Shown here: in pieces, positions 1 through 64,000 of the stretch | How the letters are laid out: every line of letters starts with the position of its first letter | Numbering within the stretch: the stretch's first letter is position 1 | From: Catellatospora sp. TT07R-123 | GTDB taxonomy: Bacteria; Actinomycetota; Actinomycetes; Mycobacteriales; Micromonosporaceae | Length of the DNA: 64,000 bases | Direction: 5' to 3' | Assembly (NCBI RefSeq): GCF_018327705.1 | Contig: NZ_BNEM01000002.1 | Span: forward strand, 3,720,001 to 3,784,000 | Position numbers and translations under genes: made by a program | Notes under the pieces: generated by a model | Databases searched by the model: none | What the model was told of the DNA's origin: nothing | What the model saw: the letters and a program-made list of their open reading frames with translations, nothing else

Positions 1-1
1 G

Positions 2-706
2 TCGCGGCTGGGTGCGGTCGCGCTGCTCGGCGAGACCATCGACGTCACCGGCCGGCCCGCGACGCTGCGGCTCAACCGCGCGCCCGGCCGCAACCTGGCG
101 GTGCTGGGCACCCGGGTCGAGGAGGCGTGCGCGGTGCTGCTGTCGGCCGGGCACGCCCTGGCGGGCCAGCACGCCCCGGGCACGGCCCGGTTCAGCCTGC
201 TGTGCCTGGACGACGACGCCACCACCGCCGCGAAGTCGCTGCACGCCGTGGTCGCCGCCCGGCACCGCTGCGACTGGTACACCGCCGACGCCGTGGTCGA
301 ACTGCTGCGCACGGCCGCCGCCGACACCGACGAGACCCCGCACTACGTGTTCGGCTTCGCGCTGGACGCGGTGCACGACCGGCTGGCCGCCAAGCCGGGG
401 CCGGGGCTGCCCACCGGCCACGAGCTGCTGCGCACGGTGCTGGCGCGGGGGCCGGAGCGGCGTACCCACCTGCTGGGCTGGTGGCGCACGGTGGCCCGGC
501 TGCGCGACGACCTGGGCGGGGTCGGCGCCCGGTTCGACGCCATCGGCGCCTGGGTGGCCCTGGACGTCCACGGCCCCGAACTGTCCCCGCTGTACCCGCA
601 GGCGGGCGGACCCGTCTGGGCGCCGCGCCCCGGGCGGGCGCTGCACTTCGACCGGGCCGTGCACCAGCGGCCGCAACTCGTCATCCCGTACGAGGTGGCC
701 CCGTGA
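2..706 (+). CDS. FtsK/SpoIIIE-like ATPase, C-terminal part (5' truncated by window)
   Basis: The frame is open from base 2, so the gene starts outside the window and only about 234 C-terminal residues are seen. The segment has the look of the last part of actinobacterial FtsK/SpoIIIE-like ATP-binding proteins: a short beta segment (LGETIDVTG, then RPATLRLNR), then a P-loop-like GRNLAVLGTR followed by a helix (VEEACAVLLSAGHAL) and a mostly alpha/beta stretch with no transmembrane helix. In such proteins the last RecA-like domain is often degenerate; here the nucleotide loop lacks the GKS/T of a true Walker A, so this domain is probably catalytically inactive. Its stop overlaps the GTG of the next gene by four bases, so the two are co-translated. 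The family call is by resemblance only and moderately sure. Confidence 0.55.
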   Translation, partial: SRLGAVALLGETIDVTGRPATLRLNRAPGRNLAVLGTRVEEACAVLLSAGHALAGQHAPGTARFSLLCLDDDATTAAKSLHAVVAARHRCDWYTADAVVELLRTAAADTDETPHYVFGFALDAVHDRLAAKPGPGLPTGHELLRTVLARGPERRTHLLGWWRTVARLRDDLGGVGARFDAIGAWVALDVHGPELSPLYPQAGGPVWAPRPGRALHFDRAVHQRPQLVIPYEVAP

Positions 707-1368
707 CCTCGACCCCGGCGGCGCGCTACCGCGCCCTCATCGCCGACCTGGTCGCCGCCTCGCGCCGGCACGAGACGGCGCTGGCCGCGGCCAACCAGTC
801 CCACGCCGACGGTGTCGCCACGGTCGAGCACGACCTGGCGGCGGCCGAGGACTCGGTGGTGGCCGCCGGTGCCCGCGCCGCGCACGCGCAGAAGGTGATG
901 GCCCAGACGGACCTGGCCGCGGGCGCCCTGTGGGACGAGCTGAAGGAGGTGCGCGGCCGCCGCGGCCGCCGCCTCGGCCCGACCCCGACCCCGATCCCGG
1001 CCCCGGGCACCCCGGAGGGCGCGGTGCCCGACCCGATCGCGCTGCTGGAGGCCGCCGCCGCCCGTATCGACCGGGCCCGGCGCGGCGGCGAGGCATTGCC
1101 GCCGCTGGTGCTGCCGCTGCTGTTCGCGGTCGGCGCCGCCTGCTCGGCCGCCGTGGCGCTGCTCGGCCTGAGCCTGCAGACGCTCGGCCCGCTCGGCTTC
1201 GTCACCGGCTGGCTGCTGATCTTCGCCGCGCCGCTGGCCGGCCTGATCCCTGCCCGCGACCTCGCCGACCGCTACTGGGGCGCCCGCCTCGACGCGGGCG
1301 CCACCGCCCTGGTCGCCCTGGCCGGCATGCTGTCGACAGCTCTGCTCACCCTGACCGACCTCAGCTGA
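703..1368 (+). CDS. hypothetical membrane protein with coiled-coil N-terminus
   Basis: The GTG at 703 overlaps the upstream stop (GTGA) and gives 221 residues. Residues 1-95 are Ala/Glu-rich and helical (ARYRALIADLVAASRRHETA and on), suggesting a coiled coil; a Pro-rich linker (PTPTPIPAPGTPEG) follows; the C-terminal 90 residues hold about three hydrophobic segments (around LVLPLLFAVGAACSAAVALL, FVTGWLLIFAAPLAGLI and ATALVALAGMLSTALLTL). No known family is recognised. Coupling to the FtsK/SpoIIIE-like gene suggests the two proteins work together, perhaps as an ATPase and its membrane partner; this is inference. Its stop overlaps the tail of the convergent mutase gene by eight bases, leaving no room for a separate terminator. 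Confidence 0.7.
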   Translation: MTSTPAARYRALIADLVAASRRHETALAAANQSHADGVATVEHDLAAAEDSVVAAGARAAHAQKVMAQTDLAAGALWDELKEVRGRRGRRLGPTPTPIPAPGTPEGAVPDPIALLEAAAARIDRARRGGEALPPLVLPLLFAVGAACSAAVALLGLSLQTLGPLGFVTGWLLIFAAPLAGLIPARDLADRYWGARLDAGATALVALAGMLSTALLTLTDLS

Positions 1369-3349
1369 CCACCCGGGTGGCGCGGACGACGGTGACCAGC
1401 TCGTCCATGATGTCGGTGAGGGCGAAGTCCTTGGAGGTGAAGACGCGGGCCACGCCTGCCTCCAGGAGGGTGGCGGCGTCGGTGTCCGGGATGATCCCGC
1501 CGACGACGACCGGGAGGTCGGGCAGGCCCGCTTCGCGCAGGCCGCGCAGGACCGCCGGGACGGCGTTGAGGTGGGAGCCGGACAGGACCGACAGGCCCAC
1601 CAGGTCGACGTCCTCCTGGACGGCGGCGGCGACGATCTGCGCCGGGGTCAGCCGGATGCCCTGGTAGATCACCTCGAACCCGGCGTCGCGGGCGCGTACG
1701 GCGATCTGCTCCGCGCCGTTGGAGTGCCCGTCCAGGCCGGGCTTGCCGACGAGCAGCCGCAGCCGCTCGCGCCCCAGCTCCCGGGCCGTGGCCCGGACCC
1801 GCTCGCGAACCCGGGCCAGCCCCTCGTCAGCCCCGCCGGTGACCCCGGCCAGGCCGGTGGGCGCCCGGTACTCGCCGAACACCTCGCGCAGCACGCCCGC
1901 CCACTCGCCGGTGGTGACCCCGGCCTGCACGCAGGCCAGCGTGGCGGTCATCAGGTTGGCCCGCCCGGCGGCGTCGGCGCGCAGCCGGTCCAGCGCCGCG
2001 GCGGCGGCCCGGCCGTCGCGCTGCTCGCGCCACTGCCGCACCGACGCGATCACGGCCTGCTCCACGGCCGGATCCACCTGCTCGATGGCCTCGGCGCCGG
2101 CGGCGGTCAGCGGGGACGGCTCGGTCTCGGTGTACCGGTTGACGCCCACGACGACGTCCTGCCCGGACTCGACCCGCTGCCGCCGCCGGACCAGCGAGGA
2201 GACCAGGGCGCTCTTGAGGTAGCCGGACTCCACCGCCGCCACCGGGCCGCCGAGGTCGAGGATCTGCTCCAGCTCGCGGCGCGCTCCGGTGACGATCTCG
2301 TCGACCAGCGCCTCGACGACATGCGACCCGGCGAACAGGTCGGGGTATTCCAGCAGGTCCGACTCGTACGCCAGGATCTGCTGGAGGCGCAGGGACCACT
2401 GCTGGTCCCAGGGGCGGGGCAGGCCCAGCGCCTCGTTCCAGGCGGGCAGCTGCACCGCGCGGGCGCGCGCGTCGCGCGACAGGGTGACCCCGAGCATCTC
2501 CAGCACGATGCGGGCGACGTTGTTCTCCGGCTGCGACTCGGTCAGCCCGAGCGAGTTGACCTGTACGCCGTACCGCAGCCGCCGCTGCTTCGGGTCGGTG
2601 ACGCCGTACCGGTCGCGGGTGATCTCGTCCCAGAGCCGGGTGAACGCGCGCATCTTCGCCATCTCCTCGACGAAGCGCACGCCGGAGTTGACGAAGAACG
2701 AGATCCGCTGCACCACGTCGCCGAGCCGCTCCGGCGCGACCTGGCCGCCCTCGCGCACCCGGTCCAGCAGCCCGACGGCGGTGGCCAGCGCGAAGCCGAC
2801 CTCCTGCACGGGCGTGGCCCCAGCCTCCTGGAGGTGGTACGAGCAGATGTTGACCGGGTTCCAGGCGGGCGCGTTGGCCACCGTCCACGCGACGACGTCG
2901 GTGGTCAGCCGCAGCGACGGGCCGGGCGGGAAGATGTACGTCCCGCGCGACAGGTACTCCTTGATGATGTCGTTCTGGGTGGTGCCCGCCAGGCCCTGCG
3001 GGTCGGCGCCCTGCTCCCGCGCGACGGTGACGTACAGCGCGAGCAGCCACATCGCGGTGGCGTTGATGGTCATGCTGGTGTTCGCGGCGGCGAGGTCGAT
3101 GCCGTCGAACAGGGCGCGGGCGTCGCCGAGGTGCGCCACCGGCACGCCGACCCGGCCGACCTCGCCCGCGGCGAGCTCGTGGTCGGCGTCGTACCCGGTC
3201 TGGGTGGGCAGGTCGAAGGCGACCGACAGCCCGGTCTGGCCCTTGGCCAGGTTGCGCCGGAACAGCGCGTTTGTCGCCGCGGCGCTGGAGTGCCCGGCAT
3301 AGGTCCGCATGACCCAGGGACGGTCCCGGTCGGCGAGGCGAGGTTCCAT
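1361..3349 (-). CDS. meaA: ethylmalonyl-CoA mutase / protein MeaA (B12-dependent acyl-CoA mutase)
   Basis: A 662-residue single-chain acyl-CoA mutase. The N-terminal TIM-barrel substrate domain (about 1-510) carries the mutase hallmarks RPWVMRTYAGHSSA, FDLPTQTGYD, ANTSMTINATAMW and GTTQNDIIKEYLSRGTYI. The C-terminal B12-binding domain has the DxHxxG motif (D540, H542, in GLDGHSNGAEQ) that donates the lower-axial histidine, followed by GLSVLSGSH and VVVGG. The length and fused architecture match MeaA/Ecm of the ethylmalonyl-CoA pathway rather than two-subunit methylmalonyl-CoA mutase; substrate is inferred from resemblance. The partner crotonyl-CoA carboxylase/reductase is not in the window, but a PduO-type adenosyltransferase that supplies coenzyme B12 is at 10025. 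The start is leaderless (TAGCAT six bases upstream of ATG). Confidence 0.88.
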   Translation of the reverse strand: MEPRLADRDRPWVMRTYAGHSSAAATNALFRRNLAKGQTGLSVAFDLPTQTGYDADHELAAGEVGRVGVPVAHLGDARALFDGIDLAAANTSMTINATAMWLLALYVTVAREQGADPQGLAGTTQNDIIKEYLSRGTYIFPPGPSLRLTTDVVAWTVANAPAWNPVNICSYHLQEAGATPVQEVGFALATAVGLLDRVREGGQVAPERLGDVVQRISFFVNSGVRFVEEMAKMRAFTRLWDEITRDRYGVTDPKQRRLRYGVQVNSLGLTESQPENNVARIVLEMLGVTLSRDARARAVQLPAWNEALGLPRPWDQQWSLRLQQILAYESDLLEYPDLFAGSHVVEALVDEIVTGARRELEQILDLGGPVAAVESGYLKSALVSSLVRRRQRVESGQDVVVGVNRYTETEPSPLTAAGAEAIEQVDPAVEQAVIASVRQWREQRDGRAAAAALDRLRADAAGRANLMTATLACVQAGVTTGEWAGVLREVFGEYRAPTGLAGVTGGADEGLARVRERVRATARELGRERLRLLVGKPGLDGHSNGAEQIAVRARDAGFEVIYQGIRLTPAQIVAAAVQEDVDLVGLSVLSGSHLNAVPAVLRGLREAGLPDLPVVVGGIIPDTDAATLLEAGVARVFTSKDFALTDIMDELVTVVRATRVVS

Positions 3350-3373
3350 ACGCCGATGCTAAGTGAACGTTCA
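3350..3373 (-). promoter_or_regulatory. leaderless promoter of meaA with a TetR-type operator
   Basis: On the minus strand a -10 hexamer TAGCAT (3361-3356) lies six bases before the meaA ATG, so transcription should begin at or next to the start codon. Immediately upstream, in the -10/-35 spacer, is the perfect 10-bp palindrome TGAACGTTCA (3364-3373), nearly symmetric over 14 bp. This kind of AACGTT-centred dyad is typical of TetR-family operators at acyl-CoA metabolism genes in actinobacteria. Bound repressor there would block RNA polymerase. The regulator is not in the window. Confidence 0.65.
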
Positions 3374-3482
3374 GTAACTTGAGCCGGTGAACAATCTCAC
3401 TGGTGATCGCGTCGTGCAGATCTCCCCGTCCTCGCAGGTCTCCCTGTCCCGCAGCGGGATCGGCGCCGCCCCGGGCGGGGCG

Positions 3483-3494
3483 TATCGTGCCCGT
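3483..3494 (+). promoter_or_regulatory. leaderless -10 (TATCGT) of ABC ATPase gene
   Basis: TATCGT at 3483-3488 followed by a six-base gap to the GTG at 3495. There is no Shine-Dalgarno sequence in the gap, so a leaderless transcript is predicted. This hexamer also fixes the start codon over the upstream in-frame ATG at 3387. Confidence 0.6.
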
Positions 3495-4355
3495 GTGACT
3501 GACGAAGAGCTGGCGATCAGCGTTTCCGGTCTGCGCAAGTCCTATCGGGACAACCAGGCCGTCGCGGGCGTGGATCTCGCGGTACGGCGCGGCGAGGTGT
3601 TCGCGCTGCTGGGGCCGAACGGCGCGGGCAAGACCACCACTGTGGAGATCCTGGAGGGCTTCCGCCAGCGCGACGGCGGCGACGTCACCGTGCTCGGCGT
3701 CGACCCGGCCAGGGCGGGCACCGACTGGCGCAGGCGTGTCGGCATGGTGCTGCAGGGCACCGGCGAGTTCGACGAGCTGAAGGTCGGCGAGGTCGTGCGC
3801 CACTTCGCCCGCTTCTACCCGAACGCCGCCGACCCGGCCGAGGTGATCGAGCGGGTCGGGCTGAGCGACAAGGCCGACTCCCGCACCCACACGCTGTCCG
3901 GCGGCCAGAAGCGCCGCCTGGACGTGGCCCTGGGCATCGTGAACCAGCCGGAGCTGCTGTTCCTCGACGAGCCGACCACCGGCTTCGACCCGGCGGCCCG
4001 CCGCGAGTTCTGGGACCTGATCCGCCAGCTGTCCCACCACGGCACCACGATCCTGCTCACCACGCACTACCTGGACGAGGCCGAGGCGCTGGCCGACCGG
4101 GTCGGCGTGATCAACCGGGGCGTGATGCTGGCCGTCTCCACCCCGGCCGAGCTCGGTGGGCGGCACCAGGCCACGGCCCGCGTCGCCTGGCGCGAGGACG
4201 GCCAGGCGCGCTCCGAGCAGACCGACCAGCCCACCGAGGCGGTACGGCGGCTGTCGGAGCGCTTCGGCGGCGAGGTGCCGGAACTGACCGTCACCCGGCC
4301 GACGCTGGAGGACATCTACCTGGAGATGCTGGGCGAGAAGGAGCAGGCGGCATGA
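3495..4355 (+). CDS. ABC transporter ATP-binding protein (DrrA/NatA-type exporter)
   Basis: A complete nucleotide-binding subunit of 286 residues: Walker A GPNGAGKTTT, Q-loop region VLQGTGEFDEL, signature LSGGQKRRLDVALG, Walker B LLFLDEPTTGFD and switch histidine in TTHYLDEAEALAD. The C-terminal tail with RPTLEDIYLEMLG is typical of the DrrA-like multidrug/antibiotic exporter subfamily. GTG 3495 was chosen because the extra upstream 36 residues have no family similarity and a -10 hexamer lies six bases before the GTG. The stop overlaps the ATG of the permease gene, so the pair forms one ATPase plus one ABC-2 permease exporter. The substrate cannot be told from sequence. Confidence 0.9.
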   Translation: MTDEELAISVSGLRKSYRDNQAVAGVDLAVRRGEVFALLGPNGAGKTTTVEILEGFRQRDGGDVTVLGVDPARAGTDWRRRVGMVLQGTGEFDELKVGEVVRHFARFYPNAADPAEVIERVGLSDKADSRTHTLSGGQKRRLDVALGIVNQPELLFLDEPTTGFDPAARREFWDLIRQLSHHGTTILLTTHYLDEAEALADRVGVINRGVMLAVSTPAELGGRHQATARVAWREDGQARSEQTDQPTEAVRRLSERFGGEVPELTVTRPTLEDIYLEMLGEKEQAA

Positions 4356-5167
4356 GCGAGAACGGACTGAGCCTGGCCCTGGCACAGGGCGGCATCGAGT
4401 TCAAGCAGTTCGTCCGGACCCGCGAGTCGCTGGTCTTCACGCTGCTGTTCCCGGTCATGCTGATGCTGATCTTCGGATCGATCTTCAAGAACACCGTGAT
4501 CACCCCGGAGGGGGTGAGCCCGGCGGTGACGCTGTCGCAGTACTTCGTCACCGGCATGATCGCCTCCGGCATCATGGCCACCGGCTTCCAGAACCTGGCC
4601 ATCACCATCCCGATCGAGCGCGACCGCGGCGTGCTCAAGCGCTACCGGTCCACGCCGATGCCGAAGTGGGTCTACTTCGGCGGCAAGATCCTGTGCGTCG
4701 CCGCGCTGGCGCTGCTGTCGATCGTGCTGCTGCTGACCGTCGCGGTCGCCTTCTACGACATCTCGCTGCCCGCGACCGGGCAGCAATGGTTCACCTTCGC
4801 CTGGGTCAGCGTGCTCGGCCTGACCGCGTGCACCCTGTGTGGCATCGCCTTCTCCGGCGTGGCCAAGTCCGGCCGCTCCGGCCCGGCCGTGGTCACCCCG
4901 ATCGCGCTGATCCTCCAGTTCACCTCGGGCGTGTTCATCCAGTACTCGTCGCTGCCGCACTGGATGCAGCAGTTCGCGGCGCTGTTCCCGCTCAAGTGGA
5001 TGTGCCAGGGCCTGCGCTCGGTGTTCCTGCCCGCCGACTTCGCCGCCCAGGAGGTCGCCGGCTCGTACGAGCTGGGCAAGGTCGCCCTGGTCCTCGGCGC
5101 CTGGTGCGTCGGCGGCCTGGTGCTGTGCCTGTTCGGGTTCCGCTGGACCACCAGCCGGGACGGCTGA
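4352..5167 (+). CDS. ABC-2 type transporter permease
   Basis: 271 residues with six likely transmembrane helices, starting after a short cytosolic stretch (QFVRTRESLVFTLLFPVMLM is helix 1). The motif GIMATGFQNLAITIPIERDR followed by GVLKRYRSTPMPKW is the characteristic cytosolic coupling segment of ABC-2 (DrrB-like) permeases. It overlaps the ATPase gene by ATGA and its own stop overlaps the ATG of the hydrolase gene (TGATG), so the three genes are one translation-coupled unit. It exports an unknown substrate with the ATPase encoded at 3495. Confidence 0.9.
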   Translation: MSENGLSLALAQGGIEFKQFVRTRESLVFTLLFPVMLMLIFGSIFKNTVITPEGVSPAVTLSQYFVTGMIASGIMATGFQNLAITIPIERDRGVLKRYRSTPMPKWVYFGGKILCVAALALLSIVLLLTVAVAFYDISLPATGQQWFTFAWVSVLGLTACTLCGIAFSGVAKSGRSGPAVVTPIALILQFTSGVFIQYSSLPHWMQQFAALFPLKWMCQGLRSVFLPADFAAQEVAGSYELGKVALVLGAWCVGGLVLCLFGFRWTTSRDG

Positions 5168-5955
5168 TGGACCGCCGCCGGGCCCTGCTGCTGGGCGGCG
5201 CCGCCGCCGGTGCGGCCGTGGCCGGGCTGGGGGTGTGGCGCGCCTTCGCCGACACCCCCGACGACGACGGCTTCGAGCTCATCCCGGCCGTGCCGCTGGG
5301 TGACGAGCGGGTGGAGCAGCGCGACTCGGCGACCCGGGGCCGGCAGGTCGACTTCTACACCGCCGTGCCCGAGGGCCACGGCGACGGCCGGGGCCTGCCG
5401 GTCTGCCTGGTGCTGCACGGGGCGTCGGCCACCGCCGCCGACTTCCCGCGCTTCGGCTTCGGCCGGTTCCTCACCGACGCGGTGCGCCGGGGCGTCCCGC
5501 CGTTCGTGCTGGCCGGGGCGACCGGCGGGCGGCTGCGCTGGGAGCCCTCAGGCGCCGACGACCCGGGCCGGATGGCCGCCGAGGAACTGCCGGCCTGGTG
5601 CGGGCAGCGCGGCTTCGACGTCGGCCGGATCGCACTGTGGGGCTGGTCCATGGGCGGGTACGGCGTGCTGCGGCTGGCCGAGCGGTTCCCGGGGGCGCAC
5701 CGGGCGGTGGCGGCGTTCTCGCCCGCCGTGGCCCGCGGGGACGCCGTGTTCGCCGGTGCGGCGGGGCTGGCGGGGACGCCGGTGTCGCTGTGGTGCGGGC
5801 GGCAGGACGGGTTCTACGACGCGGTACGCGAGCTGGAGGGGCGGATTCCGGGCGCGAAGGCGGCGTATGCCGAGGGCGGGCACACCCGCCGGTACTGGAA
5901 CACCATCACCCCGGCGGCTTTCGACTTCCTCGGCCGCACCCTCTCCCCCGCCTGA
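5167..5955 (+). CDS. alpha/beta hydrolase, esterase-like, exported or membrane-anchored
   Basis: 262 residues starting at the ATG that overlaps the permease stop. The N-terminus MDRRRALLLGGAAAGAAVAG has arginines and a hydrophobic core resembling a Tat-type signal or anchor, so the enzyme probably acts outside the membrane. The fold is of the esterase D / putative esterase kind: oxyanion region VLHGASATAADF, nucleophile elbow GWSMGG (Ser), acid in CGRQDGFYD and histidine in EGGHTRRYWN. Position in the exporter operon suggests that it processes the exported compound or a toxic ester; this is inference. The next feature downstream is the palindrome that holds the IS30 element. Confidence 0.8.
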   Translation: MDRRRALLLGGAAAGAAVAGLGVWRAFADTPDDDGFELIPAVPLGDERVEQRDSATRGRQVDFYTAVPEGHGDGRGLPVCLVLHGASATAADFPRFGFGRFLTDAVRRGVPPFVLAGATGGRLRWEPSGADDPGRMAAEELPAWCGQRGFDVGRIALWGWSMGGYGVLRLAERFPGAHRAVAAFSPAVARGDAVFAGAAGLAGTPVSLWCGRQDGFYDAVRELEGRIPGAKAAYAEGGHTRRYWNTITPAAFDFLGRTLSPA

Positions 5956-5965
5956 CGCACCCCGT

Positions 5966-5997
5966 CACCACCCGTTTTTGATAGACGTTGGCCTATT
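5966..5997. repeat. left arm of long palindrome family A (interrupted by IS30 element)
   Basis: This 32-base arm, containing GTTTTTGATAGACGTTGG, pairs with 7166-7199 apart from two single-base indels. The same palindrome, uninterrupted, is at 28063-28159. It lies just after the hydrolase stop, where it would act as a terminator in a convergent gap. Confidence 0.8.
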
Positions 5998-7165
5998 ACA
6001 ACGAATTCGATCTCCTTGATCACAACCAGTTGTTGCAATTCGGGTTGTACCGCCCGACGCGACAAGTGGTGGGGGTTGGGCGGTGCCGGGTAAGCGGCTG
6101 ACGGCAGAGCAGCGGGCGACGATCCAGCGGTGTTGGGCGGCGGGGTTCACCCAGGTCCAGATAGCGATCGCGGTCGGGGTGCACGCCTCGACGGTGTGCC
6201 GGGAGGTGGCCCGTAACGGCGATGACCGTTACGGGCCGCCTCACCTGCGGCGCAGGGGTCCGGGCGGGCGGCTGGTGCGGGCGTACCGGCTCCGCTATGA
6301 CGCGGTGCTGGCGCAGTTGCGGGCCGGGCGGCGGGCGCGGCGGCCCAAGCCGGCGAAGCTGGCCGTCCCGGGGCCGTTGCGCGACACGGTCGTGGCGGGG
6401 CTGGCCAAGCGGTGGTCACCGGAGCAGATCGCGGGACGATTGCGTTTCGCCCATCCCGACGCCCCGGAGTGGCACGTGTCCGCAGAGACGATCTACCTGG
6501 CGATCTATGTGCAGGCCCGCGGCGGCCTGAAGGACCTGTTCGAACGGCCGGTCCTGCGCACCGGCCGCGCCCACCGCCGCCCGGCGCAGCCCGACGGCCG
6601 CCGCGCCCGGTTCGCCGACCTGCCGCACATCAGCACCCGCCCGGCCGACGCCGCCGACCGCAAGACCGCCGGCCACCACGAAGGCGACCTCATCATCGGC
6701 GCCCACGGCAGGTCCGGCATCGCCACCGTCGTGGAACGGACCACCCGCTACCTCACCCTGACCGCCCTGCCCGACCACCACGACCCCGCCGCCGTCGCCG
6801 AAGCCGTCGCCGACCGACTGACCCACCTGCCCCGCCAACTACTACGCAGCCTCACCTGGGACCGCGGCTTCGAGATGGCCCACTCCCACAAGCTGTTCAC
6901 CGCCCGCACCGACTGCCAGGTCTACTTCGCCAACCCCCACAGCCCCTGGGAACGCGGCACCAACGAGAACACCAACGGCCTACTACGCGAATACCTGCCC
7001 AAAGGCACCGACCTCAGCGTCCACACCCAGGAACACCTCGACGGGGTCGCCGCTGAGATCAACGGACGACCCCGCAAGATCCTCGGCTTCAGAACACCAG
7101 CCGAAGTACTCCAGGAACAGCTAATTGCAACTACCGGGTGAAACCGCCCTCGAATCAGTCGATGC
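5998..7165 (+). mobile_element. IS30-family insertion sequence inside a palindrome loop
   Basis: The element encodes one complete DDE transposase (6083-7141). Candidate terminal repeats share TTGCAATT: 6033-6040 on the left and its complement 7122-7129 on the right, with weaker similarity around them, so exact ends are not fixed. Bases just outside (CGAATTCGATCT on the left, TCAGTCGATG on the right) match the loop of the uninterrupted palindrome at 28095-28127, read on the opposite strand. A possible 3-bp target duplication TCA is seen at 6020-6022 and 7155-7157. IS30-type elements are known to favour palindromic targets. Confidence 0.75.
6083..7141 (+). CDS. IS30-family transposase
   Basis: 352 residues, apparently intact. 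The N-terminal helix-turn-helix (LTAEQRATIQRCWAAGFTQ, then IAIAVGVHASTVCREVARN) is the IS30 DNA-binding domain. WSPEQIAGRLR and WHVSAETIYLAIY follow. The DDE catalytic core has D in HHEGDLIIGA, D in LTWDRGFEMA and E in WERGTNENTNGLLREYLPKG, the order and wording typical of IS30. The start is GTG 6083 after a G-rich stretch. No frameshift is seen, so the element could be active. It has no accessory cargo. Confidence 0.95.
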   Translation: MPGKRLTAEQRATIQRCWAAGFTQVQIAIAVGVHASTVCREVARNGDDRYGPPHLRRRGPGGRLVRAYRLRYDAVLAQLRAGRRARRPKPAKLAVPGPLRDTVVAGLAKRWSPEQIAGRLRFAHPDAPEWHVSAETIYLAIYVQARGGLKDLFERPVLRTGRAHRRPAQPDGRRARFADLPHISTRPADAADRKTAGHHEGDLIIGAHGRSGIATVVERTTRYLTLTALPDHHDPAAVAEAVADRLTHLPRQLLRSLTWDRGFEMAHSHKLFTARTDCQVYFANPHSPWERGTNENTNGLLREYLPKGTDLSVHTQEHLDGVAAEINGRPRKILGFRTPAEVLQEQLIATTG

Positions 7166-7199
7166 AATAGGCCAACGTCTATGGAAAAACGGGGTGGTG
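7166..7199. repeat. right arm of long palindrome family A
   Basis: The arm, with the core ATAGGCCAACGTCTAT (7167-7182) followed by GGAAAAACGGGGTGGTG, is complementary to 5966-5997. The two arms match each other in their outer bases (CACCACC/GGTGGTG) better than they match the second copy of the repeat (ACCAACC/GGTTGGT), which implies that the hairpin itself is maintained. The element now lies next to the convergent end of the dehydrogenase gene. Confidence 0.8.
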
Positions 7200-7258
7200 A
7201 GTCGGCGCGGCCAGCGCGGATCCGCCGCCGCTCGCGGGCGGGTCCGGCTCGCGGGCGG

Positions 7259-8107
7259 TCAGTACTGGTAGAAGCCCCGACCCGACTTGCGGCCCAGCTC
7301 ACCGGCCGTGACCATGCGCTGCATGAGCTCCGGCGGGAAGAACTTCGGGTCCGCCGTGTCCCTGTAGATGTTGCTGGCCGCGTGCGCCAGGATGTCGATC
7401 CCGGTCAGGTCCGCCGTCGCCAGCGGCCCCATCGCGTGGCCGAAGCCCAGCTTGCAGGCGACGTCCAGGTCCTCCGGCGTCACCACGCCGGACTCGACCA
7501 GCTTGACCGCCTCCACCACCAGCGCGGTGATCAGGCGGGTGGTCACGAACCCGGCCACGTCCCGGTTCACCACGATGCAGGTCTTGCCGATCCCCTCGGC
7601 GAAGGCCCGCGCCGCCGCCAGCGCCTCGTCGCTGGTACGCAGCCCGCGCACCAGCTCGCACAGCCGCATCATCGGCACCGGGCTGAAGAAGTGGGTGCCC
7701 ACGACCTGCTCGGGCCGCTGGGTCACGGCCGCGATCTGGGTGATCGGGATGGCCGAGGTGTTGGTGCCGAGCACCGCGTCCGGCTTGCAGATGCGGTCCA
7801 GGGCCCGGAACACCTCCTGCTTGATCTCCAGCTTCTCGAAGACCGCCTCGATCACGATGTCCGCCTCGGCGGCCGCCTCCAGGTCGGTGGTGGTGGTGAT
7901 CCGGCCGAGGGCGTCCTGCGCGTCCTGCTCGGTGATGGTGCCCTTGGCCGCGAACCGGGCCAGCGACTTGCTGATGCCGCCCAGGCCCCGCGCGGTGGCC
8001 GCCTCGTCGAGGTCGCGCAGGGTGACCTGCCATCCCGCCTGCGCCGCCACCTGGGCGATACCGGAGCCCATGAGCCCGGCACCGATCACCGCGAGCTTCC
8101 CTGCCAT
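7259..8107 (-). CDS. 3-hydroxybutyryl-CoA dehydrogenase
   Basis: 282 residues. The N-terminal Rossmann domain has AVIGAGLMGSGIAQVAAQAG for NAD(P) binding; the catalytic region shows VIEAVFEKLEIKQ, LGTNTSAIPI and the active-site histidine in GTHFFSPVPMM; the C-terminal helical domain ends ELGRKSGRGFYQY, the classic ending of this family (FadB2/Hbd). It interconverts acetoacetyl-CoA and 3-hydroxybutyryl-CoA, feeding butyrate or fatty-acid metabolism and, with meaA, the ethylmalonyl-CoA route. ATG 8107 is preferred to TTG 8113 because GGAGG (8119-8115) is seven bases before the ATG and only one before the TTG. The gene stands alone. Confidence 0.92.
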   Translation of the reverse strand: MAGKLAVIGAGLMGSGIAQVAAQAGWQVTLRDLDEAATARGLGGISKSLARFAAKGTITEQDAQDALGRITTTTDLEAAAEADIVIEAVFEKLEIKQEVFRALDRICKPDAVLGTNTSAIPITQIAAVTQRPEQVVGTHFFSPVPMMRLCELVRGLRTSDEALAAARAFAEGIGKTCIVVNRDVAGFVTTRLITALVVEAVKLVESGVVTPEDLDVACKLGFGHAMGPLATADLTGIDILAHAASNIYRDTADPKFFPPELMQRMVTAGELGRKSGRGFYQY

Positions 8108-8133
8108 GTCCAAGCCTCCCGAGTACGTTCGTC

Positions 8134-8155
8134 GCGGTCGAGCCTAAACGACCGC
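8134..8155 (-). promoter_or_regulatory. promoter of hydroxybutyryl-CoA dehydrogenase gene inside an inverted repeat
   Basis: The inverted repeat GCGGTCG / CGACCGC (8134-8140 and 8149-8155) encloses eight bases that contain, on the minus strand, the -10 hexamer TAGGCT (8147-8142). A protein bound to both half-sites would cover the -10. The predicted transcript start near 8135 leaves a short leader carrying the GGAGG ribosome site. The regulator is unknown. Confidence 0.5.
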
Positions 8156-8231
8156 TCAGGAGCCCTCGACCGGCGTCTTGCCGATTGCTGAATATGCCCA
8201 CGCGAACGTGAGTCGGGTGCACACTTGGGTC

Positions 8232-8546
8232 ATGCCTGAGAGCGCATATCTCGCCGGGCCGATGGTGGCGATCCTCACGATCGCCGTGCTGGCCGTGGTT
8301 CTGTACCGCGGCTTCCAGCGCGACGGGCAGACGCCCGCCCCGGTGGCGCCGACCGCCCCGACCACCGACGACTACGGCCTGCTGGCCAGCGTGGCGATGG
8401 TCCGTACACCCGCCGACGCGAAGCTGCTGCGCGAGCACCTGCTCAGCGCCGGCATCCGTGCCACGCTCGCGACCGCCCCGGACGGGCGCATCCGCGTGCT
8501 CGTCTTCGCCGACGAGGCGATGCGGGCGCGCCGCCTCGTCGGCTGA
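8232..8546 (+). CDS. small membrane protein with DUF2007-like C-terminal domain
   Basis: 104 residues from ATG 8232. One transmembrane helix near the N-terminus (AYLAGPMVAILTIAVLAVVLY), a Pro/Thr linker, then LLASVAMVRTPADAKLLREH...RATLATAPDGRIRVLVFADE, which resembles DUF2007 (putative prokaryotic signal-transducing protein), a small ferredoxin-like fold in which a sequence element AxLLxxxLxxAGI is typical. The upstream in-frame ATG at 8178 is less likely because CACACT at a -10-like position lies six bases before ATG 8232. The function is unknown. Convergent with murA, separated by a hairpin. Confidence 0.65.
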   Translation: MPESAYLAGPMVAILTIAVLAVVLYRGFQRDGQTPAPVAPTAPTTDDYGLLASVAMVRTPADAKLLREHLLSAGIRATLATAPDGRIRVLVFADEAMRARRLVG

Positions 8547-8580
8547 ACTGAGACAATGCTCGCCCGCGGTAGCGGCCGCT

Positions 8581-8615
8581 CGGTGTCGTCTGGAGCGCAG
8601 CGGAGGACGACACCG
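8581..8615. terminator. bidirectional hairpin between convergent genes
   Basis: Perfect 10-bp arms CGGTGTCGTC (8581-8590) and GACGACACCG (8606-8615) with a 15-base loop. It sits in the 100-base gap between the DUF2007-like gene and the end of murA and lacks a long T tract, as is common in high-GC actinobacteria. Confidence 0.7.
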
Positions 8616-8649
8616 ATTAAGGCCGCGGTAGCCGGCGACCATGACAGAG

Positions 8650-9939
8650 TCAGAAGCCGTACTCCGGGTCGGCCGGGGCCTCGGCCCGTTCGACCTCGAC
8701 ACCGAGTGAGCGCAGGTCCGCGGCGAAGTTCGGGTAGCCGCGGTCGATGTGGTGCACCGCCCGGATGGTGGTGACCCCGTCGCCGCACAGCCCGGCGATG
8801 ACCAGGCCCGCCCCGGCCCGGATGTCGCTGGCGCTGACCTCGGCGCACGACAGCGTCTCGCGGCCGCGCACCATCGCGTGGTGGCCCTCGATCCGGATGT
8901 CGGCGCCCAGCCGCTTGAGCTCCTCGGCGAACATGAACCGGCCGTCGAAGATGTTCTCGGTGATCAGCGAGACGCCGTCGGCGACGGCGGCCATGCCGAT
9001 CGCCATCGGCAGCAGGTCGGTCGCGAAACCGGGGAACGGCAGCGTACGGACGTCGACGGCGGCGGGCCGGTCGGTCATGCGGACCCGGAACCAGTCCGGC
9101 CCGTAGTCGACGGCCCCGCCCGCCTGCTGGATCTTGTCGAGCGCGATCTCCAGCCAGCGCGGGTCGACCCCGCGCACGGTCACGTCGCCGCGCGTCATCG
9201 CCGAGCCGAAGGCCCAGGTCCCGGCCACGATCCGGTCGCCGATCGTGGCGTGCTCGACCGGCTGGAGCTGGTCCACGCCGTGCACGACCAGCTCCGAGGT
9301 GCCCGCACCCTGGATGCGGGCGCCCATGGCGATCAGCATCTGGCAGATGTCGACGATCTCCGGCTCCCGGGCCACGTTGTCGATCACCGTGGTGCCGCGG
9401 GCCAGGACCGCCGCCATCAGCAGGTTCTCGGTCGCGCCGACGCTCGGGAAGTCGAGGCTGATCCGGCCGCCGTGCAGGCCCGAGGGCGCCTCGGCGACCA
9501 CGAAGCCGTGCTCGCCGCTGATGTCGGCGCCCATCTTGGCCAGGCCGGAGACGTGCATGTCCAGGCCGCGCGAGCCGATCGCGTCGCCGCCCGGGTGGGC
9601 CACCCGCACCCGGCCGCACCGGGCCAGCAGCGGCCCCAGCACGCAGATCGAGGCGCGCAGGCGCCGCACCAGCTCGTAGTCGGCCTCGGGGTGCAACCGG
9701 GCGGGCACGTTGATCCGTACCCGGTCGTCCTCGAACGCGACCTCGGCGCCGAGCCGCCGCAGCACCTCGCCCATCAGGGCGATGTCGGTGATGCGCGGCA
9801 CGTTGCTGATCACGCTCTCGCCCTCGGCCAGCAGCGCCGCGGCCATCAGTTTGAGCGCGGAGTTCTTGGCCCCGACCACGCCGACCTCGCCGGACAGCCG
9901 CACGCCGCCCCTTACCCGGATCACGTCCACGTCGGCCAT
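8650..9939 (-). CDS. murA: UDP-N-acetylglucosamine 1-carboxyvinyltransferase
   Basis: 429 residues. First committed step of peptidoglycan synthesis: transfers enolpyruvate from PEP to UDP-GlcNAc in the cytosol. Family signatures are [18 protein letters not shown] (residues 23-40), [15 protein letters not shown] and the active-site loop [10 protein letters not shown]. Residue 119 (codon 9585-9583, GAC) is Asp where most MurA enzymes have the Cys that fosfomycin alkylates; Mycobacterium and Chlamydia have the same change. ATG 9939 begins the conserved first strand ([15 protein letters not shown]); a 29-residue extension to 10026 is possible but would overlap the divergent pduO-type gene. No clear Shine-Dalgarno sequence is seen. 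Confidence 0.95.
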
Positions 9940-10011
9940 CGTAGAAGCCTGATCACCGATCCGCGCGCTTCCCAGCAACGCTCCCCGGGACTCACCGCCA
10001 CCCACCACCAT

Positions 10012-10024
10012 TAGGCTCGCTGTC
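10012..10024 (+). promoter_or_regulatory. leaderless -10 (TAGGCT) of adenosyltransferase gene
   Basis: TAGGCT at 10012-10017 ends seven bases before ATG 10025, with no ribosome binding site between. It lies in the short divergent gap shared with murA. Confidence 0.6.
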
Positions 10025-10603
10025 ATGGCTGTTCACCTCACCCGCATCTACACGAAGACCGGCGACGCCGGCACCACCGCGCTCGGCAGCGGTGAGCGCG
10101 TGGCCAAGACCGACCCGCGCATCGCCGCGTACGCCGATGTGGACGAGTGCAACGCCGCGCTGGGAGTCGCGCTCGCCCTTGGCAACTTAGCTGACGATGT
10201 CTGCGACGTGCTCGTGCGGGTCCAGAACGACCTGTTCGACGTGGGCGCCGACCTCTGCAACCCCATCACCCCCGACCCCAAGTACCCACCGCTTCGCATC
10301 ACCGAGGACTACATCACCCGCCTGGAAGGCTGGTGCGATGAGTTCAACGCTCGGTTGTCCAAGCTGGATTCGTTCATCCTGCCGGGGGGTACGCCGGGAG
10401 CGGCACTGCTGCACGTCGCCCGCACCGTTGCCCGCCGGGCCGAACGCAGCACGTTCGCCCTGCTGGCGGCAGATGCGCCGCGCACCAGCCCGCTGAGCGC
10501 ACAGTACCTCAACCGGCTGTCTGACCTGCTGTTTATCCTCAGCCGCGTGGCGAACTCGAACGGCACCGCCGACGTCAAGTGGGTGCCGGGGGGCAACCGG
10601 TGA
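10025..10603 (+). CDS. PduO-type cob(I)yrinic acid a,c-diamide adenosyltransferase
   Basis: 192 residues of the PduO/MMAB family, which attaches the 5'-deoxyadenosyl group of ATP to cob(I)alamin to make coenzyme B12. Seen are the ATP-binding N-terminus [32 protein letters not shown], the [19 protein letters not shown] stretch, RRAERS and [14 protein letters not shown]. All are canonical, and the protein has the usual length. The gene starts leaderless and its stop overlaps the GTG of the VOC gene. It can supply the cofactor needed by the mutase at 1361-3349. In many actinobacteria it sits next to murA, as here. Confidence 0.93.
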
Positions 10604-10980
10604 TCCACCACGTCGAGGTCTGGGTCCCCGACCTGGCCGAGACCGAGCGCTCCTGGGGCTGGCTGCTGACCGAACTCGGGTGGACCGAGTTCCAGCGCTT
10701 CCCCGGGGGCGTCTCCTGGCGGCACGGCACCGGCTACGTCGTGTTCGAGCAGTCCCCCGCGCTCACCGGGGACCGGCACGACCGCTGCGCGCCCGGCCTG
10801 AACCACCTCGCGCTGCACGCCGGGACCAGGGCCGACGTCGACCGCCTGGTGGCGCAGGCTCCCGCGCGCGGCTGGACGCTCATGTTCGCCGACCGCCACC
10901 CGTACGCGGGCGGCCCCGACACCTACGCCGCCTACCTCCACGACACCCAGGGCTACGAGGTGGAACTGGTGGCGGGCTGA
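10600..10980 (+). CDS. VOC-family (glyoxalase/dioxygenase superfamily) protein
   Basis: 126 residues starting at a GTG that overlaps the adenosyltransferase stop (GTGA). Paired beta-alpha-beta-beta-beta modules are visible: [20 protein letters not shown] at the N-terminus and LNHLALHAGTRADVDRLVAQ in the middle, with metal-ligand candidates H in the first strand, H in NHLALH and E in GYEVELVAG at the end. This looks like a single-domain VOC protein that binds a metal and acts as an isomerase, dioxygenase or resistance protein; the substrate is not recognisable. Co-translation with a B12 enzyme could be functional or accidental. Confidence 0.8.
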   Translation: MIHHVEVWVPDLAETERSWGWLLTELGWTEFQRFPGGVSWRHGTGYVVFEQSPALTGDRHDRCAPGLNHLALHAGTRADVDRLVAQAPARGWTLMFADRHPYAGGPDTYAAYLHDTQGYEVELVAG

Positions 10981-11016
10981 AAACGGCGATCCCGCTCGCG
11001 GAAAAGCCCCGGTGAC

Positions 11017-11028
11017 TACCGTGAGGCC
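11017..11028 (+). promoter_or_regulatory. leaderless -10 (TACCGT) of ABC ATPase gene
   Basis: TACCGT at 11017-11022 with exactly six bases to ATG 11029 and no ribosome binding site. Confidence 0.6.
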
Positions 11029-12000
11029 ATGGCCGATGCGATCGTCGCCGAGGGGCTCGCAAAACGGTACGGCCAGGTCAAGGCACTGGCCGGCCTGAGC
11101 CTCAGCGTGCCGGAGGGCACGGTGCTCGGCCTGCTGGGACCGGCCGGAGCGGGCAAGACGACCGCGATGCGCATCCTCGCCACGCTGCTGCGGCCCGATC
11201 AGGGCCGCGCCTTCGTCAACGGCATCGACGTGACCGCCGAGCCCGAGCACGCCCGCCGCCACCTGGGCGTCAGCGCCCAGCAGCCGGCCGTCGACGGGTT
11301 CCTCACCGGCTTCGAGCAGCTGGAACTCGTCGGGCGGCTGCACCGGCTGGGCCACCGCCGGGCCCGCGCCCGCGCCGAGGAGCTGCTGGAGCGGTTCCAC
11401 CTCACCGAGGCCGGGACGCGGGCGGTGCGCACGTACTCCCTGGCGATGCGGCGCCGCCTCGACCTGGCGGCCGCGCTGGTCGCCGCGCCGCCGGTGCTCC
11501 TGCTGGACGAGCCGACCCTGGGCCTGGACCCGCGCGGGCGGCTGGGCATGTGGGACGTGATCGGGGAGCGGGTCCGCACGGGCTGCACACTGCTGCTGTG
11601 CACCGCGCAGCTGGACGAGGCCGACCAGCTCGCCGACGAGATCATCGTGATCGACCGGGGCCGGGCCATCGCCGGGGGCACCCCGGAGGAGCTCAAGCGC
11701 CGCATCGGCGGCGAGCGCATCCAGGTCGTGCTCGGCAACCGGGCCGAGACGCAGGTGGTCGAGGACATCCTGAACCGGGTCTGCGGCGGCCAGGCGGCCG
11801 TGCTGCCCGATCAGCACCTGGTGCAGGCGCCGGTGACCGGCGGGGCGCAGGCGCTGACCGAGCTGGTGCGGCGGCTGGACGCGGCCGGGATCGAGCCGGT
11901 CGACATCGGCATCCACCGGGCCAGCCTGGACGACATGTTCCTCAAGCTCACCGGGCAGGCGGCGACGCCGACGGTGGCCGAGGAGGAGGCGCGCACGTGA
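11029..12000 (+). CDS. DrrA-type ABC transporter ATP-binding protein with degenerate signature motif
   Basis: 323 residues. Walker A is GPAGAGKT (37-44), Walker B LLLDEPTLGLD (Asp160, Glu161). The signature, normally YSGGMRRRLDLA in this clade, reads YSLAMRRRLDLA (136-147): both glycines of the ABC signature are lost. The switch position is CTAQLDEADQLAD; Gln in place of His is usual in DrrA-like proteins. The C-terminal 100 residues end in the RASLDDMFLKLTG segment typical of antibiotic exporters. The stop overlaps the GTG of the permease gene. ATP hydrolysis may be weak or rely on the composite site; this is inference. Confidence 0.88.
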   Translation: MADAIVAEGLAKRYGQVKALAGLSLSVPEGTVLGLLGPAGAGKTTAMRILATLLRPDQGRAFVNGIDVTAEPEHARRHLGVSAQQPAVDGFLTGFEQLELVGRLHRLGHRRARARAEELLERFHLTEAGTRAVRTYSLAMRRRLDLAAALVAAPPVLLLDEPTLGLDPRGRLGMWDVIGERVRTGCTLLLCTAQLDEADQLADEIIVIDRGRAIAGGTPEELKRRIGGERIQVVLGNRAETQVVEDILNRVCGGQAAVLPDQHLVQAPVTGGAQALTELVRRLDAAGIEPVDIGIHRASLDDMFLKLTGQAATPTVAEEEART

Positions 12001-12779
12001 GCGAGCTGGCCGCCATGCTGGCCGACAGCGCCGTGCTGGCGCGCCGCAACCTGGTCCGGTCCCGGCGGCTGCCCGGCCTGCTGCTGCTGGCCACCGGGCA
12101 GCCGGTGGCGGTCGCGCTGTTCCTCGGGTACGTCATCGGCCCCGTCCTCGCCCTCCCAGGCGTCGTCTACCGCGATTTCCTGCTGCCCGGGGTGTTCACC
12201 CAGGCCGTGATGTTCGCGGCGGGCCTGACGGCGGTGGGGCTGGCCCAGGACCGCCGGGGCGGTGCGCTGGACCGCTTCCGGGCCCTGCCCGTGTCGCGCT
12301 GGTCGGTGCTGCTCGGGCACGTCGGGGCGAACCTGTGCCCGCAGCTGCTGGCGGTGGCGGCGACGGCGGCCACGGCCGCGGTGATGGGCTGGCGGATCGA
12401 GACCGGGGCGGCGCGGGCGGCGGCCGGGTTCGCGGTGCTGCTCGCGTTCGGGCAGGCGGTCGCGTGGGTGTCGGTGATGCTGGGGCTGGCGGCCCGTACC
12501 CCGGTGCGGGCCCGGCGGCTCGGCCTGGCCTGGACCTACCCGTTCGTACTGGTGTCGTGCGCGTTCCTGCCGACCGGCGACCTGCCGGGCTGGCTGCGCC
12601 CGATCGCGCAGCACAATCCGGTGTCGGTCGTGGCGACGGCCCTGCGCGCGCTGTGGCTGGAGCCCGGCCCGCTCGCGCCGCGCACCCTGGCCCCGGCCCT
12701 GCTCTGGACGGCCGCCCTGCTGGCGCTGACCGTCCCGACCGCGCACCGCCTGCTGTCGCGCCGCGGCTCGGGGCGCTGA
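11997..12779 (+). CDS. ABC-2 type transporter permease (DrrB-like)
   Basis: 260 residues with about six transmembrane helices. The stretch YRDFLLPGVFTQAVMFAAG followed by TAVGLAQDRRGGALDRFRALP and VSRWSVLLGH is the conserved DrrB/ABC-2 coupling region. It starts with GTG overlapping the ATPase stop, so ATPase and permease are made together and form a drug or lipid exporter of unknown substrate. Its stop is only four bases from the end of the convergent DUF2550 gene, with no hairpin between them. Confidence 0.88.
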   Translation: MSELAAMLADSAVLARRNLVRSRRLPGLLLLATGQPVAVALFLGYVIGPVLALPGVVYRDFLLPGVFTQAVMFAAGLTAVGLAQDRRGGALDRFRALPVSRWSVLLGHVGANLCPQLLAVAATAATAAVMGWRIETGAARAAAGFAVLLAFGQAVAWVSVMLGLAARTPVRARRLGLAWTYPFVLVSCAFLPTGDLPGWLRPIAQHNPVSVVATALRALWLEPGPLAPRTLAPALLWTAALLALTVPTAHRLLSRRGSGR

Positions 12780-12783
12780 GCGG

Positions 12784-13203
12784 TCAGGTCGAGTACGGCG
12801 CGGCCGCTTCCAGCCAGGACAGGAAGCCCGTGACGGTGTGCAGCGGCATCGCGATCTCGACCGTGGCGCGCGAGTCGGCGCAGTGGAGCACGACCCAGTC
12901 GGCGGGCACCAGCACGGCTTCGTCCTGCGACGGCGGGCGGCGGCTGACCACGGTCAGCTCGCGGCGGTTCAGGGTGCGGCGCGGGCGGGGCGACAGGCTG
13001 AACATGCGGTACCAGCGCAGGTAGTCCCCGCGGAACTGGGCGAAGCCCGGGGCCCAGCCGCGCCCGCCCGGACGCTGGTGCAGGCGCAGATAGAGCTCGA
13101 CCGTGCCGTGCCGGCGCGCGAAGATCTCGCGGCGCACGAACAGGAAGGCCAGCAGCGCGAGCGCGACGACGAGGATGATGGCGACGGCTTCTAGCAACCT
13201 CAT
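12784..13203 (-). CDS. DUF2550 family membrane protein
   Basis: 139 residues. One N-terminal transmembrane helix (VAIILVVALALLAFLFV) followed by a cytosolic domain with RHGTVELYLRLH, WAPGFAQFRGDYLRWYRMFSL and LNRRELTVVSRRPP, the recognisable features of DUF2550. This family directly follows atpC in many actinobacteria, and it does so here with a 31-base gap. The function is unknown; conservation with the ATP synthase cluster suggests a housekeeping envelope role. Confidence 0.88.
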   Translation of the reverse strand: MRLLEAVAIILVVALALLAFLFVRREIFARRHGTVELYLRLHQRPGGRGWAPGFAQFRGDYLRWYRMFSLSPRPRRTLNRRELTVVSRRPPSQDEAVLVPADWVVLHCADSRATVEIAMPLHTVTGFLSWLEAAAPYST

Positions 13204-13234
13204 CGTCGGCGTTCCGGGCGGCGCGGCGGCGCGA

Positions 13235-13519
13235 TCAGTGGCGCGAGCCGGCCGCGGCGACCGGGGTGGCGCTCTCGGCCAGCACCGTCACGGACTCACC
13301 GGTCACGGAGAGGAACCCGCCGTCCACCTCGTAGGCCAGCTCCTCGCCGCCCTCAAGCTTGATCCGCACGGTCCCCGGCACGATCTGGCCCAGCATCGGC
13401 GCGTGGCTCGGCAGCACGCCCAGCTCGCCCTCGGTGGTGCGGGCGATGAGCATCTCGGCCTGCCCGGACCAGACCTTTTCCTCGACGGCGACGAGCTCGA
13501 CCTGGATCAGCTTGGCCAC
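13235..13519 (-). CDS. atpC: ATP synthase F1 epsilon subunit
   Basis: 94 residues; epsilon couples rotation of the central stalk and can inhibit hydrolysis. The N-terminal beta-barrel is intact: IQVELVAVEEKVWSGQAEML, TEGELGVLPSHAPMLGQIVPG, DGGFLSVTGESVTVLAE. The C-terminal helical hairpin is largely absent, as in other short actinobacterial epsilon subunits, which would weaken autoinhibition. The start is GTG 13519 with GAGGAG (13530-13525) five bases upstream. Unusually, the gene does not follow atpD: an LCP gene and two hairpins lie between, so it needs its own promoter. Confidence 0.95.
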   Translation of the reverse strand: MAKLIQVELVAVEEKVWSGQAEMLIARTTEGELGVLPSHAPMLGQIVPGTVRIKLEGGEELAYEVDGGFLSVTGESVTVLAESATPVAAAGSRH

Positions 13520-13547
13520 GATGACTCCTCAGTGCCTATGGTGGTCA

Positions 13548-13563
13548 ACCTGGCGTGCCAGGT
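13548..13563. promoter_or_regulatory. palindrome in the atpC upstream region
   Basis: ACCTGGC-GT-GCCAGGT is a perfect 7-bp-arm palindrome 29 bases upstream of the atpC start. It could be an operator for the separate atpC promoter or a small hairpin; the sequence does not decide between these. Confidence 0.3.
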
Positions 13564-13590
13564 CGCGAGAAGGATGTACCGGCGAGTCTA

Positions 13591-13616
13591 GCCGCCGGTG
13601 ATCGGCACCTGGCGGC
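13591..13616 (-). terminator. hairpin after the LCP gene
   Basis: GCCGCCGGTG (13591-13600) pairs with CACC-T-GGCGGC (13606-13616), a 10-bp GC-rich stem with one bulged T and a five-base loop, starting nine bases after the LCP stop. It should end LCP transcription before atpC. Confidence 0.6.
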
Positions 13617-13624
13617 AGGACCGG

Positions 13625-14917
13625 TCAGTGTGACGTCATCGTCTGGAGCATCTCCGGGTGCGCGAACAGGTACTGCTCGATCGTGCCGTTGACCACCGAG
13701 GCCAGGAACGTGCGCGACGGGTAGTCGAGCTGCTCGCCCAGGTACTGGTACTTCTTCTTGGGCTTGTCGTCCTTCTTCTTGTCCTTGTCGCCCTTGTCGC
13801 TCTTGTCGTCCGACTTGGGGTCGTCGCCCTTGGGCGCGTCGCCGCCGCCGTCGTCGGCCTTGTCGCCGTCGTCGGACTTGGCGTCCTTGTCCTCGACCCA
13901 CTTGCCGACGCCGCCGCCGAGCAGCTTCACCATGACGATGTTCTCCGGCCGGACCTGCCGCAGCGCGAAGGCCCAGTCCAGCATCGCGTAGCCGCGGCCG
14001 CTGAAGGTGACCGAGTCCCCCGCCGCCCGCAGCACCCGGTCCAGCGTGATCGGGTCGGACAGCACGTCGCCGCTGACGCCCTTGCTGACCATCGCCCGGA
14101 TCACCTGCTGCTGGTGGCGCTGGCGGCCGTAGTCCCCGTCGGCGATGTAGCGCTGGCGGGCGAAGTCCAGCGCCTGCCAGCCGTTGAAGTGCCGGCGGCC
14201 GGGCTCGTACGTCATCTGGGGGCCGATGTATCCGTTCGCGCTCCTGCCCGGCTTGCGCTTCTCGCCGTCGGGCTGCATGTGGATCGACACGACCTGCTCG
14301 TCGACGGTGAGGTCGATCCCGCCGAGCGCGTCGACGATGTGGCGGAAGCCGCTGAAGTTGACGATCGCCCCGGCGTCGAAGCGCTGGATGCCGGTGTACC
14401 CCTTGACGGCGGCCGCCAGCAGCTCGAAGCCCTGGGCGTAGTTGGCGCGCCGGTCGCCGGGCACCTGGGCGCCGAAGAACATCGCGTGTGCGAGCTTCTC
14501 GGAGCTGCTGCCGCCGTAGTTCGCCTTCGGGAACGCCGGGATGGGCACCAGCAGGTCGCGGGGCAGCGAGAACAGGTAGCCCCGGTCCAGCCCGGCCGGG
14601 ATGTGCATGATCAGCACCGAGTCGGCGCGCGGGATCCAGTACGGGTCGCTGTGCCGCGGGTCGATCCCCACCAGCAGGATGTTCAGCGGCCCCCTGAGGT
14701 CCTCGATCGGCTTGGGCTCGGGCACCGACCGTGCCGCGTCCGGGTGCTCGTCGCCGAACAGGTCCGCCTTGTGCACCGCGCCCTCGTAGCGCGCCACCAG
14801 CCGGTCCACGGTGACCAGCGAGGCCCCGCTGAGCAGCATCAGCACCGTGCCTGCCAGCACGCTCCGGCGGGCCCATCGGGCCGCCGCGCGCCACGTCTTC
14901 GTCGCCACGCAGTGCAC
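13625..14917 (-). CDS. LCP (LytR-CpsA-Psr) family glycopolymer transferase
   Basis: 430 residues. A short cytosolic N-terminus, one transmembrane helix (about 18-38), then the LCP domain: NILLVGIDPRHSDPYWIPRADSVL... with the LLVGID and RADS motifs, LPRDLLVPIP containing the catalytic-type arginine, VNFSGFRHIVDALGGID, and RQRYIADGDYGRQRHQQQVI near the end. LCP proteins attach anionic glycopolymers to peptidoglycan outside the membrane. Residues about 340-390 are an unusual low-complexity Asp/Lys tract before a conserved-looking tail. The gene sits between atpD and atpC, where other actinobacteria have nothing. The GTG start at 14917 is uncertain; GTG 14908 also fits. Confidence 0.88.
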   Translation of the reverse strand: MHCVATKTWRAAARWARRSVLAGTVLMLLSGASLVTVDRLVARYEGAVHKADLFGDEHPDAARSVPEPKPIEDLRGPLNILLVGIDPRHSDPYWIPRADSVLIMHIPAGLDRGYLFSLPRDLLVPIPAFPKANYGGSSSEKLAHAMFFGAQVPGDRRANYAQGFELLAAAVKGYTGIQRFDAGAIVNFSGFRHIVDALGGIDLTVDEQVVSIHMQPDGEKRKPGRSANGYIGPQMTYEPGRRHFNGWQALDFARQRYIADGDYGRQRHQQQVIRAMVSKGVSGDVLSDPITLDRVLRAAGDSVTFSGRGYAMLDWAFALRQVRPENIVMVKLLGGGVGKWVEDKDAKSDDGDKADDGGGDAPKGDDPKSDDKSDKGDKDKKKDDKPKKKYQYLGEQLDYPSRTFLASVVNGTIEQYLFAHPEMLQTMTSH

Positions 14918-14944
14918 AACGAGACCGAACCCGCCCCAGGTATG

Positions 14945-14982
14945 CCGAGAGCCCCGCTCCCAGGAGGGAACGGGGCTCTCGG
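14945..14982 (-). terminator. strong terminator hairpin after atpD
   Basis: Perfect 12-bp arms CCGAGAGCCCCG (14945-14956) and CGGGGCTCTCGG (14971-14982) start 18 bases after the atpD stop. This would end the main atp transcript before the LCP gene and atpC. Confidence 0.8.
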
Positions 14983-14999
14983 ACCGGCTTCGCTGAGCC

Positions 15000-17356
<2,357 letters not shown>

Positions 17357-17358
17357 GA

Positions 17359-18993
17359 CTACTTCTTCTCCGCCACGATGCGGGTGACGGTCTCAGTCCG
17401 CTCGTCGCCCTCGAGTGCCTCGGCGTCAGCCTCGTTGATCACCAGCTTGTCCTCGGACGGCAGGAAGCCCTCCTTGAACTTGGCGATCAGCCCGTCGAGC
17501 TTGGCGGCGACGCCGTCGTCCCAGGTGCCGCCCGCGATCGTCTTCAGCACGTCCGAGTGGGAGCTGCGCAGGTGCTGCAGGAACTCCGACTCGAAGCGGC
17601 GCACCTGGGCGACCGGGATGTCGTCCAGCTTGCCCTCGGTGCCCGACCAGATCGAGACGACCTGCTCCTCGATCGGGTACGGCGAGTAGTTCTGCTGCTT
17701 GAGCAGCTCGACCAGGCGGCCACCGCGCTCCAGCTGGGCGCGCGAGGCCTTGTCCAGGTCCGAGGCGAAGGCGGCGAACGCCTCCAGCTCACGGAACTGG
17801 GCCAGGTCCAGCCGCAGACGGCCGGAGACCTTGCGCATCGGCTTGCCCTGCGCCGAGCCACCGACCCGGGAGACCGACGTACCGACGTTGATGGCCGGAC
17901 GCACACCCGAGTTGAACAGACCCTCCTCGAGGAAGATCTGGCCGTCGGTGATCGAGATGACGTTGGTCGGGATGAACGCCGAGATGTCGCCGGCCTTCGT
18001 CTCGATGATCGGCAGACCGGTCATCGAACCCGCGCCCAGCTCGTCCGACAGCTTCGCGCAGCGCTCCAGCAGGCGGGAGTGCAGGTAGAAGACGTCACCC
18101 GGGTAGGCCTCACGGCCCGGCGGGCGGCGCAGCAGCAGCGACACGGCGCGGTACGCCTCGGCCTGCTTGCTCAGGTCGTCGAAGACGATGAGGACGTGCT
18201 TGCCCGCGTACATCCAGTGCTGGCCGATGGCCGAACCGGTGTACGGCGCCAGGTACTTGAAGCCGGCCGGGTCCGACGCCGGCGAGTTGACGATGGTGGT
18301 GTACTCCATCGCGCCCGCGGCCTCGAGGGTGCCCTTGACCGACGCCACGGTGGAGGCCTTCTGGCCGATCGCGACGTAGATGCAGCGGACCTGCTTCTTC
18401 GGGTCGCCCGACTTCCAGTTGTCCCGCTGGTTGATGATCGCGTCCAGCGCCACCGACGTCTTGCCGGTCTTGCGGTCACCGATGATCAGCTGACGCTGGC
18501 CGCGGCCGATCGGGGTCATCGCGTCGATGGCCTTGATGCCGGTCTCCAGCGACTCGTGCACGCTCTTGCGGACCATCACGTTCGGAGCCTGCAGCTCCAG
18601 CTCGCGGAAGCCCTCGTCGGCGATCTCGCCCAGGCCGTCGATCGGCTCACCCAGCGGGTTAACCACGCGGCCCAGGAACTTGTCGCCGACCGGTACGGAG
18701 AGAACGCGGCCGGTGCGCTTGACCGGCTGGCCCTCCTCGATGCCCGCGAAGGCACCCAGGACGACGACACCGATCTCGCGGACATCGAGGTTCAGCGCGA
18801 CACCCAGGGTGCCGTCGGCGAACTCCAGCAGCTCGTTGGCCATGGCCGAGGGGAGACCCTCAACCTTGGCGATGCCGTCACCGGCCTCGGTGACGACGCC
18901 GACCTCCTCGCGGGAGATCTCGGGCGCGTACGAGGAGACGAAACGCTCAAGCGCTCCACGGATCTCCTCGGACGAGATGGTCAGCTCGGCCAT
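17359..18993 (-). CDS. atpA: ATP synthase F1 alpha subunit
   Basis: 544 residues. The non-catalytic nucleotide-binding site is [15 protein letters not shown], and [18 protein letters not shown] contains the arginine finger region. N-terminal crown ([20 protein letters not shown]) and central domains are complete. The C-terminal tail extends past the E. coli protein with an acidic stretch ([20 protein letters not shown]), a feature of actinobacterial alpha subunits thought to limit ATP hydrolysis. Position between atpH and atpG is standard. Confidence 0.98.
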
Positions 18994-19057
18994 CCTCAGC
19001 TTCCTATCGGTGTCGTGACTGTCAAGTCAGTGAATGCGTTCTCAGGGCTCGGCTGCG

Positions 19058-19879
19058 TCACTTGCCGACGAGCGCGTTCCGGACGGCGGCCAGGCGCTTG
19101 GCGACGGTGCCGTCGTAGAGGTCGCTGCCGACCTTCACGCACAGCCCGCCCAGCACGGTCGGGTCGACCGTCACCTTGATCGAAATCGTCCGGCCGTAGA
19201 TGCCCGACAGCGAGGACGCCAGCCGGCTCTCCTCGGCGTCGGTCAGCGGCTTCGCCACCGTGACGTAGGCGACCTGCGCCTCGCGCCGCTCGGCGGCCAT
19301 CTCGACCAGGCGGGTCAGCGCGTTGGCGAACGACCGCCCGCCGAAGCCGCCCACGGCCAGCTCGGCCAGGCGCACGGTCGACGGCTTGGCCTTGCCGGCC
19401 AGCAGCCCGTGCACCAGCTCGATCCGGCGTGACGCCGGCACGGTGAAGTCGCCGATGGCACCGGCCAGGGCCGGGTCACCGGCCACGATCTGGCCGAAGC
19501 GGAACAGCTCGTCCTCGACCTCGGCGAGGTCGCCGGCCTGGTCGGCCGAAGCCAGCAGCGCGTCCGCGCCCAGGCGCTCGGCGGCGTCCAGCAGCTCCGA
19601 CGCGGCCGACCAGCGGCCCGACGCCAGCACTACCAGCAGGTCCAGGCTAGCCTGGCCCACCTTGCCCGACAGCAGGCTGCGAACCAGCTCACCGCGCTGG
19701 TCGCCGGGCCGCGACGGGTCCGACAGCGCGCGGCGCAGGCGCGGTTCGCGGTCGAGCAGAGCGGCGAAGGCCAGCACCTCGTCGGCCGTGACCGCAGTGG
19801 CCGCGGCACCCGCCGCCCGGGCGCTCTCCTCGAGCGCCGCCCGGGCCGCGGTGTACGACTCTCGGCTTGCCGCCTGCAT
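19058..19879 (-). CDS. atpH: ATP synthase delta subunit (OSCP)
   Basis: 273 residues from ATG 19879, whose first base is the last base of the atpF stop (TGATG). The N-terminal helical domain starts MQAASRESYTAARAALEES; the C-terminal domain has the OSCP signature SGIYGRTISIKVTVDPTVLGG and ends LYDGTVAKRLAAVRNALV. It links the peripheral stalk to F1. The protein is longer than E. coli delta (177) because of an enlarged middle, as in other actinobacteria. Confidence 0.95.
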   Translation of the reverse strand: MQAASRESYTAARAALEESARAAGAAATAVTADEVLAFAALLDREPRLRRALSDPSRPGDQRGELVRSLLSGKVGQASLDLLVVLASGRWSAASELLDAAERLGADALLASADQAGDLAEVEDELFRFGQIVAGDPALAGAIGDFTVPASRRIELVHGLLAGKAKPSTVRLAELAVGGFGGRSFANALTRLVEMAAERREAQVAYVTVAKPLTDAEESRLASSLSGIYGRTISIKVTVDPTVLGGLCVKVGSDLYDGTVAKRLAAVRNALVGK

Positions 19880-20409
19880 CAACGCGCTCCGGCGGTCTCG
19901 AGCTCAGCCAGCGCCCGCTCGACGGTGCCGCGACGGCGCGCCTCGTCCTCCAGCGACTCGCCGACGATCTTGCCGGCGAGGCTGACGGCCAGGGCACCCA
20001 TCTCGCCGCGCAGCTCGCGCACGATGCTCGCGCGCTCGCCGGACAGCTGCTCGCGACCGGCCGCGATGATGCGGTCGGACTCTTCCTTGGCCTTGGCCAG
20101 CACGTCGGCACGGATGCCCTCGGCGTCGGCCCGGGCCTCGTCGCGGATGCGGGCGGCCTCGGTGCGGGCCTCGGCCAGCTGCGCCTTGTACTGCGACAGC
20201 AGCGCGGCGGCCTCGGCCTGAGCCTTCTCCGCCTTGACCAGACCGCCTTCGATGGCCTCGACGCGCTGCTGGAACATGCTCTCCATACGCGGGAACACGT
20301 ACTTGGTGAGCACGAAGAGCAGCACACCGAAGGCGATGAGGCCGACGATCACCTCGGCGATCGGCACGCCGAGCACGTTGTACGCGTGCCCTTCTTCAGC
20401 GATGTTCAT
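19879..20409 (-). CDS. atpF: ATP synthase F0 b subunit
   Basis: 176 residues. One N-terminal membrane helix (IAEVIVGLIAFGVLLFVLTKYVFP) is followed by a long charged helix (MESMFQQRVEAIEGGLVKAE and on) that dimerises as the peripheral stalk and by the delta-binding tail. Normal length. GGGGAG upstream provides the ribosome site. Confidence 0.97.
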   Translation of the reverse strand: MNIAEEGHAYNVLGVPIAEVIVGLIAFGVLLFVLTKYVFPRMESMFQQRVEAIEGGLVKAEKAQAEAAALLSQYKAQLAEARTEAARIRDEARADAEGIRADVLAKAKEESDRIIAAGREQLSGERASIVRELRGEMGALAVSLAGKIVGESLEDEARRRGTVERALAELETAGAR

Positions 20410-20478
20410 AAGTCACTCCCCTTCGGTGGTGACCGGTCGCGGGCGACCGGTCACCGAACGTCTCGGCCTATGAACGCG

Positions 20479-20682
20479 TTACTTGACGAAGGCGAGCACG
20501 AAGCCCAGCAGGGCCAGCGCCTCGACGACGGCGAAGCCCATGAACATGTAGGCACGGGTCAGGCCCGCGCTCTCGGGCTGGCGGGCGGTCGCCTGGATGT
20601 AGGCAGCGAAGACCAGACCCACGCCGATGCCGGGGCCCAGGGCCGCGATGCCGTAACCGATGACGTTAAGGCTGCCGCTCAT
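20479..20682 (-). CDS. atpE: ATP synthase F0 c subunit
   Basis: 67 residues, two transmembrane helices forming the proton-carrying hairpin. The first helix has the glycine-rich AALGPGIGVGLVFAAYI, the polar loop is ARQPES, and the essential carboxylate is Glu54 in AVVEALALLGFVLAF. The chain is short, lacking a few N-terminal residues compared with the 75-85 of most species. An AGGAGG-type ribosome site lies just upstream. Confidence 0.96.
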   Translation of the reverse strand: MSGSLNVIGYGIAALGPGIGVGLVFAAYIQATARQPESAGLTRAYMFMGFAVVEALALLGFVLAFVK

Positions 20683-20800
20683 GTCGGTTTTCCTCCTGCG
20701 TTGGACGCGTGCCAGTCACGCGCACGTTTTTTGGTATGTAGGTACGAACGATCTTCAGTTGTGGATCGAAAGCAAAGGTGAAGGTCGCGCCGGGCGCGGA

Positions 20801-21604
20801 TCAGTGCTCTTCGGAGATCGAGCTCTGGAAGTACGTCGCCGACAGCAGCGTGAAGACGTACGCCTGCAGGCTCAGGATGAAGAACTCGAACAGCGTCATG
20901 ATGATCGCGAACGCCCAGCTGCCGAGTGCAGCCCCCTTGAGCAGCGCGCTCTGCGCGTTCCACAGCGCGACGCCGCCCAGCGTGAACACCAGCAGGATCA
21001 GGTGGCCGGCGAACATGTTGGCGAACAGACGGACCGACAGCGTGATCGGCCGCAGCACCAGGTTCGAGATGAACTCGATGGGCACCAGGATCGGGTGCAC
21101 CCACCACGGGACGCCGGGCTGGACGCAGGCGTGCTTCAGGTAGCCGAGGACGCCGTGCTTGCGCATGCCCAGGTAGATGTAGATCAGCCACGTCATCACC
21201 GCGAGGACGATGGGGAAGGCCAGGTGCGAGTTCGGCGAGATCTGCGCGAACGGGATGATGCTCCAGAGGTTCGTCACCAGGACGAACAGGAACACCGTCG
21301 CGAGGTACGGCGCGAAGCGCACGCCCTCCTTGACGCCGATGATCTCACCGGCGATGTTGTTGCGCACGATGCCGTAGACCGACTCGGCCAGCCACTGCTT
21401 CTTGGTCGGCACGAGGGTCGGGGTGCGGTAGGTCACCAGGAAGAACACGATCACGATCGCGACGGCGATCCAGATCAGCAACGTCATCTTGGTGAAAGCG
21501 GGGCCCCAGAAGGTGCCCTCGAGGGACGGGATCAGGCTCTTGAAGTCGAAGCTGTCCACACTGGGAGGAAACTCCTCAGCAAGGAACCCCGGCTGCGTAA
21601 TCAA
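20801..21604 (-). CDS. atpB: ATP synthase F0 a subunit
   Basis: 267 residues with about five to six membrane helices. The essential arginine of the proton channel lies in PITLSVRLFANMFAGHL, and the conserved C-terminal helix has LFEFFILSLQAYVFTLLSATY. The N-terminal periplasmic segment is FPPSVDSFDFKSLIP. It lies between atpZ and atpE in the standard order. Confidence 0.97.
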   Translation of the reverse strand: MITQPGFLAEEFPPSVDSFDFKSLIPSLEGTFWGPAFTKMTLLIWIAVAIVIVFFLVTYRTPTLVPTKKQWLAESVYGIVRNNIAGEIIGVKEGVRFAPYLATVFLFVLVTNLWSIIPFAQISPNSHLAFPIVLAVMTWLIYIYLGMRKHGVLGYLKHACVQPGVPWWVHPILVPIEFISNLVLRPITLSVRLFANMFAGHLILLVFTLGGVALWNAQSALLKGAALGSWAFAIIMTLFEFFILSLQAYVFTLLSATYFQSSISEEH

Positions 21605-21632
21605 CCTGTCATCCTCCGTCGATCGGGTACGG

Positions 21633-21848
21633 TCACCCGTCCAGTCTCTTCACGGTCAAGAAGACTCCGGCGGCCGTGCCGCCGATCAACCCGATCAACA
21701 GCCCGACGTTGGGGAGTCCCAGCCACTTATCGATGAGCCACCCGACCCCTCCCCAGACCAGCATTCCGCCGAGGAGATACCCGATGGCCGCCCAACCCGC
21801 ATCGGCGCCCGCAGGTAGGGGGCGCTTTGGAGGCTGGTCATCGGCCAT
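21633..21848 (-). CDS. atpZ: AtpZ/AtpI-family ATP synthase-associated membrane protein
   Basis: 71 residues, two hydrophobic helices (AAIGYLLGGMLVWGGVGWLI and VGLLIGLIGGTAAGVFLTV) joined by the conserved DKWLGLPN. This is the small AtpZ-type protein found directly before atpB; the family is linked to Mg2+/Ca2+ supply or c-ring assembly of ATP synthase. ATG 21848 (MADDQPPKRP) is chosen; an upstream in-frame start at 21920 would add 24 residues without family similarity. A GC hairpin lies in its leader (about 21876-21899). Confidence 0.8.
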   Translation of the reverse strand: MADDQPPKRPLPAGADAGWAAIGYLLGGMLVWGGVGWLIDKWLGLPNVGLLIGLIGGTAAGVFLTVKRLDG

Positions 21849-22239
21849 GACGCGGCGAACAATATCAGCCACTTGGCGTAGGGGGACAAGCGCCCCCCAG
21901 CCCATCATGGCCAAGCTCACCTTGCCCTTCGTGACCAGTACTTACGTATTGGCTACGAGAGTCATCAATGTCTTGTTCGCGTTTTGTACATATTTCAGAC
22001 GATTACTGTATCTTTTCTGCCGCTTGTCACACCCGACATCGGCCCGCCGATTGTCACATTTCCGCCCACGCGACGCCAGGCTCGCCCTCCGGCCGGCCGT
22101 CGGCGACCGCCGATGTCCCAGTTCCCTCACAGCGTGGCGAAGCACACAGTGAGACGGCGAGCGCCCACAGTCAAAGATCTACATTGCTTTACTTCCAGGT
22201 ACCCGGTGAAATAGAGGAAACCCCTCGAACCTCCCGGCG
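21849..22239 (-). promoter_or_regulatory. AT-rich promoter/leader region of the atp operon
   Basis: About 390 bases without a convincing gene. The part from 21940 to 22030 is much richer in A+T than anything else in the window and contains several -10-like hexamers on the minus strand, e.g. TACAGT (22010-22005). It should hold the main promoter of atpZBEFHAGD, and on the other strand the promoter of the lipoprotein gene. Exact start sites cannot be fixed from sequence. Confidence 0.5.
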
Positions 22240-22707
22240 GTGCTGAAGATGCGCAAGGCGATCGCCCCCTTGCTATTGGTGCTGGTCACAGCGTTAGGTG
22301 CCGGGTGCGAGCCGCGCGGCAACGATGACGCGTCCGCGACCAAACCGGTGCACTGCACCGTGGTGGTCGACGGCCCCAAGAAGAACGAGGAGACCGGCAA
22401 GGTCTCCGGCCAGGTGCGCTACCGCTGCGCCACGCCCGGGGCCGAGAATCTCACTCTGAAGATCCGCATCGAGCGGCGCGACGGGGACAAGTGGAGCGCC
22501 GTCGCCTCGAAGACGTACACGCTGAAGGGCAAGCAGACCTATGCGCCCGAGCTGAAGTACGAGGCCAAGGACGTGACCATCAGCTGCCGCGACGGCAGCT
22601 TCCGCACCGTCGTGGACTGGAGCCGCACCTCGCGCAAGGACACCGAGGGCGACAACCTGATCAGCGGCGCCGTGCGCGACCCGTGCAAGCCGAAGATCTT
22701 CGACTGA
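22240..22707 (+). CDS. putative secreted lipoprotein, unknown function
   Basis: 155 residues (GTG 22240, or 152 from ATG 22249). The N-terminus MRKAIAPLLLVLVTALGAGC is a signal peptide ending in Cys with an imperfect lipobox (Gly at -3), so lipid attachment is likely but not certain. The mature part is hydrophilic and beta-rich with three further cysteines (HCTVVV, YRCATP, SCRDGS, plus DPCKP near the end) that could form disulfides. No known family is recognised. It is transcribed against the atp series, lying between atpI-like and atpZ genes, an unusual place for an extra gene. Confidence 0.7.
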   Translation: MLKMRKAIAPLLLVLVTALGAGCEPRGNDDASATKPVHCTVVVDGPKKNEETGKVSGQVRYRCATPGAENLTLKIRIERRDGDKWSAVASKTYTLKGKQTYAPELKYEAKDVTISCRDGSFRTVVDWSRTSRKDTEGDNLISGAVRDPCKPKIFD

Positions 22708-23115
22708 TCACTTGATGAGGTCGACGTCCACGTACGGGATGCGGCTGTTCCACACGTGCCAGGCGTGGCCGACGGTCCAGGCGATCGCGGCCACGCCGAT
22801 CCCGAGCGCCATCGGCTTCAGCCCCGCCCAGCCCGTCTGCGCGACCCTGGCCATGGCCAGGTACAGCACGGTGAACTTGATCGCGTACGTGGCCAGGCCC
22901 ATCGTGAGCACCAGCTTCGGGTTGACCGAGTCCGCCCACGCGAGCACGAAGCTGGAGAACAGGTAGCTCACCGCGACCAGCGCGACGCCGGCGAGCACGC
23001 CGAGCGCGGCCGTGCCCCCGGCGACCAGCCAGCCGACCGGTGCCGCCACCGCCGCGACGGCGGCGGTGACACCGAGCATGTACGGCAGGAACCTCAGCCG
23101 CTTCGCCAACATCAC
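22708..23115 (-). CDS. AtpI-like ATP synthase-associated membrane protein
   Basis: 135 residues with four hydrophobic helices: MLGVTAAVAAVAAPVGWLVAG, LGVLAGVALVAVSYLFSSFV, LVLTMGLATYAIKFTVLYLA and GIGVAAIAWTVGHAWHVW. The third helix (KFTVLYL) resembles the conserved core of the AtpI/ATP synthase protein I family. Its place upstream of the atp genes is the usual one in actinobacteria. It may assist F0 assembly. It is separated from atpZ here by the oppositely oriented lipoprotein gene, so it is probably transcribed with the upstream phosphatase genes. Confidence 0.75.
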   Translation of the reverse strand: MMLAKRLRFLPYMLGVTAAVAAVAAPVGWLVAGGTAALGVLAGVALVAVSYLFSSFVLAWADSVNPKLVLTMGLATYAIKFTVLYLAMARVAQTGWAGLKPMALGIGVAAIAWTVGHAWHVWNSRIPYVDVDLIK

Positions 23116-23127
23116 GCCACCTCAAAG

Positions 23128-23186
23128 TCGATCATGAACTTGTGCCCGGGACACGCCGTCCAACCCTGCCATAAGTTCATGATCAA
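23128..23186. repeat. intergenic inverted repeat with GATCATGAACTT core
   Basis: GATCATGAACTT (23130-23141) and its exact complement AAGTTCATGATC (23173-23184), extended to 17-base arms with two mismatches around a 25-base loop. It fills the gap between the phosphatase stop and the AtpI-like start, so it can act as a terminator or transcript processing signal. Similar GATCATGAACTT elements look REP-like; no second copy was found here. Confidence 0.6.
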
Positions 23187-23202
23187 CAACTAGAGAGGCT
23201 GG

Positions 23203-23820
23203 TCACGGGAGGGGGAGGAGGGTGGCCGTCAGGGGGGTGAGGACGTCCTGGATCTCGTCGGCGACGCGGGTGAAGACCTGGTCGCCGCGGCCCCAGGGGT
23301 CGTCGAGGTCGTCCTTGGGCTGGGCGGGTTCGCCGTTGCGGGCTGCCGCGACCGCCGCGACCAGGGCGATGCCGCGGTCGTGGACGGCGTCGGGGGTCGG
23401 CGCGGCGGAGGGCAGGGCGGCCAGGTCGACGGCGGGCAGCAGGCGGCCGAACTCGCCGAGCACGAAGGTGCGGTCGGCGGCGTCGGGACGCAGCGCGGTG
23501 ACGTAGTCGTACTGGTCGGCGGTGGCGGTGAGGATCAGGTCCGCCGCCTCGATGTGGTCGGCGCGCAGCTTGCGGGCGCTGAAGCCGTCCGGGGAGGCGC
23601 CCCGGGCGCGCACCTGGCGCGCGGCGGGCGGGTTCATCTCCTCGCCCTCGTGCCAGCCGCCGGTGCCCGCGGAGTGGGACAGCAGCAGCTCCGACCCGTC
23701 GTACGACCCGCCCAGCGCCGCGGCGCGCTCGGTCACGGCCCGGGTGAGCAGGCGCTCGGCCATCGGCGAGCGGCAGATGTTGCCCATGCACACGTGCAGC
23801 ACGGTGAACGGCGGCATCAT
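23203..23820 (-). CDS. low-molecular-weight protein tyrosine phosphatase family protein
   Basis: 205 residues. The P-loop CMGNICRSPMAERLL (Cys11 to Arg17, CX5R plus Ser) at the extreme N-terminus is diagnostic, and the general acid Asp is expected in the DDPWGRGD motif near residue 175. Middle parts (FVLGEFGRLLP, DLILTATADQYDYV) resemble arsenate reductase/LMW-PTP folds. The ATG overlaps the stop of the Sua5-type gene by four bases, so the two are co-translated. Such phosphatases dephosphorylate tyrosine kinases of cell-envelope polymer pathways; the target is unknown. Confidence 0.88.
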   Translation of the reverse strand: MMPPFTVLHVCMGNICRSPMAERLLTRAVTERAAALGGSYDGSELLLSHSAGTGGWHEGEEMNPPAARQVRARGASPDGFSARKLRADHIEAADLILTATADQYDYVTALRPDAADRTFVLGEFGRLLPAVDLAALPSAAPTPDAVHDRGIALVAAVAAARNGEPAQPKDDLDDPWGRGDQVFTRVADEIQDVLTPLTATLLPLP

Positions 23821-24485
23821 GCCTCCCCGGGCCCGGCGATGTCGGGGGCGACCTCGCGCAGCTGCTCGATGTCGATCGCGCCCGCGCGCAGGATGCGGGG
23901 CCGGTCACCGGTCAGGTCGACGATGGTCGACGGCACCGGGTTGGGGCACTCCCCCGCCTCCAGGTACACGCTGACCTTGTAGCTGAGCTGCTCGCGGGCC
24001 TCCTCGGCGGTGACCGCGGCGGGGTTGCCGGTGAGGTTGGCCGACGAGACGGCCATCGGGCCGGTCTTGCGCAGCACCTCCAGCGCCACCGGGTGCAGCG
24101 GCATGCGTACGGCCACGGTGCCGCCGGTGTCGCCGAGATCCCATTGCAGACTCGGCGCCTGCTCGACCACGATGGTCAGTGCGCCGGGCCAGAACGCCTC
24201 GACCAGGTCCCGGGCGACGCCCGGCAGCCGCAGCACCAGCCCGTCGAGGGTGTGCCGGGAGCCCACCAGCACCGGCGGGGGCATGTGCCTGCCCCGGCCC
24301 TTCGCGCTGAGCAGGTTCGTCACCGCCCAGGGCTTGAAGGCGTCGGCGCCGATGCCGTACACCGTGTCGGTCGGCAGGACCACCAGGTCACCGCTGGAGA
24401 CGGCGTCGATGGCGGCCTGGATGCCCCGGTCGCGTTCGACGACGTTACGACAGTCGTAGAGCCTCACGGTGAGCCAGTCTGTCAC
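23817..24485 (-). CDS. threonylcarbamoyl-AMP synthase (TsaC/Sua5/YrdC family)
   Basis: 222 residues from GTG 24485. It makes threonylcarbamoyl-AMP for the t6A modification at position 37 of ANN-decoding tRNAs. Core motifs are GDLVVLPTDTVYGIGADAF, KGRGRHMPPPVLVG, AFWPGALTIVV and VAVRMPLHP, then GPMAVSSANLTGNPA. The C-terminal Sua5 extension domain is missing, so the protein is TsaC-like in length. The start is uncertain: GTG 24512 and GTG 24467 are also in frame. It lies 54 bases after prmC. Confidence 0.92.
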   Translation of the reverse strand: MTDWLTVRLYDCRNVVERDRGIQAAIDAVSSGDLVVLPTDTVYGIGADAFKPWAVTNLLSAKGRGRHMPPPVLVGSRHTLDGLVLRLPGVARDLVEAFWPGALTIVVEQAPSLQWDLGDTGGTVAVRMPLHPVALEVLRKTGPMAVSSANLTGNPAAVTAEEAREQLSYKVSVYLEAGECPNPVPSTIVDLTGDRPRILRAGAIDIEQLREVAPDIAGPGEA

Positions 24486-24515
24486 GTGGTTTTCACCTGA
24501 TGCGAACCGCACCGT

Positions 24516-24536
24516 GCGACAGGCGTGACCTGTCGC
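24516..24536. promoter_or_regulatory. short perfect inverted repeat between prmC and the tsaC-type gene
   Basis: GCGACAGG (24516-24523) and CCTGTCGC (24529-24536) with a five-base loop, three bases past the prmC stop. It could be a weak terminator/attenuator or an operator; there is no T tract. Confidence 0.35.
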
Positions 24537-24539
24537 TGA

Positions 24540-25376
24540 TCAGGCGGTGCCCGCGCGGACCGCCGTGGTGAACCTCGGCCGCCCGGCCAGATCGAGATGC
24601 GTCGTGACCTCGTCGAACTCCGCCGACAGCAGCTCGCGCATGGCGTCGGTGTGCGTGTCGTCGTGCTCCATGCCGATCAGCCCGCCGGGCCGCAGCACCC
24701 GCGCCGAACGGGTGACGATCACCGGAATGAGATCCAGGCCGTCGGGTCCGGCGAAGACGGCGTCGTGCGGATCGTGCCCGACCTCCGGGGGTACGGCGAC
24801 CGCCGACGGCACGTACGGCGGGTTGCACAGCACCAGGTCGACCGGTTCGGGCAGCGTGACGTCGCGCACGTCGCCCTCGACGACCACGACCCCGGTGCCC
24901 TCGACGTTGCGCCGCAGCCAGGGCAGCGCCTGCTCGCCGCGCTCGACGGCGTACACGCGGGCGTCGGGGCGGGCGTCGGCGACGGTCACCGCCAGCGCGC
25001 CGGTGCCGCTGCACAGGTCGAGCACGGTCGGCACCCGTACGTCGCGCAGCGCCTCGACCCCCCAGCGGGCCAGCAGCTCGGTCTCCGGGCGCGGGATGAA
25101 CACGCCGGGCCCGACCAGCAGGTCCCGGCCCAGGAACGGGGCGGTGCCGGTCAGGTGCTGCAACGGGACGCGCTGCGCGCGCAGCTCCACCAGCCGGTCC
25201 AGCACCTCGGCCTGCTCGTCGCTGAGCTGCCCGATCAGCAGCAGCGCCCCGCGGGGCACGCCCAGCACATACGCCGCCAGCAGCTCGGCGTCGACGCGCG
25301 CGGAGTCCACGCCCGCCGCCGCCAGCCGGGCCGCAGCCTGCCGCAGCCGCACCGACAGCCCCACCGCTCCGCTCAT
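24540..25376 (-). CDS. prmC: peptide chain release factor N5-glutamine methyltransferase
   Basis: 278 residues. PrmC methylates the Gln of the GGQ motif in release factors. The N-terminal helical domain is LRQAAARLAAAGVDSARVDA and on; the methyltransferase domain has FIPRPETELL, the SAM loop VLDLCSGTGALAV, and the catalytic NPPY in LVLCNPPYVPS. ATG 25376 is preferred over a long N-terminal extension because TACGGT lies six bases upstream. Its substrate prfA is 2.8 kb away on the same strand, cut off by a three-gene ABC transporter of opposite direction. Confidence 0.95.
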   Translation of the reverse strand: MSGAVGLSVRLRQAAARLAAAGVDSARVDAELLAAYVLGVPRGALLLIGQLSDEQAEVLDRLVELRAQRVPLQHLTGTAPFLGRDLLVGPGVFIPRPETELLARWGVEALRDVRVPTVLDLCSGTGALAVTVADARPDARVYAVERGEQALPWLRRNVEGTGVVVVEGDVRDVTLPEPVDLVLCNPPYVPSAVAVPPEVGHDPHDAVFAGPDGLDLIPVIVTRSARVLRPGGLIGMEHDDTHTDAMRELLSAEFDEVTTHLDLAGRPRFTTAVRAGTA

Positions 25377-25388
25377 CCGATCACCGTA
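25377..25388 (-). promoter_or_regulatory. leaderless -10 (TACGGT) of prmC
   Basis: TACGGT on the minus strand (25388-25383) followed by six bases and the ATG at 25376. It gives prmC its own promoter, needed because the ABC insertion separates it from prfA. Confidence 0.6.
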
Positions 25389-25443
25389 TCCGCAGGCGGG
25401 AAACCGGTTGCCCCGGGCGGGAGCTTTTCGCGAGGGTGGGCGC

Positions 25444-26442
25444 ATGGCACTGGTGCAGGCCGAAGGGCTGACGAAGATCTTCCGTCGGCCGCAGAAGGAT
25501 CCGGGCTTGCGCGGCTCGCTGAAACACCTGGTCCGGCCCAGGTACAAGGACTTCACCGCGGTCGACGGGATCGACCTGTCCATCGAGGCGGGCGAGTCGG
25601 TGGCGTACGTCGGGCCCAACGGCGCCGGCAAGTCGACCACGATCAAGCTGCTCACCGGCATCCTGGTGCCCACGGCGGGCACGGTCCGGGTGGCCGGGGC
25701 GACCCCGCACGTGGACCGGATGGACAACGCGCGCAACATCGGCGTGCTGTTCGGCCAGCGCACCCAGCTGTGGTGGGACCTGCCGGTCCGCGAGTCGCTG
25801 AACCTGCTGCGCGACATGTACGACCTGACCCCCGCCGCCTACCGCGAGCGCCTGGACCGGCTCGACGCCGTGCTCGACCTGGGCGACCTGCTGCCGGTGG
25901 TGGCCCGCAAGCTGTCGCTGGGCCAGCGGATGCGCGCCGACCTGGCCGCCGCGCTGCTGCACACCCCGCGCATCGTCTACCTCGACGAGCCCACCATCGG
26001 CCTGGACATCTCGGTGAAGGACAAGGTGCGGCAGTTCCTGCGCGAGCTGCGCGCCGACGGCACCACGCTGATGCTGACCACCCACGACCTCGGCGACATC
26101 GAGGACGTGTGCGAGCGCATCGTGATCATCGACGAGGGCCGGATCATCTTCGACGGGCCGCTGGCGCAGATGAAGGACCGGTTCGCGCGTACCCGGCGGA
26201 TGCGGCTGCAACTGGCGGAGGCCGTGCCGGTGGCGCGGCTGGCGGCGCGGCTGCCCGACGTCGAGGTGCTGCCGGGCGCCGGGCCGCAGGAGGTGACGGT
26301 GGTGTTCGACCGGTTCAGCCATACCGCCGGGCAGGTCATCGCGGCGGTGCTCGGTGTGGTCGAGGTCGGCGAGCTGCACCTGGACGAGCCCGCGATCGAG
26401 GACGTGGTGCGCAAGGTGTACGCCGGGGAGCTGCTCGTATGA
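25444..26442 (+). CDS. ABC transporter ATP-binding protein (NatA-like)
   Basis: 332 residues. Starts EGLTKIFRRPQKDPGLRGSL with an N-terminal extension seen in the subfamily whose permeases are ABC_perm-type proteins. Walker A GPNGAGKSTTIKLLTG, Q-loop LFGQRTQLWWDLP, signature LSLGQRMRADLAAALLH, Walker B IVYLDEPTIGLD, switch His in TTHDLGDIEDV. All key residues are present. GAGGG precedes ATG 25444. It overlaps the first permease gene (ATGA). The three-gene transporter is inserted against the direction of the prfA-prmC pair. Confidence 0.92.
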   Translation: MALVQAEGLTKIFRRPQKDPGLRGSLKHLVRPRYKDFTAVDGIDLSIEAGESVAYVGPNGAGKSTTIKLLTGILVPTAGTVRVAGATPHVDRMDNARNIGVLFGQRTQLWWDLPVRESLNLLRDMYDLTPAAYRERLDRLDAVLDLGDLLPVVARKLSLGQRMRADLAAALLHTPRIVYLDEPTIGLDISVKDKVRQFLRELRADGTTLMLTTHDLGDIEDVCERIVIIDEGRIIFDGPLAQMKDRFARTRRMRLQLAEAVPVARLAARLPDVEVLPGAGPQEVTVVFDRFSHTAGQVIAAVLGVVEVGELHLDEPAIEDVVRKVYAGELLV

Positions 26443-27224
26443 CGCCGTACCTGTCGCTGTGGCGGATGTCGACCCGCCGGATCATGACGTACCGGCTGAG
26501 TTCGCTCATCTCCTGGATCGGCGGCGGCCTGTTCCTGGCCTCGTCGCTGGCGGTGTGGCACGCGCTGCTCGCCGACGGCGGGATCGCCGGGTACGACTGG
26601 CCGCACATGAAGACGTACCTGCTGGTGGGCTGGGCCTCCGGGGCGGTCGGCTCGGCCTACGGCGACTGGTGGATGGCCGAGCGGATCCAGACCGGCCAGG
26701 TGGCGATCGACCTGACCAAGCCGATCGACTACCAGTGGGCCCGGTTCAGCGAGCACATGGGCGGGCTGGCGCTGGAGTTCGCGGCGATCGCGGTCGCGGG
26801 CACCGGCATGATCGTGCTGACCGGCGGCATCCCGGTGCCGTCACCGCAGCAGGCGCTGCTGTTCGCGGCCAGCTTCGCGATGGTGCCGCCGCTGAAGTTC
26901 ACCATCGCGTACTTCACCACGATGACCTGCTTCTGGACGCAGAACTTCATGGGCGTCTCCTGGGCCAAGGACGGGCTGGTGATGCTGTTCAGCGGGGCGA
27001 TGATCCCGCTGGCGCTGCTGCCCGCGTGGCTGGGCGGGCTCGCCGCGGTGCTGCCGTTCGCCAGCATCACGGCCACCCCGGCGGCGCTGCTGCTCGGCCA
27101 GGCGACCGGCCTGGACGCGCTGCGGCTGCTGGCGGTGCAGGCGGGGTGGGTGCTGGCGCTGTGGTGGGCGGCCCGGCTGGTGTGGCGGCGCGCGCTGCGC
27201 GCCCTGACCGTGCACGGAGGCTGA
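26439..27224 (+). CDS. ABC transporter permease subunit 1
   Basis: 261 residues, six predicted membrane helices. It begins MTPYLSLWRMSTRRIMTYR and has GDWWMAERIQTGQVAIDLTKP followed by IDYQWARFSEHMG, the pattern of the ABC_perm (DUF990-like) family in which two related permeases pair with one ATPase. Start overlaps the ATPase stop; substrate unknown. Confidence 0.85.
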   Translation: MTPYLSLWRMSTRRIMTYRLSSLISWIGGGLFLASSLAVWHALLADGGIAGYDWPHMKTYLLVGWASGAVGSAYGDWWMAERIQTGQVAIDLTKPIDYQWARFSEHMGGLALEFAAIAVAGTGMIVLTGGIPVPSPQQALLFAASFAMVPPLKFTIAYFTTMTCFWTQNFMGVSWAKDGLVMLFSGAMIPLALLPAWLGGLAAVLPFASITATPAALLLGQATGLDALRLLAVQAGWVLALWWAARLVWRRALRALTVHGG

Positions 27225-27226
27225 CG

Positions 27227-28015
27227 ATGCTGCGCACACTGCGGATCTACCGGCGCGGGCTGGGTGCCAACCTGCGCGCCGTGCTGGAGTACGAGGCCGA
27301 CTTCTGGATCCTCGTCGTCGCCGGCGCCCTGTTCCAGACCCTGAACCTGCTGTTCCTCAAGTCGGTCTTCACCCACGTGCCGACCCTCAACGGCTGGACG
27401 TTCCCGGAGGCGCTGCTGCTGATGGGCATGTTCGGGGTGGTCATCGGGACCGGACCGCTGTTCTTCGAGGGCACCTGGCGGTTGGCCGGGAAGATCAACC
27501 ACGGCGAGCTGGACTATGCGCTGGTGCGGCCCGCCCCGGTGCCGGTGCAGGTGATCAGCGGCGGGATCGGGCTGCACGGCATCGGCGACATGCTCGCCGG
27601 GGGCACCATGATCGTCTGGGCGCTGGCGCACCTGGACGTGGACTGGTCGCCGCTGCGGGTGGTGACGGCGGTGGTGCTGCTGGCCAGCGCGGTGACGGTC
27701 AACCTGTCGATGGTGGTGCTGGGCAACTGCGCGTCGTTCTGGATCGCGGGGCCGCACCCGTTCTTCGCGGTGACCCTGAACAACATCAACAACCTGGTGC
27801 GGTACCCGATCGGGATCTTCAGCCTGGCGGTGCGGGCGCTGCTGACGCTGGTCGTCCCGTGGGGGTTCATGACGTACTTCCCCGTCGCCTGGCTGCTGGA
27901 CAAGCCGTCCCCGTGGATCGGGCTGCTGACCCCGCTGGCCGCCCTGTACCTGGCGCTGCTGGCCCGCACGGTCTTCCGAGCGGGCCTGCGCCGCTACGAC
28001 AGCGCCGGCCACTGA
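27227..28015 (+). CDS. ABC transporter permease subunit 2
   Basis: 262 residues, six predicted membrane helices, related to the preceding permease (both have the x-GELDYALVRPAPVPVQV or x-GQVAIDLTKP type coupling segment after helix 2-3). A GGAGG site (27216-27220) precedes ATG 27227, two bases after the upstream stop. With the two upstream genes it forms a complete heterodimeric-permease exporter, possibly for a lipid or peptide. The family A palindrome follows as the terminator. Confidence 0.85.
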   Translation: MLRTLRIYRRGLGANLRAVLEYEADFWILVVAGALFQTLNLLFLKSVFTHVPTLNGWTFPEALLLMGMFGVVIGTGPLFFEGTWRLAGKINHGELDYALVRPAPVPVQVISGGIGLHGIGDMLAGGTMIVWALAHLDVDWSPLRVVTAVVLLASAVTVNLSMVVLGNCASFWIAGPHPFFAVTLNNINNLVRYPIGIFSLAVRALLTLVVPWGFMTYFPVAWLLDKPSPWIGLLTPLAALYLALLARTVFRAGLRRYDSAGH

Positions 28016-28062
28016 CCCACCCCGCACACCCACCCCGTCACCGACCCGCGCCGCCCACCGTT

Positions 28063-28159
28063 ACCAACCCCGTTTTTCATAGACGTTGGCCTATTACATC
28101 GACTGAGCGAAGATCGAAGTCGACGTCATAGGCCAACGTCTATGAAAAACGGGGTTGGT
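28063..28159. repeat. long palindrome family A, intact copy (terminator/REP element)
   Basis: Perfect 32-bp arms (28063-28094 and 28128-28159), each holding CGTTTTTCATAGACGTTGG or its complement, around a 33-base loop that itself contains TCGACT/AGTCGA. It lies in the convergent gap between the ABC permease gene and prfA and should terminate both. Its arms contain T5 and A5 tracts at the right place. The second copy (5966-7199) is interrupted by an IS30 element. Confidence 0.85.
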
Positions 28160-28212
28160 CGGGGTGACCGCGGCGTCAGGTGAGCTCGGCTGTGGTTCGG
28201 TTCGTCTCGCGG

Positions 28213-29301
28213 TTACTGGCGGGAGAGTTCCGTCTCGCCGGCCAGGCGTGCCGCGCGGTCGGCGGTGGTGAGGGCGTCGAGGACGCCGTCCATCTCCCCG
28301 CCCATCGCGATGTCGAGGTTGTACGCCGTGTACCCGATCCGGTGGTCGGTGATCCGGTTCTGCGGGTAGTTGTACGTGCGGATCCGCTCCGACCGGTCCA
28401 CCGTGCGGATCTGCGCCTTGCGCGCGTCGGCGGCCGCGGCGGCCGCCTGCTCCTCGGCGTACTGCGCGAGCTTGGCGCGCAGCATGCGCATGGCCTTGTC
28501 CTTGTTCTGCAGCTGCGAGCGCTCGTTCTGGCAGGTCACCACGGTGCCGGTCGGGATGTGCGTGATGCGCACCGCCGAGTCGGTGGTGTTGACGGACTGG
28601 CCGCCCGCGCCCTGCGACCGGTACACGTCGATCCGCAGGTCGTTGAGGTCGATCTCGACCTCGGTCTCCTCCGCCTCCGGCATGACCAGCACGCCCGCGG
28701 CCGAGGTGTGGATGCGGCCCTGCGACTCGGTGGCGGGCACGCGCTGCACCCGGTGCACGCCGCCCTCCCACTTCAGCCGCGACCAGACGCCGTTGCCGCC
28801 CTCGGGCACGCCCCGGGTCTTGATGGCGACCGAGACGTCCTTGACGCCGCCCAGGTCGGAATCCTGCGAGTCGAGCACCTCGGTCAGCCAGCCGTGCTTC
28901 TCGGCATAGCGCAGGTACATGCGCAGCAGGTCCCCGGCGAACAGGGCCGACTCCTCGCCGCCCTCGCCGGACTTGATCTCCAGGATCACGTCCTTGCCGT
29001 CGTTGGGGTCGCGCGGGGCCAGCAGCTCGGCGAGCTTCTCCTCCAGCTCGGGCAGCCGCTGCTCCAGCGCCACCGCCTCGGCGGCGAAGTCGGGGTCGAC
29101 CGGGGCCAGCTCGCGCGCGGCCTCCAGGTCGGCGCGGGTGGCCGACAGCTCGCCCGCGGTCTTGTGGATGGGGGTCAGCTCGGCGAAGCGCCGCCCCACC
29201 TTGCGCGCGGCAGCCTGGTCGGCGTGGATCGACGGGTCCGCCAGCCTCGCCTCCAGGTCCGAGTACTCGGCCAGCAGGGCGTCGAGACGTTCGTTGCTCA
29301 T
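28213..29301 (-). CDS. prfA: peptide chain release factor 1
   Basis: 362 residues. Ends translation at UAA/UAG. The GGQ loop is [19 protein letters not shown]; the stop-codon recognition region has the PxT-type segment near [13 protein letters not shown]; the N-terminal domain starts [20 protein letters not shown] and [21 protein letters not shown] is typical. ATG 29301 is supported by GGGAGG seven to eight bases upstream. A hairpin separates it from rpmE. Confidence 0.97.
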
Positions 29302-29345
29302 GTCCGAATCCTCCCTAGAAACGATGCTTGCGGGCAACAGCACGA

Positions 29346-29374
29346 CGCCCGCCCCGTGAGACACGGAGCGGGCG
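29346..29374 (-). terminator. hairpin between rpmE and prfA
   Basis: CGCCCGCCCCGTG (29346-29358) pairs with CACGGAGCGGGCG (29362-29374), 13 bp with one G-T wobble and a three-base loop, 12 bases after the rpmE stop. It should end most rpmE transcripts before prfA. Confidence 0.7.
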
Positions 29375-29386
29375 CCGGAAAGACAG

Positions 29387-29611
29387 CTACTTGGCGTCCT
29401 TCTTCTGGACCTTGGCGTACTTGGCCTGGAACTTGGCGACCCGGCCGGCGGTGTCCAGGACGCGCTGCTTGCCCGTGTAGAACGGGTGGCAGGCGCTGCA
29501 GGTCTCAGCGTGGATGGCGCCACCCTTGGCGGTGCTGCGGGTGACGAAGGTGTTGCCGCACGAGCAGGTGACGGTCGTCTCCTGGTACTGCGGGTGGATA
29601 CCGGACTTCAT
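29387..29611 (-). CDS. rpmE: ribosomal protein bL31 (zinc-binding form)
   Basis: 74 residues. [20 protein letters not shown] and [16 protein letters not shown] are typical; the cysteines (CSC and CSAC) make this the zinc-containing C+ form. [14 protein letters not shown] ends it. AAAGGA is eight bases before ATG 29611. In the usual actinobacterial order it follows rho directly, but here three plus-strand genes lie between. Confidence 0.96.
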
Positions 29612-29757
29612 AGCCTCGGTCCTTTCAAGTCGTGGGCGCTGGGTCGCCGTCATCGCGTACCGCGCTCGCGCGGGCCGCTCGGGCGTGAACCAGACCCGGT
29701 CTGGCCGACTGACCAGTATGCCACCTATCTCGGATGCGCCATGCGGCGGTCTCTCGG

Positions 29758-29771
29758 TAGCGTCACCGGCC
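29758..29771 (+). promoter_or_regulatory. probable -10 (TAGCGT) of RNA ligase gene
   Basis: TAGCGT at 29758-29763 lies eight bases before ATG 29772. No ribosome binding site is seen, so a leaderless or nearly leaderless transcript is likely. The spacing is slightly longer than in the other cases. Confidence 0.5.
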
Positions 29772-30863
29772 ATGTCCCCCCTCGCAACAACGACACTGGA
29801 TGCTCTGTTCCCGGCCGACGCGCTTGAGCGCGCCCTGACCGAGGGACTGGTGCGCAGGCAGCGGCACCCGCACCTGCCGTTGACGATCTTCAACTACACC
29901 GAGAAGTGCGTGTATGCGAACACCTGGGACACGGTGACCCTTTCCTGCCGCGGCCTGATCACCGACGACACCGGTGCCGTGCTGGCGCGCCCGCTGGCGA
30001 AGTTCTTCAACCACGGCCAGCCGGGCGCGGCCCAGATCGGCCTGGACGAGCCGGTGCAGGTCACGGACAAGGCGGACGGGTCACTCGGTGTGATCTACCC
30101 GACCGCGGACGGCCCGGCGGTGGCCACCCGCGGGTCGTTCAACTCCGACCAGGCGCGGCACGCCACCGACCTGCTGCGCAAGCGGTACCCGCACTGGGCG
30201 CCGCCGGCCGGGCGGACCGTGCTCGTGGAGATCATCTACCCGGCGAACCGGATCGTCGTCGACTACCGCGGCATGAACGACCTGATGCTGCTCGGCGCGG
30301 TCGACGTCGCCACCGGGCGCTCGTACGGCCCCGAGGGCGTGCCGGACTGGCCCGGCCCGGTGGTCGAGGTCTTCGGGTACGCGACGTTCGCCGAGGCGCT
30401 GGCGGCACCCGCCCGCCCCGGCCGCGAAGGCCTGGTCGTGCGCGCGACCGGCCCGGACACCCGCGTGAAGATCAAATATGAGGACTACCTGCACCTGCAC
30501 CGGATCATCTACGGTCTGCACGCCCGTGGCATCTGGGAGGCGCTGGGCGCCGGGGCGACGGTCGCGCAGATCGCCGAGCCGGTGCCCGACGAGTTCCACG
30601 CCTGGATCACGTCGGTCGCCGACCGGCTGCGCACCGAGACGGCCACCCGGTCCGCCCAGGTCGAGCAGGCGTACGCCCAGATCCTGGCGGACCTGCCCGA
30701 GGGCTGGACCCGCAAGGACTTCGCGCTCGTCGCCGGGCGCCACGAGCTGCGCGGCTACCTGTTCGCACGGCTGGACGGCAAGGACTACCGGCCCGCCCTC
30801 TGGTACTCCGTACGGCCGGAGGCGAGCGAGACCCCGCACGGCCGTACCTTCGACGACGAGTAG
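29772..30863 (+). CDS. T4 Rnl1-like RNA ligase
   Basis: 363 residues. Nucleotidyltransferase motifs are in order: motif [12 protein letters not shown] with the adenylated Lys100; [13 protein letters not shown] (119-131), very like the T4 Rnl1 segment; motif [19 protein letters not shown] with Glu153; motif IV EGLVVR (219-224); motif [10 protein letters not shown] with Lys233 and Lys235. The C-terminal helical part (250-345) resembles the Rnl1-specific domain. It should seal 5'-phosphate and 3'-OH RNA ends with ATP. Directly followed by a kinase-phosphatase that prepares such ends, as in phage T4 tRNA repair. It lies in the rho-rpmE interval on the opposite strand. Confidence 0.85.
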
Positions 30864-30885
30864 CCCGACCCCGGAGAGCAGCGAC

Positions 30886-31788
30886 ATGCCCACCCTGACC
30901 ATCACGCCGACTCTCACGATCACGAGGGGCCTGCCCGGCTCCGGCAAGACCACCTGGGCCAAGACCCAGGCCGCCGCAGTCCGCGTCAACCGCGACGACC
31001 TGCGCCGCATGCTGCACGGCGGCAACCTCGGCGAGGGCTGGGCCGAGCACCAGGTCACCGTGGCCCAGCGCGCCCAGGTCGAGGCGCTGCTGCGCGCCGG
31101 GGTCGACGTGATCTGCGACGACACCAACCTGCGCGCGAAGGTGGTGCGCGAGCTGGCCGAGCTCGCCGCCGCCTGCGGCGCCCGCAGCGTGCTGCGCGAC
31201 TTCACCGACGTGCCCCTCCAGACCTGCCTCGACCGCGACGCGGCCCGCCCCGAGGGCGACCGGGTCGGCGCCGAGGTGATCCTGCGCATGCACGAGCGCT
31301 ACCTGGCCGGGCACCGGACCGACCTCACGCTGCCCGAGCCGGGGGTGCACCGCACCTACACGCCCCCCGCGGACGCGCCCCGGGCGATCCTGGTCGACCT
31401 GGACGGCACCGTGGCGCTGATGGGCGCGCGCAGCCCGTACGACCACACCCGCGTGCACCTGGACCTGCCCAACCAGCCGGTCATCGACGCGGTCCGCGCG
31501 CTGCACGCGGCGGGCCACACGGTGGTCTACTGCTCCGGCCGGGTCGACGCGTGCCGGGAGGCGACCGCCGCCTGGCTGGACGAGCACGTCGGCGTCCCGT
31601 ACGCGGGCCTGCACATGCGCCGCACCGGCGACCAGCGCAAGGACTCCGTCGTCAAGCAGGAGATCTTCGAGCGGGAGCTGCGCGACAGCTGGCACGTCGT
31701 GGCCGTGCTCGACGACCGCAACCAGGTGGTGCGGATGTGGCGCGAGCTGGGCCTCACCGTCTTCCAGGTCGCCGACGGCGCCTTCTAG
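30886..31788 (+). CDS. T4 Pnkp-like polynucleotide 5'-kinase / 3'-phosphatase
   Basis: 300 residues in the same domain order as T4 polynucleotide kinase-phosphatase. N-terminal P-loop kinase: GLPGSGKTTW (15-24), the NRDDLRRML stretch with Asp37/Asp38, CDDTN (78-82) and a lid segment RPEGDRVG. C-terminal HAD phosphatase: DLDGTVAL (Asp171, Asp173), CSGR (216-219), K255 region and DDRNQV (276-281). It can phosphorylate 5'-OH and remove 3'-phosphate or 2',3'-cyclic phosphate ends left by ribonucleases, producing substrates for the ligase encoded 22 bases upstream. GGAGAG precedes ATG 30886. Confidence 0.85.
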   Translation: MPTLTITPTLTITRGLPGSGKTTWAKTQAAAVRVNRDDLRRMLHGGNLGEGWAEHQVTVAQRAQVEALLRAGVDVICDDTNLRAKVVRELAELAAACGARSVLRDFTDVPLQTCLDRDAARPEGDRVGAEVILRMHERYLAGHRTDLTLPEPGVHRTYTPPADAPRAILVDLDGTVALMGARSPYDHTRVHLDLPNQPVIDAVRALHAAGHTVVYCSGRVDACREATAAWLDEHVGVPYAGLHMRRTGDQRKDSVVKQEIFERELRDSWHVVAVLDDRNQVVRMWRELGLTVFQVADGAF

Positions 31789-31802
31789 CCCCCAGAGTAA
31801 GC

Positions 31803-31844
31803 AAGGGCACCCTCTTGACGTATTACGTAGCGGAGGGTGCCCTT
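31803..31844 (+). terminator. terminator hairpin after the RNA repair genes
   Basis: AAGGGCACCCTC (31803-31814) and GAGGGTGCCCTT (31833-31844) form a perfect 12-bp stem followed by CTTAAC; the 18-base loop has its own small dyad (GACGTATTACGTAG). It ends the ligase-kinase transcript before the Uma2 gene. Confidence 0.8.
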
Positions 31845-31885
31845 CTTAACATGGGTTGACAGACGTCAGTACAAGGGGACCTACG

Positions 31886-32470
31886 GTGACCAAGCTGTCG
31901 CAGAAGCTCACCCGGGACGGGACGGCCACGCTGCCCGCCGCGGTGACCGTCACGCCGGACGAGTACGACACGCTGCCCCCCGACAGCCGCATCGAGCTCC
32001 TGGACGGAGTCCTGCGCCCCATGACGCCACCGACGGCGCGGCATCAGATCGTCATGATGCGGCTGGTCACCGCGCTGCTGCGCCGCTGCCCGCCCGCCCT
32101 GGCCGCCCTGCACGAGCAGGAGATCCGGCTCGCCGACGACCTGCGCCGCAACCCCGACGTGCTGGTCGTCCGCGCCGCCGCGGTCAACCTGGACTGGTTC
32201 AGCTTCCCGCCGCACGAGGTGGTGCTGGCCGTGGAGATCGTCAGCCCGGGTACGCAGACCGCCGACCGCAAGCACAAGCCGGCCGAGTACGCCGACGCCG
32301 GCATCCCCTACTACTGGCGGATCGAGCCGACCCCGATCTTCGCGGTGCACACGTTCCACCTGGCCGAGACCGACGTCTACGAGTCGACCGGCGTCTTCGG
32401 CGCGGGCGAGTTCATCACCGTGCCGGGCCTGGACTGGGCCGCCATCCCAGTCACCGAGCTGATCCCGTAG
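31886..32470 (+). CDS. Uma2-family PD-(D/E)XK nuclease-like protein
   Basis: 194 residues from GTG 31886, with AAGGGG seven bases upstream. The fold is that of DUF820/Uma2: RIELLDGVLRPMTPPTARHQ at the start, RRNPDVLVVRAAAV supplying the catalytic Asp, VLAVEIVSPGTQTADRKHKP with Glu and the following Lys of the (D/E)xK site, and EYADAGIPYYWRIEP. Uma2 proteins are abundant in actinobacteria and cyanobacteria; they look like restriction endonucleases but their role is unknown. A TTGACA (31856-31861) could be its -35. It converges on rho with a shared terminator. Confidence 0.85.
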   Translation: MTKLSQKLTRDGTATLPAAVTVTPDEYDTLPPDSRIELLDGVLRPMTPPTARHQIVMMRLVTALLRRCPPALAALHEQEIRLADDLRRNPDVLVVRAAAVNLDWFSFPPHEVVLAVEIVSPGTQTADRKHKPAEYADAGIPYYWRIEPTPIFAVHTFHLAETDVYESTGVFGAGEFITVPGLDWAAIPVTELIP

Positions 32471-32482
32471 TCCGTACACGCG

Positions 32483-32515
32483 AAGAGGGCCGACCCCGCC
32501 GGGGTCGGCCCTCTT
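32483..32515. terminator. strong bidirectional terminator between Uma2 gene and rho
   Basis: Perfect 15-bp arms AAGAGGGCCGACCCC (32483-32497) and GGGGTCGGCCCTCTT (32501-32515) with a three-base loop. It is placed 13 bases from either stop codon of two convergent genes. Confidence 0.88.
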
Positions 32516-32527
32516 TCCGCGCTGACG

Positions 32528-34489
32528 TCACTCGCCGGGAGTGGTCTTCGCGATCTGCATCAGGAACTCGATGTTGGTGCGGGTCTGCTTCAGCTTGTCC
32601 AGCAGCAGGTCCAGCGCCGCCTGCGAGTCCAGCGAGTGCAGGACCTTGCGCAGCTTGTGCACGATCACCAGCTCCTCCGGCGCCAGCAGGATCTCCTCCT
32701 TGCGGGTGCCGGACGGGTCGATGTCGATCGCCGGGAAGATGCGCTTGTCCGCGATCTTGCGGTCGAGCTTGAGCTCGGCGTTACCCGTGCCCTTGAACTC
32801 CTCGAAGATGACCGTGTCCATCATCGAACCGGTCTCCACCAGCGCCGTGGCGAGAATGGTCAGCGAGCCGCCGTTCTCGATGTTGCGGGCCGCGCCGAGG
32901 AAGCGCTTGGGCGGGTAGAGCGCGGTCGAGTCGATACCACCGGACAGGATGCGGCCGGAGGCCGGCGCCGCCAGGTTGTACGCCCGGCCCAGACGCGTGA
33001 TCGAGTCCAGCAGCACCACCACGTCGTGACCCAGCTCGACCAGGCGCTTGGCCCGCTCGATCGCCAGCTCGGCGACGGTGGTGTGGTCCATCGGCGGCCG
33101 GTCGAAGGTCGAGGCGATGACCTCGCCCTTCACCGAGCGCTGCATGTCGGTGACCTCTTCGGGCCGCTCGTCCACCAGCACCACCATCAGGTGGCACTCG
33201 GGGTTGTTCGTCGTGATCGCGTTGGCCAGGGCCTGGAGCACCATGGTCTTACCGGCCTTGGGCGGCGACACGATGAGCGCGCGCTGGCCCTTGCCGATCG
33301 GCATGACCAGGTCTATCACCCGCGTGGTCAGGATCTGCGGCTCGGTCTCCAGGCGCAGGCGCTCCTGCGGGTACAGCGGAGTGAGCTTGTAGAACTCGGG
33401 ACGGCGGCGGGCCTCATCGGGCTCCATGCCGTTGACCGTGTCCAGCCGGACCAGCGGGTTGTACTTGTCGCGACGCTGCTCGCCGCTTCCGCTCTCGCGG
33501 GGCGAGGTCCGCACGGCGCCGGTGATCGCGTCACCGCGGCGCAGACCGTACTTCTTGACCTGCGACATCGACACGTAGACGTCGTTCGGGCCCGCCAGGT
33601 AGCCGGTGGTGCGCACGAAGGCGTAGTTGTCGAGCACGTCGACGATGCCGGCGACCGGCACCAGGACGTCGTCCTCGCTCACCTGCGGCTCGGCACCGCC
33701 GCCACCGCCGCTGCCGGTCTCGCGCTCGCGGCCGCGCGACCGGCGGTCGCGGAACCGGCTGCGCCGCCCGCGGCGGCCGTCGCCGTCCTCGTCACCGTCG
33801 AAGTCCCGCTCGCGCGGCGCCCGGTCGGCGTTGCGCTCACCGCGGTCGGCGGTGCGCTCGGCACGCTCCTCACGCGGACCCCGCTCGGCACGCTCCTCGC
33901 GCGGACCCCGCTCGGCACGCTCCTCACGCGGGCCCCGCTCGGCACGCTCCTCACGCGGGCCCCGGTCGGCACGCTCCTCACGCGGGCCCCGGTCGGAGCG
34001 CTCGCCGCGGTCCCCGCGGTCACCACGCTCTCCCCGCTCGCCGTTGCGCTCCCGGCGCGACTCGCGGCGGCCTTCGCCCCGCTCGCGGCCCTCGGGGGCG
34101 CCGGCGGGCGCCTCAGCCTCACCACGCGGCTCCGGCGCCCCGCGGCGGCTACGACGCTCGCCACGCGGCTCGGAACCCTCCGCGCCGGCGGGCTCGGCCG
34201 CGGTCTCGCGGACCTCGGCCCGCACCTCCTCGCGCGCCGGCGCGGCGGCCGCGGCGACGTCAGCGCGGGGGCGCGGAGCGCCGCCGCCCTGGCTGGCCGT
34301 GATCGCGGCGATCAGCTCGCCCTTGCGCATGCGTGCGGTGCCCGTGATGCCCAACCCCGCCGCGAGAGTCTGCAGCTCAGGCAGCAGCTTCGCAGAGAGA
34401 CCGCTGCCGGCAGTACGGCGGCGCCGGCCGGTGGAGGCGTCGTCAGCGACGTGGGAGACATCCGACGTCATGTCGGTGGTGTCGCTCAA
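32528..34489 (-). CDS. rho: transcription termination factor Rho
   Basis: 653 residues, longer than E. coli Rho (419) because of a 230-residue disordered insert after the N-terminal helix bundle ([20 protein letters not shown]). The insert is Arg/Glu/Gly-rich and holds five tandem RGPREERAE units. The RNA-binding OSB domain ([39 protein letters not shown]) and the RecA-type motor (Walker [13 protein letters not shown], Walker [20 protein letters not shown]-loop regions) are complete. Such inserts in actinobacterial Rho add RNA affinity and NTPase-independent termination. The 387-base upstream region is a probable autoregulatory leader. Confidence 0.97.
33855..33989. repeat. five tandem 27-bp repeats inside rho
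   Basis: Units 33855-33881, 33882-33908, 33909-33935, 33936-33962 and 33963-33989 each encode one RGPREERA(E/D) nonamer in the disordered insert of Rho and differ by only one to three bases. The near identity suggests recent slippage or recombination, so copy number may differ between strains. Confidence 0.9.
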
Positions 34490-34876
34490 TGGATTCCTTC
34501 CCTCGATTGGCCGGGGCAGCCCGGGTCTTCTTTCGACAGTGGCGGCCGGGCGGCCTCGGATACCCGTGGGTACTCATCGCGAGCCCTACGGGGGTTTTTG
34601 CGCAGTCTCGACGGTGTTCCCTCTCCGTCCAGAAGCGACGGCAGGACACCAGGAGCGTGCGATCAGGCTGCGGCAGGCGTAGACAGGGGGTGGACGGCCG
34701 TATTGTCAGGCAAACGTGTCCGTCTGAACCGAGCTCCGGTTGCGCCGCCCCGCACAAGATCGGGCGCTTCGCGGCTGTGCTGCCCTAGAGCGTAATCAAC
34801 GACTCAGACCAGCGGCAACACCGGGCTACTCGGCGTGTCTGAACTGCTGCAAAAGTCAGGTGATACGCCCCGGTTT
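34490..34876 (-). promoter_or_regulatory. rho leader and thrB-rho intergenic region
   Basis: 387 bases without a convincing gene between the thrB stop and the rho ATG. On the minus strand several promoter-like pieces are seen (e.g. TTGATT about 34802 with TAGGGC 34788-34783). A small dyad TACCC-GTG-GGTA lies near 34561-34571. Long leaders of rho genes mediate autogenous attenuation in other bacteria; that role is inferred here. Confidence 0.4.
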
Positions 34877-35779
34877 CTAACACGGGATCCTACCTTCGCA
34901 TACGACCGCCCCGCCAGCGTTCACGGCAATACTGTGGGACACCCAACTGCCGTCCGGCGTGAAATCGGACGGCAGGGCCGAGAGCACCAGTACGCTGGGC
35001 CCGGCCCCGCTGACCACGGCCGCCGCGCCGGCGGCGCGCAGCCGCGCGACCAGCTCGGCTGTCTGCGGCATGCCCGGGGCGCGGTAGTCCTGGTGGAGCC
35101 GGTCCTCGGTGGCCTCGTAGAGCAGCCCCGGCTCGGCCGTCAGCGCGTGCACCAGCAGCGCCGAGCGGCCCGCGTTGAACGCCGCGTCGGCGTGCGGCAC
35201 CTGCGGCGGCAGCGCCGCGCGGGCCTGCGCCGTGAAGCCCCGCACCGCGGGCACGAACACGGTGGGCCGCACCCCGGGGGCCACCGGCAGCGACACGGCC
35301 CGGGCGGCGTCGGCGCCGCCCCAGGCGATGGTGAATCCGCCCAACAGGCAGGGCGCGATGTTGTCGGGGTGGCCCTCGATGCGGCCGGCGATGCGCACCT
35401 CGTCGGCCCGGCTCAGGCGGCCGCCCGCCAGGGCGTTGGCCAGGGTCACCCCGGCCACGATCGCGGCGCTGGACGATCCCATGCCCCTGGCCTGCGGTAT
35501 CCGGTTGCGGCAGTGCAGGCCGAGGCCGGCGGGCTGGGCGCCCAGCTCGGCGAAGGTCTCCCGCATCGCGCGTACGACCAGGTGCGTGTCGTCGGCGGGC
35601 AACTCGCCGGCGCCCTCGCCCTCGACCGTCACGCTGGTCCTGCCGTCCTCGGTCACCCAGGCGGTGACCTCGTCGCACAGGTCCAGCGCCAGCCCCAGGG
35701 CGTCGAAGCCGGGGCCGAGGTTCGCGCTGGTCGCCGGGGCCAGCACCGTGCGGGCGCCCGGACCGAAGGTGATCGTCAC
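34877..35779 (-). CDS. thrB: homoserine kinase
   Basis: 300 residues of the GHMP kinase superfamily; phosphorylates homoserine for threonine synthesis. Motifs: VLAPATSANLGPGFDALGLAL, the ATP loop PQARGMGSSSAAIVAGV, GHPDNIAPCLLGGF, and AVVSGAGPSVLVLS. Start is GTG 35779 with TATATT six bases upstream (leaderless). Its usual neighbours hom and thrC are 3 kb away, separated by the MFS/SPFH group. Confidence 0.95.
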   Translation of the reverse strand: MTITFGPGARTVLAPATSANLGPGFDALGLALDLCDEVTAWVTEDGRTSVTVEGEGAGELPADDTHLVVRAMRETFAELGAQPAGLGLHCRNRIPQARGMGSSSAAIVAGVTLANALAGGRLSRADEVRIAGRIEGHPDNIAPCLLGGFTIAWGGADAARAVSLPVAPGVRPTVFVPAVRGFTAQARAALPPQVPHADAAFNAGRSALLVHALTAEPGLLYEATEDRLHQDYRAPGMPQTAELVARLRAAGAAAVVSGAGPSVLVLSALPSDFTPDGSWVSHSIAVNAGGAVVCEGRIPC

Positions 35780-35791
35780 GGGGTCAATATA
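35780..35791 (-). promoter_or_regulatory. leaderless -10 (TATATT) of thrB
   Basis: TATATT on the minus strand (35791-35786) with a six-base gap to GTG 35779 and no ribosome binding site. The best -10 match in the window. Confidence 0.7.
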
Positions 35792-35853
35792 GGTCTGCGG
35801 CGCTGGTCGCCCACCGGTACGGTGTGGCCGTTGTCCACCCCTCGGGAGATCCC

Positions 35854-36276
35854 ATGAACCTCGTCGACCCCGCCGAGCTCGCCTGGGCCGTGCCGGCCCT
35901 GTTCCTTCCGCTGGTGCTGCTGGTCGGCCTCGTGCTCGCGCTGGTCATGCGCAAGCGGCTGGGCGCCGTCGCCACCACTTTGATCCTCGCCGGCTGCGTG
36001 GTCGGCATCGTGCATTTCGGCTTCGCCTTCTGGTGGTCCTACTGGGGCGTGCGCATGGTCCTGTCGGCCACCTACCAGAGCGGCGGCTACCAGAACCACC
36101 TCATGACGATCCGCGTCGTCAGCACCCTGCTCTCCGTCAGCCAGGTGCTCTGGGTGTCGCTGCTGCTCGCGGGTGCCTTCGTCGGCCGCAGGAGGCCGCA
36201 GGCGGCGCCGGTCGATCCGGCCGCGCTGGCGCCGCGTCCGGGCGAGTCCGAGTGGACGGTGCCGCCCGTAGTCTGA
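35854..36276 (+). CDS. hypothetical membrane protein, four helices
   Basis: 140 residues from ATG 35854, with GGGAG upstream; TACGGT around 35817-35822 could be its -10. Four hydrophobic segments: AVPALFLPLVLLVGLVLALVM, VATTLILAGCVVGIVHFGFAF, the tryptophan-rich WWSYWGVRMVL, and VSTLLSVSQVLWVSLLLAGAF. It ends in a Pro-rich tail. No family is recognised. It is divergent from thrB and convergent with the small ribbon-helix-helix gene; only 20 bases separate the latter stops. Confidence 0.7.
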   Translation: MNLVDPAELAWAVPALFLPLVLLVGLVLALVMRKRLGAVATTLILAGCVVGIVHFGFAFWWSYWGVRMVLSATYQSGGYQNHLMTIRVVSTLLSVSQVLWVSLLLAGAFVGRRRPQAAPVDPAALAPRPGESEWTVPPVV

Positions 36277-36296
36277 GCACCGTCCACTTCGGCCTG

Positions 36297-36488
36297 TCAG
36301 TCTTCGGACTCGTCGTCCTCGACGGTGGCGGTGGGGCGGTCGACCGGCCGCCCCACCGACTTCAGCGCGGCGCGCAGCGCGTACTCGATCTGCGCGTTGA
36401 CGCTGCGCAGGTCGTCGGCGGCCCAGCGGGCGATGGCGTCGTGGACCGCCGGATCCAGCCGCAGCAGCAGCTTCTTGCGCTCAGCCAC
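36297..36488 (-). CDS. small Arc/CopG-like ribbon-helix-helix protein
   Basis: 63 residues from GTG 36488: the beta strand KKLLLRLDPAVHDAIARWA followed by two helices with LRSVNAQIEYALRAALK, the Arc-like pattern in which a short strand binds DNA as a dimer. An acidic tail (VEDDESED) ends it. It follows the SPFH gene by ten bases and is surely co-transcribed. This SPFH plus Arc-like pair recurs in actinobacteria; the protein may autoregulate the pair or act as an antitoxin-like repressor, though no toxin is adjacent. Confidence 0.8.
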   Translation of the reverse strand: MAERKKLLLRLDPAVHDAIARWAADDLRSVNAQIEYALRAALKSVGRPVDRPTATVEDDESED

Positions 36489-36498
36489 CGCGTCGTCC

Positions 36499-37362
36499 TC
36501 AGTAGAGGGTGCCCGCGTTGACGACCGGCTGTGCGGCGCGGTCGCCGCACAGGACCACCAGCAGGTTGGACACCATCTGCGCCTTGCGCTCCTCGTCCAG
36601 CTCGACGACACCCTGCTCGCGCAGCTGCTCCAGCGCGCCGGAGACCATCCCCACGGCTCCCTCCACAATGGTCGCGCGGGCGGCCACGATCGCCTGCGCC
36701 TGCTGGCGGGCGAGCATCGCCTGAGCGATCTCCGCAGCATAGGCCAGATGCGTGATCCGCGACTCCACCACCTCGACCCCGGCCAGGGCGACGCGCTCGC
36801 GCAGCTCGGCGGTCAGCTCGTCGCTGACGGCGGCGCTGTCGCGCAGGCTGGTGCGGTCGGTGCCGTGCGCCTCGTACGGGTAGCTGGTGGCCAGGTGCCG
36901 CACCGCGGTCTCGGCCTGCACCTCGACGAAGTTCACGAAGTCGTCGACGGCGAACTTCGCCGCGTACGTGTCCACCACGCGCCACACCACCACGGCGGCG
37001 ATCTCGACGGGGTTGCCGTCGGCGTCGGAGACCTTGAGACGGTTGGACTCGAAGTTGCGGACCCGCTTGGAGATCTTGGTCTTCTCCGTCAGCGGCCAGG
37101 TCCAGTGGAACCCGGGCGTGTCGATCGTCCCCGCGTAGCTGCCGAAGAACTGGATCAGCCGGGCGTCGTTCGGGCTGATCACGATGAATCCCGTGCAGAC
37201 CAGGGTGATCAGCAGCGCCGCGGCCACCGCGGTGATGCCGATGACGGCGTCACCGCCCGGCTTGTCGGCGTACACCGCGACGACCGTGATCGTGGCCGCC
37301 AGCATCGCCAGCGCCACCAGTACGAGCAGGAACCCGGAGACCCGGAACGCCCGCTTCTGCAT
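36499..37362 (-). CDS. SPFH/band 7 domain membrane protein
   Basis: 287 residues. Two N-terminal membrane helices ([21 protein letters not shown] and [21 protein letters not shown]) and then the SPFH domain: [57 protein letters not shown] split over two strands, and a coiled-coil flotillin-like region rich in Ala/Glu ([20 protein letters not shown]). Such proteins scaffold membrane microdomains and quality control. GGGGGAGG precedes ATG 37362. It heads a two-gene unit with the Arc-like gene. Confidence 0.9.
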
Positions 37363-37385
37363 GACCCGCCTCCCCCAATATCGAA

Positions 37386-37395
37386 GTGATATCAC
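37386..37395. promoter_or_regulatory. palindrome upstream of SPFH gene
   Basis: GTGATATCAC is a perfect 10-bp palindrome, and it overlaps a second dyad ATATC-N5-GATAT (about 37379-37393) in the SPFH leader/promoter. PadR- or ribbon-helix-helix-type operators look like this; binding by the co-encoded Arc-like protein is a testable guess. Confidence 0.4.
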
Positions 37396-37444
37396 CACGC
37401 TAGCACCCCCTCCCCAATCCGCGCACGGGGGCGGCGCTGTGGCA

Positions 37445-37504
37445 GCAGTTTCGGGGAAACTGCTGGAATCTCGGGGCCCGTTCCTGCACTTTCCCCGAAA
37501 CTGC
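37445..37504. repeat. palindrome family B, copy 1
   Basis: 24-base arms (37445-37468 and 37481-37504; 22 of 24 paired) with the core TTTCGGGGAAA / TTTCCCCGAAA. A second copy is at 54281-54332. It lies between the MFS stop and the SPFH gene. Confidence 0.8.
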
Positions 37505-37556
37505 ACGAACCCCGCCCGAGGTGTCGGGCGGGGTTCGGCGAGCGGGGCAGGGTGGG

Positions 37557-38783
37557 TCAGTCGGCGACGGCCAGGGCGGGGCCGGCCGTGACGTGGCGGG
37601 GCAGGCGGCGGGTGACCAGGCGCCAGCCGACGGCGTACAGCAGCGTGGTGGTGGCGCAGCAGGCGATCAGCAGCCGCACGTCCACCGAGTCCACGAAGAA
37701 GCCCACGGTCAGCTGCGACACCGTCACCGCCAGCATGGCGATCATCTGGTCGCTGGCGCCGACCCGGCCGCGCAGTTCGTCGGGCACCTCCTGGGCCAGG
37801 GCGTAGTTCGACATCACCCAGTTGCCGCCGCCCGCCGCGTGCGCGACGAAGATGCCCGCGAGCACCAGCGGGAACCAGGTCGCCATCGACACCCCGAGGT
37901 AGGCCAGCCCGTACGTCGACATGGAGATGGCCAGGGCCGGGAACAGCCAGTGCGGGCGGGCCAGGGCGGCGCGGAAGACGAACGGGCCGACCAGGCTGCC
38001 CAGCCCCCGGATCGCGAACATCAGGCCCAGCCCGCGCGGCCCGACCCCGAACGCCATGGCCAGCACCGGGAACGTGGCCAGCAGGCCGTTGCCCACGCCG
38101 ACGGCCGACTTGACGGTCACCAGCGCCAGCAGGCGCGGCTCGCGGCGCAGGAAGCGGTTCGCCTCGGCGATCGCCGCGAAGGCCGGCCGCTGCTCGGCCC
38201 GGCCCGGCAGCTGCGTCGGGCGGTGGATGCCCGAGGTGAGCAGGGCGGCGCCGACCAGGCCGACCGCGACCAGCCCGAAGCACGCGTACGGGCTCAGCCA
38301 GGCGCTGACCACGCCGCCCATCGAGGAGGCCAGCACCGTGACCGTGCCCCAGGCGGAACCGTGCACCGCCATCGCGGGCGACAGGTCGCTGCGGTCGACC
38401 AGGTTCGGCATGGCCGCGTTGGCGGCCGGGGTGTAGAAGGCCTTCGCCCCCGACAGCGCCGCCACCGACACCAGCGCGATCGGGCCCGCCCAGGGCCCGT
38501 GCACCAGGAACAGGCCGACCACGGCGATCAGGGCGGACAGGTTGGAGGTGATGAGGATGCGCTTGCGGTCGAACCGGTCCGCGATCGTCCCCGCGTACGG
38601 CAGCAGCAGCGCGACCGTGCCGGTCTCGGCCGCCAGCGCCAGGCCGCCCCACAGCCCCTGCCCCGTCTTCTCGTTGAGCAGCAGCAACAGGGGGACCATG
38701 ACGAACCAGTCCGCGCCGAAGACGATCAGCTCGGCCAGGAACAGCCGCCGGAAGTCACGGTTACGCGTAAGGACCCGAAGCAC
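37557..38783 (-). CDS. MFS transporter
   Basis: 408 residues from GTG 38783, twelve predicted helices. The loop-2/3 motif is GTIADRFDRKRILI, a clear major-facilitator signature, and the first lines NRDFRRLFLAELIVFGADW are typical of the TMEM175-unrelated enterobactin/macrolide exporter-like MFS proteins. The central loop (TQLPGRAEQRPAFAAIAEAN) separates the two bundles. It is likely a drug or metabolite efflux pump; substrate unknown. GTG 38783 is preferred to upstream starts since TACGGT is exactly six bases before it. Confidence 0.88.
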   Translation of the reverse strand: MLRVLTRNRDFRRLFLAELIVFGADWFVMVPLLLLLNEKTGQGLWGGLALAAETGTVALLLPYAGTIADRFDRKRILITSNLSALIAVVGLFLVHGPWAGPIALVSVAALSGAKAFYTPAANAAMPNLVDRSDLSPAMAVHGSAWGTVTVLASSMGGVVSAWLSPYACFGLVAVGLVGAALLTSGIHRPTQLPGRAEQRPAFAAIAEANRFLRREPRLLALVTVKSAVGVGNGLLATFPVLAMAFGVGPRGLGLMFAIRGLGSLVGPFVFRAALARPHWLFPALAISMSTYGLAYLGVSMATWFPLVLAGIFVAHAAGGGNWVMSNYALAQEVPDELRGRVGASDQMIAMLAVTVSQLTVGFFVDSVDVRLLIACCATTTLLYAVGWRLVTRRLPRHVTAGPALAVAD

Positions 38784-38795
38784 AGAGGCACCGTA
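38784..38795 (-). promoter_or_regulatory. leaderless -10 (TACGGT) of MFS gene
   Basis: TACGGT on the minus strand (38795-38790) and six bases to GTG 38783. It decides the start among three in-frame candidates. Confidence 0.6.
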
Positions 38796-38897
38796 CACCT
38801 GGGATGATCCGGGGTGTCGGCACCCGCCCATGTTTTCCACCACATACGCCGACCGCCGCCTACCCGGAGCGGGTGGCGGCGGCGGGCGTGGTGCGGC

Positions 38898-39947
38898 TCA
38901 GGCGAGGTTGAGTTCGCGGGCGGCGGCCAGCGGGTCGTTGCCGATGGTGGTCGGCGCCGGAGCCGTCGAGATGGCCCACTCGGGGTCCTTGAGGCCGTGG
39001 CCGGTGACGGTGCAGACGATCCGCGAGCCGGCCGGGACCTTGCCCGCGGCGGCGCTCTGGAGCAGACCCGCGACGCTGGCCGCCGAGCCGAGCTCGACGA
39101 AGACGCCCACCTCGCGGGCGAGCAGCCGGTATGCCGAGAGGATCTCGCGGTCGGTGACCGCCTCGATCAGGCCGTTGGACTGGTCGCGGGCGTCGAGGGC
39201 CTTGGTCCACGAGGCCGGGTTGCCGATGCGGATCGCCGTCGCGATCGTGGACGGGTTGGCCACCACGGCGCCGTCGACGATCGGGGCGGAACCGGCAGCC
39301 TGGAAGCCGTACATCCGGGGGGTGTGCGTGGCGTTGCCCGCCGTCGCGTCCTCCTGGTAGCCCATCCAGTACGCGCTGATGTTGCCCGCGTTGCCGACCG
39401 GCAGGCAGTGGATGTCCGGCGCGTCGCCCAGCGCCTCGACGATCTCGAACGCGGCGGTCTTCTGGCCGTGCAGCCGGTCGATGTTGACCGAGTTGACCAG
39501 CGCCACCGGGTAGTCCTGGGCCAGCTTGGCGGCCATGCTCAGGCAGTCGTCGAAGTTGCCGCTGACCTGGAGCAGCTTCGCGCCGTGCACGAGGGCCTGG
39601 GCCAGCTTGCCCAGTGCGATCTTGCCCTGCGGCACGAGGACGGCGCAGGTGATGCCCGCGCGCGCGGCGTACGCGGCGGCGCTGGCGGAGGTGTTGCCGG
39701 TCGAGGCGCAGATGATCGCCTTCGCGCCCTCCTCGACCGCCTTGGAGACCGCCAGGGTCATGCCGCGGTCCTTGAAGGAGCCGGTCGGGTTGGCGCCCTC
39801 GACCTTCAGGTAGACGTCACAGCCGGTGCGGTCGGACAGCACCGGTGCCGGGACCAGGGGCGTGTTGCCCTCGTGCAGCGTGATCACGGGCGTCTTCTCT
39901 GACACCGGCAACCGGTCGCGATACTGCTCGATCAATCCACGCCACAT
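38898..39947 (-). CDS. thrC: threonine synthase
   Basis: 349 residues, PLP-dependent; converts O-phosphohomoserine to threonine. The cofactor lysine lies in [15 protein letters not shown], the phosphate-binding loop in [17 protein letters not shown], and [15 protein letters not shown] is conserved. ATG 39947 ([13 protein letters not shown]) is preferred because GGGGG lies six bases upstream; ATG 39971 is also in frame. It follows hom with a 165-base gap that contains a small dyad (CTGGGT/ACCCAG near 40006) and probably a separate promoter. Confidence 0.95.
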
Positions 39948-40112
39948 GCTGGCCCCCTTACCGACGGTCATCGGCTACCTTGCCCGTTCAACGGCCCACC
40001 CACCACCTGGGTTCCACCCAGCGGGACATGAATCCCACCGGCAGGCAGAGCCCGGACAACACCGCCATGGTACGAGCGCCCCCGGCCCCTCTCCCCCGCC
40101 GCCCCGTGCGGG

Positions 40113-41399
40113 TTAGAACTCGACGCGGAGGAGGCTGGCTACGGCGCGGACGAAGTCGAGGGTGCGCAGTTCGGAGACGGTGGCCGAGAGGGCGGCGTCG
40201 GGGGCCGAGTGGGTGACGATGACCAGGATGGCCTCGTCGCCCCGGCCGGACTGGTTGACCGTGGCGATGGAGACGCCGTGCTTGGCGAAGACCCCGGCGA
40301 CGGCGGCGAGCACACCCGCGCGGTCCTCGACGTCCAGCGACACGTGGTAGCGGGTGCGCACCTCGCCCATCGGGCGCACCGGCAGGTCGGCGTAGGCGGA
40401 CTCGCTCGCGGCGCGTACGCCCGCGAGGCGGTTGCGGCCCACCGCGACCAGGTCGCCCAGCACCGCGCTGGCGGTCGGGGCGCCACCGGCGCCGCGGCCG
40501 TAGAACATCAGCTGCCCGGCCGCGTCGGCCTCGACGAAGACCGCGTTGAACGACTCGTTGACCCCGGCCAGCGGGTGGGTCCGCGGGATCATCGCCGGGT
40601 GCACGCGCACGCTGACGCCGCCGTCGACGGTGCGGGTGGCGATGCACAGCAGCTTGATCACGCAGCCCATGGCCTTGGCGCTGGCCACGTCGGCCGCGCT
40701 GACCTCGGTGATGCCCTCGCGGTAGACGTCGGCGGCGCGCACCCGGGTGTGGAACGCGAGGCTGGCCAGGATCGCCGCCTTGGCGGCGGCGTCGAAGCCC
40801 TCGACGTCGGCGGTCGGGTCGGCCTCGGCATACCCGAGGGCGGTGGCCTCTTCGAGGGCCTCGTTGAACCCGGCGCCGGTGCTGTCCATCGCGGACAGGA
40901 TGAAGTTGGTGGTGCCGTTGACGATGCCGGTGACCTGCATGATGCGGTCGCCGTGCAGCGACTCGCGCAGCGGGCGCAGCAGCGGGATGGCCCCGGCGAC
41001 GGCAGCCTCGTAGTACAGGTCGGCGCCGCCCTCGGCGGCGGCGTCGTGCAGGCTGCCGCCGTCCTCGGCCAGCAGGGCCTTGTTGCCGGTGATGACGCTC
41101 TTGCCGGCGCGCAGCGCCTCGACCAGCCAGGTGCGCGCGGGCTCGATGCCGCCGACGACCTCGATCACCACGTCGACGTCGTCGCGCTTGACCAGGCCCA
41201 GCGCGTCCGTGGTGAACAGGCTCGGGTCGACCGGCAGCCCGGCCCGGTCGCGCCCGCCCCGGCGCACGGCGATGCCGACCAGCTCGATCGGCGCGCCGAT
41301 GCGCGCCGTCAGGTCGGCGGCCTGCTCGTGCAGCAGCCTCACGACCTCCGAGCCGACCGCGCCACACCCCAGCAGCGCCACCTTGAGCGAGTCAGCCAC
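40113..41399 (-). CDS. hom: homoserine dehydrogenase
   Basis: 428 residues. NAD(P) site VALLGCGAVGSEVVRLLHEQ; catalytic domain with VVGGIEPARTWLVEAL, TGNKALLAEDG, VTGIVNGTTNFILSAM, EADPTADVEGFDAAAK. The C-terminal ACT domain (TRYHVSLDVEDRAGVLAAVAG) mediates threonine feedback inhibition. It reduces aspartate semialdehyde to homoserine. Lies 40 bases after lysA, in the standard argS-lysA-hom order. Confidence 0.97.
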   Translation of the reverse strand: MADSLKVALLGCGAVGSEVVRLLHEQAADLTARIGAPIELVGIAVRRGGRDRAGLPVDPSLFTTDALGLVKRDDVDVVIEVVGGIEPARTWLVEALRAGKSVITGNKALLAEDGGSLHDAAAEGGADLYYEAAVAGAIPLLRPLRESLHGDRIMQVTGIVNGTTNFILSAMDSTGAGFNEALEEATALGYAEADPTADVEGFDAAAKAAILASLAFHTRVRAADVYREGITEVSAADVASAKAMGCVIKLLCIATRTVDGGVSVRVHPAMIPRTHPLAGVNESFNAVFVEADAAGQLMFYGRGAGGAPTASAVLGDLVAVGRNRLAGVRAASESAYADLPVRPMGEVRTRYHVSLDVEDRAGVLAAVAGVFAKHGVSIATVNQSGRGDEAILVIVTHSAPDAALSATVSELRTLDFVRAVASLLRVEF

Positions 41400-41438
41400 T
41401 TCGTCTCCCCGATGCGATCCGGCAGGGGGCGGCGCCCC

Positions 41439-42824
41439 CTAGCCCACGTCCAACGCCAGGAGATCGTCCTCGGTCTCCCGGCGCACGATCACCCGTGCCT
41501 GCCCGTCCCGTACGGCCACCACCGGCGGCCGCGGGACGTGGTTGTAGTTGCTCGCCATGCTCCGGCAGTAGGCACCGGTCCCCGGCACCGCAATAAGATC
41601 TCCGGGCTTCACGTCGGCGGGCAGGAATTCATCCTTCACCACCACGTCCCCGGCTTCACAATGTTTTCCCACCACGCGGGCGAGAATCGGCTCCGCCTGT
41701 GACGAGCGTGACGCGAGCGTCGCGCTGTACGACGCGTCGTACAGCGCGGCGCGGATGTTGTCGCTCATGCCGCCGTCCACGCTCACGTAGGTGCGCAGCC
41801 CGTCGAGCGGCTTGACCGTGCCCACCTCGTACAGGGTGAAGGTGGACGGGCCGACGATGGCGCGGCCCGGCTCGATGGACAGGTGCGGCTGGGCGATGCC
41901 CAGGCCCCGGCACTCGCCCTCGACGATCTTGAACATGCGCTGGGCCAGGTCGGCCGCCGGCTGCGGGTCGTCCTGGCTGGTGTACGCGATGCCGAAGCCG
42001 CCGCCGAGGTCCAGCTCGGGCAGCTCGGCGCCCAGCTCCTCCAGGATGCGCTGCTGGAGCGACAGCACCCGGCGCGCGCTGACCTCGAACCCGGAGGTGT
42101 CGAAGATCTGCGAGCCGATGTGCGAGTGCAGCCCGCGCAGCTCCAGCACGTCGTCGGCCAGGATGCGCCGGGCCGCCTCGAACGCCCGGCCGCCGGCCAG
42201 CGAGAAGCCGAACTTCTGGTCCTCGTGCGCGGTCGCGATGAACTCGTGCGTGTGCGCCTCGACGCCGACCGTCACCCGGATCATCACCGCGGGGCGTACG
42301 CCGAACTCGCGCGCCAGCGCGCTCAGCCGGTCGATCTCGTCGAACGAGTCGACCACGATCCGGCCCACCCCGGCGCGCAGCGCCCGGGTCAGCTCGCCGA
42401 CCGACTTGTTGTTGCCGTGCAGCCCGATCCGCGCCGGGTCCATGCCCGCCGACAGCGCGGTGGCCAGCTCGCCGCCGCTGCACACGTCGAGGCTGAGCCC
42501 CTCCTCGACCAGGATGCGCACGACCGCCCGGCACAGGAACGCCTTGCCCGCGTAGTACACCTCGGCCCCGGCGAACGCGTCGCGGAAGGCGCGGCACCGG
42601 GCCCGGAAGTCCTCCTCGTCGAGGAGGTACGCCGGGGTGCCGAACTCGGCCGCCAGCTCGGCCACGCTGCGCCCGCCGACGTGCAGCACGCCCGCGTCGT
42701 CCTTGCGCGCCGTACGCGGCCACAGCGGCTCCAGCAGCGCGTTGACGTCGACGGGGGTGCGCAGCCAGGTCGGGCCGGTGTGCCCGATCTCTCCGTGCAG
42801 GGCACCGGCCTCGTGAGCTCTCAT
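41439..42824 (-). CDS. lysA: diaminopimelate decarboxylase
   Basis: 461 residues, fold-type III PLP enzyme; last step of lysine synthesis from meso-DAP. PLP lysine in EVYYAGKAFLCRAV, then LDVCSGGELATALSAG, HGNNKSVGEL, LHSHIGSQIFD, LDLGGGFGIAYTSQDDP, EPGRAIVGPSTFTLYEVGTV and the Cys of the active site in KHCEAGDVV. Complete. It begins ten bases after the argS stop. Confidence 0.97.
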   Translation of the reverse strand: MRAHEAGALHGEIGHTGPTWLRTPVDVNALLEPLWPRTARKDDAGVLHVGGRSVAELAAEFGTPAYLLDEEDFRARCRAFRDAFAGAEVYYAGKAFLCRAVVRILVEEGLSLDVCSGGELATALSAGMDPARIGLHGNNKSVGELTRALRAGVGRIVVDSFDEIDRLSALAREFGVRPAVMIRVTVGVEAHTHEFIATAHEDQKFGFSLAGGRAFEAARRILADDVLELRGLHSHIGSQIFDTSGFEVSARRVLSLQQRILEELGAELPELDLGGGFGIAYTSQDDPQPAADLAQRMFKIVEGECRGLGIAQPHLSIEPGRAIVGPSTFTLYEVGTVKPLDGLRTYVSVDGGMSDNIRAALYDASYSATLASRSSQAEPILARVVGKHCEAGDVVVKDEFLPADVKPGDLIAVPGTGAYCRSMASNYNHVPRPPVVAVRDGQARVIVRRETEDDLLALDVG

Positions 42825-42834
42825 GGTCTGGCCG

Positions 42835-44481
42835 TCACATCCGTTCGGGGGCGGTCACGCCGAGCAGCCCGAGGCCGTTGGCGATGACGATGCGGGTGGC
42901 GTCGTTGAGCCAGAGCCGGGCGACGTTGACAGGCTCGATGGGCGCGTCTCCCATCGGGGTGACGCGGCACTCGTCGTAGAAGCGGTGGAACGCGCGGGCC
43001 ACGTTCTGTTCGAGGTAGTGCGCGATGCGGTGCGGCTCGCGCAGCTCGGCGGCGGTGGCGACCACACCGGGGAAGTCGCCGAGCGCCTTGACCAGCTCCA
43101 GCTCCTTCGGGTGCGACAGCAGCGCCGGGTCGAACTCGGCGGAGTCGCGGGTCAGGCCCGCGTCGGCGGCCTGCCGGGCCACCCCGGCGGTACGCGCGGC
43201 GACGTACTGCACGTAGTAGATCGGGTTCTCGTTCGACGCCCGGGTCCACAGGTCCACGTCGATGTCGATCGGCGAGTCGATGCTGAACCGGCCCAGCGCG
43301 TACCGCGACGCGTCCACGCCGATCGCCTCGACCAGGTCCTCCATCGTCACGACGGTGCCCGCGCGCTTGCTCATCCGCACCGGGGCGCCGTCGCGGACCA
43401 GGTTCACCATCTGGCCGATCAGAATCTCCAGGTTGGTGTCCGGGTCGTCGCCGAAGCAGGCGGACATGGCGCGCATGCGGCCGACGTATCCGTGGTGGTC
43501 GGCGCCCAGCATCATCACGACGAGGTCGGCGCCGCGCTCGCGCTTGTCCAGGTAGTAGGCGCAGTCGGCGGCGAAGTAGGTCCAGTCGCCGTCGCTCTTG
43601 CGCAGCACCCGGTCCTTGTCGTCGCCGAAGTCGGTGGTGCGCAGCCAGGTCGCGCCGTCGGCGTCGTAGACGTGGCCCTGCTCGCGCAGCCGGGCCAGGG
43701 CGAGGTCGAGCTCGCCCTTGTCGTGCAGGTCCTTCTCGTTGAAGTACACGTCGAAGGTGGTGCCGAACTCGGCCAGCGACGACTTGATCTGCGCGAACAT
43801 CAGCTCGACGCCCTCGACCCGGAACGTCTCGACGTCGTCGGCGCCGGGGTGCGCGGCCGTGATCTGCGCCGCGATCTCGGCGATGTACGCGCCGCCGTAC
43901 CCGTCCTCCGGGGTCTGCTCGCCCCGCGCCGCGGCCAGCAGCGACCGGGCGAACCGGTCGATCTGCGCACCGGCGTCGTTGAAGTAGTACTCGGTGGTGA
44001 CCTGGGCGCCCGCCGCCTTCAGCAGCCGCGCGAGCGCGTCGCCGACCGCGGCCCAGCGGACCCCGCCCAGGTGGATCGGGCCGGTCGGGTTCGCCGAGAC
44101 GAACTCCAGGTTGAGGTTCTGGGCGCTCAGGGCGGTGCCCCGCCCGTACTCGGCACCCAGGGTGACCACCTGCCGGGCCAGCTCGCCCGCTGCCGCGGCG
44201 TCGACCCGGATGTTCAGGAAGCCCGGTCCGGCGATCTCCACCGAAGCGATACCTGTGACTTTGCTGAGTTCCTCGGCCAGGGCCGCGGCCAGGTCACGGG
44301 GGTTCGCGCCGACTTTCTTGGCGACCCGAAGAGCCAGGTTGGTGGCGTAATCGCCGTGCTCCGGGTTGCGCGGACGCTCCACCGTCGCCGCCGCCGGCAG
44401 CGCCGACAGATCGAGACCACGGGCCGTGAAGACGGCCCTGGCGGCGGAGAGAACAGCGTCGGCAAGATTCGCGGGAGTCAC
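42835..44481 (-). CDS. argS: arginyl-tRNA synthetase
   Basis: 548 residues, class I synthetase. The N-terminal Add1 domain ends before the HIGH-type motif [30 protein letters not shown] and the KMSKS equivalent [16 protein letters not shown] are present, and the C-terminal DALR helical bundle ([20 protein letters not shown]) binds the anticodon. The GTG start at 44481 has TAGCAT six bases upstream. argS leads the minus-strand core series, and a tRNA-Arg gene lies 1.8 kb away. Confidence 0.97.
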
Positions 44482-44505
44482 CTGGCCATGCTAACCGGGT
44501 AGACT
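44482..44505. promoter_or_regulatory. divergent -10 elements for argS and the DUF3105 gene
   Basis: On the minus strand TAGCAT (44493-44488) is six bases from the argS GTG, giving a leaderless transcript. On the plus strand TAGACT (44500-44505) is a likely -10 for the DUF3105 gene, whose transcript would then have a leader of about 40 bases. Confidence 0.6.
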
Positions 44506-44552
44506 TCGGCCCTCTGCGTCCCACCACATGGCGGGCGCGCCCACCCCTCGAT

Positions 44553-45356
44553 GTGACGGACACCACGATGAGCATCAGCACGCAGGGCGGCGAACAGCAC
44601 CGCCCCAACGTTGTGAAGGTCGGCGGCAAGCCCGGTGCCAAGCCCGGCGAGAAGACCACGGCCGGTGCGAAGACCCCGCCCAGGGGCCCGAAGGGCAAGC
44701 CGATCGCGCCCGTCAAGGTCAACCAGGGTCGCAACTGGGGCCCGATCGCCCTGTTCACCTCGGTCGGCCTGCTCGCCGCGGGCATCATCGGCTACGGCGC
44801 GTGGCAGGCGTTCAAGCCCCCGTTCGACTGGGAGGGCGCCGCCAAGGCGATCCCCGGCATCGTCGACTACCGCGAGACCAACGCCGCCGACCTGACCCGG
44901 CAGCACCAGTACGGCTCGCTGACCTACAAGCAGAGCCCGCCCGTCGGCGGCAACCACAACGAGGTCTGGCAGCAGTGCTCGGGCAACGTCTATGACGCGC
45001 CCATCCCGAGCGAGCACGCCGTGCACAGCCTGGAGCACGGCGCCGTGTGGATCGCCTACCGCAGCGACCTGCCCGCCGACCAGGTCGAGAAGCTCAAGGC
45101 CAAGATCGCGGGCAAGGACTACACGCTCATGAGCCCGATCGACAAGCTGGACAAGCCGATCTCGCTCCAGGCCTGGGGCTTCCAGCTGAAGGTCGACAAC
45201 GCCGACGACAAGCGCATCGACGACTTCATCACCGACCTGCGCGTCAACGCCACCGTCGAGCCCGGCGTCGCCTGCTCCGGCGGCAACACCGCCACCGGTG
45301 TCACTCCGCTGACCCAGGAGCAGGTCCAGGCGATGTCCAGCGGGCAGGGCAGCTGA
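44553..45356 (+). CDS. DUF3105 membrane-anchored protein
   Basis: 267 residues (GTG 44553; ATG 44568 also possible). A basic, Lys/Gly-rich cytosolic N-terminus of 60 residues, one membrane helix (WGPIALFTSVGLLAAGIIGYGAW), then an extracytoplasmic DUF3105 domain: VDYRETNAADLTRQHQYGSLTY, PPVGGNHNEVWQQCSGNVYD, SEHAVHSLEHGAVWIAY. The HNEVW, EHAVHSLEHG histidines and a Cys suggest a metal-binding site; the family is often paired with DUF305, as here three bases downstream. Function unknown, copper handling suspected. Confidence 0.85.
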   Translation: MTDTTMSISTQGGEQHRPNVVKVGGKPGAKPGEKTTAGAKTPPRGPKGKPIAPVKVNQGRNWGPIALFTSVGLLAAGIIGYGAWQAFKPPFDWEGAAKAIPGIVDYRETNAADLTRQHQYGSLTYKQSPPVGGNHNEVWQQCSGNVYDAPIPSEHAVHSLEHGAVWIAYRSDLPADQVEKLKAKIAGKDYTLMSPIDKLDKPISLQAWGFQLKVDNADDKRIDDFITDLRVNATVEPGVACSGGNTATGVTPLTQEQVQAMSSGQGS

Positions 45357-45358
45357 GC

Positions 45359-45985
45359 ATGGTCGAGGAGACGACCAGCCCCGGCCGCTGGCGCAGGATC
45401 GGCCTCGCCGGGCTGGTCGCCCTGCTGCTCGGCCTCGCCATCGGCTTCGTCGGCACCAACCTGGTGCACCGCGCCAGCCTGCCCGCCGACGACTCCGCCG
45501 CCGCCGGGTTCGCCCGCGACATGTCCTCCCACCATGCCCAGGCCGTCGCCATGGGCATGATCGCGGCGGACCGGGCGACCTCGCCCGCGGTGCGCTCGCT
45601 CGGCGCCGACATCGCGCTCACCCAGCAGAGCCAGATCGGCATGATGCGCCAGTGGCTGCGCGACTGGGGCCTCAACGTGAACACCGCCGCCAAGCCCATG
45701 GCCTGGATGCCGGACGCCAACGGCGGGGTCGAGGGCAACCTCATGCCCGGCATGGCCACGCCGGAGGAGATGACCGCCCTGGACAAGGCCACCGGGCGTG
45801 ACGTCGACCGGCTGTTCCTCCAGATGATGATCAAGCATCACCTGGGCGGCGTGCACATGGTCGACGGCGTCCTGGCTGCGACCGACCAGCCGGACGTGGT
45901 CTGGCTCGCCGGTTCGATGAAGGCCGGCCAGCAGGGCGAGATCGCCGCCATGCAGCAACTCCAGCAGGTGCTCGGCTTCAGCTGA
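45359..45985 (+). CDS. DUF305 family secreted/membrane protein
   Basis: 208 residues from ATG 45359, two bases after the DUF3105 stop. A membrane anchor (IGLAGLVALLLGLAIGFVGTNLV) and two DUF305 half-repeats: FARDMSSHHAQAVAMGMIAADRA and FLQMMIKHHLGGVHMVDGV, each with an HH pair and methionines (ferritin-like four-helix fold). Met/His richness (IGMMRQWL, NLMPGMATPEEM) fits copper or other metal binding. Co-encoded with DUF3105. Confidence 0.88.
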   Translation: MVEETTSPGRWRRIGLAGLVALLLGLAIGFVGTNLVHRASLPADDSAAAGFARDMSSHHAQAVAMGMIAADRATSPAVRSLGADIALTQQSQIGMMRQWLRDWGLNVNTAAKPMAWMPDANGGVEGNLMPGMATPEEMTALDKATGRDVDRLFLQMMIKHHLGGVHMVDGVLAATDQPDVVWLAGSMKAGQQGEIAAMQQLQQVLGFS

Positions 45986-46250
45986 GCGGTGGTTCGCGCA
46001 AGCCCCGCCGGGCCTCGGCCCGGCGGGGCTTCTGCGTGGGTGGGGCGGGCACCGCGGGGCGGGGCGGCGGCGTGGGCGCCGCGGGCGGCGGGGGCGGGGG
46101 CGCGATCACTGTTTGCGGTCAGAATCGCGGCTCGTGGCGCACGTCTTGACCGGAAGCGGCGATCAAACGGCGGTGGGCGGGCGCGACACGGGCGGCGGAT
46201 ACCGATTCGGCACCGGGCAGCCGACCCTGCTACTCTTTGTCGGTCGCTGA

Positions 46251-46325
46251 GCCCCCGTAGCTCAGGGGATAGAGCACCGCCCTCCGGAGGCGGGGGCGCA
46301 GGTTCGAATCCTGCCGGGGGCACCA
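46251..46325 (+). tRNA. tRNA-Arg (anticodon CCG)
   Basis: 75 bases including an encoded CCA. Acceptor arms GCCCCCG (46251-46257) and CGGGGGC (46315-46321) pair perfectly; the D arm GCTCAGGGGATAGAGC, the anticodon stem CCGCC/GGCGG around the loop CTCCGGA and the T arm with GGTTCGAATCC are all standard. Anticodon CCG reads CGG, a very common Arg codon in this genome. TACTCT at 46231-46236 is a likely -10. Confidence 0.95.
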
Positions 46326-46342
46326 CATTCCACCCGCACAAA

Positions 46343-46379
46343 GAAGCCACTGAACTGGGTAGACCAGATCAGTGGCTTC
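46343..46379 (+). terminator. hairpin after tRNA-Arg
   Basis: GAAGCCACTGA (46343-46353) and TCAGTGGCTTC (46369-46379) form a perfect 11-bp stem with a 15-base loop, 18 bases after the CCA end. Confidence 0.75.
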
Positions 46380-46529
46380 AGCGTATGTACGGCTGTGTCC
46401 GGCTTCGCCGGACCGCCTACGGCCGCCCGTTCCGAGGTTTCCACCTGTGGCCCAGCGCGTCGTAGGCGCCGAAGTCGCGCAGCGCCCTGCCGGGACACCT
46501 GGGCGAACCCCGGTAAGGACTCGGTCGCG
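46380..46529. other. non-coding gap between tRNA hairpin and repeat-protein gene
   Basis: 150 bases with no convincing coding frame, repeat or hairpin. The 3' end of the tRNA is not repeated downstream, so there is no sign of an integrated element. Confidence 0.5.
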
Positions 46530-46904
46530 TCAGTCCCACTGGGCGCCTCCCCTCGCGGCATCGGAGGAACCCTGGTCCGGCGTCCACTGATCACCGGAAC
46601 CCGCCTGCTGCTGACCACCCGAATCCGGCGTCCACTGGTCGCCAGGATCCGGTTTCGGCTGACCGCCGGAATTCGGCGTCCACTGATCACCGGGATCCGG
46701 CTTCGGCTGACCGCCGGAATTCGGCGTCCACTGATCACCGGGATCCGGCTTCGGCTCCGCGGCGACTAGCGCGACGGGGGCTGACTGCGCGGCCGACGCT
46801 GGCTGCACGTAGGTGGGTACTCCTGCCAGCAGCGCGCCAAGCAGGGTGGACGTCATCGCCGCGATCCTGAGTCGCCGACCGATGGGTGTGGTTGCTCCAG
46901 ACAT
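46530..46904 (-). CDS. small secreted protein with PKPDPGDQWTP repeats
   Basis: 124 residues. The N-terminal signal peptide has two arginines (MSGATTPIGRRLRIAAMTST), a hydrophobic core (LLGALLAGVPTYV) and a cleavage site near PASAAQ. The mature 85 residues are built of 16-residue units PKPDPGDQWTPNSGGQ: three near-identical copies and a degenerate fourth (QQAGSGDQWTPDQG). The 48-bp DNA repeat units are almost identical (46630-46770). No known family is recognised; the acidic Pro/Gly/Trp repeats suggest an extended cell-wall or surface peptide. GGAGG lies six bases before ATG 46904, inside a small hairpin. Confidence 0.75.
   Translation of the reverse strand: MSGATTPIGRRLRIAAMTSTLLGALLAGVPTYVQPASAAQSAPVALVAAEPKPDPGDQWTPNSGGQPKPDPGDQWTPNSGGQPKPDPGDQWTPDSGGQQQAGSGDQWTPDQGSSDAARGGAQWD
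46630..46770. repeat. three tandem 48-bp repeats in the secreted-protein gene
   Basis: Units of 48 bases, each containing GTCCACTGATCACCGGGATC or a close variant, repeat in phase and encode the PKPDPGDQWTPNSGGQ motif. The near-identical units are liable to copy-number change. Confidence 0.8.
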
Positions 46905-46910
46905 CGAACA

Positions 46911-46924
46911 CCTCCGGATGGAGG
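46911..46924 (-). promoter_or_regulatory. hairpin occluding the ribosome binding site
   Basis: On the minus strand CCTCC (46924-46920) can pair with the Shine-Dalgarno GGAGG (46915-46911) across a four-base loop, in front of ATG 46904. Such a hairpin could reduce or regulate translation of the small secreted protein. Confidence 0.4.
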
Positions 46925-47140
46925 ATTTGGCCATGAGCGGAGTTTGAGCGCACCGACGATGGTCGATCTAATGAAAGCGGATCGGCCTGGATTCTCGCCG
47001 ACTCCGGGATCGGACTTGCTGGAGCCGGCACGTGTTCGCCTGCCCCGATTCCATTCGGGACACTGCGGAACCGAGCAATCGAGATCATTATACCGCCGGC
47101 CGCAGGATGTTCCGAAGATCGTGCGGCAGTTCTCCGGTCG

Positions 47141-48493
47141 TCAGCCTGCGAGAACTCTCGCGCGCACGCCCTCGGCTGGCGGGTCGGGCTCGCCGTACTC
47201 TGCCGCCACCGGCGCGAGCTGATGCGGCGGTGGGGAGCCGGCCTCCCGGAAGCGGCGGGAGAGCCGCTTGGCCACGGTCTGACCGGGCCGCTCGACGAAC
47301 CGGTAGGAGAGCCCGGAGACCGCGAGGATGACCGCGACCGTCACCACGAACAGCAGGAGCTGCCGCCACGGGCTCATCCGCCACGTCTGGACCGACGTCA
47401 TCAGCGCGAAGAGGATGACGTTGTGGAAGAGGTAGGCGGAGTAGCTGACCTGGCCCATCCAGGTCAGCGCCCGAGGGAAGCTCCGATCGCGCAGCGCGAA
47501 GAAGACGCCGAAGGTGACGACGACCGCGAGCAGCGTCGTCAGCGAGCCCTCGCGGGCCGCAGCGAGCCGTGACTCGCTCCACGGCTGGTGCGCCAGATGC
47601 AGCCACGTCGCACCGACGATCTGCGCCAGGACCACGGCGAGCACCGTGATCGCGTACGACCGGCGGAGCGTGCCCCGGTGGGCGTGGAAGATGACGCCGC
47701 CGGCGAACATGACCGCCAGGAAGGTCAGCACGTTCCACGAGGCGACGGCCTGGGTCCTCGGCCAGAGCCGCCCGTTCAGCGCGATGAAGCCGAGCAGTGC
47801 GAAGCCACCGAGCGCGGCGAGCACCGCCACCCGCCGACCGCCCCAGACGTAGGCCGCGACGCTTCCGGCCAGCAGCAGGAGCAGCGCGGCCGCCACGAGG
47901 ATCCGGCTGCTCGGCTCGGTGCCGATCAGGGCGTCCGGCAGCACCCCGCCGCCCAGCAGCGCCACAGCCGCGAGCCCGAGCGCCCACCAGTGCATCCGCC
48001 GTTGCAGCCCGACCACGAACAGGGCCGATACCACGAGGTAGAAGACCATCTCGTAGGACAGGGTCCAGTACACGCCCAGGACCGGTGACGCGCCCGTGAA
48101 CTCGCCGAGCATCGCGGCGTGTGACAGCACCGAGACCGCCGGGTGCCCGACCTCCCAGCCCGCGTACGGCCGGAAGCCGGTCAGCAGCACCGCGACCATC
48201 GCCAGGGCGGACACGAGATAGGCGGGATAGAGCCGCAGCACCCGCCCGATCCAGAAGGCGCCCAGGTGGCGGTAGCGCTCCAGCGCCATGGAGATCACGT
48301 AGCCGCTCACCAGGAAGAACAGCAGTACGCCGTACCGCCCGAGGTCGATGTGCTCGATCAGCCACGACGGGCGCAGGGCGGGGAAGCCATAGCTGACGAG
48401 GTGGAAGACGACTACCGATCCGGCGGCGACGGCACGCAGGGCGTCCATCCATTGCATGCGCTCGATCGGGTGGTGGCTGTGCGGGCGGTACAC
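47141..48493 (-). CDS. acyltransferase 3 family membrane protein
   Basis: 450 residues from GTG 48493. About ten to eleven membrane helices. The N-terminal signature RMQWMDALRAVAAGSVVVFHL contains the conserved Arg/His pair (R-A and H in VVFHL), and GRYGVLLFFLVSGYVISMAL and FWIGRVLRLYPAYL are classic for acyltransferase 3/OafA proteins, which O-acylate surface polysaccharides or macrolides. The C-terminal YSAYLFHNVILFALM and FVERPGQ are typical too. TAGCAT seven bases upstream of the GTG supports the start; the longer ATG 48541 is less likely. Confidence 0.9.
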   Translation of the reverse strand: MYRPHSHHPIERMQWMDALRAVAAGSVVVFHLVSYGFPALRPSWLIEHIDLGRYGVLLFFLVSGYVISMALERYRHLGAFWIGRVLRLYPAYLVSALAMVAVLLTGFRPYAGWEVGHPAVSVLSHAAMLGEFTGASPVLGVYWTLSYEMVFYLVVSALFVVGLQRRMHWWALGLAAVALLGGGVLPDALIGTEPSSRILVAAALLLLLAGSVAAYVWGGRRVAVLAALGGFALLGFIALNGRLWPRTQAVASWNVLTFLAVMFAGGVIFHAHRGTLRRSYAITVLAVVLAQIVGATWLHLAHQPWSESRLAAAREGSLTTLLAVVVTFGVFFALRDRSFPRALTWMGQVSYSAYLFHNVILFALMTSVQTWRMSPWRQLLLFVVTVAVILAVSGLSYRFVERPGQTVAKRLSRRFREAGSPPPHQLAPVAAEYGEPDPPAEGVRARVLAG

Positions 48494-48506
48494 CGCGCCG
48501 ATGCTA
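48494..48506 (-). promoter_or_regulatory. leaderless -10 (TAGCAT) of acyltransferase gene
   Basis: TAGCAT on the minus strand (48506-48501), seven bases before GTG 48493, without a ribosome site. Confidence 0.55.
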
Positions 48507-48645
48507 CATATTCCCAGGCCAACTGCGTAATCCAGCACCATCTAGGCGTCTTTGAAAAGCCTTATAGAAGCCATTGAATAAGGATTTCAAGGCCGTTGGG
48601 AACACCGATCAGACATACGCTCCGTCGCGGGGCCGCCTCGCGACG

Positions 48646-48984
48646 TCAGTCGCCCTGGAACCAGATCTCCAGGTCCGGGTGCTCCTGGCACAGCCGGGCC
48701 AGCCGCAGCATGGCTTCCACCACGGAGACGTCCCTCGCCGGCACGGCTTCCCGCAGGATCTCCAGTTCGGCGCGCAGCTGGTCCATCTCCGCAGAGGTCA
48801 GGATGAGATCGCCGACGGGATCGGCCCGATCGAGCATCGGGGTGCGTCCGGAGTCCCATACCGCGGCCAGGATCCGCTCGACGACGTCGCCGGAGGCGGC
48901 GACGAAGTCGACCTCCTTGACCTCGGCGCGCCTGGGGCCGGTGCCCGTACGGGTGCGCCGCGCCAGGATGACGTCGATCCCCAC
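48646..48984 (-). CDS. hypothetical protein, small and acidic
   Basis: 112 residues from GTG 48984, with GGGGAG five bases before it. Starts VVGIDVILARRTRTGTGPRR and has VKEVDFVAASGDVVERILAA, DLILTSAEMDQLRAELEILR and VVEAMLRLARLCQEHPDLEIWFQGD. Mostly helical, soluble, no signal peptide. No family is recognised. It lies divergent to the PH-domain membrane protein gene, with an 85-base gap. Confidence 0.65.
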   Translation of the reverse strand: MGIDVILARRTRTGTGPRRAEVKEVDFVAASGDVVERILAAVWDSGRTPMLDRADPVGDLILTSAEMDQLRAELEILREAVPARDVSVVEAMLRLARLCQEHPDLEIWFQGD

Positions 48985-49069
48985 TACTGCTCCCCGTCCG
49001 AGGTTCCGGGCCGGCCGCCGGGCGGCCACCGCAGGCAGCCCGTTGCCGGCCTGTGCCATCATGCCCGCC

Positions 49070-49834
49070 GTGACCTCCACCGACACCCCCGACGAGGCGA
49101 ACCCCCGGCGCAGCCTGTGGGCGAGGCTCGCCGTCACCGTGTCGCTGGGCGCGGTCCTGGGCGCACTCGCCGGGATCGCCACCGGTGACGGAGCCCTCGA
49201 TCACGCGGCCGCCGGAGCCGTCACGGGGCTGCTCGTCGGCGTGGTGCGGCACCGGGAGGCGAAGCGGGCCCGGCGCTACCGGGCGTCGTTCGACCCGGCC
49301 GACCGGACCCTGCGACCGGGCGCCCTTGCGGCCGCGACCGCGCCGATCGCCGCACGCCGCCACCGGCCGCCGCTGTATCTGCGCTGGCTCGCCGTCGGGG
49401 TTGCCGCCGCGTTCGTCGCGATGGCGGTCGTGGCTTCCACCGCGTCCGACGCGACGCTGCGTACCGCGCTCATACTGTGGACGTTCAGCGCCGTGGCGGT
49501 GGGATTCGTCTGGGGCGTGCTCGTGCCGTACACCGAGGTCGGCGCCGACGGGCTGGTCGTCCGTACGGCGGCGCGGCGGCACACGGTCGCGTGGGGCGAG
49601 CTGACCGAGGTCCGCTGGGAGCGTGAGCCGTGGCGCGACGCGCTGCTGATCTGCACGGCGGACGGCAGGCGGCTGCGGCCTCCGGGCATCGGGGCGGCGC
49701 CCGACGGCCAGGGCGAGCAGCGGTTGCTGCGGCTGCGCTCCGACATCGAGCTGGCCTGGTCGGCCGCCGTCCAGCGATCGGCGCAGCTCCGCAGGCTCTG
49801 GCACGCCGTCCAGCAGGTCATGGCGTCGCGCTGA
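49070..49834 (+). CDS. membrane protein with bacterial PH-like (bPH6) domain
   Basis: 254 residues (GTG 49070; ATG 49061 is three codons upstream). Two pairs of hydrophobic helices (LAVTVSLGAVLGALAGIAT with AAAGAVTGLLVGVV, and WLAVGVAAAFVAMAVVAST with ALILWTFSAVAVGFVWGVL), then a C-terminal domain EVGADGLVVRTAARRHTVAW-GELTEVRW...LLICTADGRRLRPPGI typical of the bPH6/CFP-6-like pleckstrin-homology family. The end is helical. Function unknown. CATCAT lies seven bases before the GTG. Confidence 0.7.
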   Translation: MTSTDTPDEANPRRSLWARLAVTVSLGAVLGALAGIATGDGALDHAAAGAVTGLLVGVVRHREAKRARRYRASFDPADRTLRPGALAAATAPIAARRHRPPLYLRWLAVGVAAAFVAMAVVASTASDATLRTALILWTFSAVAVGFVWGVLVPYTEVGADGLVVRTAARRHTVAWGELTEVRWEREPWRDALLICTADGRRLRPPGIGAAPDGQGEQRLLRLRSDIELAWSAAVQRSAQLRRLWHAVQQVMASR

Positions 49835-49950
49835 CCCGCGCCTGAGCGGTCCGGCCCGCGCCCGAGAGCACTGCGCACCGGGCGACCGGGCAACCTGCGG
49901 CCGGCCGATATTCGGGTGCGGCTGGTCGCCGGCGCTGCCAGAGTGCGGCC

Positions 49951-50499
49951 GTGACTTTCACCGACATGGATTACCTGCGCCAGGTCGAGTTCCTGGCGAA
50001 CCGGCTGGTCGCGACGGCGTACGACGAGGGCTGGGAGGTGCTGGAGCCCTCGGCCGACGCCGGGCCGGTCGCACTCGCGCTGCGGGAGATCGCGATGGTG
50101 CTCCAGCACTTCCACTTCGACGGCGACGGATGCCTCGACGACGAGTCGAGGCTGCGTGACGTCGCGGGCGTGCTGGTGCTGCGGCCGGAGGCGATGCCGC
50201 CGACCGCGGACTACACGTACGAGCAGGTCTGCGCCGGCCTGTACCTGAAACCGCAGCCCGGCGGCTGGGCGATCTGGAACACCTGGACCCGGTCGCGCAA
50301 GCGCTGCGCGCTGGTGCTCAACGATCCGCACACCACCGAGGGCCTCCTGCTCGCCTGGGAGCACGGCCGCGCGATCTGGCCCGCCGAGCCGCTCAAAGGC
50401 CAGGTGGCACGGGTCGTCAGCGGCTGGGTGGGGCCGATGGTCTGGCATCCGCACCACGCCGAACGGATCATCCTGGGGCCGGCCGGCAGCGGCGCGTGA
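49951..50499 (+). CDS. hypothetical protein
   Basis: 182 residues from GTG 49951. Soluble, rich in Trp and His (VLQHFHFDGDGC, WAIWNTWTRSRKRCALVLND, MVWHPHHAERIIL). No signal peptide, no membrane helix and no recognised family. CAGAGT lies six bases before the GTG, a variant of the leaderless -10 arrangement. Convergent with the VOC gene, seven bases apart. Confidence 0.65.
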   Translation: MTFTDMDYLRQVEFLANRLVATAYDEGWEVLEPSADAGPVALALREIAMVLQHFHFDGDGCLDDESRLRDVAGVLVLRPEAMPPTADYTYEQVCAGLYLKPQPGGWAIWNTWTRSRKRCALVLNDPHTTEGLLLAWEHGRAIWPAEPLKGQVARVVSGWVGPMVWHPHHAERIILGPAGSGA

Positions 50500-50506
50500 T
50501 CCGGGC

Positions 50507-50938
50507 TCAGCCGCGGCCCGGCGGGTACTTCGCGGGCTGGTTGATGCGGATCATGTTCCCGGCCGGATCCCGGAAGGCGCAGTCGCGCACGCCGTACGCC
50601 TGGTCCATCGGCTCCTGGACCACCTCGGCGCCGGTCGCGCGGATGCGCTCGAACGCGGCGTCGACGTCCTCGGTCATGAAGATCAGCCCACGCAGCAGGC
50701 CCTTGGCCAGCAGCTCGGACAGCTTCTGCTTGTCCTCGGGCGAGGTGCCCGGGTACGAGTCGACGGTCTCGATCGTGATCTCCAGCTCGGGCTGCCCCGG
50801 CGGCACGACCGTCACCCAGCGCATACCCTCGAACCGCACGTCGTTGCGCACCGCGCAGCCGAGCGCGTCGCGGTAGAAGCCCAGCGCCTTCTCATGGTCG
50901 TCGACCAGGATGAAGCAGTGCGAAACCCGGAAGTCCAT
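50507..50938 (-). CDS. VOC-family (glyoxalase-like) protein
   Basis: 143 residues. SHCFILVDDHEKALGFYRDALG at the N-terminus and the C-terminal FRDPAGNMIRINQP are the VOC hallmarks; the middle WVTVVPPGQPELEITIETVD and GLIFMTEDVDAAFERIRATG complete two beta-alpha-beta3 modules. Likely metal-dependent isomerase/lyase or ligand-binding protein; substrate unknown. ATG 50938 has TAACGT seven bases upstream. Follows the AraC-type regulator gene, which may control it. Confidence 0.85.
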   Translation of the reverse strand: MDFRVSHCFILVDDHEKALGFYRDALGCAVRNDVRFEGMRWVTVVPPGQPELEITIETVDSYPGTSPEDKQKLSELLAKGLLRGLIFMTEDVDAAFERIRATGAEVVQEPMDQAYGVRDCAFRDPAGNMIRINQPAKYPPGRG

Positions 50939-50951
50939 ACGGCTCACGTTA
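50939..50951 (-). promoter_or_regulatory. leaderless -10 (TAACGT) of VOC gene
   Basis: TAACGT on the minus strand (50951-50946) and seven bases to ATG 50938. The promoter lies in the 28-base gap after the regulator gene. Confidence 0.5.
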
Positions 50952-50966
50952 TCGGCCGCGGCGGGT

Positions 50967-51362
50967 TCAGCCGTTGCGGACCGGCCGGGTGTGGACCTTC
51001 GTGAAGCAGGCGGGGATGGCGGCGGCCTGCTCGTGCGTACGGCCCCGGTAGGCGCTCGGGGTCTCGCCGACCAGCTCCGTGAAGCGGGAGCTGAACGAGC
51101 CGAGCGAGGTGCAGCCGACGGCGAAGCAGACCTCGGTGACGCTGAGGTCGCCCCGGCGCAGCAGCGCCTTGGCGCGCTCGATCCGCCGGGTCATGAGATG
51201 GCTGTACGGCGTCTCGCCGAAGGCGGCCCGGAAGCTGCGCTGGAAGTGGCCCGCCGACATGAGCGCCTCCCGCGCCAGCGCGGGCACGTCGAGGGGCTCG
51301 GCGAAGTCGCGGTCCATCCGGTCGCGGGCACGGCGCAGCCGTACGAGGTCGTCCCGGTTCAC
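50967..51362 (-). CDS. AraC-family transcriptional regulator (DNA-binding domain only)
   Basis: 131 residues from GTG 51362. Both helix-turn-helix halves of an AraC domain are visible: LAREALMSAGHFQRSFRAAFG with ETPYSHLMTRRIERAKALL, and VTEVCFAVGCTSLGSFSSRFTELVGETPSAYR. There is no separate ligand domain, so the protein may act as a simple activator. It lies just upstream of the VOC gene; AraC-VOC pairs are common and suggest that it controls that gene. Confidence 0.88.
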   Translation of the reverse strand: MNRDDLVRLRRARDRMDRDFAEPLDVPALAREALMSAGHFQRSFRAAFGETPYSHLMTRRIERAKALLRRGDLSVTEVCFAVGCTSLGSFSSRFTELVGETPSAYRGRTHEQAAAIPACFTKVHTRPVRNG

Positions 51363-51406
51363 CCGTCCAGCTTGCCACGCGGGGCCGACATGCCCCTGGT
51401 CCGCGG

Positions 51407-51763
51407 CTAGCCGTCGCGCCGCTCGGCCTCGTCGGCGTATCGCGGCTGGGTGCTCCAGGCCGTCTGCTCGGCGTAGGCCCGCGCCTGCGCCTCGGCCTTC
51501 TCCTTCGCGCGGGCGACGCCCTGTTCGACGCCGCCGCCCTGCCGCCAGATCTCGTGCTCGCGCATCAGCCAGCCGAAGATCCCGGCGGCACAGGCGAGCA
51601 GGAACAGGGCGAACGAGACGACGATCAGCCACTGCACCGCCGGCTGCCACTCGTCGTCGCCGGGGCTGAGGCTGACCTGCACGATCAGGCCGAGTATGCC
51701 CGTGCACAGGGCTCCTGCGGCGAGCCCGTGGAGCCTGGCGGTCTGTGTGGGGTGCGGCGGGGT
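51407..51763 (-). CDS. small membrane protein, unknown function
   Basis: 118 residues from GTG 51763. Two membrane helices (LHGLAAGALCTGILGLIVQVSL and WLIVVSFALFLLACAAGIFGWLM) followed by a charged cytosolic tail (ARAKEKAEAQARAYAEQT) likely helical. No family recognised. Upstream ATG-type extension to 51823 overlaps the region opposite the transferase promoter and is less likely. Confidence 0.6.
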   Translation of the reverse strand, partial: TPPHPTQTARLHGLAAGALCTGILGLIVQVSLSPGDDEWQPAVQWLIVVSFALFLLACAAGIFGWLMREHEIWRQGGGVEQGVARAKEKAEAQARAYAEQTAWSTQPRYADEAERRDG

Positions 51764-51888
51764 CACGGAGCAGAGGGTGGCACACGGCGCCAAGGCCGGT
51801 GCGTCGGGCCGTACCCCCGGCACCGGCCCTTCTCCCTGGCGCCGACGAGCTGATACCTTCTGTTCACTCTGGTGCGATAGGGGTCGGC

Positions 51889-53142
51889 ATGTCGGGGGTC
51901 AGTTCGTTGGGTCGCCTGGTGCCGAAGCTGCGCAGCCTGGCCCGGCAGGCGTTCCGTGCCGTGAAGTACCTCTGCTACCGGCTCTTCCTCCTGCTGCCGG
52001 TCGACCCGTACCTGGCCGTCTACACGGCGTACTGGGGCCGCGGCTACCGGTGCAACCCGGCCGCGATCTACGAGAAGGCCCGGGACCTCGCGCCGCGCAT
52101 CCGGGGCGTCTGGGTCGTCACGAAGGAGGGCGCCACGGGCATGCCCGACGGCGTCTCGTACGTCGTGGAGGAGACGCTCCAGTACTTCTGGATCATGGCC
52201 CGGGGCGCCTATTTCATCGGCAACGTGAACTTCGCCGACTACGTGGTGAAGCGGCGCGGCAGCGTGCACGTGCAGACCCACCACGGCACCCCGCTCAAGC
52301 TCATGGGCATCGACAGCTTCGCCCACGCGGGGCGCCCCGTGGGTCGCGACCACGCGGAGCTGCTCCAGCGGGTCGGCCGGTGGGACTTCAGCATCGCCGC
52401 CAACCCGCATTCCACCGAGGCGTGGGGCACCGCCTACCCGGGCGCCTTCGAGTCGCTGGAGTACGGCTACCCGCGCAACGACATCCTGGTCAACGCCGGG
52501 CCGGAGCACGGCGCGCGCGTGCGGGCCCTGCTCGGCATCGAGCCCGCCCAGCAGGTCGTCCTCTACACGCCGACCCACCGGGGCGGCACCGCGAACCGGT
52601 TCGCGGGCCACCTCGACGTCGCCGCGCTGGCCGAGGCGCTCGGCCCCGGCACGACGATCCTGCTGCGCACCCACTACTTCTACGAGCCGCCCGCGCAGGC
52701 GGCGGGCACCGGGTCGGCCCAGGTCGTCGACGTCACCGCGTACCCGGTCGTCGAGGACCTGTACCTGGCGGCGGACGTCCTGATCACCGACTACTCGTCG
52801 ACGATGTTCGACTACGCGATCCTGGACCGGCCGATCGTCGTCTTCGCGTCCGACTGGGAGCAGTACCGCACCAAGCGCGGCGTCTACTTCGACGTCTTCG
52901 AGGACTCCCCCGGTGTCGTCGTGACCACGCAGGAGGAGCTGGTCGAGCGCTTCCGGACGGGCGCCGTCGACGACGCCGCGGCCCGCCGGGCCCGCACCGC
53001 CTTCCGCGACCGCTTCTGCGCCCTGGAGGACGGCCGCGCCAGCGAGCGCACCGTACGCCGGGTGCTGCTCGGCGAGCAGACCGCGCCCGCCCCGCAGCCC
53101 GTCCCGGCCCCTGCCGTCAGCCCGCTCGCCGCGCTGCGCTGA
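51889..53142 (+). CDS. CDP-glycerol glycerophosphotransferase family protein
   Basis: 417 residues. TagF/TarB-like transferase: YFIGNVNFADYVVKRRGSVHVQ, the catalytic THHGTPLKLMG, FSIAANPHSTEAWG, GYPRNDIL, VLYTPTHRGGTANRF, ILLRTHYFY and the phosphate-binding VLITDYSSTMFDYAIL. These enzymes add glycerol- or ribitol-phosphate units to teichoic-acid-like polymers at the inner membrane. A basic amphipathic N-terminus (VPKLRSLARQAFRAVKYLCY) would bind the membrane. No other teichoic acid gene is nearby. AGGGG precedes ATG 51889. Confidence 0.9.
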   Translation: MSGVSSLGRLVPKLRSLARQAFRAVKYLCYRLFLLLPVDPYLAVYTAYWGRGYRCNPAAIYEKARDLAPRIRGVWVVTKEGATGMPDGVSYVVEETLQYFWIMARGAYFIGNVNFADYVVKRRGSVHVQTHHGTPLKLMGIDSFAHAGRPVGRDHAELLQRVGRWDFSIAANPHSTEAWGTAYPGAFESLEYGYPRNDILVNAGPEHGARVRALLGIEPAQQVVLYTPTHRGGTANRFAGHLDVAALAEALGPGTTILLRTHYFYEPPAQAAGTGSAQVVDVTAYPVVEDLYLAADVLITDYSSTMFDYAILDRPIVVFASDWEQYRTKRGVYFDVFEDSPGVVVTTQEELVERFRTGAVDDAAARRARTAFRDRFCALEDGRASERTVRRVLLGEQTAPAPQPVPAPAVSPLAALR

Positions 53143-53156
53143 CCCGCGTCTGCCGG

Positions 53157-54224
53157 TCAGGGCGTGCGCGGGTGGATCTCGTCCTTCGGGTCGGGGTCGA
53201 TGAAGATGCCCGCCTGGGCGCCGATGAAGTGGTACGAGACCTGCCTCAGCGGCCACAGCACCCAGTTGCGTTCGCCCGTGCCGACCTCGTGCCCGTCCGC
53301 GTGGGCGGCGCTGCCCAGCAGCACCCACGGACCGTTCGTGGAGAAGGTCGTCGACGCGTCGCCGGTCGTCTCCGCGAGGTCCATTCCGCTCGGCAGCCCC
53401 GCGCGTACGGCGTCGGCGGTCTCGTCGTCGCGGTAGAGCACCGCCCGGAACGTCACCACGGCGTCGCTGTCGTCCGTGGTGAACGCGGCGCGCACGGTCA
53501 GGTAGCAGTTCTCCCGGTTCAGCAAGGCGTCGTCGGGCAGTACGCCGTCGCAGCCGCGCTGGTCCGAGGCGCTGGTGCGGGTGAGGGTGTCGCCGTTCAT
53601 GGTCAGGACCGCCGGGAAGATCTCGTCGGCCCGCACGTAGGTCGGGTAGGTGTTCGCGACGGCCACGGGCAGGGCGGCCACCATCAGCGCGGCTCCCAGG
53701 ACCCCGGCGATCGCGTTGAAGTTCCGGTTCACCGCCCGAGCCTTGCCCGACACCGCCGCGAGCACGAGCAGGGCCGCGATGACGGCGCCGATGCCGCCCA
53801 GGGCCCACATGAAGCCGCTGCCGAACTGGTCGGCGCCGGGGCCGGAGATCATGTCCGACATGCTCCGCCGCCGGCCGGGCAGGAACAGCAACGGCAGCGC
53901 CACGGCCGCCACCGCGGCGGCGGCCAGGGCCCGTCGGGCGATCGGCCCGGACCTGGCCCAGCACAGGCCGACCGCGGGCAGCGCCACCGCCGCCAGCGAG
54001 ACGACCAGCCAGCCGGCCGCGGTCATGCCGACGGTCGAGCAGGCGGTCACGTCGCAGGCGAAGCCGAGCAGTGCCGCTCGGGCGGAGGCGCCGAACAGGA
54101 CGTAGGCGGCGATGACCCCGGCCACCCCCGCGAACCCGGCCAGCCCCCAGAGCCAGCCGAACCGCTCCGGCGCCCTGCCGCCGACGTGCTCGACAGGGCT
54201 GCTGGACTTCCCGGACCCGCTCAT
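53157..54224 (-). CDS. hypothetical membrane protein with extracytoplasmic domain
   Basis: 355 residues from ATG 54224. Four to five hydrophobic helices (FGWLWGLAGFAGVAGVIAAYV; GWLVVSLAAVALPAVGLCWA; ALAAAAVAAVALPLLFL; GFMWALGGIGAVIAALLVLAA; IAGVLGAALMVAALPVAVA), then an extracytoplasmic domain with three Cys (CDGVLP, NCYLTV) and TFRAVLYRDDETADAVRAGL, ending with FIDPDPKDEIHPRTP. No known family recognised. TAGGGT seven bases upstream fixes the start; a 49-residue extension to 54371 would run through the family B palindrome and is rejected. Confidence 0.72.
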   Translation of the reverse strand: MSGSGKSSSPVEHVGGRAPERFGWLWGLAGFAGVAGVIAAYVLFGASARAALLGFACDVTACSTVGMTAAGWLVVSLAAVALPAVGLCWARSGPIARRALAAAAVAAVALPLLFLPGRRRSMSDMISGPGADQFGSGFMWALGGIGAVIAALLVLAAVSGKARAVNRNFNAIAGVLGAALMVAALPVAVANTYPTYVRADEIFPAVLTMNGDTLTRTSASDQRGCDGVLPDDALLNRENCYLTVRAAFTTDDSDAVVTFRAVLYRDDETADAVRAGLPSGMDLAETTGDASTTFSTNGPWVLLGSAAHADGHEVGTGERNWVLWPLRQVSYHFIGAQAGIFIDPDPKDEIHPRTP

Positions 54225-54237
54225 GATCGGCACCCTA
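54225..54237 (-). promoter_or_regulatory. leaderless -10 (TAGGGT) of membrane protein gene
   Basis: TAGGGT on the minus strand (54237-54232), seven bases before ATG 54224. Confidence 0.55.
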
Positions 54238-54280
54238 GCGAACGCACGCACCCTCGCCCACCGCTCGGACCAGCCTGGAT

Positions 54281-54332
54281 TTTCGGGGAAAGTGCCGGAA
54301 TCGCGGCCAAGATTCCGGCAGTTTCCCCGAAA
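54281..54332. repeat. palindrome family B, copy 2
   Basis: 22-base arms (54281-54302 and 54311-54332; 21 of 22 paired), each with TTTCGGGGAAA or its complement. Closely similar to 37445-37504. It lies in a divergent gap, so it is not a simple terminator here. Confidence 0.8.
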
Positions 54333-54446
54333 CTGCACACCACCGCGGCGTGGCGCGGGCGCGGTCGACAAAAAGTTGGCGCGGGGGTGTAATGGCGGGC
54401 GCTGTGGCGGGACCTACTGGGACCACCGCTCTTCCAGGAGGCTGTC

Positions 54447-55817
54447 ATGCGGTCTGACACATCGCTGGCTCGGGGCGCGCTCGCCGGTGACCGGGACGCG
54501 TTCGACCGGCTCTACCGGCAGTATCGGCCGGGGCTGCTCGGGTTCGTGATCCGGCAGGTCGGCGACGTGCACACGGCCGAGGACGTCGTGCAGGAGACGT
54601 TCCTGGTGGCCTGGCGGGACCTGGCGAAGCTGCGCGACCCGGCGGCGCTGAAGACGTGGCTGTTCTCGATCGCGTACCGGCGGGCGATGTCGGCGGCGGG
54701 CCGGGTGGCTCCGGGGCCGTTGCCGGAGGAGCTGCTCACCGACGACGACCGGGCGCGGCGGCCCGAGCTCGCGGCCGAGCAGCGGGAGGCGTACGAGCTG
54801 GTCTGGAACGCCGCGCACGCGCTGGAACCCCGGCAGCGGGCGGTGCTGGAGCTGACGCTGCGCTGGGACCTGTCCAGCCGCGAGGTCGGCGAGGTGCTGG
54901 GCGTCGGCTCGGCCCACGCGGCGGTGCTGGTGCACCGCTCCCGCAAGGCGCTGGGCAGCGCCGTGCGCACCATGCTCGTGGCGCGCCAGCACGGGCGCTG
55001 CGCGGGGCTGGACGCGATCGCCCCGGGCCACCGGCGGCTGAACGTGCGCGAGCGCGGCCGGGTCGACCGGCACATCGACCAGTGCGAGCACTGCCGTCGG
55101 CTGCGTACCAGGGTCAGCGCGTACGCGGTGCTGGGGTTGCTCTTCACCGCGGGCGTGGTCCGGCCCGGCGGCGGCGCCGGGCGCCGGTGGGCGCTGCGGC
55201 TGGCGGGCGCGGCCACGGCCGTGTCGGTGCTGGCCGTCGGGGTGTACGTGCTGACCCCGCCCCGCGGCGGCGAGGCGGACGGCGCGACGGCGCTGTCGCC
55301 GGGATCGGCGGCCGCGGGCTCAGCCGACCCGGCCGCGACCCTCTCGGCGCCCCCGTCGGCGACCCCGCAGGTCTCGGCCCCGCCCTCGGCCGGCCCGTCG
55401 GCGTCGCCGTCGGTGAAGCCGACGCCCCGGGCGCCGCAGACGCTGGAGGAGCAGATCCTGGCGCTGGTCAACGCCGAGCGGAAGAAGGCCGGCTGCGGCG
55501 CGGTGCACGCCGACAGCCGCCTGGCGAAGGCCGCCCGGCTGCACAGCGAGGACATGGCGAAACGCGCCTACTTCTCGCACGACACCCCGGAGGGCGTGAG
55601 CCCGTGGGACCGCGCCAAGGCGCAGGGGTACACGACGCCGTCGGCGGAGAACATCGCCGCGGGCAACGCCACCGCCAAGGCGACGATGCAGCAGTGGATG
55701 AACTCCAAGGGCCACCGCGAGAACATCCTGAACTGCTCGTCCAAGGCGATGGGCGTGGGCCGGGCGACCGGCGGGCCGTACCGCTACTACTGGACCCAGA
55801 TGTTCGGCTACCGCTGA
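54447..55817 (+). CDS. ECF sigma factor fused to zinc finger, membrane helix and CAP/SCP domain
   Basis: 456 residues in one frame. Sigma region 2 is at 15-85 (DAFDRLYRQYRPGLLGFVIR, AEDVVQETFLVAWRDLAKL) and region 4 at 118-172 (ALEPRQRAVLELTLRWDLSS, REVGEVLGVGSAHAAVLVHR). Then an anti-sigma type zinc motif HX3CX2C (His209, Cys213, Cys216), a membrane helix (about 247-270), a Ser/Pro/Ala linker (280-330), and an extracytoplasmic CAP domain (333-456) with His366, HD 378-379, Glu401 and His423. It is thus a membrane-tethered sigma factor, related in layout to ECF groups with C-terminal zinc-finger/TM extensions. AGGAGG is five bases before ATG 54447. The adjacent GH76 gene is a possible target. 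Confidence 0.9.
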   Translation: MRSDTSLARGALAGDRDAFDRLYRQYRPGLLGFVIRQVGDVHTAEDVVQETFLVAWRDLAKLRDPAALKTWLFSIAYRRAMSAAGRVAPGPLPEELLTDDDRARRPELAAEQREAYELVWNAAHALEPRQRAVLELTLRWDLSSREVGEVLGVGSAHAAVLVHRSRKALGSAVRTMLVARQHGRCAGLDAIAPGHRRLNVRERGRVDRHIDQCEHCRRLRTRVSAYAVLGLLFTAGVVRPGGGAGRRWALRLAGAATAVSVLAVGVYVLTPPRGGEADGATALSPGSAAAGSADPAATLSAPPSATPQVSAPPSAGPSASPSVKPTPRAPQTLEEQILALVNAERKKAGCGAVHADSRLAKAARLHSEDMAKRAYFSHDTPEGVSPWDRAKAQGYTTPSAENIAAGNATAKATMQQWMNSKGHRENILNCSSKAMGVGRATGGPYRYYWTQMFGYR

Positions 55818-55857
55818 GCTGAGCGGCCGCCGGTCCAACGCTGGCATATAGAAAGGG

Positions 55858-55903
55858 TTGTATACGGATTCGGCCGTGGCTAGCGTGGTCGAGAGAGCGC
55901 TCT
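55858..55903 (+). promoter_or_regulatory. GH76 promoter with LacI-type operator at +1
   Basis: TTGTAT (55858-55863), 17-base spacer, TAGCGT (55881-55886) form a good sigma-70-type promoter with a start near 55893. The palindrome AGAGCGCTCT (55894-55903) lies right at the start; its GAGCGCTC core is that of LacI-family operators of sugar genes in actinobacteria. A repressor there would block initiation. Confidence 0.7.
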
Positions 55904-55933
55904 TTCCCTGATCCGTCCCTTCAGGAGAGAGTC

Positions 55934-57367
55934 ATGCGAACACTTCGTGCTGCCCTCGCGGCAGCGTTGACCGCCACGCTGGCGGTCCTCACCGTCCCCG
56001 GCCCGGCCTGGGCTGCGACCATCTGCAACCGGTACTGCGACGCCCGCGACCCCGCGCTGTCACCCGGCGACCGGCAGCCGGTGACGGCGGGCGTCTGGGG
56101 CCGGTCCATCGTGCTGCACTTCGACGACGCCGACGCCATGGGCTGGGCCAGCATCGGCGGCGGCAACCCGGGCGACCACGTCTGGCTGGACCGCTCCATG
56201 GACGGCGGCCGCACCTGGGCCGCCGGCAGCAAGCTCGGCGACACCGCGATCCCCTCGGGCCAGACCGGCTGGCGGACGCTGATGTACAACGTCGACGACT
56301 GGGCCAGCCTCGGCGTGGGCGCGCTGCGCGCCTGCGGCAAGGCCGGGGACCGGCCCGAGGTGGCGTGCACGGCCTGGGCCCGCACCACCTGGAACGCGGG
56401 CAACCGGGCCACGGCCGCCGCGACCGCGCTGATGCAGTTCTACAACCTCGGCACCGGCCTGTTCGACACCACGGGCTGGTGGAACAGCGCCAACGCGCTG
56501 ACGGCGGTCATCGACGGCGTCCGGGTGACCGGCATGCCCAGCTACCGCTACGCCATCGCGAACACGTACGACAAGAACCTCGGCAAGTTCCGGGGGAACT
56601 TCACCAACGACTACCTCGACGACACCGGGTGGTGGGGTCTGGCCTGGGTGGACGCCTACGACGCGACCGGCGACAGCCGCTACCTCAACACCGCCCGCGC
56701 CGACGCCGACTACATGAACTCCTACTGGGACGGCGCCTGCGGCGGCGGAGTGTGGTGGAGCGTGGCGCGCACGTACAAGGCGGCCATCGCCAACAGTCTG
56801 TTCCTCCAGCTCAACGCGGCCCTGCACAACCGCATCCCGGGCGACACCGCATACCTGCAACGGGCCCGCAACACGTGGACCTGGATCCAGAACACCGGGC
56901 TGGTCAACTCCGCGGGGCTGGTCAACGACGGGATCAACCTGTCGACCTGCCGCAACAACGGGTCGACGGCGTGGTCGTACAACCAGGGGGCCCTGATCGC
57001 GGGCCTGACCGAGCTGAACCGGGCCACCGGGGACGCCTCGCTGCTGACCGCCGCGCGCCGCACGGCCGACGCGGCGACCACGTCGTCCGCGCTCAACGTC
57101 AACGGCATCCTGCGCGAGCCGTGTGAACCCAACTGCGGCGCCGACGGACCGACGTTCAAGGGGGTGCTCGCCCGGGGCCTGGTCAAGCTCGACCTCGCCC
57201 TGTCCGGTCGCCCATACCTGGCCTACCTGCGCCGCAACGCCGACGCGGCGTACGCCGCCGACCGCAACCCGCTCGACGCGTACGGCCTGCGCTGGGCCGG
57301 GCCGCTGGACGGCACCGACGCCGCCCGCCAGCAATCCGCCACCGACCTCATGAACGCCGCCTGGTAG
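55934..57367 (+). CDS. secreted glycoside hydrolase family 76 protein (alpha-1,6-mannanase type)
   Basis: 477 residues. Sec signal peptide ([20 protein letters not shown]... PAWAA, cleavage near 28). Residues 30-150 form an N-terminal domain with an Asp-box-like SMDGGRTW (88-95). The GH76 (alpha/alpha)6 barrel follows from about 152, with the catalytic Asp pair in [14 protein letters not shown] (Asp229-Asp230) and repeated WW and Asn-rich loops ([21 protein letters not shown]). GH76 enzymes cleave alpha-1,6-mannans of fungi or of actinobacterial lipomannan. AGGAGA precedes ATG 55934. Own promoter with LacI-like operator; lies directly after the membrane-tethered sigma gene. Confidence 0.9.
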
Positions 57368-57392
57368 CACGGACCCACCGCTGAACCACCAC

Positions 57393-57456
57393 TCAAGTTG
57401 CCGGGCGATGGGGCGAATGCGGACCCCGGAGACGCCCGATTGCCCGGCAACTTTGA
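57393..57456. terminator. long palindrome (family C) between convergent genes
   Basis: TCAAGTTGCCGGGC plus nine more bases (57393-57415) pair with 57433-57456 with one indel and two mismatches, around a 17-base loop. It fills the 100-base convergent gap between the GH76 gene and the methyltransferase gene. Confidence 0.75.
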
Positions 57457-57467
57457 TGACTTTGGGG

Positions 57468-58070
57468 TCAGGTGCGGCGGCAGTGCAGGGAGAGCCAGGA
57501 GCGGTGGGTCTGGCCATGGCGCGTCCACACCACCTCGAAGCCGGAGGGCTCCAGCCAGCCGCGCAGCTCGTCCTCGCGGTAGTAGCTGAACCAGCGCGGC
57601 GCCCGGCTGTCGTCGTAGTGCGACGGCTCGAAGCCCTCGCCGTCACCCTCGGCCACGGTCAGCCACAGCTGCCCACCGTCGCGCAGCACCCGGGCGAACT
57701 CGGCGACCGCCCGCGGGGCCACCTCGCGCGGCAGGTGCAGCAGGGACGCGATGGCCCACACCCCGTCCACCGTGCTGTCGGCGAACGGCAGTTCGAGCAT
57801 GTCGGCCTGCACCAGTCCGGGCACGCCGTCGGAGGCGCGCAGCTGGCCCTCGGACAGGTCCAGCCCGACCACGCGCAGGCCGAGTTCACGCAGCGCGCGT
57901 ACGTGGTGGCCCGGGCCGCAGCCGATGTCGGCGACCAGCGCCCCCGGGGTCAGCGCGGCGGCGAAGCGCTCGCGGTCGGGCGCCATGCCGTCGACGCCGC
58001 CCAACTGCTGGGCGTACGCGGCGGCGATGTGGTCGTAGGTGGCGCGGGTGACGGCCTGGGGGTCGGGCAT
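57468..58070 (-). CDS. SAM-dependent class I methyltransferase
   Basis: 200 residues. Motif I is VADIGCGPGHHVRALRELG, motif II VVGLDLSEGQLRAS, then ADMLELPFADSTVDGVWAIA and LLHLPREVAPRAVAEFARVL before LRDGGQLWLTV, all standard for methyltransferase domain 11. The N-terminus TYDHIAAAYAQQLGGV is typical of small-molecule methyltransferases. Substrate unknown. TAGGCT seven bases upstream of ATG 58070 marks a leaderless start. Confidence 0.9.
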   Translation of the reverse strand: MPDPQAVTRATYDHIAAAYAQQLGGVDGMAPDRERFAAALTPGALVADIGCGPGHHVRALRELGLRVVGLDLSEGQLRASDGVPGLVQADMLELPFADSTVDGVWAIASLLHLPREVAPRAVAEFARVLRDGGQLWLTVAEGDGEGFEPSHYDDSRAPRWFSYYREDELRGWLEPSGFEVVWTRHGQTHRSWLSLHCRRT

Positions 58071-58083
58071 GACCCGCAGCCTA
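58071..58083 (-). promoter_or_regulatory. leaderless -10 (TAGGCT) of methyltransferase gene
   Basis: TAGGCT on the minus strand (58083-58078) with seven bases to ATG 58070. Confidence 0.55.
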
Positions 58084-58097
58084 GCCGCGTGAACGGC

Positions 58098-58991
58098 TCA
58101 GGCGCGCGGGTGCTGCGCCACGAACTGGGCGATGTACTCGCTGAGCACGACCTTGGGCTCCCAGCCGAGCGCGCGGGCCTTGGCGTTGTCGGCGCGGCCC
58201 TTGGTGCGCTCGCCCGGCAGCGCCGGGATCATCTCGACGTCGGTGCCGAACATGTCGGCGACCTCGCGGACCTCCCACTCGCGACCGGTGCCGAGCAGGT
58301 AGCCGTCGCCCTTGCCGCCCTCGGCGGCGGCGAGCACGCCGGCGACGATGTCGGAGATGTGGGTGAAGTCACGGGTCTGGGTGCCGGGCGAGACCACGGT
58401 CAGCGGCTTGCCTTCGAGGTACTGCCGCTCGAAGATGCCGATCACGGTGGCGTAGGTGCCGTGGCTGATCTGGCCGGGGCCGTACGCGTTGTAGAAGTAC
58501 GTGATGACGTAGTCGAGGCCGTACCAGTCGCCGTAGTTCTTGATCAGCTCGACGTTCTTGGCCTTGGTCCACGCGTACGGGTTGAGGTGCTCGTCCTTGC
58601 CCTCATTGCCGAACTTCGAGCTGGACGCGGAGTAGACCAGGCGCGCGCCGTGCTCGGCGCAGAACATGATCACTTCCTTGGTGCCGCGGGTGTTGTACTC
58701 CCAGGTGCGGTCGAACTCGGCGAACGACTGCACGATCCGGGCGTACTCCCCCAGGTGGAAGACCTGGCGCGGGGACGCGTAGCCGTGCTCGGCCCATATC
58801 TTGGCGACGTCGACCGTGCTGCCCTCGAGGTAGGTGACCCGGGCGTCGACGATCTCGTTGGCCTTCGTGCCCGTGAAGTAGTTGTCGATCGAGACGATGT
58901 GCGCGTCGGGACGGGTGGCCAGCAGCTCGCGGATGAGGTGGCTGCCCACGAAGCCGGCACCGCCGGTCACCAGGAGGATCTCGTTCGACAT
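58098..58991 (-). CDS. NAD-dependent epimerase/dehydratase (UDP-glucose 4-epimerase-like)
   Basis: 297 residues from ATG 58991. Extended SDR fold: NAD loop LLVTGGAGFVGSHLIRELLA, SIDNYFTGTKANEI, VFHLGEYARIVQSF, the catalytic Ser/Thr in YSASSSKFGN and YxxxK in NPYAWTKAKNVELIK, YFYNAYGPGQ, DFTHISDIV. It acts on an NDP-sugar, as epimerase or dehydratase, for surface polysaccharide; the exact substrate cannot be told. No sugar cluster surrounds it. An upstream 18-residue extension is unlikely. Confidence 0.9.
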   Translation of the reverse strand: MSNEILLVTGGAGFVGSHLIRELLATRPDAHIVSIDNYFTGTKANEIVDARVTYLEGSTVDVAKIWAEHGYASPRQVFHLGEYARIVQSFAEFDRTWEYNTRGTKEVIMFCAEHGARLVYSASSSKFGNEGKDEHLNPYAWTKAKNVELIKNYGDWYGLDYVITYFYNAYGPGQISHGTYATVIGIFERQYLEGKPLTVVSPGTQTRDFTHISDIVAGVLAAAEGGKGDGYLLGTGREWEVREVADMFGTDVEMIPALPGERTKGRADNAKARALGWEPKVVLSEYIAQFVAQHPRA

Positions 58992-59127
58992 GGTTATTCG
59001 GCTCCCGCACCGCTCGGCTGCATCAGCTGTCCGCGCCGGCCGCACCGTCAGCCGGTCGTGAACCGATCTCGCGAGGTGCCTGCCAGGCGCCTAGCAGCAT
59101 ACAGGCTGCCCGAGGCGGTCTGTTCAT

Positions 59128-60267
59128 TCACCGGACGACCGTCGGCGGCCGGGCGCCGAGGAAGAAGATGCCCGGAAAGCCCCTGGTCTCGAATCCGTCG
59201 CTGGGGTTGCGGCGCAGCGTCGAGTGTTCGAGGCGCAGCGTGCCGGTGCGGTCGTTGCTGACGAAGAAGATCGCGCCGCCGCCCTCGCGGGCGTGGTTGT
59301 CCTCGATGACCGTGCCCGCCACCCGGATCGTGAACAGGTTGCCGTCGGCGTAGATCGCGCCGCCGCTGCCGCCGCCCGGGGTGCCGGGCCGGGCCGGGTT
59401 GGCACCGCGGCCGATGGCGGAGTTGTGGCTGAAGACGCAGTTGAGCACGGTCCACGAGACCCCGATGCTGCTCAGCGCCCCGCCGTTGGCGCACGTGCCG
59501 CCCAGCCCCTTGCCACCGCCGAAGGTGCTGCTCACGACATAGACGGGCTGGTTGTGGTACTGGCTGAGCACGCGCACCGCGGCACCGCCGAGGTCCGGGC
59601 CGGTGCCGTCGCACCGGTTGCGGACGAACCGGGAGTTGACGATCTTGAAGCGGCCGCCGCGTACGAAGATCGCGCCGCCACCGCCGCCCTCCGCCGTCTC
59701 GCCCGTGGAGTCGCCGTCGGCGAACGTCAGGTTCTGCACCGTGAGCTGCGGGTGGTCCTGGTCTTGGCAGTGCGAGGTGGTCCAGCCCTGGGCCTGGTCG
59801 CAGGTGTTCATGTACAGGATGCGGCGCCTGCCGCCGCCGCTGAGGGTGACCAGGCCGCCGCCGTCGAGCACGATGCGCGGGCCGTTGGCGTTGCGGACCT
59901 TCGCGGTCGCGGCCATCGTGATCGTCACCGGGTCCGGGCCGCAGTCGAACGTGATCACTCCCCCGGCGGCCACCGCCTTCACGACCGCCTGCGAGGTGCA
60001 GCTGGCCGGGGTTCCGGTGCCGACGACCCGGGTCGGATGCGAGGTGTCGACCGCGCGCGCCTCGGCCGGGACCGCGGCACCGCCCTTCGGGTTGCCCGGC
60101 GCGAAGGACGCGCGGGCCGGGGACGGGCTCGGGGCGGCGCCGGGCGCGGCGGAGGCGGCGGGCGCACCCGACGCGGGCACCCAGCCGGGTGCGGCGGCGG
60201 GAGCGGCGTCGCACCCGGTCAGGGCGAGCGCGGCGGCGAGCGCGAGCAGCAGGGGGCGAAGCGGCAC
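59128..60267 (-). CDS. lipoprotein with right-handed beta-helix (polymorphic outer-membrane-like repeats)
   Basis: 379 residues from GTG 60267. Signal peptide MPLRPLLLALAAALALTGC with a good lipobox (LTGC, Cys19), then an Ala/Pro/Ser linker to about 65. The rest consists of beta-helix turns: VITFDCGPDPVTITM, IVLDGGGLVTLSGGG, LTVQNLTFADGDSTG, GGGGGAIFVRGGRFKIVNSR, GGALSSIGVSWTVLNCVFSH, GGAIYADGNLFTIRVAGTVI, GGAIFFVSNDRTGTLRLEHS. The GGAI-type repeats are those of right-handed parallel beta-helix carbohydrate-binding proteins. Four to six cysteines. Polysaccharide binding or lysis at the cell surface is inferred. Confidence 0.82.
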   Translation of the reverse strand: MPLRPLLLALAAALALTGCDAAPAAAPGWVPASGAPAASAAPGAAPSPSPARASFAPGNPKGGAAVPAEARAVDTSHPTRVVGTGTPASCTSQAVVKAVAAGGVITFDCGPDPVTITMAATAKVRNANGPRIVLDGGGLVTLSGGGRRRILYMNTCDQAQGWTTSHCQDQDHPQLTVQNLTFADGDSTGETAEGGGGGAIFVRGGRFKIVNSRFVRNRCDGTGPDLGGAAVRVLSQYHNQPVYVVSSTFGGGKGLGGTCANGGALSSIGVSWTVLNCVFSHNSAIGRGANPARPGTPGGGSGGAIYADGNLFTIRVAGTVIEDNHAREGGGAIFFVSNDRTGTLRLEHSTLRRNPSDGFETRGFPGIFFLGARPPTVVR

Positions 60268-60279
60268 GCGACGATGCTA
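60268..60279 (-). promoter_or_regulatory. leaderless -10 (TAGCAT) of beta-helix lipoprotein gene
   Basis: TAGCAT on the minus strand (60279-60274) and six bases to GTG 60267. Confidence 0.6.
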
Positions 60280-60314
60280 GAGCCGTACCGGCGCGGGCAC
60301 GACCCGAGCGGCTG

Positions 60315-60806
60315 TCAGGTGTGGTCGGGCACCGGCGCCGTCGAGGCGCCGCAGATGGCGATCATCTGGTCGGACAGGGCGTCGATGCGCGAGACGTCGA
60401 GCTCCTGCAGGTCCTTCAGGGTGTCCAGCTGCTTGCCCTGCGACTCGAACTCGTCGGCGAGCTGGCCCAGGGTGCTGCGTACGTCGGCCGCGTCGGCGGT
60501 GGCCGCGTCGGCGCGCAGGTCGTCGGCGAGCGCGACCAGGGCGTCGCCGGCCTTACGCACCGACTTCTCCGCTCCGGTCAGGTTGCCGGAATCGGCGGCC
60601 TGGGTGACGTCTGACAGCTGCGCGGCGAACTCGGTCAGGCCGTCCTCGACCGTCTTGGCGGTCTTGGCGCAGATCGCCGGGGTGGGTTCCACCGCACCGG
60701 GACGGGTGGCGGCCGCGGCTGCGGACGCGGCGGGGGCGCCGACCAGCGCGGCGGCAGTGAGCGCGGTGGTGGCGAGGATGGCGGCTCTACTACAGAGGCG
60801 TCCCAT
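60315..60806 (-). CDS. secreted helical protein of unknown function
   Basis: 163 residues. Signal peptide with AAILATTALTAAALVGAPAA and cleavage near ASAAAA; the mature part is helical with heptads (GLTEFAAQLSDVTQAADSG, KSVRKAGDALVALADDLRA, LGQLADEFESQGKQLDTLKD) and two Cys (CAKTAK, ICGAST) near each end that could close a four-helix bundle. No family recognised. GAGGAGG five bases before ATG 60806 is a strong ribosome site. Confidence 0.75.
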   Translation of the reverse strand: MGRLCSRAAILATTALTAAALVGAPAASAAAAATRPGAVEPTPAICAKTAKTVEDGLTEFAAQLSDVTQAADSGNLTGAEKSVRKAGDALVALADDLRADAATADAADVRSTLGQLADEFESQGKQLDTLKDLQELDVSRIDALSDQMIAICGASTAPVPDHT

Positions 60807-61147
60807 GACGTCCTCCTCACGGGGCCAGGGCGCCGGCTGGGAGAGCCAGCCCCAAGACGTCCATTCTGCGCGCTACCTGGCTGATCTCTGCCACCTACCG
60901 CAAAGTCCGTATATCCGCCCCGCTCGTCCCGTACTATCGCGCGCCGAGCACGGCGGGATCGAAAGGCGACCGCCTGAACCGGTGGCCAGGCCCTGCCCAC
61001 GCCGTGAGACGGCATGGTCGCTCTGTCGCGTACACCTCATGCGGTGTGGCTACACCATATGAGGTGTAGGCGCGTGCAGGTTCATGGCGCGGGGGGCTCA
61101 CACCTGAGGACGACGTGCTGGTGCGCGACGCCACCGAGGTGTCCTTC
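60807..61147. other. 340-base intergenic region with tandem dyad operator
   Basis: No convincing gene. Its main content is the dyad pair at 61031-61068. The minus-strand frames here (e.g. 60934-61134) lack a ribosome site and family similarity. The strong ribosome site and promoter of the secreted helical protein should be in its left part. Confidence 0.5.
61031..61068. promoter_or_regulatory. tandem TACACC-N6-GGTGT dyads forming a 38-bp palindrome
   Basis: TACACC-N6-GGTGT occurs at 61031-61047 and again at 61051-61067, 20 bp apart, nearly two helical turns. The whole is also a palindrome with outer arms TACACCTCAT and ATGAGGTGTA. This is a strong candidate for cooperative binding of two regulator dimers; the regulated gene is not clear from position. 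Confidence 0.6.
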
Positions 61148-62407
61148 TCAGCGCGGGAGGCGGGGGAACTGGTCGGCGAGGGCGGCGGGCGGGACGAGCG
61201 GCACGGTGAGCAGCGCGCGGATCGCCCGCTCGCGGGCGGCCAGCGCGGTGCGCTGCGCGTCGGTGAGCGGGATCCACGGGGCGGGGGCGGCGGACAGCGC
61301 AGGCGGAAGCAGCTGCCCGGCCAGGTATGTCGCCTCGTTGCGCAGCCGCAGGGGGGCGGTCCGGAGCTGGCCGTGCACGTCGGCGAGCTCGTACGCGCCC
61401 TGCTCGACCGTGAAGACGGCCAGGTCGGCCGGGGCGCCGGGCCGCAGGGTGCCGAGGCCTGCGGGCAGCGCGAGGGCGCGTGCCGGGGCGACCGTGGCCG
61501 CCGCGACCACCTGCTCCAGGCTCATCCCGGCGGCCAGCAGCTTGGCCATCGTGGTCGGCAGGTCGAAGACCGGGCCGTGCTGGGAGCGCCCGTGCAGGTC
61601 GGTGGAGACGGTGTGCGGCGGCATCCCGGCCGCGAGCTGAGCCTCCAGCACGTCGAAGGCGAACCCGCCCGCCCCGTGCCCGACGTCGAACAGCACGCCC
61701 CGGTCGTACGCGGCGCGCACGGCGGGGTCGAGGGCGGCCGGGTCGTGGGCGAACCCGCTGGCGCAGTGGGTGACGATGTCGCCGGGGCGCAGCAGCGGCA
61801 GGATCTCGCCGATCGCGGGCGGGGCGACCCCGATGTGGACCATCACCGGCAGGCCGCAGGCGCGGCCGGCGGCCAGCGCCCGGCGCAGCGGCTCCAGCCC
61901 GCTCGCGCCGACGGCGTTGTGGTCGATCCGGGACTTGATCCCGACGACGAGGTCCCGGTTGGCCTCGATGGTGCGGATGGCCAGGTCGGTGTCGCAGTTG
62001 TCCAGGTCGCGCGCCTCGCCGGTGGCGGCGGCCAGCCCCGGGCCGCTGATGTTGAGCAGCACGGGCACCCGCACCCGGTGGCCGCGCACCGCCTCGCGCA
62101 GCGCGGGCAGCGTGTAGGCCCCGGCCGAACCGGCGTCGACCCAGGTGGTGACGCCGGAGCACCAGGCGGTGGGGGCCGGGTCGATGCCCCAGTACGTGGC
62201 GCCGTTGAAGACGTGGGTGTGCAGGTCGACCAGGCCCGGGGTGACCAGGCGGCCGGTGGCGTCGGCGACCTCGCGGGCCGCGCCGCGCGGCAGCCCGGCC
62301 CCGACCTCGGCGATCACCCCGGCGCGCACCCCGACGTCGAGCACTGCGTCGTGTCCGCCGCCGGGGTCCAGGACGCGCCCGCCGGTCAGCAACAGGTCGT
62401 ACCGCAT
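61148..62407 (-). CDS. amidohydrolase/deacetylase family metallohydrolase
   Basis: 419 residues. Metal-dependent TIM-barrel hydrolase: starts MRYDLLLTGGRVLDPGGGHD, metal motif DLHTHVFNGA, the carbamylated-lysine candidate in VVGIKSRIDHNAVG, histidines in VMVHIGVAPP and VTHCASGF, and the acid Asp in STDLHGRS. This is the dihydroorotase-like amidohydrolase/deacetylase subgroup whose members deacetylate or hydrolyse cyclic amides; substrate unknown. Starts leaderless (TAGGGT six bases before ATG 62407). The HAD gene lies just upstream in the same direction with 15 bases between. Confidence 0.88.
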   Translation of the reverse strand: MRYDLLLTGGRVLDPGGGHDAVLDVGVRAGVIAEVGAGLPRGAAREVADATGRLVTPGLVDLHTHVFNGATYWGIDPAPTAWCSGVTTWVDAGSAGAYTLPALREAVRGHRVRVPVLLNISGPGLAAATGEARDLDNCDTDLAIRTIEANRDLVVGIKSRIDHNAVGASGLEPLRRALAAGRACGLPVMVHIGVAPPAIGEILPLLRPGDIVTHCASGFAHDPAALDPAVRAAYDRGVLFDVGHGAGGFAFDVLEAQLAAGMPPHTVSTDLHGRSQHGPVFDLPTTMAKLLAAGMSLEQVVAAATVAPARALALPAGLGTLRPGAPADLAVFTVEQGAYELADVHGQLRTAPLRLRNEATYLAGQLLPPALSAAPAPWIPLTDAQRTALAARERAIRALLTVPLVPPAALADQFPRLPR

Positions 62408-62419
62408 GGGCCGACCCTA
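62408..62419 (-). promoter_or_regulatory. leaderless -10 (TAGGGT) of amidohydrolase gene
   Basis: TAGGGT on the minus strand (62419-62414), six bases before ATG 62407. It overlaps the short gap after the HAD gene, so the amidohydrolase has its own promoter. Confidence 0.6.
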
Positions 62420-62422
62420 GCG

Positions 62423-63325
62423 TCACGCGGCGAAGATCCGCGTCCAGTCGTCGCGCATGCTGACCACCGTCCAGCCCTCGCGGCGGGCCACGTCGGTGAT
62501 GGCCTCGGTCTCGGCGAAGGAGACCGCCTTGGACGTGTACGCGTACTCGCGGTCGGCGTCGTCGTGGTCGAGCAGCAGGGCCAGGCTCGGCGGGCCGGCC
62601 GCGGCGGCGTACTCCAGCATCTGCCGGTCGCCGCCGGAGTTGCCCGCCGCGAACACGGGCCGCCGCCCGAGCTGCGTCTGGATGTGCGCCACCTTCGCCG
62701 GGCCCTCGTTGACCTCGCCGTACGCCTCGGCGGTGCGCTCCAGCGCGGGATGGCCGTCATGCTCGGCGTAGTGGTACTCCACCAGCGTGCCGACGACGTC
62801 GTCGGGTGCGACGCCGTACAGCTGCGCGCTGACCGCCCGGACGAACTCGGTGCCGCCGCCGGTCACCACGAACACCGAGAACTCGTGCGCGCGCAGCGCC
62901 CCGAGCAGCTCCCGCATCGGCTGGTAGACCAGCTTCGGGTACGGCACACCCCGCGTGTGCACGGCCTCGGCCATGAACCGGTGCACCCGGTCGGTGAACT
63001 CCTCCGGCGTCACGCCCGCGCACAGCTCCAGCAGCGCCATCGCCACCCGTTGCAGGCCCAGCTCACCCAGCAGGGCCTTGTCCTGTGCCAGCAGCGCCCG
63101 GTACTCGGTCCGCTCGCCGACGGACGGGTCGGCGGCCACGGCGGCGTGCAGCTGGGCCACCAGGAAGTCGTACTGGACGTAGCCGGGCTTCTCGCACCAC
63201 AGCGTGCCGTCGTTGTCCAGCACGGCGACGCGCTGGTCGACGGGCAGGTCCCGCGACGCGGCGAGGAACGCCTCGACCGCGTCGCGGGTCGCCCCGGGCC
63301 GCCACGACGGCAGCAGATCGATCAT
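62423..63325 (-). CDS. HAD-superfamily hydrolase (phosphoserine phosphatase-like)
   Basis: 300 residues. Motif I is VAVLDNDGTLWCEKPG (Asp nucleophile in DNDGT), motif II lies in SVFVVTGGGTEFVRAVS, motif III and IV in VFAAGNSGGDRQMLEYA. An alpha-helical cap (VGERTEYRALLAQDKALLGE) is between I and II, as in phosphoserine-phosphatase-like HADs. Its ATG follows the sulfatase stop by one base. HAD genes directly after arylsulfatase genes are recurrent, suggesting the two act on one substrate, or that the HAD protein supports the sulfatase; this is inference. Confidence 0.88.
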   Translation of the reverse strand: MIDLLPSWRPGATRDAVEAFLAASRDLPVDQRVAVLDNDGTLWCEKPGYVQYDFLVAQLHAAVAADPSVGERTEYRALLAQDKALLGELGLQRVAMALLELCAGVTPEEFTDRVHRFMAEAVHTRGVPYPKLVYQPMRELLGALRAHEFSVFVVTGGGTEFVRAVSAQLYGVAPDDVVGTLVEYHYAEHDGHPALERTAEAYGEVNEGPAKVAHIQTQLGRRPVFAAGNSGGDRQMLEYAAAAGPPSLALLLDHDDADREYAYTSKAVSFAETEAITDVARREGWTVVSMRDDWTRIFAA

Positions 63326-63326
63326 C

Positions 63327-64000
63327 TCAGTGGCTCCCGATGCCTTCCTGCATCTTCTCCATCACCTGGTCGATGGTGAAGGTCGCCGCCTTCTGGCGCG
63401 GCGGGAACTCCTGGAACGTGGCCAGGAAGTCGGCGACGATCCGCTGCGCGGCCATCACCATGTACGCCCGCTCCAGCAGCCAGTCGTAGTAGCCGTTGGA
63501 GGTGATGTCGGCCCGCTCGAACGGGTCCGTCCGCAGGTTGAAGATCTTCGGCACCCGCAACGGCACGAACGGCTCGGCCCAGACGCGCAGCGTGCCCGGG
63601 GCCCGCTGCTCCATGAAGACCAGCTTCCAGTTGTCGAACCGCACGGAGGTCAGGTCGCCGTCGTCGGAGAAGTAGAAGAAGCCCTCGCGCGGGCTCTCCT
63701 CCTCCTGCCCGGTGAGGTACTCCAGCACGCTCTGCCCGTCCAGGTGCACCTTGAAGTGCTTGCCCGCCAGGTCGGTGCCCGCCTTCAGCCGCTCGGCCAC
63801 GTCGGGGTCGCCCGCGGCGGCCACCAGCGTCGGGAACATGTCCAGGTGGGCGACGATCTCGTTGGAGACCCACCCTGGGCGGATGCGGCCCGGCCAGCGC
63901 AGGATCGACGGCACCCGGTAGGCGCCCTCCCAGTTGGAGTTCTTCTCGTTGCGGAACGGGGTCATGCCGCCGTCGGGCCAGGTGTTCATGTGCGGCCCGT
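63327..64000 (-). CDS. arylsulfatase, C-terminal part (5' truncated by window)
   Basis: The frame is open to the window edge; about 224 C-terminal residues are visible. FRNEKNSNWEGAYRVPSILRWPGRI and SNEIVAHLDMFPTLVAAAGDPDV are the classic C-terminal half of the sulfatase family, including the conserved K/G-G region (NWEGAYRVP) and the HLDMFPTL segment. The rest (FYFSDDGDLTSVRFDNWKLV) is also typical. The active-site C/S-x-P-x-R is outside the window, so whether formylglycine can form cannot be judged. It is co-transcribed with the HAD gene. Confidence 0.88.
   Translation of the reverse strand, partial: GPHMNTWPDGGMTPFRNEKNSNWEGAYRVPSILRWPGRIRPGWVSNEIVAHLDMFPTLVAAAGDPDVAERLKAGTDLAGKHFKVHLDGQSVLEYLTGQEEESPREGFFYFSDDGDLTSVRFDNWKLVFMEQRAPGTLRVWAEPFVPLRVPKIFNLRTDPFERADITSNGYYDWLLERAYMVMAAQRIVADFLATFQEFPPRQKAATFTIDQVMEKMQEGIGSH

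What the first reader, a model, noticed from the sequence alone, without database searches (positions are those of the whole stretch)
54447..55817. One-polypeptide transmembrane signalling: ECF sigma - zinc finger - TM helix - CAP domain
A complete sigma region 2 and region 4, an HX3CX2C zinc motif (His209, Cys213, Cys216), a membrane helix and an extracytoplasmic CAP/SCP domain are encoded in a single open frame of 456 residues. ECF groups with zinc-finger/TM C-terminal extensions are described from actinobacteria (I recall ECF52/ECF53-like), usually with sugar-binding outer domains; a CAP sensor domain is unusual. The layout implies that sigma stays at the membrane until the outer CAP domain meets a signal and the protein is cut or changes shape.
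Basis: partly seen in the sequence, partly recalled or inferred. Interest (0 to 1): 0.8.

Follow-up and report, generated by a model that had tools for sequence, protein, structure and literature searches.

The report
Membrane-held sigma factor with CAP sensor
A soil bacterium makes one protein that joins a gene-switching sigma factor, a zinc-binding segment, a membrane anchor and an outer CAP domain, probably so that events at the cell surface switch genes directly; it is a new version of a known kind of bacterial sensor.

Summary
Window 54447-55817 (+) is one open frame of 456 aa: sigma regions 2 and 4, a zinc motif, a membrane helix, a Ser/Pro/Ala linker and a CAP domain. All 11 genomes of the genus (Catellatospora) that searched and one more of the family carry it, so it is no frameshift artefact. 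The layout is that of ECF52/ECF53 fusions in print; my paper searches found none with CAP. CAP sits on at least two sigma lineages (one clade rejected), one of them recurrent in Streptomycetaceae. There, 13 of 19 fusion genes have TGTTRTC-N16-GTCTCC upstream (10 of 15 without the loci that gave me the motif), and 4 of 5 adjacent stand-alone CAP genes have it too, though those four are among the motif's sources. So these factors probably switch on a secreted CAP protein while carrying a CAP domain as sensor. In the window's own lineage no CAP neighbour was found (0 of 12). Membrane retention and release by cleavage are inferred.

The parts
54447..55817 (+). sigma-zinc motif-TM-CAP fusion gene, 456 aa
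   Evidence: full-length orthologs in 12 of 61 genomes (own genome counted), aligned
54447..54980 (+). sigma domain, residues 1-178 (region 2 at 22-82, region 4 at 118-169)
   Evidence: AF2 pLDDT over 90 in most blocks
54999..55094 (+). zinc motif C185-x23-H209-x3-C213-x2-C216 (anti-sigma ZAS-like)
55200..55256 (+). membrane helix, residues 252-270
   Evidence: hydropathy 1.95
55263..55439 (+). Ser/Pro/Ala-rich linker, residues 273-331, poorly conserved
55458..55805 (+). CAP domain (PF00188), residues 338-453, with H366, H378, E401, H423 and Cys350/Cys430
54388..54416 (+). conserved element TGTAATG-N16-GACCTA, candidate self-regulated ECF promoter
   Evidence: TGTAATG-N16-GACYTA exact in 11 of 12 orthologs, 2 mismatches in L026; only exact copy in the window
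54365..54393 (+). overlapping vegetative-like promoter TCGACA-N17-TGTAAT
   Evidence: pattern recognised by eye
54436..54441 (+). ribosome binding site AGGAGG

Best explanation
The protein is a one-component transmembrane ECF switch. It stays dormant at the membrane: the zinc motif after region 4 acts as a built-in anti-sigma brake, one helix crosses the membrane and the CAP domain sits outside on a flexible linker. When the CAP domain meets its ligand or is pulled or cut (most likely a cell-wall event), the outer part is removed, a site-2 protease cuts in the membrane, and the sigma part goes to RNA polymerase, transcribing its own gene and envelope genes. In relatives of the second lineage the predicted targets include an adjacent gene for a stand-alone CAP protein. 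Shown by sequence: the domains, their conservation, the upstream elements, the neighbour genes. Inferred: topology, inhibition, ligand, cleavage, target genes.
For: Domains and conservation. ECF52 factor SCO4117 has the same layout apart from its outer domain; in a strain making a version without zinc finger, TM region and outer domain its own gene was activated, and its authors suggest excision by a protease (PMC5826349, abstract, sections 15 and 21 read). IutY, a sigma/anti-sigma fusion, is released by Prc and RseP (PMC8999054, passages). Conserved element in the window lineage. In lineage 2, TGTTRTC-N16-GTCTCC lies upstream of 13 of 19 fusion genes (at most 2 mismatches; about 1.2% of 3916 random windows do as well; 0-3 of 19 at other spacers from 12 to 21; reversed motif 0 at spacer 16) and of 4 of 5 adjacent CAP genes. 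I drew the motif from L220, L221, L223 and L228; without them the fusion count is 10 of 15, and the only independent CAP-gene case left is L172, which lacks it. Peptidase_M50 is present in the own genome, but this family rings in all 14 control genomes too.
Against: Nothing experimental on this protein. zf-HC2 scores under its cut-off. The AF2 test of an inhibited state was uninformative: sigma alone gives the same shape (TMt 0.79 against 0.80 to SigW of the SigW-RsiW structure). A second, weaker hydrophobic stretch at 223-241 could put the CAP domain inside if it also crossed the membrane. In the window lineage 0 of 12 neighbourhoods hold a second CAP gene, and the own stand-alone CAP locus has no window-type element (best 4-5 mismatches). 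The window element can also be read as a vegetative promoter. The adjacent CAP genes of G035 and of both g41 genomes lack the lineage-2 motif (4 mismatches each). In SCO4117 the truncated strain still developed late, though less so than the deletion (PMC5826349, section 21), so freeing the sigma part there did not simply mean full activity. Two of 21 lineage-2 fusion genes (L225, L229) were not scored by the script.
Confidence: 0.6

Rival explanations
1. Zinc or redox switch: the zinc motif itself senses (oxidation releases zinc and frees the sigma domains), and the membrane helix and CAP domain only tether the protein to the wall.
For: All four candidate zinc ligands invariant in 12 of 12 orthologs; the zinc anti-sigma proteins RshA and RseA of Mycobacterium tuberculosis are described as working this way (PMC8999054, passages).
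Against: CAP positions H366, H378, E401, H423 are invariant in 12 of 12 orthologs, and CAP dN/dS is below that of the linker in the two closest pairs (0.20 against 0.40, 0.14 against 0.79), more than a bare tether needs. Related proteins with the same zinc motif carry AbfB or Glyco_hydro_cc outer domains, which suggests that the outer part sets the input.
Confidence: 0.2
2. The CAP domain does surface work (binding or cutting wall material) and the sigma part reports on export or folding of that domain, not on a ligand.
For: H378, E401 and H423 kept in 32-33 of 35 fused CAP domains, as expected for a working domain.
Against: In the two g41 fusions these residues are lost while the neighbouring stand-alone CAP keeps them.
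Confidence: 0.12
3. Two genes fused by a sequencing or assembly error.
For: None found.
Against: Full-length frames without stops in 12 genomes, in the g41 genomes and in lineage 2.
Confidence: 0.01

Closest known systems
ECF52 sigma factors (SCO4117 of Streptomyces coelicolor)
   Same: Sigma domain, zinc finger, one membrane region, proline-rich linker and outer domain in one chain; Actinobacteria (PMC5826349)
   Different: Outer domain is CAP, not a carbohydrate-binding module; sigma group not assigned here; upstream element differs from the putative SCO4117 motif CSGYN-17-SRHA
ECF53 sigma factors
   Same: Fused zinc/TM extension; some carry predicted glycosyl hydrolase or carbohydrate-binding domains (PMC8999054 and PMC10766802, passages)
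   Different: No reference sequence on hand; CAP domain; the window lineage stands apart from the large fusion clade of the family
SigI-RsgI of Clostridium thermocellum
   Same: An outer domain senses substrate and the sigma factor is freed by stepwise proteolysis (PMC12203970, abstract and introduction)
   Different: Two proteins, another sigma group, a self-cleaving periplasmic domain; targets are cellulosome genes
DalA of Rhodobacter sphaeroides
   Same: The NCBIfam DalA model matches residues 301-454; DalA binds peptidoglycan (PMC10470522, abstract)
   Different: Outer-membrane lipoprotein without sigma domain; 64 bits against a cut-off of 200

Membership tests
ECF sigma factor | regions 2 and 4, ECF model over cut-off | tested here: met
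   TIGR02937 71 bits, cut-off 42.9; Pfam r2 met, r4_2 24.4 against 25.7
ECF52 | zinc finger, TM and proline-rich linker after the sigma domain | tested here: met
   (by ligand pattern; zf-HC2 itself is under its cut-off)
ECF52 | outer carbohydrate-binding domain | tested here: not met
   CAP is the only Pfam family over its cut-off in the outer part
ECF52 | sigma domain in the ECF52 phylogenetic group | not testable with these tools
   no ECF group models or SCO4117 sequence on hand; no ortholog recognised in the two genomes searched (proteins read)
ECF53 | sigma domain in the ECF53 phylogenetic group | not testable with these tools
   no reference on hand
Zinc-binding anti-sigma (ZAS) domain | C/H-x(about 23-25)-H-x3-C-x2-C (spacing recalled) | tested here: met
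Zinc-binding anti-sigma (ZAS) domain | occludes sigma domains 2 and 4 | tested here: inconclusive
   AF2 with and without the zinc part gives the same sigma shape
CAP superfamily | PF00188 over cut-off | tested here: met
   93.4 bits, cut-off 21.1
YkwD (TIGR02909) | score over the family cut-off | tested here: not met
   119.2 bits, cut-off 171
Release by regulated intramembrane proteolysis | cleavage in the membrane by a site-2 protease | not testable with these tools
   M50 peptidases exist in the genome, as in all 14 controls

The most novel reading that the evidence does not exclude
A sensor built from a copy of the product: on separate occasions a membrane sigma factor acquired a CAP domain like that of a CAP protein it controls, so that the fused, sometimes degenerate CAP domain competes or pairs with the secreted CAP protein over the same wall ligand and closes a feedback loop over CAP supply at the cell surface.
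Probability: 0.3. Interest if true: 0.72.

Novelty: new variant of a known kind. Interest (0 to 1): 0.5.

Why it matters
What bacterial CAP proteins bind or do is, as far as I know, poorly understood. A CAP domain wired to a sigma factor, with a predicted promoter read-out, turns that question into a reporter assay. The promoter shared by fusion and neighbouring CAP gene gives a testable regulon for sigma factors whose inputs are largely unknown, and the swapped outer domains (CAP, AbfB, beta-helix, glycosyl hydrolase core) make the scaffold a natural one-chain sensor kit.

Tried and rejected
Operon partners: the glycosyl hydrolase 76 gene downstream was found beside the fusion only in G005 and G009, the upstream gene only in G009, so I rejected them as partners. 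Regulon by motif in the own genome: GTAATGGCN{15,19}CTACT occurs once, at the gene itself; the window search with up to 3 mismatches gives no more than chance (3 found, 3.2 expected). AF2 evidence for an inhibited state: dropped after the sigma-only control. Naming ECF52 or ECF53: no SCO4117-like relative recognised. Defence link: no PADLOC family. Phages: 28 records match, none over 80% of the protein; the 8 listed match the CAP or the sigma part only. Single origin of all CAP fusions: rejected by AU tests (p 2.8e-6; 1.5e-45); the group was defined by the CAP domain. The CAP tree is weak: window and g41 fused CAP as one clade is not rejected (p 0.45), window with G017/G035 is borderline (p 0.07), and long branches are flagged.

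Full report
OBSERVATION. The frame 54447-55817 (+) is open over 456 aa, with AGGAGG five bases before the ATG. Pfam and NCBIfam give sigma region 2, a region 4 match just under the Pfam cut-off, an ECF model over its cut-off, a weak zinc finger and a strong CAP domain. The best hydrophobic stretch is 252-270 (1.95), with a weaker one at 223-241 (1.38). His209, Cys213 and Cys216 are as stated; Cys185 completes C-x23-H-x3-C-x2-C and all four are invariant in 12 of 12 orthologs. In the first set of 41 related sigma rows, 40 have C-x23 (9) or C-x24 (31) before H-x3-C-x2-C; L084 has none and was left out of the later trees (correcting the looser pattern).

CONSERVATION. Among the 61 genomes (own, genus, family, order), full-length matches are in 12: the 11 of the genus and G026 of the family. 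The genus is Catellatospora: L045 (C. sichuanensis) and L046 (C. vulcania) carry the gene, and their contig lengths equal those of G004 and G007; the family is Micromonosporaceae. Identity to the window protein is 59-89%. Sigma and CAP parts are conserved, linker and helix region less so. Surroundings are not: the glycosyl hydrolase 76 gene downstream was found only in G005 and G009, the upstream gene only in G009 (several of those loci had 1.5 kb of flank). The stretch from 54364 to the ATG is conserved across the 12: TGTAATG-N16-GACYTA is exact in 11 of 12, with two mismatches in L026. The same stretch also fits a vegetative promoter, TCGACA-N17-TGTAAT, so which polymerase form reads it is open.

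DISTRIBUTION. With the window profile, 3 of 200 genomes of the order have full-length fusions: the own genome, and G165 and G224 of another family (genus code g41). A different sigma lineage carries CAP in G017 and G035, 2 of 200 genomes of the family by full-length match to their profile (114 of 200 matched at E 1e-45, the listed ones mostly without the CAP end; the match list was cut). In the class search 13 of 197 genomes, own included, matched at E 1e-55; translation and HMM scans show nine CAP fusions in eight genomes of one unnamed genus, G387, G407 (two), G424, G454, G465, G475, G503 and G530, a lower bound. In plasmids 111 records match one of these proteins; I fetched the ten best distinct ones (H1-H10), and all ten carry a sigma-CAP fusion (L229 weakly for CAP, E 1.5e-14). 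They are Streptomyces, Kitasatospora, Embleya and Streptantibioticus, all Streptomycetaceae; the five with gene tables call it a sigma-70 family factor. The own genome also has two sigma fusions with AbfB and two with beta-helix outer domains; relatives carry Glyco_hydro_cc, AbfB or BACON_2.

TREES. On 65 sigma domains (7 of the 12 window-lineage rows were used; L084 left out) the CAP fusions fall in two places: 9 rows of window and g41 kind, weakly joined (92/55 here; 82/56 with 55 rows; 93/93 with 41 rows), and 21 rows of lineage 2 (98/96, starred). One clade for all is rejected (AU p 1.5e-45; 2.8e-6 with 41 rows). So CAP was joined to this scaffold at least twice, or lost many times. In the CAP tree the G017/G035 fused CAP groups with the stand-alone CAP beside the G035 fusion (100/91), with a long-branch warning.

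NEIGHBOURS. In 35 fusion neighbourhoods (flanks mostly 3 kb or more; L239 has about 1 kb downstream) a stand-alone CAP gene lies beside the fusion in 7: g41 2 of 2, G017/G035 1 of 2, plasmid records 4 of 10, lineage-2 genomes 0 of 9, window lineage 0 of 12. Orientation: head to head in L162, L163, L223, L228; tandem in L220, L221; tail to tail in L172. By my rough estimate (a handful of CAP genes per 8-10 Mb genome) well under one would be expected by chance; no call computed this. Fused CAP domains keep H378 in 33, E401 in 33 and H423 in 32 of 35; the 40 stand-alone CAP domains collected keep all three in 40 of 40. Most of that stand-alone set was gathered with a pattern that demands the surroundings of Cys350 and His366, so those two positions do not count as tests. 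The two g41 fusions, both with a CAP neighbour, have lost H378, E401 and H423; L230 lacks H423.

PROMOTERS. Reading intergenic stretches of L162, L220, L221, L223 and L228 showed TGTTRTC-N16-GTCTCC before fusion or CAP genes of the last four. Scored over 330 bp upstream, 13 of 19 lineage-2 fusions have it with at most 2 mismatches, all 13 between 92 and 108 bp before a common anchor; 2 further loci (L225, L229) were not picked up by the script. Leaving out the four source loci, 10 of 15. Random windows of the same loci reach this in about 1.2% of 3916. The count peaks at spacer 16 (13 of 19; 0-3 at the other spacers from 12 to 21), and a reversed motif gives 0 there and 0-1 elsewhere. Of five adjacent lineage-2 CAP genes, four have it with 0-1 mismatch; all four are source loci, so this count is not independent. 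The CAP gene beside the G035 fusion lacks it, as do the two g41 CAP genes and the two g41 fusions. Of the 18 loci L183-L200, fusions of the family including Glyco_hydro_cc ones, 11 have it; the own-genome fusions scanned (L004, L007, L010) and the other fusions scanned do not (L003 was not scanned). Thus the motif follows part of the sigma tree, as expected of a self-regulated promoter. The window element has the same layout with other letters. The own stand-alone CAP locus has no window-type element (best 4-5 mismatches).

STRUCTURE. AF2 of the full chain: sigma part confident, zinc part 53-72, helix about 36-42, CAP 39-72 by blocks of ten. The sigma part best matches SigW from the SigW-RsiW complex (TMt 0.80), but so does the sigma part alone (0.79), so this is no evidence for a brake.

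MECHANISM. Shown by sequence: domains, their conservation, upstream elements and neighbours. From papers: in SCO4117 the truncated sigma part goes with activation of its own gene, its truncated strain still develops late though less so than the deletion, and proteolytic release is proposed (PMC5826349; abstract, sections 15 and 21 read); IutY is cut by Prc and RseP (PMC8999054, passages); RsgI outer domains sense substrates (PMC12203970, abstract and introduction); a lipoprotein whose NCBIfam model matches our CAP part binds peptidoglycan (PMC10470522, abstract and passages; the passages searched do not call it a CAP protein). Inferred: zinc brake, outer CAP, wall signal, cleavage, envelope targets. 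That H378, E401 and H423 line the CAP cavity is recalled, not tested.

NOVELTY. The one-chain sigma-zinc-TM-outer domain kind is in print, with sugar-binding and hydrolase domains (PMC8999054 and PMC10766802, passages). A CAP outer domain did not come up in the search listings (searches returned nothing; 10 of 35 and 12 of 51 papers were listed). The library lacks many subscription papers, and the ECF reclassification paper asked for is not held. I call it a new variant of a known kind.

Noticed in passing
L174 / own genome C1:1266915-1269802: Two sigma-zinc-TM fusions with AbfB outer domains lie head to head. AbfB corresponds to CBM42 (recalled), the sensor of one RsgI of Clostridium thermocellum.
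   Followed up: partly
L003, L007 (own genome): Two further sigma fusions with right-handed beta-helix (Pel9A-like) outer domains.
   Followed up: partly
L183-L200: Sigma fusions of the same family; of those scanned by Pfam, L184, L188 and L192 have Glyco_hydro_cc outer domains. TGTTRTC-N16-GTCTCC (at most 2 mismatches) lies upstream in 11 of these 18 loci.
   Followed up: partly
window 51889-53142 and 55934-57367: CDP-glycerol glycerophosphotransferase-like gene and a glycosyl hydrolase 76 gene near the fusion; the latter is next to the fusion only in two near species.
   Followed up: partly
L164, L165: Each holds two sigma-zinc-TM proteins in tandem with proline-rich tails, in family f8 genomes; their tails were not scanned for domains.
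   Followed up: no
phage records KP696448, KP696447: Bacillus phages Stills and Stahl carry a protein annotated as secreted LysM/SCP-PR1 domain protein that matches the CAP part.
   Followed up: no
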